A stretch of DNA of 36,377 nucleotides, from the IMG/VR virus record IMGVR_UViG_3300025151_000125, positions 1 to 36,377 of that record. One strand, given 5' to 3'. This DNA comes from a virus. The first letter of the stretch is position 1. Each line of letters begins with the position of its first letter. Shown piece after piece: positions 1-36,377 of this stretch. Both the position numbers and the translations under genes were made by a program. Below the pieces are notes generated by a model. That model saw only the letters and a list, made by a program, of their open reading frames with translations, did no database searches and had not been told where the DNA came from.

Positions 1-85
1 ACACTTGAACATACTATATGCAGATGATACACTGGGTTACAGTGATACATCACAACTAACAGATTTGATAGAATTAGCGGAGTGA
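1..85 (+). CDS. 3' end of an unidentified gene (partial)
   Basis: An open frame enters from the left edge (first full codon at base 2) and stops at TGA 83-85. The visible 27-residue tail is acidic and polar and ends LIELAE. It is too short to name. It is treated as real because its stop region holds the Shine-Dalgarno sequence of the next gene (GGAG at 79-82), the same tight packing seen throughout this block, and because it is on the same strand. It could be a chance open frame, since only 28 codons are visible. Confidence 0.5.
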   Translation, partial: HLNILYADDTLGYSDTSQLTDLIELAE

Positions 86-90
86 GAGAA

Positions 91-378
91 ATGGAAATAG
101 AATATGATGGAAAAGAATGTGACCCAAAAATCACGAGATACAGTGTAAGATTAGATGGTTACAGCGGGAGTGTTTTGAAACACAACGGTCAATTTACAGA
201 CCTTGATTTGGTTCTGAATGTAGAGGGTGTACCTCATTGGACTGTGTACTACGGAAAAATTCACGCTTCCAATAACAAGAAAGAATTAGAGAAAGAAGTC
301 GAGAAAGCAATTCAAGAATTTAAGAAGGAATTGAAGACACTCATCCTCTTTTTGCAGATGAGAGGTGGATTAGAATGA
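91..378 (+). CDS. Small hypothetical protein
   Basis: This encodes 95 residues from ATG 91. An in-frame GTG at 82 would add three residues, but the GGAG at 79-82 lies 8 bases before ATG 91, so the ATG is preferred. The protein is mixed alpha/beta. Its middle is likely beta-rich (around LDLVLNVEGVPHWTVYYG) and its C-terminal third is a lysine/glutamate-rich helix (KKELEKEVEKAIQEFKKELK) that could form a coiled coil. I do not recognise the family. The stop overlaps the ATG of the next gene (ATGA at 375-378), which supports translational coupling in the replication operon. Confidence 0.7.
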   Translation: MEIEYDGKECDPKITRYSVRLDGYSGSVLKHNGQFTDLDLVLNVEGVPHWTVYYGKIHASNNKKELEKEVEKAIQEFKKELKTLILFLQMRGGLE

Positions 379-518
379 ATTGGAGAAAAATAATGGAACA
401 GTCAATCATTGGATTGGTGAGCGTAGCAATAGCACACATAGACAATGGTGATACAGACAAAGCGAGAGATACAATGATGGGAATAATAAACACCCTAGAA
501 GGACAGGTGGAAGCATGA
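375..518 (+). CDS. Very small hypothetical protein (47 aa)
   Basis: This 47-residue frame starts at ATG 375, overlapping the upstream stop, and ends at TGA 516-518, overlapping the next ATG at 515. That double ATGA coupling is the main reason to accept it as a gene. The sequence is probably two short helices, the first hydrophobic (IIGLVSVAIAH) and the second DKARDTMMGIINTLEGQ. The hydrophobic part is too short for a confident membrane segment. Function is unknown; it may be a small partner protein of a neighbouring gene product. Confidence 0.65.
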   Translation: MNWRKIMEQSIIGLVSVAIAHIDNGDTDKARDTMMGIINTLEGQVEA

Positions 519-1027
519 ACATATTCGTATTAGATAAGAAGCCTGAGATAGCAGCAAGAATGCACTGTGACAAGCACATCCCCAAGATGTGTGTAGAAGC
601 CGCACAGATGATGGCATCAGCCCTGCGCCGACATGGTGCTACTGATGAACAGATGCCACTTACTAAGTCAGGGACTCCTTACAAGGGAGGCTACGCTCAC
701 CACCCATGCACAGTATGGGCTGGTGAAAACCGAAAAAACTTCATTTGGTTGTACCGTTATGGAATAACACTTTGTCAAGAATATACATCCCGTTTCGGTA
801 AAGTCCATTCTTGCTCTGAACCCATGCAAGTCATGTATAGAATACGCAAAATCATCCCACCAAGAAAAGGGAAGAAAGTACCATTCGCACAGGCCATGCC
901 TGATGAATACAAAGATGAGGATGCGGTCAAAGCATACCGAGCATACTACCATTCCAAGCAGTTTGCCAAGTGGGAGAAGGGGACACCTGCTCCTAACTGG
1001 TGGCAAGGCGTGGAGGTGACGGCATGA
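515..1027 (+). CDS. Pyrimidine dimer DNA glycosylase-like phage protein
   Basis: This 170-residue protein begins MNIFVLDKKPEIAARMHCDK and has the pattern CDKHIPKM-CVEAAQMM, then HHPCTVWAGE-NRKNFIWLYRYG, then EYTSRFGKVH. I recognise this layout from a family common in marine phages, often annotated as pyrimidine dimer DNA glycosylase (T4 endonuclease V-like). Such enzymes cut UV-induced pyrimidine dimers and nick the abasic site, which would suit a virus of sunlit water. The name is by family resemblance; no catalytic residue can be confirmed by eye, and the N-terminal Thr2 nucleophile of T4 DenV is absent (residue 2 is Asn). It is coupled on both sides by ATGA overlaps, and its end carries the strong Shine-Dalgarno of the clamp-loader gene. 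Confidence 0.55.
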   Translation: MNIFVLDKKPEIAARMHCDKHIPKMCVEAAQMMASALRRHGATDEQMPLTKSGTPYKGGYAHHPCTVWAGENRKNFIWLYRYGITLCQEYTSRFGKVHSCSEPMQVMYRIRKIIPPRKGKKVPFAQAMPDEYKDEDAVKAYRAYYHSKQFAKWEKGTPAPNWWQGVEVTA

Positions 1028-1968
1028 TAGTATGGAGAGAGAAATACAGACCAAACAAAATAGACGACCTAGCAGGTTGTAAGGAATTCAAAGAAGCAGC
1101 CAAGTCTTGGCTAGCCAAAGGTAGCCTACCAGCAAACATGCTGTATGTAGGATCACCCGGTGTAGGCAAGACTAGTGCAGCCTATGCACTAGCCAAAGAG
1201 TTGTACGGTGACTACTTCGATCCATCCAACTTCATTGTAACCAATGCAAGTGATGAGCGTGGTATCGATTTCGTCAGAGAACTAAAGCACATGGCTAAGC
1301 AGAAAGGCATAGGAGTCAGGAGGCGCATATTCGTACTAGATGAAGCAGACTCTCTGACACCTGCGGCACAGAAGGCACTGAGGCAAGTGATGGAGGACAG
1401 TCACAAAACTGCGATATTCATATTGACAGCCAACGACATCTCTCCGATTCACAAAGCAATCAGAGATAGATGCCTCACATTTAGATTCAACCCTCTCACT
1501 GATGAAGAGGCGAAGAGTAAACTAACTCAGATTCATTTAGCAGAAAACTTGCCGGAACCATGGCTAGAACAGTATACTATGTTGAACCGTTTAACCAATG
1601 GAAGTTTGAGGCAAAGTATCGACATTTTAGAGGGTACACCTAAGACAGATGAAGGTCTTTTGCAGAAACTCAAACGCAATACTGAGAGCCTAAACAAGGC
1701 AGCGCTCAGTTTCGCTGGTGGTGATTACCAGCGACTAGCAGAACACATGAAAGCCAACCTCAGAGAGGGGAACAGTCGTGTCGCAACCCTAATAGGGCTG
1801 AGGCATCGAGGTCGAACTCTACTGGAGGGTGGTCAAGACGATTGGTACGCATTTATGCTAACATATGGAGAGTTTATCCTGTTAGCAAACTTGTGGCCGG
1901 ACGATGACGATTCCTTTGTAGACTACTTTGTAGCAAAATTAAGGAAAAACAAGGAGGAAAAAATATGA
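1024..1968 (+). CDS. rfcS: Replication factor C small subunit (clamp loader ATPase)
   Basis: This 314-residue AAA+ ATPase loads the PCNA clamp on primed DNA. The start is ATG 1024: it overlaps the upstream TGA and sits 4 bases after GGAGGTGA (1012-1019), whereas an in-frame GTG at 1000 has no such support. Family hallmarks are the N-terminal WREKYRP motif (RFC box II), Walker A GSPGVGKT at residues 43-50, Walker B FVLDEAD at about 103-109, sensor I around FILTANDIS, and the SRC-type arginine motif IRDRC at 146-150. The helical collar domain follows. Length matches cellular RfcS (about 315-330). No large subunit lies in this window, so the loader may be homomeric or borrow the host large subunit. 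Identification is secure. Confidence 0.95.
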   Translation: MIVWREKYRPNKIDDLAGCKEFKEAAKSWLAKGSLPANMLYVGSPGVGKTSAAYALAKELYGDYFDPSNFIVTNASDERGIDFVRELKHMAKQKGIGVRRRIFVLDEADSLTPAAQKALRQVMEDSHKTAIFILTANDISPIHKAIRDRCLTFRFNPLTDEEAKSKLTQIHLAENLPEPWLEQYTMLNRLTNGSLRQSIDILEGTPKTDEGLLQKLKRNTESLNKAALSFAGGDYQRLAEHMKANLREGNSRVATLIGLRHRGRTLLEGGQDDWYAFMLTYGEFILLANLWPDDDDSFVDYFVAKLRKNKEEKI

Positions 1969-3248
1969 ACGACGAAAGAACACTACCGGAAGGCGTACTA
2001 GAGCGCCTAGAAGGATATGCAGAGAGAGCACAGAAAAAGATAGGAGAGGCAGCAAACGAATACCTTGCTTGGATTGAGCAAGAGTTCGCTGTATCTGATT
2101 GGAAAGACGAAGACGATGATTTGCTGGTCGAGTGGGCAGAGATGTTTACACTTGAGACACGCAATCTAGGCAGCAGCGGCAGCAGTCGTGAAACTGTAAC
2201 ATTCGTAGGCCAATTTGTAGGAATAGATGACAAAATCAACGACTACAGAGAGAATCTTAGAAACTCAGCGATTTCAGCATACAGAAACAATTCTAGCCAA
2301 GCCATAGATAACGGCTTGATTGGCATTGTGAAAGCGAAAGACGGGGTATGGCATGTCAATGGTGAGCCAACGAAGGAGCGCATTGATGGTGACAGGCTAC
2401 CTTGGTTTGGACTACAGGTCGATGGCGATCTAATATGTCTGATGAATGAAAAGGGTACACCTATTGCACCTGAAAGTAAAGTACGCAATCTGTACCTGTT
2501 GGGTAACTCTAAGGAGGATTTCAACAGAGACATCAGCGTTTGGCGTGTATCACTGACAGGTAACAATATGACTGAAGAATACGAACTAGGTAGACCTGTA
2601 ACATGTCAAGTAATCAGGGCTAAGAAAGAAGGCTCAGATACAGTTTATACCAATCGAGACTTTAGCAAGACCATGGTTTACACAGATTCCTTTGTAGATG
2701 AAGAGGACAGGGTACTGTTACGACCCGAGAAGTTCTTAGTTAGCAAAGGCATGCACAACTCGTTCGTAGAGTTAGATGAATTGAGCGAAGCCTACGATGA
2801 GCGCAAGATACAGGGTAGCAACGGTAACTACTACGGTCCAACTATCATCACTAAGGGATATGTCAGCAGACTGAACAAGGAGCCGTCTGACAATGAATAT
2901 GACCAAACTGGTCGTGCATTCAGACTCAGCGTTACCAGTCCTAGTGTGCAGCGTAAGTATGGCAGAGACTCTTCAATGTCTGAAGTAACTGTGTGGGTAC
3001 CGGGTCGAGTTTACGACGACAGCCACCCATTCGAGTTCAAGGACAACTACGGAGAATGGCAACCATATGCAGAGAAGACACCTGTAATTATCTTTGGTAG
3101 AGTGCGTCTAAGCATGTACAATGACCAAACTACACCAAGCCTGACGGCATTCGGCATCTATGTACCATCTCGTACAGCGAGGCCGGGTGCCAAGGGTGGT
3201 GACACTAGCATAGACCAATTCAAGAATAGCACTGGAGGAGACTTTTGA
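1965..3248 (+). CDS. Putative single-stranded DNA-binding protein (OB-fold, RPA-like)
   Basis: This is a 427-residue acidic protein whose ATG overlaps the upstream stop (ATGA 1965-1968) and follows AAGGAGGA. No motif proves its function. The call rests on beta-strand patterns that resemble OB folds (around VTFVGQFVGIDDKIND, residues 65-80, and VTVWVPG...TPVIIFGRVRLSMY near residues 345-385), a charged helical N-terminus, and a disordered C-terminal tail rich in G, S, N and T that ends in DF, like SSB interaction tips. Its place between the clamp loader and a RecA-like ATPase fits an SSB, a component expected in this virus group. It could instead be another replication accessory factor. Confidence 0.5.
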   Translation: MNDERTLPEGVLERLEGYAERAQKKIGEAANEYLAWIEQEFAVSDWKDEDDDLLVEWAEMFTLETRNLGSSGSSRETVTFVGQFVGIDDKINDYRENLRNSAISAYRNNSSQAIDNGLIGIVKAKDGVWHVNGEPTKERIDGDRLPWFGLQVDGDLICLMNEKGTPIAPESKVRNLYLLGNSKEDFNRDISVWRVSLTGNNMTEEYELGRPVTCQVIRAKKEGSDTVYTNRDFSKTMVYTDSFVDEEDRVLLRPEKFLVSKGMHNSFVELDELSEAYDERKIQGSNGNYYGPTIITKGYVSRLNKEPSDNEYDQTGRAFRLSVTSPSVQRKYGRDSSMSEVTVWVPGRVYDDSHPFEFKDNYGEWQPYAEKTPVIIFGRVRLSMYNDQTTPSLTAFGIYVPSRTARPGAKGGDTSIDQFKNSTGGDF

Positions 3249-4258
3249 TGGCAGGATTTGGAGCAATGAAGAAGAAAGAAGAAGAGAGAGCAGAAGCGAT
3301 CTTCCAAGCGGAAGCGGCAGAAGTAGACAAGCAGGTTGCAGAGGCGAAAGCCTCTGCGCCTGCCTCTAACAGCAACTTCCCTAACTTGGAGGCAGAATTT
3401 GCACAGCAGACTAACCCTAACAGGATGAGGCCTAGTAAGGTAATGTGTGGTGTGGTTGGACACGAGGGTACCGGCAAGTCCGGTATCGTGATTGACGGCC
3501 ACATGCACAGATACCCCGAAGGAATGCTTTGGGCAATAGATTTCGATAACGGGGCAATGGCTTGTAAAGAAGCACACTACCCCGGAGAAGATGAGCGCAT
3601 CAGAGTATGGTCACCTTGGGTTTTCCAAACTGCTGACCGCACTGCTTACGACTACCCAGCGACACACAGTCGCATGATGGAATTACTACGATTTGCCGTA
3701 GAGTATGCAGAGAAGCAGACTAAGCCTGACTTTGAAGGTAGGAAACTTAACACTGTTTTGATTACATCTGTAGACCAATGGGATTCAGTCTGTATGAACA
3801 ACATGAAGATATTCGATCTAGAGGATAACAATGTAAAGGATGCAGTTGGTGCTGCTAAGGTTGAGGTCAACCAAGGCATCGGTTGGAACTGGAGCATTAG
3901 GTCCACTAGATTCAAGCAAATGACAGCACTGTGTCAGAAACTAAACGCTCTCGGTGTAGACATATACTGGGAAACCCACCTCAAAGAGGATAAGGATGGC
4001 AAGGTCGGATTCGACGGCTGGAAGTTCGCATGGGAAAAGAGCGCAAACAACGACCTGTTCCAAATCATTTGGTGCCACGCTAACAAAGTGCGTGGTGATG
4101 ATGGCAAGGAAACAGGTGAAATCAGACACACGGCAGAGTTCTTCAAAGAAAAGACCAACTCTGACCTAAAGGGTCAGGAGAGACTTTATTTCGTCACTAA
4201 GAAAGGCGAGCCTGCGCAATGGCATGGGCTCGCTGAACTGCGTGAAGGAGTTCTTTGA
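3248..4258 (+). CDS. RecA/Sak4-like P-loop ATPase (recombinase)
   Basis: This encodes 336 residues from ATG 3248, which overlaps the upstream stop as TGATG; an in-frame TTG at 3245 is a weaker alternative. Residues 8-40 form a highly charged Lys/Glu/Ala helix, probably coiled coil. The core has Walker A GHEGTGKS at 71-78, an acidic segment AIDFDNGA near 96-103 and a Walker B-like strand TVLITSVDQW at 169-178. This is the compact arrangement of phage Sak4/RadA-like single-strand annealing ATPases (AAA_24 type). The likely role is ATP-dependent strand annealing or recombination during replication, working with the upstream putative SSB. It ends the first gene cluster; a 110-base gap follows. 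Confidence 0.75.
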   Translation: MAGFGAMKKKEEERAEAIFQAEAAEVDKQVAEAKASAPASNSNFPNLEAEFAQQTNPNRMRPSKVMCGVVGHEGTGKSGIVIDGHMHRYPEGMLWAIDFDNGAMACKEAHYPGEDERIRVWSPWVFQTADRTAYDYPATHSRMMELLRFAVEYAEKQTKPDFEGRKLNTVLITSVDQWDSVCMNNMKIFDLEDNNVKDAVGAAKVEVNQGIGWNWSIRSTRFKQMTALCQKLNALGVDIYWETHLKEDKDGKVGFDGWKFAWEKSANNDLFQIIWCHANKVRGDDGKETGEIRHTAEFFKEKTNSDLKGQERLYFVTKKGEPAQWHGLAELREGVL

Positions 4259-4368
4259 TACCACCTCCGGGGTTTATCCAATAATAAGCGGAAAATCATA
4301 TGTGTTTCTAGCGGAGATAGTGGTCTTTCCTACCACGAACCGCTTCCCCCACCCGTATAGGTGATAAT
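4259..4368 (+). promoter_or_regulatory. Only sizeable intergenic gap; leader of the PCNA-PolB cluster
   Basis: These 110 bases are the only non-coding stretch of note in the window. They hold a two-tier hairpin (4310-4344), a C-rich run just after it (4345-4353), and a Shine-Dalgarno GGTGAT at 4360-4365 in front of ATG 4369. The AT-rich stretch around 4273-4305 could hold a promoter, but I see no convincing archaeal BRE/TATA pair, so promoter activity is an inference from the position of the gap between two gene clusters. Confidence 0.45.
4310..4344 (+). other. Two-tier inverted repeat (hairpin) before PCNA
   Basis: The outer arms AGCGG (4310-4314) and CCGCT (4340-4344) pair, as do the inner arms GTGGT (4320-4324) and ACCAC (4332-4336), around a 7-base loop CTTTCCT with a small asymmetric internal loop. 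It is the only clear dyad in the only non-coding gap. It could be the end or processing site of the upstream transcript, a protein-binding operator, or an RNA leader structure. There is no T-run directly after it, so it is not a classic intrinsic terminator on the + strand. Confidence 0.55.
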
Positions 4369-5127
4369 ATGGTAAGTTTCAAAGTAAACAACAAAGATCT
4401 AACACAATTCATAGCCGGGTTCGGTAAAGAATTGCCGGACATAGTGTTTAGGGTAAAAGATGATTATGTCGAGTCGGCAGTGGGTAAAGACACCCACTAT
4501 CTTAGGCGTAGAATAAATGTTAGAGAAGCGGAGGCTGGAGATATCGCAGTTAGTGATGTCTCTAGGTTACTTGCGTTTCTGAAGGCTACCAAGACTGGCG
4601 AAGTATCTATCAATCAGATGGGTAAAACATCAGTGTTACATGTGGCCTGCGGTAAGTCTACACTACAGTTACCAACATCATCGTACCTAACGACTCAGAA
4701 GCAATTACCTCTAATCGAAAGATTGGTGAATGAAGGTGAGAAAAACATGTGGCAGAAATGGGCATCGTTTAGTTTAGACTGTCATGGTATAGTCAACGGC
4801 GAAGACTTCGCACCAGCGGCACAGTTTGACAAGGTGATTGGAGGCAAATTCTCCTGTAAGACGGCATTCGATCCGTCAGGAGAATTCGTCGTTAGTGCGG
4901 GCTCAAAGCCTAAAGGCAAGATGTTTGTGCGTGTACCTGTTACCAATTGCGAATCTAACAACGATACAGTAAACTCAGCGTTTGCCTATTGGTTACCAGC
5001 ACTTCTGTCTAATCTACCGCCGGGCCCACTCAACCTCCACACTGGAGATGAAACTGTACTTGTGATAGAGCAGGGTGATACAGGTTTCTTGCTAGTTGTG
5101 ATGGACCAAGAGTACGAGGAGGACTAA
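4369..5127 (+). CDS. pcn: PCNA-like sliding clamp
   Basis: This 252-residue protein has the usual length of archaeal PCNA (about 245-250). It opens with the typical strand-helix pattern (VSFKVNNKDLTQFIAGFGKEL), then a strand like the PCNA first-domain face (IVFRVKDDYVESAVGKDTHY), then VSDVSRLLAFLKATKTGEVSI, matching the position of the conserved LxxhLkrak segment. The C-terminal half repeats the fold and ends DTGFLLVVMDQEYEED. The role is to tether PolB and nucleases to DNA as a trimeric ring loaded by the RFC protein upstream. Divergence is high, so the call leans partly on context: it lies just before PolB and shares a window with RFC. The start follows GGTGATAAT. Confidence 0.75.
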   Translation: MVSFKVNNKDLTQFIAGFGKELPDIVFRVKDDYVESAVGKDTHYLRRRINVREAEAGDIAVSDVSRLLAFLKATKTGEVSINQMGKTSVLHVACGKSTLQLPTSSYLTTQKQLPLIERLVNEGEKNMWQKWASFSLDCHGIVNGEDFAPAAQFDKVIGGKFSCKTAFDPSGEFVVSAGSKPKGKMFVRVPVTNCESNNDTVNSAFAYWLPALLSNLPPGPLNLHTGDETVLVIEQGDTGFLLVVMDQEYEED

Positions 5128-5129
5128 TG

Positions 5130-5321
5130 ATGTCTCATTATATCAGGGACTCCTACGGTAATGTGTGGCCTGTAGAGCATAACTTGCTGATAAATCTAAA
5201 TCAATGTAACTGTGGCAAAGACATACCTTATCACAAGGGTAAGCCACTTTGTCCACATTGCAAGAGTTATCAAGGTGAGGGCGGTTGTAATGATTGCGAG
5301 TGCTTGGAGGGGGAAAAATGA
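5130..5321 (+). CDS. Small zinc-knuckle protein
   Basis: This encodes 63 residues from ATG 5130; an adjacent in-frame ATG at 5127 overlapping the PCNA stop is equally possible. Shine-Dalgarno GGAGG lies at 5118-5122. It carries seven cysteines: CNC (26-28), CPHC (41-44) and CNDCEC (53-58), with His35 and His43, suggesting one or two zinc sites. It sits between PCNA and PolB and is coupled to PolB by an ATGA overlap, so an accessory role to the polymerase is plausible but unproven. I do not recognise a named family. Confidence 0.7.
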   Translation: MSHYIRDSYGNVWPVEHNLLINLNQCNCGKDIPYHKGKPLCPHCKSYQGEGGCNDCECLEGEK

Positions 5322-7672
5322 TTATCAATTCATATCACCCTGACCCTGAAGGCCACGCCTACATATACAAGCGGTGGCGTGACTCTGAAGGTAATCTCAT
5401 AGAACAGCACATTGACAACTTCAGACCCTATTTTTGGATTAGGGCAGAGACCAGTGACAGTGTAGTTAACAATGTGCTGAATAGATATCCGGGTAGTAGT
5501 ATAGATAGAAATGATACTGCTGTCGCATTGAAAACAGAAGAAGACTTGGTGAAAGTATACGCTTACAGGCAGTCTGATTTAAGAGGCATGCAGTTGGAAT
5601 TCGATAAAACATGGGAGGCTGACTTGAGTATAACAGACCGATACCTCATAGACAAGGTACAGGAGATGCCGGAATGGAAACCTCGTGTATGGCACTTTGA
5701 CTTGGAATGGGATCCCGATGAAGACTTCACTACTGTAATGTCTGTAGTAGACAATTACAATAATCGGAATGTTACATTCTGCTGGAGCGAAGAAACAGCC
5801 GTGATAGAAGAAAAGGGCTTTGTTAGAAAAGAAGTACGCCATGTAAAGTACGAAGATACCGAGTTTAGTTACGAGCGTTTATTCTACACCGATGAGAAAT
5901 CTATGCACAGTGCCTTTTTGGATTACTTAGAGGAATGCAACCCTGACATACTCGTAGCCCATGCTATCATGTGGGCAGATTTACCACATCTAGTCCGCAG
6001 ACTAGATGAGTTTAGACGGCTCAGCCCTCTTGGTCGTGTACTGCGCCCGCCTAAGAACGAGCGTGGTTACAAATACACTGACCAACCGATCTTAGGTAGG
6101 TTATGCTTTGACACAGCCGCACCTTACGATAGCGGTACGGGCTTTGAGCGTGTATGGAAGGATAGTGGTAAACCGCAATTAGCCAGTCGAAAACTAGACT
6201 ACATCACAGGTCCTGATGTATTAGGCTACGGCGGCAAGTTTGACATGGATGTATTTACAGGATGGAGAGAGAGATTTGATGACTATTGTGATTATTGTAT
6301 GCAGGATACTTTACTACTCAAAAGAATGGATGAAGAAAATCATGTCTTAAGTTTCTTCATGTCATTGCAGCGGATATGTGGCGTGACATTCAACTCTTGT
6401 TACAATGTTACTAGGTTTGCTCGTGGCCTACTTAGTAGGCGTACGCATTGGAAAGCACCTACTAACGCTGATGTCGACAAGCAGGACTACGAAGGGGCAT
6501 ACATCCCTCCGCCTAAGCCGGGCAGATACGAAGGTGTAGCCTGTGTAGACTACAAGGGTCTATACCCCTCCATCATTCTTAGTCACAATCTATCTTGGGA
6601 AACCCAAGTAGAAAGAAACAGGGCTGGAGAAGAAGGCATTCACAAATTACCTGATGGCACTACTTGGAGTCAAACTAAGAAGGGGCTTTTGCCTCAGATT
6701 GTAGAAGAAATGTTTGAACTGCGTGACGAATATAAGCGTAGGATGAGAGAGGCAGAAACTTCTGTGGAAAGAGCAGGTTGGAATACAATGCAACTTGCTA
6801 CGAAGCGCGTAATGGCTTCTCTGTATGGTATGGTTGCCAGTTCCTATTGGGGTTGGTGTGACTTCGCAATAGCCAACGCTATCACAGCCTGTGGTAGAGA
6901 GGCAATCAAATTCCTAATGGAAGAATCAGAGGCTCAGGGCTACGAAGCCCTGTATGGTCACACTGATTCAGCATTCGTAAAGATACCATTCGATGAGGCC
7001 ACAGCGTTAGCCAAACATCTGACAGAAAGGGTACAAATCGATCTCAATGCTAGTCACCTGATTGTAGAGTTTGAGGCATACATGCCATATTGGATGGTTG
7101 CAGGTAAAAACCTGTACTACGGTATTTGTTCTTGGCCTCCTGAAGATGAAGGTAAACCAAAGTCAGCCCGATTCGGCAAGATATCCACACTTGCCCCTAT
7201 CTCTCGCAACTTAGAGAGAGATGCTTTGACTATGATTTGTCAGGGCGCTTCAGAATCAGAGGTAATAGACTTTGTAAGACCTATTTCTTTGAAAATTAAG
7301 AAGGGTAAAGCGGAACTCAAGGAGGTGACCGGTGTTACTAGAATTTCTAAAAAACTCAAGAATTACGATAAACCAACACTCGGTGCAAAAGCGGCTATAT
7401 ACTACAATAAGCATATGGCAGAACGATTCAACCAACCCAACTTTGATGAAGGTGACAGTGTTCCTTGGGTGTATGTTGTGTCGTCACCTGATTGGGCACC
7501 GCCTACAAAAATTGTTTCTTACAAAGATGTGAAAGAATTAGAAGGATTTACACTGGATTGGGATACAATGGTTGACAAATTAGTGAAGAACAAAGTAAAG
7601 CCTATCTTCAAAGCCCTTGATTGGGATTTAGAAATGGCTTCAGGTGCAGCACGACCAAAGAGGTATTGGTGA
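5318..7672 (+). CDS. polB: Family B DNA polymerase with 3'-5' exonuclease
   Basis: This is the replicative DNA polymerase, 784 residues, from ATG 5318 after GGAGGGGG and overlapping the upstream stop. The exonuclease domain has Exo I DLEWD (D128, E130), Exo II around VAHAIMWAD (D221) and Exo III YCMQD (Y326, D330). The YxGA linker motif is YEGAY (391-395). The polymerase domain has motif A DYKGLYPSII (D411), motif B KRVMASLYG (496-504) and motif C YGHTDS (546-551). In motif C the usual first aspartate of YGDTDS is histidine (H548) while D550 remains. No intein interrupts the motifs. No obvious PIP box is seen at the C-terminus (ends ARPKRYW). It likely works with the PCNA and RFC encoded upstream. 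Confidence 0.96.
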   Translation: MIINSYHPDPEGHAYIYKRWRDSEGNLIEQHIDNFRPYFWIRAETSDSVVNNVLNRYPGSSIDRNDTAVALKTEEDLVKVYAYRQSDLRGMQLEFDKTWEADLSITDRYLIDKVQEMPEWKPRVWHFDLEWDPDEDFTTVMSVVDNYNNRNVTFCWSEETAVIEEKGFVRKEVRHVKYEDTEFSYERLFYTDEKSMHSAFLDYLEECNPDILVAHAIMWADLPHLVRRLDEFRRLSPLGRVLRPPKNERGYKYTDQPILGRLCFDTAAPYDSGTGFERVWKDSGKPQLASRKLDYITGPDVLGYGGKFDMDVFTGWRERFDDYCDYCMQDTLLLKRMDEENHVLSFFMSLQRICGVTFNSCYNVTRFARGLLSRRTHWKAPTNADVDKQDYEGAYIPPPKPGRYEGVACVDYKGLYPSIILSHNLSWETQVERNRAGEEGIHKLPDGTTWSQTKKGLLPQIVEEMFELRDEYKRRMREAETSVERAGWNTMQLATKRVMASLYGMVASSYWGWCDFAIANAITACGREAIKFLMEESEAQGYEALYGHTDSAFVKIPFDEATALAKHLTERVQIDLNASHLIVEFEAYMPYWMVAGKNLYYGICSWPPEDEGKPKSARFGKISTLAPISRNLERDALTMICQGASESEVIDFVRPISLKIKKGKAELKEVTGVTRISKKLKNYDKPTLGAKAAIYYNKHMAERFNQPNFDEGDSVPWVYVVSSPDWAPPTKIVSYKDVKELEGFTLDWDTMVDKLVKNKVKPIFKALDWDLEMASGAARPKRYW

Positions 7673-7676
7673 TAAT

Positions 7677-8660
7677 ATGGCGAGAGATTTTGAAGCATAC
7701 AAGAAGTCCACATATCAGTGGGAACCGGGACATGAAAAGCACCTTCGCATCACTAAGTCTAGTTTGACAAGCGATTTTGATTTCTGTCCACAACAATATC
7801 ATTTCAAGCGCAGAGAGGGTAGAAAGACACCCGAAACTGACGCAATGCGTAAGGGTACAAATGTACACAATGCAATGGAGGAGTTCTATGTCTATGTTAG
7901 GCCTAACTTGGACAAGGTTCTCAAACTACTTAATGATGGAAAGAAAGAAAAAGCATTTTCCTTGTTTGTGAAAAGCCTCCCTGTGCCGGAAGAACCCTAT
8001 CTTCTAGGCGAAGAAGAAATACTAATCAAAAGGCTGGAATGGGAGTTAGATCGGCTAGAAGCCACACAAGGTCAAAATTTTTTGCCAGTTATCAATGAAG
8101 ATGAAATACATGTGTTCACAGAGCGTGAGTTTGTACACAATGGGAAGACACACACAGTACCTATACACTTTGCAGGTATGATTGACCGAGGCTTCGAGAA
8201 CGAGGATGGCTCAATCAGCCTCATGGAATTGAAAACAGGTAAGTGGAAACAGAAATGGGACTGGAGAAAAAAAGAATGGAAAGATGATGTTTTCAAAGTC
8301 CGTGGGATGCGTAAAGAAATGGCATTCTATGTTGATTTACTCAAAATGGCAGACCACCCGTTGCAGAATGTAACCCATTGGGGCTGGTTCTACCCTGATG
8401 GATCTTGTGGAGATGACATGGAAGGTGTCAGATTCGTGGACAGTTGGTCGCATGAAAAGATTAGTAAAAGGTATTCAATGTATTACTCCGAGAATAGCGA
8501 ACAATTAGGTATATTAGAAAAAGAAGTTAACGCACTGTTAGAAGCGTATTTCCACGACCATTTTCCTCCTAAGCCACACCAAGGTAAATGTGCTTGGTGC
8601 AGTTTTACTGAAGATTGCCCCGCTTGGCAACCGGGCGGCGAGCATTATTGGCCGAGGTGA
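7677..8660 (+). CDS. Cas4/RecB-like PD-(D/E)XK nuclease with Fe-S cluster
   Basis: This encodes 327 residues from ATG 7677, whose Shine-Dalgarno GGTGAT overlaps the PolB stop; a longer frame from 7644 would intrude on PolB and is rejected. The nuclease core shows His64 in GTNVHNAMEEF, then GMIDRG (D170) and MELKTG (E184, K186), and an RKEMAFYVDLL helix near 212-222 matching the QhxxY-type motif. One N-terminal cysteine (C37 in DFCPQQY) and three C-terminal ones (C305, C308, C314 in CAWCSFTEDC) match the four-cysteine 4Fe-4S site of Cas4/AddB-type nucleases. The likely role is DNA end resection in replication or recombination. No cas1, cas2 or CRISPR repeats are nearby, so a CRISPR adaptation role is not indicated. 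Confidence 0.87.
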   Translation: MARDFEAYKKSTYQWEPGHEKHLRITKSSLTSDFDFCPQQYHFKRREGRKTPETDAMRKGTNVHNAMEEFYVYVRPNLDKVLKLLNDGKKEKAFSLFVKSLPVPEEPYLLGEEEILIKRLEWELDRLEATQGQNFLPVINEDEIHVFTEREFVHNGKTHTVPIHFAGMIDRGFENEDGSISLMELKTGKWKQKWDWRKKEWKDDVFKVRGMRKEMAFYVDLLKMADHPLQNVTHWGWFYPDGSCGDDMEGVRFVDSWSHEKISKRYSMYYSENSEQLGILEKEVNALLEAYFHDHFPPKPHQGKCAWCSFTEDCPAWQPGGEHYWPR

Positions 8661-8664
8661 TGAA

Positions 8665-9759
8665 ATGTATGTACAGTTTGATTTTCCAAGAGAAGTATTA
8701 GAGTTAAGCACAGAGAAAGGAAAGGGCTTCAGAAAGTTAGTGCGAAACAGCACTGAATTTGAACGATATTGGGCAGGTAAAAATGGCGTATCTAACGCAT
8801 ACACTACAGTCTATGGATATCGTGCTACAGAGGCCCCTAACCATAAGAGAGTAAACTTACAGACTCCGATAATCAGACACTTTGTATTGGATTTCGATCC
8901 TAAAGATTTCACTAACCCTAGTCGCCCCGATGTGGCATTGGATGTACCTCTGTCACAGGCTCTCAGGTTGCATAAAGAATTACTAGAGAAAGACATAGAG
9001 CATGGTGTGTGGTTCAGCGGCGGTGGCTTCCACATATGGATAGCATTGTCTAAAACATACACTCCTGCTAGTGGTTCTCACTTATCGGCTATCAGAGAGG
9101 CTGGTATGAGAAGAGTAAATGACTGGATAAAGGACTTAAATCTGTACTGTTCTGACCCTGCAGTACCATTCGATACAAGTGGGTTAATTCGCATTCCTAA
9201 CTCCTATAACGCCAAGCGTGGTTACTGGAGTGTCCCTCTGAATACAGAGGATTTAGAAAATGGCATGGGTCATATTCTTGAGAAAGCCCTAGAGCCTACA
9301 AGTGGTGTCATATCTTACGGGAAAAATGGCATCAAACTAGATGTAAAGAAGCCCGGTGAAAAGAAGGGTGTATTTCAAAAGAATACTGCACCACTAGACC
9401 TACCTACGCTGAAGATGGATGGCGTAATCATACTACCCTGCCTCAATCAGGCAGCCTGTCAGATCGGAGGCAACCCTAGTCACGATTCTAGGGTACAATT
9501 AGTGAAATATCTAGCCAAGCGAATGAGACACTTCTTACCATTAGATAGATTTAATTCAGACATACTGACTACTCATACAGAGAAAATTGTTTCCTTCATA
9601 AAGAGTCTGCAGTGGGCTGATTTTGACGAGGGCGTGACTCGTTATCAGGTTAATACGATAGTGGGTAAAGACTATCCTCAAACCTGTAACATGCTTTGGT
9701 CAAAAGGTCTGTGCATGGGTAAATGTAGATACTGGGATAAAACGGGGGCCATAGAATGA
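8665..9759 (+). CDS. Archaeo-eukaryotic primase: PriS-like core with PriL-like Fe-S C-terminal domain
   Basis: This 364-residue protein starts at ATG 8665 after GAGGTGAT. The catalytic core has DFD at residues 76-78 (motif I), SGGGFH at 118-123 (motif II) and the late motif DPAVPFDTSGLIRIPNS (164-180). The C-terminal third looks like the PriL/PRIM2 iron-sulphur domain: LPC (C259), SHDSRVQLVKYLAKRM (272-287), RYQVNTIVGKDYPQTC (C341), then GLC (C350) and GKC (C354). It thus appears to combine in one chain what cells split between two subunits. It would make primers for the PolB encoded upstream. The stop overlaps the next gene (ATGA at 9756-9759). A previous longer frame from 8590 overlaps the nuclease gene and is rejected. 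Confidence 0.88.
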   Translation: MYVQFDFPREVLELSTEKGKGFRKLVRNSTEFERYWAGKNGVSNAYTTVYGYRATEAPNHKRVNLQTPIIRHFVLDFDPKDFTNPSRPDVALDVPLSQALRLHKELLEKDIEHGVWFSGGGFHIWIALSKTYTPASGSHLSAIREAGMRRVNDWIKDLNLYCSDPAVPFDTSGLIRIPNSYNAKRGYWSVPLNTEDLENGMGHILEKALEPTSGVISYGKNGIKLDVKKPGEKKGVFQKNTAPLDLPTLKMDGVIILPCLNQAACQIGGNPSHDSRVQLVKYLAKRMRHFLPLDRFNSDILTTHTEKIVSFIKSLQWADFDEGVTRYQVNTIVGKDYPQTCNMLWSKGLCMGKCRYWDKTGAIE

Positions 9760-10049
9760 AAGAAAACAGAAATTACTACCCCATAGGAAATACAGTGAAG
9801 CGTATATTCAGGGTATTCGATGAACACAAGGGCCCACTTTCAACAAACGAGGTGTATGTTTTCATGCTCAACCAAACATCACCTAAAACTGGACGACTTT
9901 ACAAGAAAAACCCTTCAAAGGGTACACTTGCACAAATCTTGAGTAAATATCCATATTTTTCAAAAATAGGGTATGTAGACGAGTCTACTATACAAGGGTC
10001 TAGGATGAGGATTACAACTTGGAAGATTAACAATGAGGCGATACCATGA
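9756..10049 (+). CDS. Small winged-helix DNA-binding protein
   Basis: This 97-residue basic protein is coupled to the primase gene by an ATGA overlap. The pattern VKRIFRVFDEHKGPLSTNEVYVFMLN, then KGTLAQILSKYPYFSKIGYVD, then MRITTWKIN reads as a three-helix winged-helix domain with a beta wing, as in small archaeal transcription factors and replication accessory proteins. It may regulate the block or help the primase or helicase bind DNA. No operator site was identified. Confidence 0.65.
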   Translation: MKENRNYYPIGNTVKRIFRVFDEHKGPLSTNEVYVFMLNQTSPKTGRLYKKNPSKGTLAQILSKYPYFSKIGYVDESTIQGSRMRITTWKINNEAIP

Positions 10050-10159
10050 AAAAAATGTTGCAACTTTTGGAGGCTATAGTTTTAATCATAATACTGATTC
10101 CAATCATAGCGATTTTGTACCCTTTACATTGGGTTAACCAAACGGTGGTGAAGAAATGA
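10046..10159 (+). CDS. 37-residue single-pass membrane peptide
   Basis: A short frame from ATG 10046 to TGA 10157-10159 overlaps both neighbours by ATGA junctions. It begins MKKMLQLLEA and continues with a strongly hydrophobic run of about 16 residues (IVLIIILIPIIAILYP), then a polar end with two lysines. This is a clear membrane segment. It is unusual inside a replication operon and could anchor a replication complex to the membrane or act as a small toxin or holin-like peptide; neither is shown. No gene name can be given. Confidence 0.65.
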   Translation: MKKMLQLLEAIVLIIILIPIIAILYPLHWVNQTVVKK

Positions 10160-10869
10160 AAGTGCCACTAATTATCGATTCTAACGAGAGGGGTCCTCTG
10201 AAAGACGCTGTTGTGAGAGCAGCAGAAAGGCAGGGCATACCTGTAAAACAAGAGTTTCTACAGGGTATGGGTGATTACAAAGCGGGAGACGGACACATTG
10301 AGTGTAAAAGTATCTCTGACTTATTCCAATCTACATTTTCGGGCCATCTTATGCGTCAGATGGAAAACTTGGATGCCAATTGCCAAAGAGTATTTTTGGT
10401 AGTCCACGGCGATCTTGCAAAGTATGTGAAGATTGCAAATAATCAAGGTAGAAAAACTACTTATTCCAAATCACTTAACACACTAACAGGTATCATTGCT
10501 CGCATAATGGCCGATTTTGATTGCCATGTATGGAGGGCTAACAACTATAGCGAAGCGGCTATGTTCATCACAAAATTACATTCCAAATTACACACATCTG
10601 CATCTAGTCATGGTGCAAAGGCAATTACTAGGGTCAGCACTAACGATATTAGAGCAGACATGTTGCTCGCAATACCCGGCTTTGGGCAAGACTTAGTGGA
10701 AAAATTATTAGACAGGTGCGGCTGTATCGAAGAGATGTTACATGTCGAATCTGTTAAACAGGTGAAGGGAATGGGTTCTGTTCTGCGACAGCGATTAATT
10801 GAGGTTCTCACGAGCGAGGAGCCAGTAAAGGTGGAGCGGAAATATAGCAAGGGGAGAGGAAAGATATGA
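10156..10869 (+). CDS. XPF/ERCC4-type structure-specific nuclease with HhH tail
   Basis: This 237-residue protein has an N-terminal ERCC4 nuclease domain: IDSNERGPL (D8, E11), GMGDYKAGDG (GDY at 39-41) and IECKSISDL (E49, K51, D55), corresponding to the family's GDY...ERKxxxD core. The usual arginine of ERK is cysteine (C50). The C-terminus holds tandem helix-hairpin-helix motifs: LLAIPGFGQDLVEKLLDRCG, then VKQVKGMGSVLRQRL. This is the minimal Hef/XPF/Mus81 layout without the helicase domain, suggesting cleavage of flaps, forks or recombination junctions. It is coupled to both neighbours by ATGA overlaps and probably serves replication-intermediate processing. Confidence 0.85.
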   Translation: MKVPLIIDSNERGPLKDAVVRAAERQGIPVKQEFLQGMGDYKAGDGHIECKSISDLFQSTFSGHLMRQMENLDANCQRVFLVVHGDLAKYVKIANNQGRKTTYSKSLNTLTGIIARIMADFDCHVWRANNYSEAAMFITKLHSKLHTSASSHGAKAITRVSTNDIRADMLLAIPGFGQDLVEKLLDRCGCIEEMLHVESVKQVKGMGSVLRQRLIEVLTSEEPVKVERKYSKGRGKI

Positions 10870-12275
10870 TAGACCACAGCGTTGAACACTACGAATGTAT
10901 GCAAGAATACCCAATTTTAAGAGGATATTTAGAACACTTTAGAGAAGTATCAAAGGATAATGAGATACCGGGACTATTGTCCTTTTTCTTTATTTTAGGT
11001 CAGGTGGCGTTGCCATTTGTCAGGATGCCAATAGGTGCATCCAATATCGATCCAAGAGTTAGCATGTTTTGGATTCAGGACACTAGGACTGGTAAGTCGG
11101 TGGCGTTTGAAATCATTCAGAAGGTAATGAAAGATATCGGTATAGATTGCGTTGACTACACAACTGGTACAGATGCGGCTATGGTAGGGTCTTGGAGCAG
11201 AGATGGTGATGATAACTTAATCCAAACCCCCGGTGTACTAGCGGGACCGAAGGGGATGAACTTCGATGAAGGTTCAATTATACTGAAGCCGACACAGCAC
11301 TCAGAGCAAACTGTATTGTTCTTACAATCAGCACTAAACGCTGCAGGTACAGGGCGAAACTTCCTGACGAAGCACTTGAAGGATGGTACTATTACGATTG
11401 AATCTCTTGTATCATTGTGGATTACTACATTCCCTCCACAGGGTATCAAAGAGCATGTACTTGACAAAGGTATTTTCCAAAGAGTACTAGTTTACTGGAG
11501 ACACTGGACTCTTGAAATGAAGCGTAACATTGCGCACGAACTTGCAGACGCTGTACACAACAGAGTCGAGTTTGAAGTGTCTTATGAAGAAGTTGTTGAG
11601 TTCTTTACAAACTTACAAACTCGTTTAAAGCAGAGAGTTTTGGACATTAATGGTATCAGTGGTGAAGAATGGATTCAGTCCACCCGTGAATTACAGGAGG
11701 GCTGGACCATGAATGCCATGTACGATATGTTTGAAATCGATGCATCATACAGATCGGCGCTTCACCAAGCAATTGATGACTACTACGACTTAGTAGAAAA
11801 CATGGACCCTAAGAAACAGGGTGTCTGTGCATCTTTCATTATGGGTCTTCAGAATTATACCAACATCCTAGCCCATCACATGGCTATGATAGAGGGCGTG
11901 TGGACAGTCACGGGTGACCATGTAGACATGGCTAAAGAAATACTGTATGACCTGTATCACAACCTAATCGACTGGCTTGAATCTGAAGTCAAGGTAGGCA
12001 TGGCTAGTGCCACTAAGCGCAAGATGCAGGCTAGTTGGAAATCTGCTTATTGGCGATGCGAGCAATACGACTTCAACGATAACCGTGGACCGGGTTGGGT
12101 AAAGAAAACAGTTATGATGGAAATGTTTGGCAAAAATGAGAACCTGAGTAGTAAAGCAGGTATTCACAATAAATACAACGAATCGGGGAAAAGTCTGTTT
12201 GAAGAAACCCGTGAAGGTAAAAGTAAGTATGCGCGTTTATTGAAAGAACACAGAAACAAGGAGGGTAACAAATGA
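10866..12275 (+). CDS. P-loop ATPase, candidate replicative helicase
   Basis: This 469-residue protein contains a Walker A-like loop QDTRTGKS (71-78; the usual first glycine is missing), a Walker B-like strand GMNFDEGS (130-137) and a candidate arginine finger in GIFQRVLVYWR (202-212). A C-terminal region (near residues 395-450: VKKTVMMEMFGKN...) looks like a winged helix. The N-terminal 60 residues are helical and hydrophobic. The layout recalls phage-type DNA-directed ATPases of the DUF3987/DnaB/D5-like class, and no other helicase is seen in the window, so a replicative helicase role is inferred. It could also be a different DNA-dependent ATPase. The start overlaps the nuclease stop (ATGA). 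Confidence 0.55.
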   Translation: MIDHSVEHYECMQEYPILRGYLEHFREVSKDNEIPGLLSFFFILGQVALPFVRMPIGASNIDPRVSMFWIQDTRTGKSVAFEIIQKVMKDIGIDCVDYTTGTDAAMVGSWSRDGDDNLIQTPGVLAGPKGMNFDEGSIILKPTQHSEQTVLFLQSALNAAGTGRNFLTKHLKDGTITIESLVSLWITTFPPQGIKEHVLDKGIFQRVLVYWRHWTLEMKRNIAHELADAVHNRVEFEVSYEEVVEFFTNLQTRLKQRVLDINGISGEEWIQSTRELQEGWTMNAMYDMFEIDASYRSALHQAIDDYYDLVENMDPKKQGVCASFIMGLQNYTNILAHHMAMIEGVWTVTGDHVDMAKEILYDLYHNLIDWLESEVKVGMASATKRKMQASWKSAYWRCEQYDFNDNRGPGWVKKTVMMEMFGKNENLSSKAGIHNKYNESGKSLFEETREGKSKYARLLKEHRNKEGNK

Positions 12276-12433
12276 AAAAGGCCTGCACTTTATGTGGTGC
12301 CGAATATGAGCACAAGGAAGAGGGCATCAGTGGTTACTTCGGTTTACTGAAGGTGGATTTTTGTGACTTTTGCTTAGCATGTATGGGTGCCATGCATGAA
12401 AGTCTCAAGACACTGATAGGTGAGGAGGAATGA
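12272..12433 (+). CDS. Small zinc-binding protein (53 aa)
   Basis: A 53-residue frame joined to both neighbours by ATGA overlaps, with Shine-Dalgarno AAGGAGGG before it. It has CTLC at residues 5-8 and CDFC plus C37 at 31-37, a likely zinc ribbon or knuckle. Its helical end is acidic (LKTLIGEEE). The role is unknown; a DNA- or protein-binding accessory is most likely. Confidence 0.7.
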   Translation: MKKACTLCGAEYEHKEEGISGYFGLLKVDFCDFCLACMGAMHESLKTLIGEEE

Positions 12434-12984
12434 AAGGAGAACACTTCGTAGTGTTTGCCTATGGTAGCGAATTTTCACACATGGTGGACTCGCCCGAAGT
12501 AGTGGTCATAACTGGTAACGATTACCTTTCAGTATACACTAGCCATAGATCTTATATCAATTCCAAACCAATAAGATATTCAAAAATAGGCGAAGAAATG
12601 TCATTCATCATGGACAAAGGAGGGATATTAGTTTTGAAAAACACCCAACATTACGGACTCACTTTACCTTGGATAGGTGTAAATAAATCCAGCCCTAGTG
12701 ATATGGTTGATTATATTGAAAATCATGTTATAGATATAGACAAGGACTTGGAACATCTAGTAGGTCAAAAAATCAATTTAAATGACACTAATTTAAAATC
12801 TCAACTACACACTGAGATATACGCCCCTGTTTGGCAAAAGGGTAGCGAAGTCAAAATAATACAAGAATGCATATCTGATGCAAACATAATACTCTCACTG
12901 GTCCAGCGTTGTAGCGACGCAGGTGATATAAGGGTGAGATTGAGAAATGAAGAAATACCGATGGAGTTTGATGTAGAATGGTAA
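12430..12984 (+). CDS. Hypothetical protein (184 aa)
   Basis: This encodes 184 residues from ATG 12430, after GAGGAGGA and overlapping the upstream stop. It is acidic and mixed alpha/beta: the first 85 residues look strand-rich ([39 protein letters not shown]) and the rest is more helical. No catalytic or metal motif stands out and I do not recognise the family. It is the last gene before the chaperonin and overlaps it by 7 bases, so a shared transcript is likely. Confidence 0.75.
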
Positions 12985-14474
12985 ACAATGGAGAGCAACA
13001 GCAATCAGCACAAAGCATGAACATTCGTGCTGCGAAAGCAATCGCGGACACGGTTAGAACGACGCTAGGTCCGGCGGGAATGGACAAGATGATGGTAGAT
13101 GGAGGCGGCAATGTCATCGTAACAAATGATGGCGCTACAATTCTACAAGAACTTGATGTTTCACACCCCGGTGCTAAGATGATTATCGAAGCCGCTAACA
13201 CACAAGAAAGCATGTGTTACGATGGCACAACTAGCACAGTCGTTTTAGCAGGTCAATTGCTAAGTAATACAGAATCACTATTTGAAAAGGGCTTACACCC
13301 TAATGTAATCTGTAAAGGTTACAGACAGGCAGCACAATGGGCTGTCGAACACATTCATTCCCTATCAGAATCAGCCAAGCCTCATCTAAAGCATGTGGCT
13401 CAAACTTCGATTACTGGTAAGTCACTAGAGTCTGCTATGGAGCATGTCAGCGAACTATGTGTAAAAGCCGCAGAGTTGGCTGGAGGCGAATTTGAGCGTA
13501 TCCGTGTCCTGTGTCAGCCCGGCGGAGGCCTTGAGGATTCAACATGTTTCTCAGGTGTAGTTTTACACAAGGAATTCATGTTACCTGCAATGCCACTTGT
13601 ACAAGGTAAAGCACTACTAATTAACACAGGACTCAGCAATAAGAAAAACGAGGACAATGTACAGGTATCACTTGGATCTGCTGCTGAATATCAACAATAT
13701 CAACAGACTACGACTAGGGATATTTGGGTAAAGAAAGCAGAGGCCATTGTCGAGCGCCTTCCTAAAGGCGGCGCAGTATTCGTTAGAGACCATGTGAATG
13801 AAGTGGTTGCCGCTACGCTGGCTAAGGCCGGTATCAGCGTTGTACAGCGTTTACCTGAGAGTGATATGACTGCACTCGGTTTACTTCTAAATGCAACTGC
13901 GGCTCATACCGTTGAAGACTTAGGGGATGCCGTTGATGCAGATGTCGAATGCACTACCATTGGTGACATGAAGTATGTTGTAGTCAAGGGCAAGGGTGAA
14001 GTCACTACTCTCATCCTCAGAGGTGCTACTAAGCAGACACTCGATGAAACCGAGCGTGGCTTTGAAGATGCCCTTGGTGTGGTGTGCTTAGCATACAATA
14101 CCCTTGAAGTCGTACCGGGTGGAGGCGCGGCATATCTCAACTCTGCTATCAATCTAAGAAGCAGAGCGGCAGAGATTGGTGGTCGTGCTCAGATGGCTAT
14201 CGATGCCTTCGCTGACGCACTAGAGACAATCCCTGCCACTATCGCTGAGAATGCAGGTCACGATCCACTGGACACTGTACTAGCACTCAGAAATGAGCAT
14301 CTATCGGGTAACATCGATTATGGACCTGACATCGAAGATGGAGGAACTACATCGATGAAAGAGTCCGATGTATGGGAGCCACTGAATCTAGTCAAGCAGG
14401 CCATCCAGTCTGCAAGTGAGGTCACTATCAGCATCCTACGCATCGATGACATCATCGGTAAGCGTGGCGAGTGA
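12978..14474 (+). CDS. Group II chaperonin (thermosome/CCT subunit)
   Basis: This 498-residue chaperonin belongs to the archaeal/eukaryotic class and folds proteins in an ATP-driven ring with a built-in lid. Visible motifs are [23 protein letters not shown] (residues 16-38), the ATPase loop NDGATIL (50-56), [11 protein letters not shown] (82-92), the late [11 protein letters not shown] near 380-390 and [13 protein letters not shown] just after. It is about 40 residues shorter than typical thermosomes and stops at DDIIGKRGE, lacking the glycine/methionine-rich tail. The start at ATG 12978 overlaps the upstream gene by 7 bases. It ends immediately against the convergent late block. It was probably captured from an archaeal host; it may assist folding of virion proteins such as the giant protein, which is inference. 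Confidence 0.95.
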
Positions 14475-14714
14475 TTATTGCCTAGAAGCAGTAACTAATT
14501 CTCTAGCAAAGCGCCCGTAGGGAAACCTGCGGGCCTTGCTAGACTTAGATTTGGGTAGGGACTTTCCCCCCAATTTGGACATGTGCCCGCAGATTGGACA
14601 TTCCTGAATTGTCGTACCTTTGCCGGAAAAGTAAACGCCTCTAATTACAAGGGGAATGCTTTTCTCGTTGCAGTTGGCGCATTCTATCTGTAGTTCTGCG
14701 AGCAATTTACCCAT
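14475..14714 (-). CDS. Small zinc-ribbon protein at the end of the late block
   Basis: This encodes 79 residues from ATG 14714, which overlaps the upstream stop as TGATG; a TTG at 14717 is a weaker alternative. It contains CANC (C12, C15) and CPIC (C39, C42), a zinc ribbon with a basic C-terminus (KSLPKSKSSKARRFPYGRFAREL). It may bind nucleic acid or stabilise a virion part; function is unknown. It is the last gene of the - strand block and abuts the chaperonin gene with no gap. Its 3' part is constrained by a long hairpin at 14503-14542. Confidence 0.75.
   Translation of the reverse strand: MGKLLAELQIECANCNEKSIPLVIRGVYFSGKGTTIQECPICGHMSKLGGKSLPKSKSSKARRFPYGRFARELVTASRQ
14503..14542 (+). terminator. 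Long hairpin with GAAA tetraloop at the convergent junction
   Basis: The left arm runs CTAGCAAAGCGCCCGTAGG (14503-14521), followed by loop GAAA and right arm CCTGCGGGCCTTGCTAG ending at 14542. Pairing gives about 17 base pairs with one G-T wobble and two single-base bulges. It starts 28 bases after the chaperonin stop and lies inside the coding sequence of the opposing zinc-ribbon gene. On the + strand RNA it forms a GNRA-capped stem. Termination, 3'-end protection or processing is inferred from position; no T-run follows directly. Confidence 0.6.
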
Positions 14715-15913
14715 CAACTACTCACCGTATTAAGATTCAATTTGTGCCAATCAGCACCATCATATACGAACTTACCATATTCGCCATTAGCGATGTCTTG
14801 ATTAATTTTAGTGTTAGTACTATGTCCTCCACTAGTAGAATCAAAGTGTAAAGTATGTGCCCCAGCCTTGTGATAGATTTCAACAGTATGACCTGCTGGG
14901 AATGTACCTGTTGGATTAAGTTTGCGAGCAGCATCCGTAGTAATAATCCAAATGTTAGGCTCATCAAACTTGAATGTAACATCTGAACCTGACATTGTTA
15001 GTACCTTTACTTCATCAGGCCCCAATCGATGGGTATGCATAGCCTTGGTGCCTCCTAAAGTGCGAGAGGCAGCGTAATACAGCATAGAATGAGAGTCAGG
15101 TGTATGGCTTTGCCAAACTGCACCGAATTCACTATTGGTTAAATCCCCACTTTCATCGCCAGCGAATAAAGCAGCAAGATCGGTGTGCAATCTGATAGCA
15201 TTGCCTGCCGTATGGAAATTAGTACCAGTGGTTTTACCGCCCTTGGTCATATGCTGCAAATAAATAGGACTGGTTCTAATGTAAACGCGCCTATCGTGTA
15301 CAATAGGGGATGCATTTAAAGATGCAGTTACACTACCTGCACCTGAAGACATCGTGTATCGAAGCACCGCTAATACAATTGATTGATGATTACTACGGGT
15401 GTTGTTGATTGATGGATCTGCTAAAAAGCCTGAAGGAATCAAAGGAGTACCTGTTGCTGGTGCTGCCGGTGTACCCATTTCATAACGGATTCTTGCTGTA
15501 GTTCCTCCATCAGAGCATATGTAAATTACAACAAATACATCGCTAGTAGAGGTGGGTACTGCAGGTAACTCACCATTAAAATTAGCAGTGCCAGTAGCCC
15601 CTATTGTTATCTGTTGCGTGTTACCTATCCCATTAGCAAACTTGTACAAAGCACCATCTAATACACACCAGCCACCGTGTATAGTTACGACTCCTGATGC
15701 AGATGTTTCTATGTAGCCCGGCGTTGATGTACTGATACTATTTCTAGTAGCAGTACCAATCGCTGTATCTGCAACACGAATGATACCGTTACCGTGTAAT
15801 CCTTCATATGGGTTAGTTAGGCTAGGAGAAGATAGTCCATCTCCGTCTCTCAATCCTTCAGAACTAGTGCTCATTCCGGCGGCACTTGTGTGCCCTGCTT
15901 TCGGGTTCGTCAT
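14714..15913 (-). CDS. Fibre-like virion protein (399 aa)
   Basis: This encodes 399 residues from ATG 15913, 4 bases after GAGGTGA and overlapping the upstream stop (ATGA). The sequence is rich in Thr, Ser, Gly and Asn and predicted to be mostly beta. The N-terminus is Gly/Ser-rich and flexible. The middle contains strands such as SGVVTIHGGWCVLDGALYKF and DVFVVIYICSDGG, and the end (FPAGHTVEIYHKAGAHTLHF and GEYGKFVYDGADWHKL) resembles tips of phage tail fibres and base-plate-associated lectin-like proteins. The likely role is in tail-tip structure or receptor contact. The family name is not known to me; the call rests on composition, the tip pattern and the tail-gene neighbours. Confidence 0.65.
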   Translation of the reverse strand: MTNPKAGHTSAAGMSTSSEGLRDGDGLSSPSLTNPYEGLHGNGIIRVADTAIGTATRNSISTSTPGYIETSASGVVTIHGGWCVLDGALYKFANGIGNTQQITIGATGTANFNGELPAVPTSTSDVFVVIYICSDGGTTARIRYEMGTPAAPATGTPLIPSGFLADPSINNTRSNHQSIVLAVLRYTMSSGAGSVTASLNASPIVHDRRVYIRTSPIYLQHMTKGGKTTGTNFHTAGNAIRLHTDLAALFAGDESGDLTNSEFGAVWQSHTPDSHSMLYYAASRTLGGTKAMHTHRLGPDEVKVLTMSGSDVTFKFDEPNIWIITTDAARKLNPTGTFPAGHTVEIYHKAGAHTLHFDSTSGGHSTNTKINQDIANGEYGKFVYDGADWHKLNLNTVSS

Positions 15914-16266
15914 GCATTCACCTCAATTATCGCTGAGAAAAAGATTTCGTTATCTGTTGTTTTTGTTATAGAATCATAAGTGTACCTTGCCAAAGCAGTT
16001 ACATCAGTGGCATCAGTTGGATTTTTGTACTGTATTACCACTTCTCTTAGAGGTACATTGAAGGTTGTAGAAAGAGGTAACTTGGCTTCCACCGACAATG
16101 TATTGTCATCTATCACTCTTACCACAGGTGTTACGACAACAGCAGGCTGCGCCGCCCCTGTATCATCTTGGTTGGCAAGTGTGCCACCAAATCCAAATAC
16201 CACTTCATTTATTCTCGATTTCAATGTGTCTATCATATATCTAGTTCCTTGATTTAACAATGGCAT
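15910..16266 (-). CDS. Small tail/baseplate-like protein (118 aa)
   Basis: A 118-residue protein from ATG 16266 with Shine-Dalgarno GGAGGGG; the upstream stop lies 1 base before the ATG. Its first 30 residues are likely helical (MIDTLKSRINEVVFGFGG), the rest beta-rich (NTLSVEAKLPLSTTFNVPLREVVIQY and IFFSAIIEVNA). The second half resembles short baseplate/tail-collar proteins placed between a hub and a fibre, which matches its position. A specific family cannot be named. Confidence 0.6.
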   Translation of the reverse strand: MPLLNQGTRYMIDTLKSRINEVVFGFGGTLANQDDTGAAQPAVVVTPVVRVIDDNTLSVEAKLPLSTTFNVPLREVVIQYKNPTDATDVTALARYTYDSITKTTDNEIFFSAIIEVNA

Positions 16267-16267
16267 A

Positions 16268-17944
16268 TCAGCCCCTCCTTCTACTCAAATACTTACCTTT
16301 ATTGATCTTTATTTTCAAATGACTGTTTCTACTTTCAGGTAGAGAATCTACTGAAATTAAGAATAATTCTTCGTTATTCTCGACTGCGTAAGGTGACTTC
16401 TTAGTAAGTACAATTTGGCTAGCAGTAGCCGACTGAACCTTACCTAGCAGGTTACCATTAGCCTTGTAGACAAATGCATCTGCTCTACCATCATTAATTA
16501 CACTTGAAGTGAATATAGAGTCAGCATTAACACCATCAGTCGCAAATGTAGTGGTGCCTACAGCGTAACCACCACCGTTGTTAATCAATATACCAGTACT
16601 TTTCATAAATCTGCCACCCTTGATTGTACTGCTACCCGGCGTTCCGATAACAAACCCAACACTCCTATCTCTAACCTTTCGAGTCTCTACACGCCAAGAT
16701 ATTTTGACATTGAATCCAAAAGATGTTGCAAATTCTTCTCTAGTATACTGCCTATTCCTTTCCTCATTGTCGCTAACACTTGAACTAATATCTACTTCTT
16801 GGAAGCGCTGTAGAATATCTTCTATAGAGCCGTGAACAGAGTTCAAATCTATATCGGTTTTCCGATTGATTAAATTGTGCTTAGTACTCAAGACTATTTT
16901 TCTTTCAATACCAGTAAGTGATTCATATGAAACCACATCGCCCGGTTGTATTTTACTTGATAGTAGTACTCCTTTCAAACGCTTGTTACCTTCTGCTTTT
17001 CGAGCGCTAGATAGTAATTTGCGCCCTATCGCTTTAGCACTAGCCTTAGTTACGGCAGTAGGAGCATATATTCCACCCGGCACTTCATTAACAGTGTCTT
17101 TTTGTGGGCCAAAGTCATCAACCTGTACCACATTTTGGTCGTTGTTGGCTCGGACTTTTCCCCGAACCACTACACGGTTGAGGGTACTTTTCCCCTCAGT
17201 TTCTACACTTCCATCAGACACCATATTTTCGGTGATTCTGTGTTCTTTGTTATGCCTGTTCTGATGAGAATAATGCAAGTTGCCAAACTGGTCAATGTTA
17301 GTGCTATAATTGTCATGCTTAGATAAAAAGCGGATAGCGTTAACTCCATCTACTCCGTAAAAGTCCTGCGCTACAAATGTACCACTGGGACTAGGTATAG
17401 ACAAACCGTTGATTGAGTTTGTACTAGATTTCGCTATGCGACTTACAAGATCTGTAGTGCGCAAACCGACATTTGCTTTCTGCCCAACCCGTACCCTTTT
17501 GTCGGTAAAACCAATTTGTTTTAATTCCGAACCTTTCAGATTTCCAAGGCGGTAGCGCGAGCCTTTGTCGCTCTGTTCTATAGAAGCAGGTACTAGTGCT
17601 TGGTCAGGGTTGTCTGCACCTATGATTAGAGGAGGTAAAATAGCATTAGTTACATTATTGACCTTTTCTCTATTAACAAAAATATTACCAGTATACCTAT
17701 GCCCATCACTTACATTGTGTGTCAGCCTAATCGTATCTTCCTCTTCAATCAAAGAATATTTTCGATCGTGAGTAGGCATGAAATCGCTAGAAGTGGGTGC
17801 TTTTACTAAGAAGCCACTTTGTTGCTTAGTGTATTCCCCGTGTCGAACAGCGTTATCTACAAACTTAGGCTTGCGCACAACTTTCATGATGGTACTGTTA
17901 GTCGCATCAGCGCGACCAGTTGCGAGATTCTTACCTACTGCCAT
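16268..17944 (-). CDS. Baseplate hub-like tail protein (gpD/gp27/VgrG-type core)
   Basis: This encodes 558 residues from ATG 17944, 2 bases after the giant gene's stop; an in-frame TTG at 17950 is less likely. The middle shows the hub pattern: a decoration strand VNAIRFLSKHDNYSTNIDQFGNLHY, then STLNRVVVRGKVRA, then ASAKAIGRKLLSSARK-AEGNKRLKGVLLSSKIQPGDVVSYES, like the phage late-control-D/VgrG family in which long-arm domains form the tail hub. The C-terminal 85 residues (GILINNGGGYAVGTTTF to NEELFLISVD) form a separate beta module also present in the giant protein. The role is inferred to be the central baseplate hub to which fibres attach. No lysozyme or peptidase motif is visible. Confidence 0.65.
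   Translation of the reverse strand: MAVGKNLATGRADATNSTIMKVVRKPKFVDNAVRHGEYTKQQSGFLVKAPTSSDFMPTHDRKYSLIEEEDTIRLTHNVSDGHRYTGNIFVNREKVNNVTNAILPPLIIGADNPDQALVPASIEQSDKGSRYRLGNLKGSELKQIGFTDKRVRVGQKANVGLRTTDLVSRIAKSSTNSINGLSIPSPSGTFVAQDFYGVDGVNAIRFLSKHDNYSTNIDQFGNLHYSHQNRHNKEHRITENMVSDGSVETEGKSTLNRVVVRGKVRANNDQNVVQVDDFGPQKDTVNEVPGGIYAPTAVTKASAKAIGRKLLSSARKAEGNKRLKGVLLSSKIQPGDVVSYESLTGIERKIVLSTKHNLINRKTDIDLNSVHGSIEDILQRFQEVDISSSVSDNEERNRQYTREEFATSFGFNVKISWRVETRKVRDRSVGFVIGTPGSSTIKGGRFMKSTGILINNGGGYAVGTTTFATDGVNADSIFTSSVINDGRADAFVYKANGNLLGKVQSATASQIVLTKKSPYAVENNEELFLISVDSLPESRNSHLKIKINKGKYLSRRRG
16340..16597 (-). repeat. Beta module copy A (hub protein C-terminus)
   Basis: About 85 residues starting GILINNGGGYAVGTTTF and ending NNEELFLISVD. 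It aligns by eye with a segment of the giant protein (31650-31885): INN-GGYA, TTT, a DG-A pattern, a GD/RAD-like strand, the NG-LLGKV versus DG-TIVGTI turn, and NEEL near the end. This shows a shared domain, either duplicated or exchanged between virion genes. Confidence 0.7.
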
Positions 17945-17946
17945 GT

Positions 17947-20900
17947 TCAATCCCCGCTGTGGTCTCCTGTATTATAAGATGCATCACCATCACTACCTTT
18001 TGGATGTAGTGTTTGGCTGTGCCTTGGTTGTACAGCAAAATCACCCTCTTTATCATCAGGTGATTTACGACTTGCATCTGCTCTAAAGTGCTCAAGTGTG
18101 TTCTCTGACATGACTATTCTTGCCACCGGAGATCGGATGTCAGTCTTGTCATATCCTGTTACATCGACACCTTCAATCTTAGGCCCTTGGCTAGTCGGCA
18201 CTGTCAAACTAGAACCGGGTGTAATCGAATAAACAGGTGCGTACGGTGGGAGACTTGGAGTACCTGTCAGTGCCCCCGGTACATCACTTGTAAATAACCC
18301 ATATTTGCCTCCGGCTGTCGCTCTATAGAAGTTAGAGCCAACTTGGTCCGCACTAGTCTTCATCACAGGTGCAGGTCTGAAGAATTGTACATGCTTACTA
18401 TCGAGAACCTGTGCTGGCCTATATAGGAACTCTATCTTAGAATCGGTGAAATTGATGTTTTGTATAGTAGGGTTGTGGTTAGCATCTTGATATGGGTTAG
18501 AAGACAAAGGTACACCGTCTTGGCCCCATCCTTTGACATCCAATACACCTGAATGTTTACTCCATTCCATGACATATGTACCGCCTAGTGACCAATATGC
18601 GTGTGCGTTAGAGAACCTTGTAATGCCTGCAACAGGGTTACCACTAAAGTTCAAAGCAGTTAGATCGAAGTTACCTAATGTTCTACTTCCACCAGTCATG
18701 GCTCCTCTTAGATTAGTTCTCTGCCCCACTTCTGTGTCAGTGTGTAAACTGGCTGCTTCTGTAGACATGATAACATACTCTCTACTAGCACCATCATTGA
18801 GTTCAGAAATTGTATCTACATCTAATCCCATTCGGATATCATCTCTAGCAACAGGATCTACTAACCTAGTATCAGCAGTTACAGTTTCTACTCCTTCGCC
18901 AACAGATGAACTTGGTTTAAGTAAACCATCCTCATCTGCTAAATCTAACCTTGCGCTGATACCTCTATCGATTTCACCCGCTTGTAAAGTTAAATTGCTT
19001 GGTCGAACTAGTCCCTGTCCGAACGCAGGCTCGGCTGTACTATGAGATAGAACTAGACCTGTAGCCTCATGAGTTTCACTAACATCCATGAGCATACTTT
19101 CGTTGAATACGGTAGGCCAACGAACTCCTCTTCCGTCACCTCTATCACCAACACGCATAGCACTGGCTGGGTTAAACCAATCCGCAGTGCCCATGTTACT
19201 AGCGTCGTTGTTGGCTGTATTTGCATTGCCACTATAGCGGTCATTTCCATCTCCTGCAAACAAACTGTGTGCGGCTGGTCTGTGAGTTACATTAGTGTCT
19301 GCATACGCGTCTTCAGGATCCCATGATGGTCTAATTCCAAACCCTCTAACAGGGAACCTTCGTACATCTTCTCCACGAGTGTTGCCCCACCAATCCACCA
19401 TGTAGTAACGGTGTGCTTCGGCTAAGTCGGCTATATCTTTACCAGCGCTATCGCCGGGATATTCTCTTCTTACGGTAGACGCATTTCGTATAGTTCTGAC
19501 AGCGCAGCCAAACGACTCGGACATCCTTCTGCCGTCACTGTATCTGACTTGTCTACCAATTTGGTCTTGGTTGAGAAGGGCACTAATCTGCGTTAGCCTT
19601 TCAAGAATTCCTATGTAACTAGCAGTAAATGTTTGGTCAGTAGGGGCACCGTCTCCACTGTCTGCTCCAACATAATCCCATCCGTTAGTTTTGTTATCTT
19701 GTTGTACAAATGGACCATGGTAGTACCCATGTAAAGCGTTTGCATTGGCTACTTCCAAATAACCTCTTACATAATTAGCATAGCGTGGTCTATTGTAGGC
19801 TTGCCTTATTCCAAACCTATAACCAAAGCAGTAGTTACGGGCATAGGCAGAAGCAGATGTTAATTCTGCATAAGTGCGAGTCCTTACACCTGTATTGTCA
19901 TCGAACCCACCACAATCCATACCGTGAGTTTCGCCACCCCAACCAATCAATGCACTGGCATAAGTCTCTAAACGACTTACTGCGCCACCACCGTGCGAAC
20001 CACCCGGCCAAAATCCTGCAAAGTTGTACTTTGTAGAACTAATAGTACCTCCTTGGTGATTGAGTGTACCCGAGCCGTCAACTAATGCATCTATTTGTGC
20101 AGCGGTATATATCGATCCATCGTGGTTTAGTGCAGTACCACTGTTATTATCGTGGTCATGAGGTGGTGCTACCCACTTCATTGCAAATCCAAATGGCCCT
20201 TTACTAGCAACATAGTTGAAGTCGTGATAGTGTATAGTTTCAAAGAACTCGGGCATGTGGTTATACGGTTTCTTGTCTACAGGTGTATCTGCCACTCCAG
20301 TCTTATCGTAGAAATTACGAGTTCCACCAGTAGCAGTGTCACTGTACCAAGTAAACGGTCTACCTAAATTAGGATGCCACAGACATAAGTAAGCATCAGG
20401 TAAGTGTAGGCTGTTTGTATCTCCACTTCCATCAACTAAGGAATTGTCATACTTGTTTTGCTTTTGGGGGAAAAGTCTAGCCATTATACTAGTTTGAGAA
20501 TCTAAAAATACAGTATCAGAGGCATAAGTTTTGTAAGGTCTAGTTAGTTTTAGGACAGTGTTAGCAGCGATATTAGCCCAAAACTCTGTACTACCACTAA
20601 CACTTTCAAATATAGTAGATACACCTAAAGTAGCATGTGCCAAAGTACCTGTACGGTTACCATAAGTAGCAGTGTATGTTATTCCATTCTTGGTGTATTC
20701 CAACTGCTCACCATAATATGGTTCAACAGGGAATAAATCGTTATTGTCAACTGTAATCGTTGACCCTCCGCTGTTAGTCGAAAGTACAACACAAGTAGGG
20801 TTTAGGCTTCTATTGCGCCTATGTACTTCATAGATGTCCATAAAGGATGTGGGGTAACCAGCAATGGTCAATTGTGCACCTACGCAGCCATAAGACATTC

Positions 20901-23900
20901 TACAAAACTCGTAATAATTGTCAGGCTTGTGCCATTCTAAGTGTTTGAACTTGTTAGCACCGCTAGCAGTAGCACCATCTTTGTGCAATATGCCCCACCA
21001 AGGAATAGTAATTGTGTAGCCCGGAGTAGCACTACTAAACATGCCCGGTCTGTAAGGCATGCTTCTTCTAGTAAGTGAAGGAGAACTGGTTTCCTGTACA
21101 CCTAGTGGGTTGTATAGACCCAAAGTAGGCATGTTAGTAAAGTGGCTACCGGAATCGGGCTCAATATCTAGTATAACTTCATTGATTATTACCTCGCAGC
21201 CTCTTACATCTGCCATGATTGCTTCAGCCAAAATAAGTGTATGAGCACCATTTGTACTGATATCTTGCTCGATGGCAATTACTGTATTTACCTGCTGCCC
21301 AGTCAATTCTACAACTGAGCCATCAGGTACATCTGCAGCAGGTCCGTTTGCGTGGAATCCTTTCAATTGTTGCTTGAACAAATTAGGCTGTATTACAATT
21401 TGATATGCACCGACTTCCATCGGATCGGGGAAGTGGTCATTGAGGGTGTATGTACCAGCCGCTTCTAACACTAATTCGTGCCCACCAGCGGCATTCTTTG
21501 TACCTGCATCACCTACTGATGCTGCTATACCGTACCCTTCGTACTTGATTTTAGTTTCAGTCAACAGTGTAAATCCTCCACCGTGTATATCAGATGGAGA
21601 GAACGCAGCAGTTGGTCCTGAGAAGTAAATGTAAGGGTCGCGACCACTTTCAAACGAAGTGGTAATATTTGCCGCTCCACTAAATCCACTGACAGAAACA
21701 GTGGCGAGGTTTTCAGTCATAGTTAGGTTACCATCTTCACCATGGTCTCTTTGTGTTACGGTTATTGACTGATTACCATTGGCCTCCGCAGGTACAGCAG
21801 ATACTGTAACTCTACCATTATGCCCATTAGCATGTTCTATTGCTGCTTTCAGTAATACCAAGTAGGCATTCTGTGTACCACTAGCAAGATTAAATCCAAC
21901 AGATATACCTGTAGCGCCGGATGTCAAACTAGCAGTAATCGAACCTGTAGATTTCAAAGTAGCACCCGCAGTCACTGCACTAAGGTGGGCGACCCCTCCA
22001 TCGTTAGTGTCAGATACAAAGTAATCCACTATCTTACCATCAGTACTAGTAATTGTTATCTTTTGCCCTGCTGTTAAACCATGTGCAGCATCTCCATCAG
22101 CCGCAGTTATTGTACCAGTTGCTGCTGCAACCACACTTGTCCTAGTTGCCTCATTTGTACCAATCAAACTGTTGATTGTGAAATCATTGTTAGATGTCCT
22201 ACAACTTTGATTCAAATCATATATTCGTTGGTAAGCAGGGTGAGCGTAATGACCCGGCATAAGTGCCATGGTAGGGGTAACATAATGATGGCCCATTCTC
22301 GGAATAGGCATAGGTGTCATCTTAGGACTTGATGCTCCTGCAAGATATTGATAAGGTATAGATGGATTCGCAAAGTTACCAGTGCTTGCAGGTAGTTTGT
22401 CATACATCTCAAACCAACCTGTAATCTTCATATCAGGACTTGCGCCGCTATATTCGCTATGGTCACGAAGTCTACGAGATGCAAAGATACGAGTGCTACC
22501 GGCAGGCATGTAATAACTCGGCACAATAAACAAAGAGGCTTGGTTATCTGTAACGAATTGTTCAAAGTCAGGAGAAAAGACTACCCCAGTAAAGGTGTCA
22601 CTCGATATACCCGTATAAGAAGCAATTACTCCCTTGCCGGTTTCAGGGTCGTAAACTCTGAGGAAGTACCTACCCCCACTTTGTTCGGTAGTATCTGTCC
22701 AATCTGCGGAAGCAAGTGTTCCTCCAGCAACTATTGTGTTAACGGTGTGGTTTTGGTAAGGTGTTTCTTCTACACCATACTTGTGAGTAGAACTAACCCC
22801 CATCTTAGTTACATGGAAATACAAACTTCTGTCATGCGGCTCATAAGAGGTAGATAGTGGTCTATTACCTGTATGGTCTTGCCATCCCTCTAGTGTAGAT
22901 GCAGGGAAATCTAACCTATGTTCATTTTTAAGAATAGATATATCAGTGCCATCTTGACTCAGATGTTCCCAACCATTGTTTTCCCAAGTAGGCCATAAAC
23001 GAGGACCGGCGTATGTGTTATCGAACATGTCCGTTATGTGCTGTATTGGTTGAGCAGGGTGTTGTAAACCACCGGAACCAAATGTTTCATGCTGGTATGC
23101 CTGTATACGATCGAAGCCCGGCCTAACAATTATGTTGCCGGGTATTTCATCAGGGTTAGGAAGTCTAATTTTCATATTAGGAGATACACCAGTACCTGCT
23201 AATGCAGGGGATAAACCCTGTATTTCTCTATCACTTACATGTCTAAAGTCCATTATCACTGTGCCCAATGGAGAGCCACCCTCTAATCGATGCTCTTGAC
23301 CAGTGTCGTCAACGACCATCATGCTTTTGAATTGCATTTCTTCATTGGGTATCATTAATGCGTTTTGGATTCTGATAGGGTGCTGTTCGGCTAATTGTGG
23401 ATGAGATAATTCTTGAGCCTGTATAACTGGGAACATTGCTGAATTTGTAGTTTCAAAACTAAATCTTACATTTCCTAGTACCTTTTCACCCTCTAATAAA
23501 TAAGAATCATCACTTTGCTTTCTGTTTACCCAAGGAATGGCTCCTAAGCCCCTTGCATTAGCGGCAGGCATAGTTAGGCTACCACCATCCATTCTCTTCC
23601 AAACAATGTGTTCTGCTGAAAAGTTACGAGCAGCCGATCGCTTGCTATAATAGCCAAATAATCCGGGATGCGGCATAGCGGTAGTCGCTGCTGCTGGATT
23701 TAGATAGTCTTTCAAACCACTATTACCTATACATTCTACACCGTTTGTTCCAAAGTTTTCATGGAAATTAGAACCTTTGACAACACTTTCATCCCAAAAC
23801 AAATCACCAGTAGGGTACAAACAAGGATTTGCTTGCACCATATCGCCTGACTGTATAGTGCGATGCCATTGAGCATCTGAAGGTGCACTTCCTGTATTAG

Positions 23901-26900
23901 GGTAATTTGTGTTATTGAATGGTCTAGTAAATCCGCTATGCATCTGTGCTTCTACACGAGGTCCAGCGTTAGCGTAAGCCACATAGCGTGATTTGTTGTG
24001 AACTTTAGCAGTGTCCCATTGGACTGTACCGGCATGTAAGATGTTACCATTTTCCTTTGCCATTAACCAGTCGCCTGAACAAAGTATGCCATCTCTATCT
24101 GCTTTAGCAATAAGTGGCAATTCACTTTCATTAGTAATGGCGATAAGATGCCTTGAAGATAAACCGTTTACACAATAATCGGAGAATGTTGCTGTAGCGG
24201 TGTCACCAGTGCCTACAGGTGCAGATGATGCTAAACATGTTTCAGCAGCACCATATGGGTTGAAGCCGAGGAACGGGTGCCAAGCACCTAGTCCGGCAGG
24301 ATATACACCTGAACCTATCTGAGTACCTGTGTAAGAATTCAGATAGGAATAAGCCTCACCTGCCCAACCTACTGCACCGATTGGCTTGGTTCTATCAACC
24401 GCATCAATTAGACCATTATAGTGTACTTGACACATGTGGTCACGAGCAGTAACAGAACTGTCGTTATTGTGACGATGGGTACCCGCTTTAGTCCAAACAT
24501 ACGCTTTGAAACTATTATCTACGGCAACATCTCTCATATTTTCAGGATTAGTTACATTGGAATTTGCAGCGCAATCATCGATTGAAATACGGGCATCATT
24601 TGAAGCGCCCCCTTGTATAACAATTATATCTTCACCGGATTCGTAACCTGAACCCGGATTAGTGATTACTATTCCCCCTGAAGGGCCACTAGGATCGATT
24701 TGGCCGGAACCAGTTACAGCAGTTATTTCCACAGTCAAACCAGTACCGGAACCTCCTGATGTAGCCAAACCAGCCGCTGTAGAATATCCACCACTTCCCG
24801 GATCTAAAATACTAATAACAGAAGGTGAACTCAATGCAGGGCTTTTACCAAGCGTGAAAGTAGTATTAGGCGCACTTACACTTTGACTAATATAAGGTGC
24901 GTACCCAGCAGTATTACCGTCACTAAATCTAAGCCAACCGTAATCGGGGAAAGTGGTGGCTGCGCTTGTGACTCTAACGCTAGCAGCAGTGCTTCCTGAC
25001 TGAGCAGTGTATTGGTTTACTGCAACCTCTACCCAACCATACCTGTCCTGCCTGTGTGCATTTTGCATAGACGGAAGGAATGTACCACCGATTGCTTTGA
25101 GTGGGTCTTTGCCGGGGAATGTATTGATGGATGCACTGATGACTGCCCCTAACTCCTCTGCGTTCTGTACACGAGTAGCGTCTATCAGTACAACATTTTC
25201 GTCACTTACTTGATTATCAGGTGAGCCTCCATATTTACTAAGATATGCTTCGGCTAACAAGCCACATGGTCTAAATGCAGACACATTGTGTTTGTTAGTA
25301 CCACCTGTGGCTAGCCTACCGTTTTCGATTGGATGCTTTGGATTGATATTGACATGGTTATCAAGGAAATGACCACCCGGATGATATCCTCCATCCATGT
25401 GCCAAATTGCAAACGCTTTCTTTGTTGCAGCATATGTACCAGTAGTTTGCAAAGAATTGCCAGCCAAATCAGTAAATACAGTGTTAAAAGGATGCGCTGT
25501 TGGTGGATATGTGAAATGAGGAACACTAAATAATGACCCTTCATAGTAGAATGCTTTGTCATATGTTTGTTCAAAACTATCACCACTACTAGTATGCACA
25601 GATACACTTGGGAATCCCTTGGTCGGCTCCCAGTTCATATCGTAATTAAACCCACTAAGTCTATTCTTTTGGAAGAAAGATGTCCTTGGCAAGTGAGCAG
25701 ATGCAGCCAAAGTTCTATTGAATCCACTAACCGAATCGTCGCCATTTGCTAATTGATTAGGTAAGAAGGATTCATCACTAGCACTACCACCAGTTATGTA
25801 AATAGGAACAGCGCTGTAGCCATTACCTGTAGTCACTATGTTCGATCCTTGCGGTTCAAATGCAGCACTGTTGTGAGGGAAAGCCTGACCCGGACCAAAC
25901 ACCATATACACGGTTTGGTCATCTGTGTTTCCTGACGAACTATACCTAGCGTGAGGATGGGCAAATCGAAGTATAATCGGACTCGGTATGTTTGTCGACA
26001 CTGTATTAGTACCGTCAGTATATGTTGTACCGGTAGCATGATTATTTGCACCTTTAGCCATATCAAATGTCAATATGCCATCTTGGTTAAACAGCGGAGG
26101 ATTGTTTTTACCTTTGTGATTATCTAAATACGGGGTACCGGGGAACATAGCCAACATAGCATTCGTATCAAGTAAAGCATACGAGCCTGCGATTTCACCT
26201 ACATTTTGTAATCCACATGAACCGGTTGGTCCGCTTGCATATGGGTGGGTATAGAATTCACCGTAGTCATTTTCAGTGCCGTCATTGATATCCATAACTA
26301 CACCACTAAATCCGCCACCAAAGTACAGTGGTACCCAGTGGTCAGGGCTATCTCTACCGCCTCTGAAGTAAAGGAATGGGCTGGACATCTTGCTACCGGC
26401 TCTACGAATGCCATCTGTTTTCATACCGTTCTTGACATCGCCGTTTCGCATCAAAACTTCATCATCGCTGTCGTGGCAGTAAGAGGCGAAATTAGCACTA
26501 ACACCTGTAGTTGCCCCATAACTAAGTTTAGTTTCTACATCTGCACCAACTTTACTAGTTACTTCTGCGTATTCTTCTGAGCCCCACCAAATTGTAAACC
26601 TTTCACCCCAACTGTAAGTATCATCCGAACCCGGCACACATATAGAGTAAAGGTAGGTATTGCTTGCGGTTGTTATTGTAGCCCCGTCATCAGTGGTCTT
26701 CAAAATCATAGGGCTGTCTACTTTTGGAATAATGTGGTCGCCCGCTACACTAGTGTAATTATCACCACGAAGATTTCTTTGCCATGTAGAAACATCAACC
26801 ATGTTATTTTGACTGTCTACTAAGATCGGCGTAGCAGTGTTAGCATTGGTACCCTTGTAACGAGTAATAATGTGCAGAACAGTTTCAGGAATATAGCCTA

Positions 26901-29900
26901 CATCTAAGCGTGTACCCGAATCTCTTTCATCATCAGTTAACCCACCAGTGTGCTTTGACGATACAGTAGCGTCACTACTCGCACCCTCCATTAAGCCCCA
27001 GTCTTTACTTCTTGTAACATTGAATAGTTTACTAAGTGGGATTCTATTCTTATTATTGACTTTGATTATGACGGCGTTGTCTTTTACACCCCACTCACCT
27101 AGAGTTTTACCATCAGGTGCAAACATATGCCTACAATCAAAATTACTTTCGTCGTTATTAGCAGGCATTGTCATCGCAAACTCAACTGCCGCTGCAATAA
27201 CTTCGTCTGTGAGTACACTTGTGAAATTGATTCTTGGACTTATTACATAGTCAACGGAACTTATGGCACTTCCAAGCCCCCCTGTACACCCATAGAAAAC
27301 ATGAGGACCGGCCTTGGCATTGTGAGTCCGACTGGTGTATGAAATAGTTATACCTTTGTTAGCACCACCATCTGTTGTTAGTTGTAATAAACCTGACTCA
27401 GGGAATCCAAGATAGCCTAAGATGTCAGGATGAGACAGTGTACCACTTGTATCATAAGGTGCACTGAAGACCATCGTGAGTGTTTCTCCTGTACCTGCAC
27501 TGTCATGAGTCAAACTTACTGAGCCGTGAATACCAACTGCAGGTGAAGGATAATTGTTCCAAAGGTTTCCTTTGTATTCTTTCTCTGTGCCACCAGTCTT
27601 TTCTCCACAGACCTCACCTTTACCAACCATATGCCTACCAATAGTAAATCCACCTTGTGCTACATCACTATCATTAAAGTAAATTACAACTTCTTCGTCA
27701 AATGTAGGCGGGACCATTGTTAAGTCATTTCCAAACGGCTTTCCACATTCTTTGTACACCATCCTGATTGTATGATTATCACCTCTATGATCTTCCAATC
27801 TAATACCGTATAAACTACCCTTACCAATATTAGCAGGCTTCATCTGCTCTTCAGGAATGTAGCCGGTTTTGTTTGTAGAAGTGTAAATTGTACTACCAAG
27901 CATGGCGGTGGCAGCGTTAGATGCATTGCCGTATATTGCTTTGAATCTGTCGTCGCCATCTCGACCCATACCCCATTTTCCAGCATTAGGTGCCCAGCCC
28001 GGTATACCGGCTTGTGTTAATCCACCAAAGTTGATACGGGCTTGTGCGGATGTACCTGTTCTCAATCCATCAACTAATGTAGAAGACGGACTTTTAGTTT
28101 CAAAGGATTCGTTGATTACAGTGTTTGAATTTCTACCCGAAGCACCTTCACGGAATGTGTCAGTCTTTTGAGTCGAGCCTGCAACTGTCTCCGGCCCTAA
28201 ACTTAAATTGTTTTCAAATTCATCTAGTGTTTCTTCAGGAGGAATATATTCTTTCAAAGTAGTTATAGGAGCAAATGGTCTACCGAAACGATTGATTGGC
28301 ATAGGGGCAGGGTGCATGTTTTCTCCAGTCATTTCATCCGGCTGACACCAATAGTTGCGGAATCTACCACCATGTCCGATTAAATATCTTGGTTGGTAAG
28401 GTGTCTGCGCACGACTGCTATCTAACCAAACGCAGAAATTACGACCTTCTGCACCCGGAACAGTAGAGTGAATGACAATTGAAAATCCTTTTTCCCCATT
28501 AGAATCTAATACTACACGACCAAGATGAGCGCGAACATACCCCATGTGGCTTCCTTTGTCGTGACTAGAGAAGCCTTTCTTTACATCCCAAAACGGAGCA
28601 GGATCGTGAGTAGAGCCAGTGCTTTCACCTAAGTGCCTTTCTTTTTCTCCTCTTGCATAAGTTCTGCCATTTTTAGCACCGGCTTGGTTAATTAAACGAA
28701 CAACTTCACGAGCGGCTGACTCTATGTTAGTGAAACCTTTGTCTATAGAAATTTCACCAAAGTCAATTGTTAATCTTCTTACAAAGTCCATCTTTGTCCA
28801 GTGTTCTAAATTATTGAGCCTAGTTTCTTCGTGTCCACTTAAATCTAAAGCACTGTTCCTTATACCCTTTAATGCAAGGAAAGCAGGTATAGCGCGGGTA
28901 CCGTCAGGGGTATCAAAGAATGTAGAGGCTTCTCTTGAATCTTTATCGATTTGCTGATGTAACAATACTGCATCATCTGAGTTTATTACGGCATCGTTAG
29001 TTCTAGGCATGCCGCCATTTGTTGTATAGTTTGTACCCACATCGGGGCTGTGTGGTGACAATATAGTGCCGGTACTAGCGTTCCATGTGCTCTTGTGGGA
29101 ATACGCCGCTTCGATAAACTGTGACTTAGTAGATGCTGTAAGGTACTTGCTTTGGCTTGGGAAGCCGGATGCTACATCTATCCAAGAACCTGAATTGTCA
29201 TCATTGTACACAATTGCACCAGTAGTTCCACTTGGGGCTGCTCCGATCTTAGTGGCATCAGCACTACTCTGAACTTGCATCCATAAATCTTGGAATGCAA
29301 TAAACTCACGGTCATGTGCAACATCATACAGCAAAACACGAGCATGCTCGCTATCTGACTGATACGGGTCTAAATATGCAACAGTTGGTGCAAGTGTAGC
29401 AGACAGGCCTAGTGCTTCATAATTCAACTCAATTGTTTTGTTGACATGTTGCACAAAATTCTTTGCTGTTTCCACACAAGTATTACCAATCAAAAAGTTC
29501 TCCAAAGGTGTACTGCTTCTTGGGTTGGCATTCATGGCACCTTGACCACCATTGAAACCAGTCCAAACTTTACCTTCGTTTAGTGTGCCTCTGCTTTTAC
29601 AGAATAAGCCTTCTATCGAATGAGGATTAGTGTAATGCATGTTCATCCAAACAGTGTCACCGTCACGCAATCCACCCGGAGCATAAGGATAAGCCCAAGA
29701 TTTGTTTAGGAATACCCCTTCCTTTTGTTCAGGATAAATTGTGCTAGGGCTAGCATTCATATCTACAAGTGTAACTTCATCGCCTTCAGATGGAGTAAAG
29801 CCGGAATCTCTTTGTGCTAGAGTAAACACAGACCCTGCCCTTGCTTCATAGTGTGCGTAGTTCAAAGTACCACTAGCATTTCTGTAAGCCAATCTATAGC

Positions 29901-32900
29901 GATAGCCGCTATATCCACTTACTCCCTGTACATTTTCAGGGAAAAGACTTCCATCTTTTAAGTACAATATATTGAGTCCTGTATTTAGAGATTCAACTAT
30001 ACCTTTTGCTCTGCCACTTTGAATTCTGTCAAGGTGAGGATTGACACGAGGCCCTGCTCTGAACTCAACTGCACTGACATATTGCTTCATACCATAATCA
30101 ACATTGCCACCTTGTGTCATTACATTGGAGCGGTCATAATAGAATGAGCGACGACCTTCATATCCGGCACTTTTGAGGAGGGGGTTGTCTGCAATCGGAC
30201 TGTAATTCATATCTTGGTAGCCCGGCCCCGGAGTAAGTTGTACACCAACTGCGAACTCTTTGACGAAGTTTTTACTCATTGCCCAGTTACCACCAGCGGT
30301 TGCTGGCGCTGCTGCTGTAATTGTGTTATTAGTTAGATGAGGCGTACCTGTGTAAAGCACCCATTCTCCACTTGGTAAAAACGCTCTACGATACCTTGCA
30401 CTACCATCTATACCTGCAACTGCAGTAGGGCCAGCAGTAGAGATAGGGAATATACTTGCATCCTCTACAGAAATTGTAGTTCCTGTAAATGGAGCAGTAA
30501 TTTTAGTGCCTGTCCTATGAGTATTAGTTGCTATACTATACGAAAACGCACCGAATATCTCGGGATCTTGTGGTGTAATTTCCTCATGCCTTCTACCTAC
30601 TGGGTTAGGTGCCCAGTTGCTAGCAGTTCTCGTTGCATCAACATGTATTTTCATACTGTTGTCAGGTCCGGGAAATACACCTCTATCTATGTCTTGGAAA
30701 AAGAAATCTTCAAACAATGGTATTTCTACTAATGCGCGAGTACTTGCGTACTGTGTACCTAACTGGTAATCGTGCTGAACAGTGTCAAGAGTTTGGAACA
30801 ATCTATCGTTGATAGTGGTACCATCATTGCAAACAGACTCTTCAAGGAATTTATCATCAACATGTATATTGCCACCAACTATGTTTATGCTACCTACTCC
30901 ATTAACCCAGTCTGTAAAGGTGTCCGCTTCACTACCGTCTGCAAGAATAAACTTACCAGTTCCCATTTGACTACCAATTGGGAAATTGAATAGCGTACCT
31001 GTTTTAGATGTGTACTCTGCAGATGCAAAGCGGACTGCATCATTTACATCAGTTCTTGGTAATTCAAGATAGATTTTACCGGCTTTAGGGAAGCAATATG
31101 TACCCCAAGATGCTAAATCAGTTGCACGATTGTTAAGAGGCGTTACTGTAATAGTACTGGCACTAGTATCAACAGCAGTACCTGATGTTACACAATCGCG
31201 CCTCGTACTCCAAGGCATTCTAGCAGTAGGGCTTGGGTTCCATGTTTCCTTTGTATTAATTGCACCCTGACCTGTGCCGCCAAGGGTAACGGTTACAACA
31301 GGTGCACCCGGCATTATCTCTTTGACTATATGTGAATCCGGGGCACCATCACCCTTTGCGCTAACACTTGCACTTGCAATATCAGATACAAGGCCATAGG
31401 CAAGCAAATTGGAATTGCCACTTTCATCATCATCAAAGGACAATACTCTTCCCCTTGAAATCAAATATTCGATCGAAACTTCATTAGCGGTACCCTCTTC
31501 CGCACTTAATCTACAAAGTTGAGTAAATCTCCTTCTATCACTTGGTTGAATAGTCAATGTTATTTTGTTACCTACCGATTCATGTTCAATGATATCAAAT
31601 ATTTCATGAATAGCACTAGATTGATTTACGCTACCTATTCCTAACTCTACTGGGCTGCTATACAATTCTTCATTGTCATGTAGAAATGTTGCAGTTCCTC
31701 CGCCACCCGATACCCTTAGTGTTGTTTCAGTAACAGCGTGATTAATTGTACCAACGATTGTTCCATCGGCTCTGTAAATTATATCTCCATTCTTAAATGC
31801 GGTTCTTGCATCAGTTCCATCTACTGTCAATGCAGTAGTAGTGCTAGCAGCATATCCCCCACTATTGTTAATGACTACACCAGTGCCTACGCGACTATTT
31901 AGAATTGAGAACTGCCTTATGGTGTCTTCTCTTTTATCTAAGTTCAATTCGTAGTCAACAGGGCCTATTATCAGTCTATTAAATTGAGACTCCTTTGACG
32001 ATAAATTGGAATTAGATAAAGCAATTGCTTGAGGAGTTTTCATAGGCGGGTCAGTAGCCACTAATGGTAAATGATTTTGAGGACAAAGTGTGAAGTCCAA
32101 CTTAGGCTCAGCAACTAGGCCTTCCTCTGTATCTCCTTCTAAATCACCTGATTTGAATGGAAGGTTTTCAGACATATCTAATACGATTTTACCTCCCGGC
32201 GAGTAAATATCCAAATCCCCTGCATCTAACGCAGTATGAATAAGATCGAGAATTGATGTGCTACCGCCATCTACTATTGTACTTACATCAGGTACAGTCT
32301 TAGTAACCATTAATGACGGGCCACGCATTTTTAACTTTACAATTGCACCAGTAGTGTCTATTGCTTGGAAACCGGAATCTGTATTAGCACTAAATGTAAT
32401 TTTTTTGTCACTGTGATTTAATGTTGCAGTTATCGCAGGGTCAGTAGTGGCAGGTACACCATTAATCGATATATCCACCGCTCTTAACACAGCACCATTT
32501 TTACCAAAAGACTTGATACTTTGTAACTTAATCACTGTGGCTGTGCTTGTAAAAGATGAATCTATTCTTGAAACCGCTGCATGTGGAAAATTGGTAGGGT
32601 GATGACAAACGGCATTATAATGCAATTGTATAAACGGCGCGTAATTGTAAGTAGACAAAGAAGGTAAGTTTAGAATAGCAATTCTGCTTTCCGAAGAAGG
32701 AACTAAATGCCTCATAGTTTCAGCAGCATCGCTGTTGACTCTTTCACTTCCTATAGATTTGAGGCTAAATAAATCCGAATCAAAATTGTCACCACCTATA
32801 CCTATGATGCCTCTTTTGTCATCCGATATATCGCTCATGCCGTTTTCTATAACTTGACTAACAAATGTTCTATCAGAAATTGCTTCTATTCTTAACGGCC

Positions 32901-34467
32901 CATAAGAATCGTAAACGGAAACTTTAGAATTTAAGGGAACGGTCCCCTTTATGTCTGAGTACTGTGAAGAGTATGATGCTGAAATAACATCAGCAGAAGC
33001 ATCTAATTTTTTATCAACAGATACATCAGATGCAGGTGGCAATAGTCCCATAAATGGATGGCTTTTGACATGATTCAAAGTATGCCTACCTGAATGCCCT
33101 ATGTAAAAACCATCGCCGGGATTAGCAGAAGATGCTGAAAATTTATTGTAAGTATCAGAATCTATAGCCATACTCATAGAGAACATTATACCATGGTTTT
33201 CGTAAATGCTTTCATCTATGCAGACCTGACCTTGCCTATGAGAAAACTGTGTACCGCTACCCTGTGGTTGGAAGTCGTTACCATTTCCTCCATCTACTAT
33301 ACAGTCTCCAGTTACGACAACGAATATACCTGCGTCGTGAGCCTGTAGTGCCCCTCTTCTGCCGTTTGATGTAGCACTAAAATCAAGATGAATGGACTCT
33401 ACAGTAATTGTACCTGCACCACCATTTATTGCCATTAAACGCAAACGCTCAGGTGCTTTAGCAGTAGGCTTACCTGTCGTTGAACTGTAACCTAGAGGGT
33501 TGACAATTATGTTGTAGGGTACTTTAGGAATAGTAATATCGCTAGATGATGTTGCTGTGTACTTTTTTACGGTATAAGATCCATGCGAATTATATGGTGA
33601 CTCGGTTGCAAAGTCTATGAATGTTTTTGTCGACGAACCTGACAATTCACTTGCTAAGGCTTTAGCAGCAGTCGCACCTATAGTAATTGTAGAATTAGCA
33701 CTGGTTGATGCTGAAATCGATGGGGTAACGACCTGCGTAGTAATCGGCTCAATTGGCTCTTCAAAGCGCCAAAGGCCAATGGTATCATCACTCTTTACCG
33801 GTGCAAAGAATGCCCTACCTGATTGCTTTACACCTTTAGACAGATGTATAGTTTCGATTGTGCCACGGTATTCTCCTCCTCTGCCACCAAGGTACATATT
33901 AGAAGGGTTGAGAACGATTTGTTGTGCCTCATCGAATTCCTTTGTCACTACTAAGTCACCGTTGATGTGCATTGATATGCGACGACCACTAAATGTAACA
34001 GTTACATTCAATAATTCTCTATGTCCATCATTTAAAGCAGTGGAATCGTTAACAGCAGCATCGGTAGAAACATCAGAATTATGCAAATCTAAATTTGGTG
34101 TTGGGAAGCAAATCCCATCCCAATAAGCCAAATCGCCATCAGGCATGTGTACGGGCCTTGCACTGCTAATAGAGCACACACTAGATGTACCTGCTGCTAC
34201 ATTTTCTAAATTGATTTCAAATGTTGCAGGTGCAGGACTAGAAGGCGAACCTACAATTAACCTCATGACATTTTCATATTCATAGACTACACCCCCGCAA
34301 TCAGGTACTATCCAAGTTTCTAATGTGAATGAGCGCAAAACATTAGGTAGGGCCTTGTACCCCTCTTCGCTTTTACCATGCACTACATTCAAATTAGGAG
34401 GAACTAACACACCGTCGGTAATACCGTTGAAAGACAAAGCAAATCCGGGATCTATTACTATGCTCAT
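17947..34467 (-). CDS. Giant beta-rich virion/adhesion-like protein (~5506 aa), LamG domain at N-terminus
   Basis: This is an uninterrupted frame of about 5506 residues, roughly 600 kDa. ATG 34467 follows GGGGTG; a GTG at 34473 overlapping the upstream stop is an alternative. Residues 8-240 look like a LamG/concanavalin-type lectin fold (ALSFNGITDGVLVPP, SFTLETWIVP, ISMHINGDLVVTKEF, MYLGGRGGEYRGTIETIHLSKG, GLWRFEEP). The rest is beta-rich and high in Gly, Asn, Thr, Ser, His and aromatics, with recurring modules (near nt 31650-31885, 30445-30495, 29930-29995, 24625-25025, 21690-22100, 20725-20790). There is no long helical repeat, so it is not a typical tape measure. It lies upstream of the hub gene, so a tail fibre, tail sheath-like shell or adhesin is inferred. 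No catalytic motif was seen. Confidence 0.85.
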   Translation of the reverse strand: MSIVIDPGFALSFNGITDGVLVPPNLNVVHGKSEEGYKALPNVLRSFTLETWIVPDCGGVVYEYENVMRLIVGSPSSPAPATFEINLENVAAGTSSVCSISSARPVHMPDGDLAYWDGICFPTPNLDLHNSDVSTDAAVNDSTALNDGHRELLNVTVTFSGRRISMHINGDLVVTKEFDEAQQIVLNPSNMYLGGRGGEYRGTIETIHLSKGVKQSGRAFFAPVKSDDTIGLWRFEEPIEPITTQVVTPSISASTSANSTITIGATAAKALASELSGSSTKTFIDFATESPYNSHGSYTVKKYTATSSSDITIPKVPYNIIVNPLGYSSTTGKPTAKAPERLRLMAINGGAGTITVESIHLDFSATSNGRRGALQAHDAGIFVVVTGDCIVDGGNGNDFQPQGSGTQFSHRQGQVCIDESIYENHGIMFSMSMAIDSDTYNKFSASSANPGDGFYIGHSGRHTLNHVKSHPFMGLLPPASDVSVDKKLDASADVISASYSSQYSDIKGTVPLNSKVSVYDSYGPLRIEAISDRTFVSQVIENGMSDISDDKRGIIGIGGDNFDSDLFSLKSIGSERVNSDAAETMRHLVPSSESRIAILNLPSLSTYNYAPFIQLHYNAVCHHPTNFPHAAVSRIDSSFTSTATVIKLQSIKSFGKNGAVLRAVDISINGVPATTDPAITATLNHSDKKITFSANTDSGFQAIDTTGAIVKLKMRGPSLMVTKTVPDVSTIVDGGSTSILDLIHTALDAGDLDIYSPGGKIVLDMSENLPFKSGDLEGDTEEGLVAEPKLDFTLCPQNHLPLVATDPPMKTPQAIALSNSNLSSKESQFNRLIIGPVDYELNLDKREDTIRQFSILNSRVGTGVVINNSGGYAASTTTALTVDGTDARTAFKNGDIIYRADGTIVGTINHAVTETTLRVSGGGGTATFLHDNEELYSSPVELGIGSVNQSSAIHEIFDIIEHESVGNKITLTIQPSDRRRFTQLCRLSAEEGTANEVSIEYLISRGRVLSFDDDESGNSNLLAYGLVSDIASASVSAKGDGAPDSHIVKEIMPGAPVVTVTLGGTGQGAINTKETWNPSPTARMPWSTRRDCVTSGTAVDTSASTITVTPLNNRATDLASWGTYCFPKAGKIYLELPRTDVNDAVRFASAEYTSKTGTLFNFPIGSQMGTGKFILADGSEADTFTDWVNGVGSINIVGGNIHVDDKFLEESVCNDGTTINDRLFQTLDTVQHDYQLGTQYASTRALVEIPLFEDFFFQDIDRGVFPGPDNSMKIHVDATRTASNWAPNPVGRRHEEITPQDPEIFGAFSYSIATNTHRTGTKITAPFTGTTISVEDASIFPISTAGPTAVAGIDGSARYRRAFLPSGEWVLYTGTPHLTNNTITAAAPATAGGNWAMSKNFVKEFAVGVQLTPGPGYQDMNYSPIADNPLLKSAGYEGRRSFYYDRSNVMTQGGNVDYGMKQYVSAVEFRAGPRVNPHLDRIQSGRAKGIVESLNTGLNILYLKDGSLFPENVQGVSGYSGYRYRLAYRNASGTLNYAHYEARAGSVFTLAQRDSGFTPSEGDEVTLVDMNASPSTIYPEQKEGVFLNKSWAYPYAPGGLRDGDTVWMNMHYTNPHSIEGLFCKSRGTLNEGKVWTGFNGGQGAMNANPRSSTPLENFLIGNTCVETAKNFVQHVNKTIELNYEALGLSATLAPTVAYLDPYQSDSEHARVLLYDVAHDREFIAFQDLWMQVQSSADATKIGAAPSGTTGAIVYNDDNSGSWIDVASGFPSQSKYLTASTKSQFIEAAYSHKSTWNASTGTILSPHSPDVGTNYTTNGGMPRTNDAVINSDDAVLLHQQIDKDSREASTFFDTPDGTRAIPAFLALKGIRNSALDLSGHEETRLNNLEHWTKMDFVRRLTIDFGEISIDKGFTNIESAAREVVRLINQAGAKNGRTYARGEKERHLGESTGSTHDPAPFWDVKKGFSSHDKGSHMGYVRAHLGRVVLDSNGEKGFSIVIHSTVPGAEGRNFCVWLDSSRAQTPYQPRYLIGHGGRFRNYWCQPDEMTGENMHPAPMPINRFGRPFAPITTLKEYIPPEETLDEFENNLSLGPETVAGSTQKTDTFREGASGRNSNTVINESFETKSPSSTLVDGLRTGTSAQARINFGGLTQAGIPGWAPNAGKWGMGRDGDDRFKAIYGNASNAATAMLGSTIYTSTNKTGYIPEEQMKPANIGKGSLYGIRLEDHRGDNHTIRMVYKECGKPFGNDLTMVPPTFDEEVVIYFNDSDVAQGGFTIGRHMVGKGEVCGEKTGGTEKEYKGNLWNNYPSPAVGIHGSVSLTHDSAGTGETLTMVFSAPYDTSGTLSHPDILGYLGFPESGLLQLTTDGGANKGITISYTSRTHNAKAGPHVFYGCTGGLGSAISSVDYVISPRINFTSVLTDEVIAAAVEFAMTMPANNDESNFDCRHMFAPDGKTLGEWGVKDNAVIIKVNNKNRIPLSKLFNVTRSKDWGLMEGASSDATVSSKHTGGLTDDERDSGTRLDVGYIPETVLHIITRYKGTNANTATPILVDSQNNMVDVSTWQRNLRGDNYTSVAGDHIIPKVDSPMILKTTDDGATITTASNTYLYSICVPGSDDTYSWGERFTIWWGSEEYAEVTSKVGADVETKLSYGATTGVSANFASYCHDSDDEVLMRNGDVKNGMKTDGIRRAGSKMSSPFLYFRGGRDSPDHWVPLYFGGGFSGVVMDINDGTENDYGEFYTHPYASGPTGSCGLQNVGEIAGSYALLDTNAMLAMFPGTPYLDNHKGKNNPPLFNQDGILTFDMAKGANNHATGTTYTDGTNTVSTNIPSPIILRFAHPHARYSSSGNTDDQTVYMVFGPGQAFPHNSAAFEPQGSNIVTTGNGYSAVPIYITGGSASDESFLPNQLANGDDSVSGFNRTLAASAHLPRTSFFQKNRLSGFNYDMNWEPTKGFPSVSVHTSSGDSFEQTYDKAFYYEGSLFSVPHFTYPPTAHPFNTVFTDLAGNSLQTTGTYAATKKAFAIWHMDGGYHPGGHFLDNHVNINPKHPIENGRLATGGTNKHNVSAFRPCGLLAEAYLSKYGGSPDNQVSDENVVLIDATRVQNAEELGAVISASINTFPGKDPLKAIGGTFLPSMQNAHRQDRYGWVEVAVNQYTAQSGSTAASVRVTSAATTFPDYGWLRFSDGNTAGYAPYISQSVSAPNTTFTLGKSPALSSPSVISILDPGSGGYSTAAGLATSGGSGTGLTVEITAVTGSGQIDPSGPSGGIVITNPGSGYESGEDIIVIQGGASNDARISIDDCAANSNVTNPENMRDVAVDNSFKAYVWTKAGTHRHNNDSSVTARDHMCQVHYNGLIDAVDRTKPIGAVGWAGEAYSYLNSYTGTQIGSGVYPAGLGAWHPFLGFNPYGAAETCLASSAPVGTGDTATATFSDYCVNGLSSRHLIAITNESELPLIAKADRDGILCSGDWLMAKENGNILHAGTVQWDTAKVHNKSRYVAYANAGPRVEAQMHSGFTRPFNNTNYPNTGSAPSDAQWHRTIQSGDMVQANPCLYPTGDLFWDESVVKGSNFHENFGTNGVECIGNSGLKDYLNPAAATTAMPHPGLFGYYSKRSAARNFSAEHIVWKRMDGGSLTMPAANARGLGAIPWVNRKQSDDSYLLEGEKVLGNVRFSFETTNSAMFPVIQAQELSHPQLAEQHPIRIQNALMIPNEEMQFKSMMVVDDTGQEHRLEGGSPLGTVIMDFRHVSDREIQGLSPALAGTGVSPNMKIRLPNPDEIPGNIIVRPGFDRIQAYQHETFGSGGLQHPAQPIQHITDMFDNTYAGPRLWPTWENNGWEHLSQDGTDISILKNEHRLDFPASTLEGWQDHTGNRPLSTSYEPHDRSLYFHVTKMGVSSTHKYGVEETPYQNHTVNTIVAGGTLASADWTDTTEQSGGRYFLRVYDPETGKGVIASYTGISSDTFTGVVFSPDFEQFVTDNQASLFIVPSYYMPAGSTRIFASRRLRDHSEYSGASPDMKITGWFEMYDKLPASTGNFANPSIPYQYLAGASSPKMTPMPIPRMGHHYVTPTMALMPGHYAHPAYQRIYDLNQSCRTSNNDFTINSLIGTNEATRTSVVAAATGTITAADGDAAHGLTAGQKITITSTDGKIVDYFVSDTNDGGVAHLSAVTAGATLKSTGSITASLTSGATGISVGFNLASGTQNAYLVLLKAAIEHANGHNGRVTVSAVPAEANGNQSITVTQRDHGEDGNLTMTENLATVSVSGFSGAANITTSFESGRDPYIYFSGPTAAFSPSDIHGGGFTLLTETKIKYEGYGIAASVGDAGTKNAAGGHELVLEAAGTYTLNDHFPDPMEVGAYQIVIQPNLFKQQLKGFHANGPAADVPDGSVVELTGQQVNTVIAIEQDISTNGAHTLILAEAIMADVRGCEVIINEVILDIEPDSGSHFTNMPTLGLYNPLGVQETSSPSLTRRSMPYRPGMFSSATPGYTITIPWWGILHKDGATASGANKFKHLEWHKPDNYYEFCRMSYGCVGAQLTIAGYPTSFMDIYEVHRRNRSLNPTCVVLSTNSGGSTITVDNNDLFPVEPYYGEQLEYTKNGITYTATYGNRTGTLAHATLGVSTIFESVSGSTEFWANIAANTVLKLTRPYKTYASDTVFLDSQTSIMARLFPQKQNKYDNSLVDGSGDTNSLHLPDAYLCLWHPNLGRPFTWYSDTATGGTRNFYDKTGVADTPVDKKPYNHMPEFFETIHYHDFNYVASKGPFGFAMKWVAPPHDHDNNSGTALNHDGSIYTAAQIDALVDGSGTLNHQGGTISSTKYNFAGFWPGGSHGGGAVSRLETYASALIGWGGETHGMDCGGFDDNTGVRTRTYAELTSASAYARNYCFGYRFGIRQAYNRPRYANYVRGYLEVANANALHGYYHGPFVQQDNKTNGWDYVGADSGDGAPTDQTFTASYIGILERLTQISALLNQDQIGRQVRYSDGRRMSESFGCAVRTIRNASTVRREYPGDSAGKDIADLAEAHRYYMVDWWGNTRGEDVRRFPVRGFGIRPSWDPEDAYADTNVTHRPAAHSLFAGDGNDRYSGNANTANNDASNMGTADWFNPASAMRVGDRGDGRGVRWPTVFNESMLMDVSETHEATGLVLSHSTAEPAFGQGLVRPSNLTLQAGEIDRGISARLDLADEDGLLKPSSSVGEGVETVTADTRLVDPVARDDIRMGLDVDTISELNDGASREYVIMSTEAASLHTDTEVGQRTNLRGAMTGGSRTLGNFDLTALNFSGNPVAGITRFSNAHAYWSLGGTYVMEWSKHSGVLDVKGWGQDGVPLSSNPYQDANHNPTIQNINFTDSKIEFLYRPAQVLDSKHVQFFRPAPVMKTSADQVGSNFYRATAGGKYGLFTSDVPGALTGTPSLPPYAPVYSITPGSSLTVPTSQGPKIEGVDVTGYDKTDIRSPVARIVMSENTLEHFRADASRKSPDDKEGDFAVQPRHSQTLHPKGSDGDASYNTGDHSGD
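20725..20790 (-). repeat. Short TxIxVxDxxxFP strand motif in the giant protein
   Basis: Reads NSGGSTITVDNNDLFPVEP. It is one of several segments in the late proteins with the pattern T-x-I-x-V-x-D-x-x-x-F-P followed by a strand carrying a turn, comparable with the segments at 30445-30495 and 29930-29995. Confidence 0.45.
21690..22100 (-). repeat. Beta module resembling a marine-virus structural domain
   Basis: About 137 residues of the giant protein: HGLTAGQKITITSTDGK, then a helix-like YLVLLKAAIEHANGHNG, then RVTVSAVPAEANGNQSITVT, RDHGEDGNLTMTENLATVSV. The order (strand with a DG turn, a helix of form A-I-x-x-A-N, then an N-Q-S-I-T-V-T-Q strand and a G-x-x-G-N loop) matches a module I recall from several marine phage virion proteins. 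It is a single copy here. Confidence 0.5.
24625..24790 (-). repeat. Glycine-rich GSGTGL/GSGYxxGD module
   Basis: About 55 residues of the giant protein: GGSGTGLTVEITAVTGSG, GGIVITNPGSGYESGEDIIV. The GSGTGLTV and NPGSGYxxGDxI signatures are typical of small beta modules that recur in marine phage structural proteins. Only one full copy is present; the preceding DPGSGGYSTA stretch (about 24785-24815) looks like a partial second copy. Confidence 0.55.
31650..31885 (-). repeat. Beta module copy B (giant protein)
   Basis: About 78 residues beginning GVVINNSGGYAASTTTALTVDGTDA and ending LHDNEELYSSP. It matches the hub C-terminal copy (16340-16597) along most of its length, including INN-GGYA, TTT, the RADGTIVGTI turn and NEEL. 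It sits about 860-940 residues into the giant protein. Confidence 0.7.
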
Positions 34468-34469
34468 TT

Positions 34470-36377
34470 TCACACCCCTATAACAAAGTCAGACGCTAAT
34501 AACCTCAAATTAAATGCGTAGTAATTGTTGCCAGCATCATAGCGTACATGAAACTTTTCAGGAATAATCCTCATGCCTGCTTCATTACCATGTGGTTCTG
34601 AATACAAAGTGATAAATCCGTCAACTATTAATGACCCAATAAACTCACCTAACAAACCAACAGCGTCAACAACATCATCAACTACACCTAAACCTATAGA
34701 TTCAAGCCAAGACTCCTCTGCATCGTCAGGTCTATCTCCTCCTAATTCTGATGGTAAGGTAGCAGGTGTCATTTTACGAGATGCCGGTATTGTATTGTTC
34801 ACGGAACCCTTGTCAGCAAGACTTTGTTGTCCAAAAGTTAAGAAGAAATTCCTAGCAGTAGGTGTCACTGCGTCACTTTGTATAAGGCTGTCATATGGTA
34901 TCTGAATACCTCTAATTAAATCTCTATCCTTGTTAGCGTTAGATATAATTCCCATCAAATCTTGTACTTTATCGCCAGCAGATTTACCTTTATTGCTAAC
35001 ACCCGAAGTATGGTCATTGGTACCATCCATAAAGTACTCAAATCTCGCTAATTCTGTTCCTTGAGTAACACCACCTATGTAAGAATTTATTCTATTACTT
35101 TCTTTAATTTTATTGCAAGGAGTAATTGGTCTAGCCAAATAACCATTGTTGTAAACTCTACTAAGAGAACTACTAAGGGGTGTAGTTTGATTGAGAGGAA
35201 GGTCTTTTTGTGTAACTAACAACATCGGTCCATTCCTAGTTACATCAAAAGTACCTGCTAAAGTAGTAGCACTACCTGCGTCTGAAGAAGTAAGTGCACC
35301 ATAAAACATTGCACTATCTGTTAATTTAAGAGCATACTCTACAATTGCTGCTAATGCATTTGCAGGACTATTGTTGTAAGCATCTGCAGCATAAGCAGTG
35401 ATTTGCCCTATTGGTACATTGACGACTACAGGTGGTCCGGTAAGACAACTTGTCAAATTACCATTCCTATCGAATCTTTGTTCATGAGAACTTTTCTGTG
35501 TGACACTAGGGTATTGCCCAGTTAATGGTCCACTTTGAAATGTACTATGCGCGGGTGTATCTGGATCAAAATTCAAATAAATCCACGAACTACTCGTCTT
35601 CGATGCTTTCCAAAAATTAGGTTTAAATCTCAACCTTGTGTTTCTAAAAGTCTCTTCTAAAGGGGGGACACCATATGCACTTATGAAATAAAAATGTTCT
35701 TTAGTTATTGGAATTTCAACTCTATCTAATTCAATGGTTGCTATCTTTTCAGCATCTGAATCCATATCTCCGTCTATAATACCCCCAACTAAACCTGTTG
35801 GGCCCCAAAGTGAACTTCGAGGATAAGATAAATCAGTTCCGTCTGCTAAATCTACCTGTATACCTTCAGATATAGTAATCGTGTCACTAACAATATTAGT
35901 CACAGTTCCAATATATGTGCCATCATCTTTAGTTAATCTTTGCCCAATAAACATAGCACTTGCGTCATCAACTTCAATGCTAGTCACCCCAGCACTATAT
36001 GTACCACTGCTAGGGTGGTCTACATCTGCACCTGTGTCTTCTACATGCTTTCCTATGTATGCAGTAATACTAGGGTCGTATGTGTCGCCGAAAGCATCTA
36101 TTGGTGTATTCTTTATGTCTACTACCGTTTTGTCATCAGTAATCGCAATATCATCAATATCATTTCTAAGTCTAGTTCTTAACCAATATTCATTCGACAT
36201 AGGCACTATGTCATCAATATGGAGCAAAGGTGTTGAATTGATTTTAGTAGGCATGTTAGATGCAAAATTGATACCAATTGCCCCACCTTGGTTAATGTTA
36301 ATTTTACTATCTGATTCAAAAGTAACATCATCATCAACCAATATGCCACCTATCTCTATACCAATCGTAGGTATATT
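34470..36377 (-). CDS. Virion structural protein, 5'-truncated by the window edge
   Basis: The frame is open through the right edge: twelve further codons without a stop lie upstream of a TTG at 36341, so the true start is outside the window and at least 635 residues are seen. An N-terminal module (GTYSAGVTSIEVDDASAMF to DDGTYIGTVTNIVSDTITI, about 35817-36015) resembles the beta module in the hub and giant proteins. The middle has ITAYAADAYNNSPANALAAIVEYALKL. A weakly hydrophobic segment (VDDVVDAVGLLGEFIGSLIVDGF) precedes a short beta end (FHVRYDAGNNYYAFNLRLLASDFVIGV). It probably belongs to the tail or baseplate; the family is unknown. The stop overlaps the start region of the giant gene. 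Confidence 0.75.
   Translation of the reverse strand, partial: NIPTIGIEIGGILVDDDVTFESDSKININQGGAIGINFASNMPTKINSTPLLHIDDIVPMSNEYWLRTRLRNDIDDIAITDDKTVVDIKNTPIDAFGDTYDPSITAYIGKHVEDTGADVDHPSSGTYSAGVTSIEVDDASAMFIGQRLTKDDGTYIGTVTNIVSDTITISEGIQVDLADGTDLSYPRSSLWGPTGLVGGIIDGDMDSDAEKIATIELDRVEIPITKEHFYFISAYGVPPLEETFRNTRLRFKPNFWKASKTSSSWIYLNFDPDTPAHSTFQSGPLTGQYPSVTQKSSHEQRFDRNGNLTSCLTGPPVVVNVPIGQITAYAADAYNNSPANALAAIVEYALKLTDSAMFYGALTSSDAGSATTLAGTFDVTRNGPMLLVTQKDLPLNQTTPLSSSLSRVYNNGYLARPITPCNKIKESNRINSYIGGVTQGTELARFEYFMDGTNDHTSGVSNKGKSAGDKVQDLMGIISNANKDRDLIRGIQIPYDSLIQSDAVTPTARNFFLTFGQQSLADKGSVNNTIPASRKMTPATLPSELGGDRPDDAEESWLESIGLGVVDDVVDAVGLLGEFIGSLIVDGFITLYSEPHGNEAGMRIIPEKFHVRYDAGNNYYAFNLRLLASDFVIGV
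35817..36015 (-). repeat. Beta module copy C (edge structural protein)
   Basis: About 66 residues: SSGTYSAGVTSIEVDDASAMF, DGTYIGTVTNIVSDTITI, LADGTDLSYP. Shorter and more divergent than copies A and B, but with the same order of a strand ending D-x-x-x-F, a DG-x-IGTV turn, and a T-I-T-I strand. It may be a third relative. Confidence 0.5.

Follow-up and report, generated by a model that had tools for sequence, protein, structure and literature searches.

Genes at the locus

The window, that is, the whole stretch of 36,377 bases analysed here, is a virus record, possibly an incomplete one. As the preliminary description had stated, it carries PolB in a setting of replication genes, which comprises an RFC-like clamp loader, a PCNA-fold clamp, PolB and nucleases (Table 1). 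The PolB product matches the Pfam domain DNA_pol_B (PF00136; 9.4e-37, 127 bits against a cut-off of 23), exo1 (1.3e-05) and phrog_262 (3.3e-83). In structural comparison its AlphaFold model, which has a mean pLDDT of 91, came nearest to the solved structures of KOD, Tgo, RB69 and E. coli Pol II, with which it aligns over the full length with a Z of 28. With both the PF00136 domain and the PolB fold present, the protein is a family B DNA polymerase. The clamp gene lies directly upstream of PolB, and its homologues occupy the same position in related loci; sequence profiles of the clamp gave no significant match in the PDB.

A well-conserved 469-residue protein encoded beside PolB possesses a GKS-type motif and is possibly a helicase or ATPase; profile searches found no Pfam, PHROG or significant PDB relative of it. 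The window also encodes its own thermosome-like Group II chaperonin subunit, in addition to a single open frame of 5508 residues that spans nearly half of the window and probably specifies a giant structural or tail protein. No near match to the window was found in the phage collection. DNApolB and an ERCC4-type nuclease, both core genes of the magroviruses (PMC10160649), are found in the window; the same source also counts a DNA ligase and a DNA glycosylase among these core genes. From the literature and the gene content, the best reading is that PolB is the replicative polymerase of a magrovirus-type tailed virus of marine Group II archaea.

Table 1. Genes of the window and PolB residues discussed in the text
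Feature	Position	Strand	Evidence or remark
Clamp loader small subunit, RFC-like AAA+	1021..1968	+	PF00004; phrog_168 1.2e-44; RFC small subunit 1.3e-54, below the NCBIfam cut-off
Sak4-like ATPase (weak)	3245..4258	+	phrog_124 3.1e-4
Sliding clamp, PCNA fold	4369..5127	+	AlphaFold pLDDT 93; Foldseek archaeal PCNA E 5e-12
Family B DNA polymerase (PolB), 784 aa	5318..7672	+	alternative TTG start at 5294 possible
Exonuclease active-site residues D128, E130, D221, D330 (within this stretch)	5699..6307	+	each 132/132
D411, motif A metal-binding Asp (RB69 D411)	6548..6550	+	invariant 132/132
Motif B KRVMASLYG, A500 where RB69 has N564	6803..6829	+	82 Ala, 50 Asn of 132
H548, codon CAC, site of motif C first Asp (RB69 D621)	6959..6961	+	translation, RB69 alignment
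D550, motif C second, metal-binding Asp (RB69 D623)	6965..6967	+	invariant 132/132
E584-F-E586, acidic pair (RB69 D684/E686, KOD E578/E580)	7067..7075	+	each Glu 132/132
K597-N598-L599-Y600, KKxY with second Lys replaced by Asn (RB69 K706, KOD K592, Pfu K593)	7106..7117	+	
PD-(D/E)XK nuclease	7677..8660	+	PF12705 4.3e-18
Possible primase large subunit-like protein (weak, C-terminal part only)	8665..9759	+	PriL 1.3e-5, below cut-off
XPF/Hef-type ERCC4 nuclease	10156..10869	+	PF02732 3.1e-13; Hef 6.2e-19
Protein with GKS-type motif, 469 aa	10866..12275	+	
Group II chaperonin subunit, 498 aa	12978..14474	+	PF00118 9.4e-129
Single open frame, 5508 aa	17947..34473	-	

Motif C of PolB retains only the second aspartate

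Translation of the PolB frame places LYGHTDSAFV at residues 545-554, in agreement with the YGHTDS motif and the CAC-encoded H548 of the preliminary description. Two motif C aspartates are found in most PolBs, of which only the second is present here. Alignment against RB69 gp43 showed that D550, D411 and the exonuclease residues are kept, as had been claimed, with D128, E130, D221 and D330 corresponding to D114, E116, D222 and D327 of RB69. Besides H548, PolB departs from the norm at A500 and N598. The first motif C Asp is also missing from the B2 PolBs and piPolBs (PMC7544198), so a motif C with two aspartates is usual rather than defining, and the single Asp of PolB is therefore compatible with family B membership.

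A sequencing or assembly error at H548 was ruled out, as the residue recurs in many independent contigs with differing codons. The CAC codon itself is genuine: one IMG/VR record that encodes an identical protein (100% identity) carries the same codon.

His or Phe occupies the site throughout a viral clade

Searches of IMG/VR gave, after removal of duplicates, 132 distinct relatives with identities down to ~40%. At site 548 they have His (115) or Phe (17) and never Asp, compared to Asp in 10 of 10 outgroups, which comprise haloviruses, a halobacterial plasmid PolB, two T4-like marine phages and RB69. The possibility that all close relatives carry Asp had been raised in the preliminary description; the alignment showed the opposite, and the suggestion that the substitution marks a clade is borne out. 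The codons at the site are CAC in 86, CAT in 29, TTC in ten and TTT in seven of the distinct sequences. The search alignments were truncated ahead of motif C to keep the motif from selecting its own matches; in two of them only two haloviral rows extended past motif C, and the patterns used were derived elsewhere. A first wide scan had found His at all 63 scorable loci. A DNA pattern left open at the codon (any NNY) gave at least 73 His and at least five Phe in a PolB context, with no Asp among the PolB-context matches listed and two unrelated matches besides. Genome-contig scans found no cellular relatives.

In a quick maximum-likelihood tree of 92 sequences, built with one alignment program and limited outgroups, a fully supported branch separates the clade from all other sequences. 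Asp changed to His once, on the stem of the clade, and His changed to Phe once within it; the 15 of the 17 Phe relatives placed on the tree form one fully supported subclade. Long branches separate the clade from the outgroups, and therefore outgroups with Asp that are nearer than those sampled could still exist.

The ratio dN/dS between near relatives of PolB is 0.03-0.07. No variation occurs across the 132 sequences at D411, D550, E584, E586, K496, Y416 and Y503 or at any of the four acids of the exonuclease. Judged from these values and residues, an active variant is likelier than a dead copy, as previously suggested. In six of the loci (L014, L015, L069, L070, L071 and L079) the PolB reading frame is disrupted by apparent frameshifts, which are perhaps sequencing errors.

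Other changes in motifs A, B, C and ExoII

RB69 N564, the counterpart of A500, touches the incoming nucleotide. Replacement of this Asn by Ala in motif B (6815-6817) occurs jointly with replacement of the motif A Ser by Gly (G414, 6557-6559) in 82 of the 132 sequences; the remaining 50 have the canonical-type Ser and Asn together with His at site 548. A link of His to the motif A and B changes (GLYPS and KRVMAS) was thus ruled out. In a subclade of 19 sequences, the motif C Tyr, replaced by Ala, and the KKxY Tyr, replaced by Asn, are lost jointly, giving AGHTDS with KNxN in 19 of 19 (among them L273, L281, L283, L301 and L326). The ExoII motif GWN of PolII-like PolBs (RB69 W216) corresponds to A214-H215-A216 here (5957-5965); His stands at the Trp position in 132 of 132 sequences, and the PolII-like signature described previously (PMC7544198) is absent.

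The first aspartate in solved structures and mutants

The first motif C Asp is usually called catalytic and is nearly universal in PolBs, and PolBs without it have been called inactive. The preliminary description took it to help bind the catalytic metals; a role mainly as a metal ligand is probably wrong. In the KOD, Tgo and 9N complexes the metals are assigned to D404, D542, E580 and E578 and not to the first Asp, D540 (PMC5718519, PMC7763228); these ligands comprise the motif A Asp, the second motif C Asp and downstream Glu. The first Asp lies off the metals in structures (PMC8764526). The equivalents of all four KOD ligands are kept in the clade.

In the Pfu-E10 structure, the second KKRY Lys extends into the minor groove, where it bonds to O2 of the primer's penultimate base; a salt bridge from Asp541 orients this Lys (PMC3733885); from the motif numbering of homologues, Asp541 is the first motif C Asp. 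Almost every single substitution of KOD D540 or K592 kills PCR activity (PMC5568139). According to older mutant data as cited in PMC8764526, Pol alpha, phi29 and RB69 become less active once the first Asp is removed, with partial rescue by Mn. An indirect metal role of the first Asp would still be compatible with these mutants.

The KxY lysine is lost together with the first aspartate

Comparison of the 132 members with the ten outgroups, in search of residues uniform in the clade but uncommon elsewhere, brought out N598. The partner Lys is replaced by Asn598 in 132 of 132 clade members, alongside both His and Phe at site 548, whereas it is Lys in 10 of 10 outgroups. With the first Asp changed to His or Phe and the second Lys changed to Asn, neither partner of the salt bridge therefore remains.

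Further analysis of other PolBs revealed the same concordance. Six B2-type PolBs of haloarchaeal plasmids have HGI[GV]DS with LTKY, that is, Ile and Thr at the Asp and Lys sites, and the PolBs of crAssphage and seven other phages (L485-L492) have NTDG with N[NS]Y, with Asn at both sites; a DTDG relative of the crAss-type phage PolBs retains the Lys. The Lys is kept in every sampled PolB with the first Asp, namely E. coli Pol II, a Deinococcus and three cyanobacterial plasmid PolBs, and those of an Anabaena phage, haloviruses and T4-like phages. Discordant Asp and Lys states were found in none of the PolBs sampled (the clade, B2-type, crAss-type and first-Asp-bearing). At the level of lineages, three with joint loss stand against four with Asp and Lys (Fisher p = 0.029), in a sample that is small and non-random. 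Asn at the sites of the first motif C Asp and the KxY lysine is shared by crAss-type and many other phage PolBs; a departure of the crAss-like enzymes at motif C as well as at KxY had been noted earlier (PMC7544198).

Proposed function and alternative explanations

Altogether, we consider it probable that PolB is an active two-metal replicative polymerase in which the Asp-Lys minor-groove sensor has been lost or replaced as a unit, and which would react differently to primer ends that are mismatched or damaged. The sensor would have been exchanged as one unit in the clade: Asn598, able to donate a hydrogen bond, may contact the groove directly, and H548 or F548 would fill the space of the Asp, packed under N598 with no charge required. 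The enzyme would then remain a two-metal polymerase without a new metal preference, and the expected outcome would be changed primer-end checking and mismatch extension. B2 enzymes, from which the same pair is missing, extend efficiently in translesion synthesis (PMC8764526), but the analogy is a loose one, as they lack proofreading as well. The swap thus suggests a rewired checking of freshly made DNA, not the death of the enzyme, and altered fidelity or mismatch extension through the lost Asp-Lys groove contact is plausible.

Alternatively, His548 might serve as a substitute metal ligand, and the enzyme would then work with Mn or some other divalent metal. His is present in 115 of the 132 relatives, and Dpo2, a B2-type enzyme that also lacks the first Asp, is active and more so with Mn than with Mg (PMC8764526); metal-specific effects are likewise described for RB69 and Pol alpha mutants of the motif C region, as cited there. 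However, the direct metal ligands are all retained, the first Asp lies off the metals in the structures cited above, and Phe, which cannot bind metal, replaces His in a whole subclade. Because Phe can take the place of His, a metal-binding His is unlikely to be essential, and we regard this explanation as unlikely.

More doubtful still is the gain of another acidic residue that assumes the role of the first Asp, a function that has been suggested for the D(K/R) motif in B2 polymerases (PMC7544198). In a scan of the clade against the outgroups, the only acids conserved in the clade and rare outside it were E277, D325, D107 and E646, none of which belongs to palm motif A, B, C or KxY. Moreover, the partner Lys of the salt bridge is itself absent, so no acid would be needed at that place.

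It is very improbable that PolB is dead or a structural subunit while the host replicates the virus, even though single D540 substitutions inactivate KOD in PCR. Strong purifying selection, the complete set of polymerase and exonuclease residues, and the clamp and clamp loader encoded nearby make a dead copy unlikely and a working enzyme the prediction; in addition, active PolBs without the first Asp exist, such as Dpo2 (PMC8764526) and, according to PMC7544198, the piPolBs. Neutral drift at a position no longer important in the clade would account for the acceptance of both His and Phe, but it has very little probability, as only two residues in 132 deeply divergent sequences, with silent codon changes, indicate constraint at site 548.

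Beyond the clade, we propose that throughout family B the Asp and the KxY lysine together make up a single exchangeable minor-groove sensor, which would have been replaced as a whole on at least three occasions (H/F-N, I-T and N-N), with the magroviruses being a proofreading replicative lineage on the swapped form; from the sequences compared, we hold this extension to be evenly balanced between true and false. Replication without the first Asp appears to be the rule in an entire lineage of viruses that abound in the ocean, and the joint loss of Asp and Lys offers a simple, testable account of what this Asp does. The pair model predicts that, in KOD or RB69, a single mutation that is lethal by itself may be rescued by changing the partner. 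The clade also provides candidate polymerases with altered primer-end checking, which are of possible practical use.

Comparison with known systems

The window shares with the magroviruses (Poseidoniales viruses, groups A-E and X) a DNApolB, an ERCC4 nuclease, a clamp loader and an origin among marine IMG/VR contigs. Their descriptions do not include the motif C change in the passages searched, nor is it mentioned in the searchable passages of the PolB-evolution papers; the literature search likewise found no paper containing the string YGHTDS. Within the passages searched the motif C change appears new, although PolBs without the first Asp, such as B2 and piPolBs, are already known.

The nearest relatives outside the clade are the B5 PolBs of haloviruses and halobacterial plasmids (HF1, HRTV-27 and Halobaculum), with 24-25% identity over nearly the full length, which are also found in viruses with a clamp and clamp loader (PMC7544198). 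YGDTDS, KKxY and the ExoII Trp are all retained in them, whereas the clade has G[HF]TDS, KNxY and AHA. The quick tree puts the clade next to the haloviral set rather than within it, with long branches. Compared to the T4-like PolB RB69 gp43, the fold is the same and the active site agrees residue for residue except at D621, N564 and K706; unlike the clade, RB69 possesses the first Asp and both KKRY lysines.

The archaeal B2 (Dpo2) and bacterial G2 enzymes resemble the clade in lacking the first motif C Asp, and the KxY lysine is missing from the six haloarchaeal B2 enzymes. They differ in an HxxxD motif C, with His at the Tyr site and Ile at the Asp site, and in degraded exonuclease motifs, whereas the clade has four intact exonuclease acids and YGHTDS, which sets it apart from B2. 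The crAss-like NTDG phage PolBs are similar to the clade in that both the first Asp and the KxY lysine are replaced; however, they belong to another PolB supergroup (EpsilonN-like, PMC7544198) and carry other replacing residues, with Asn at both sites.
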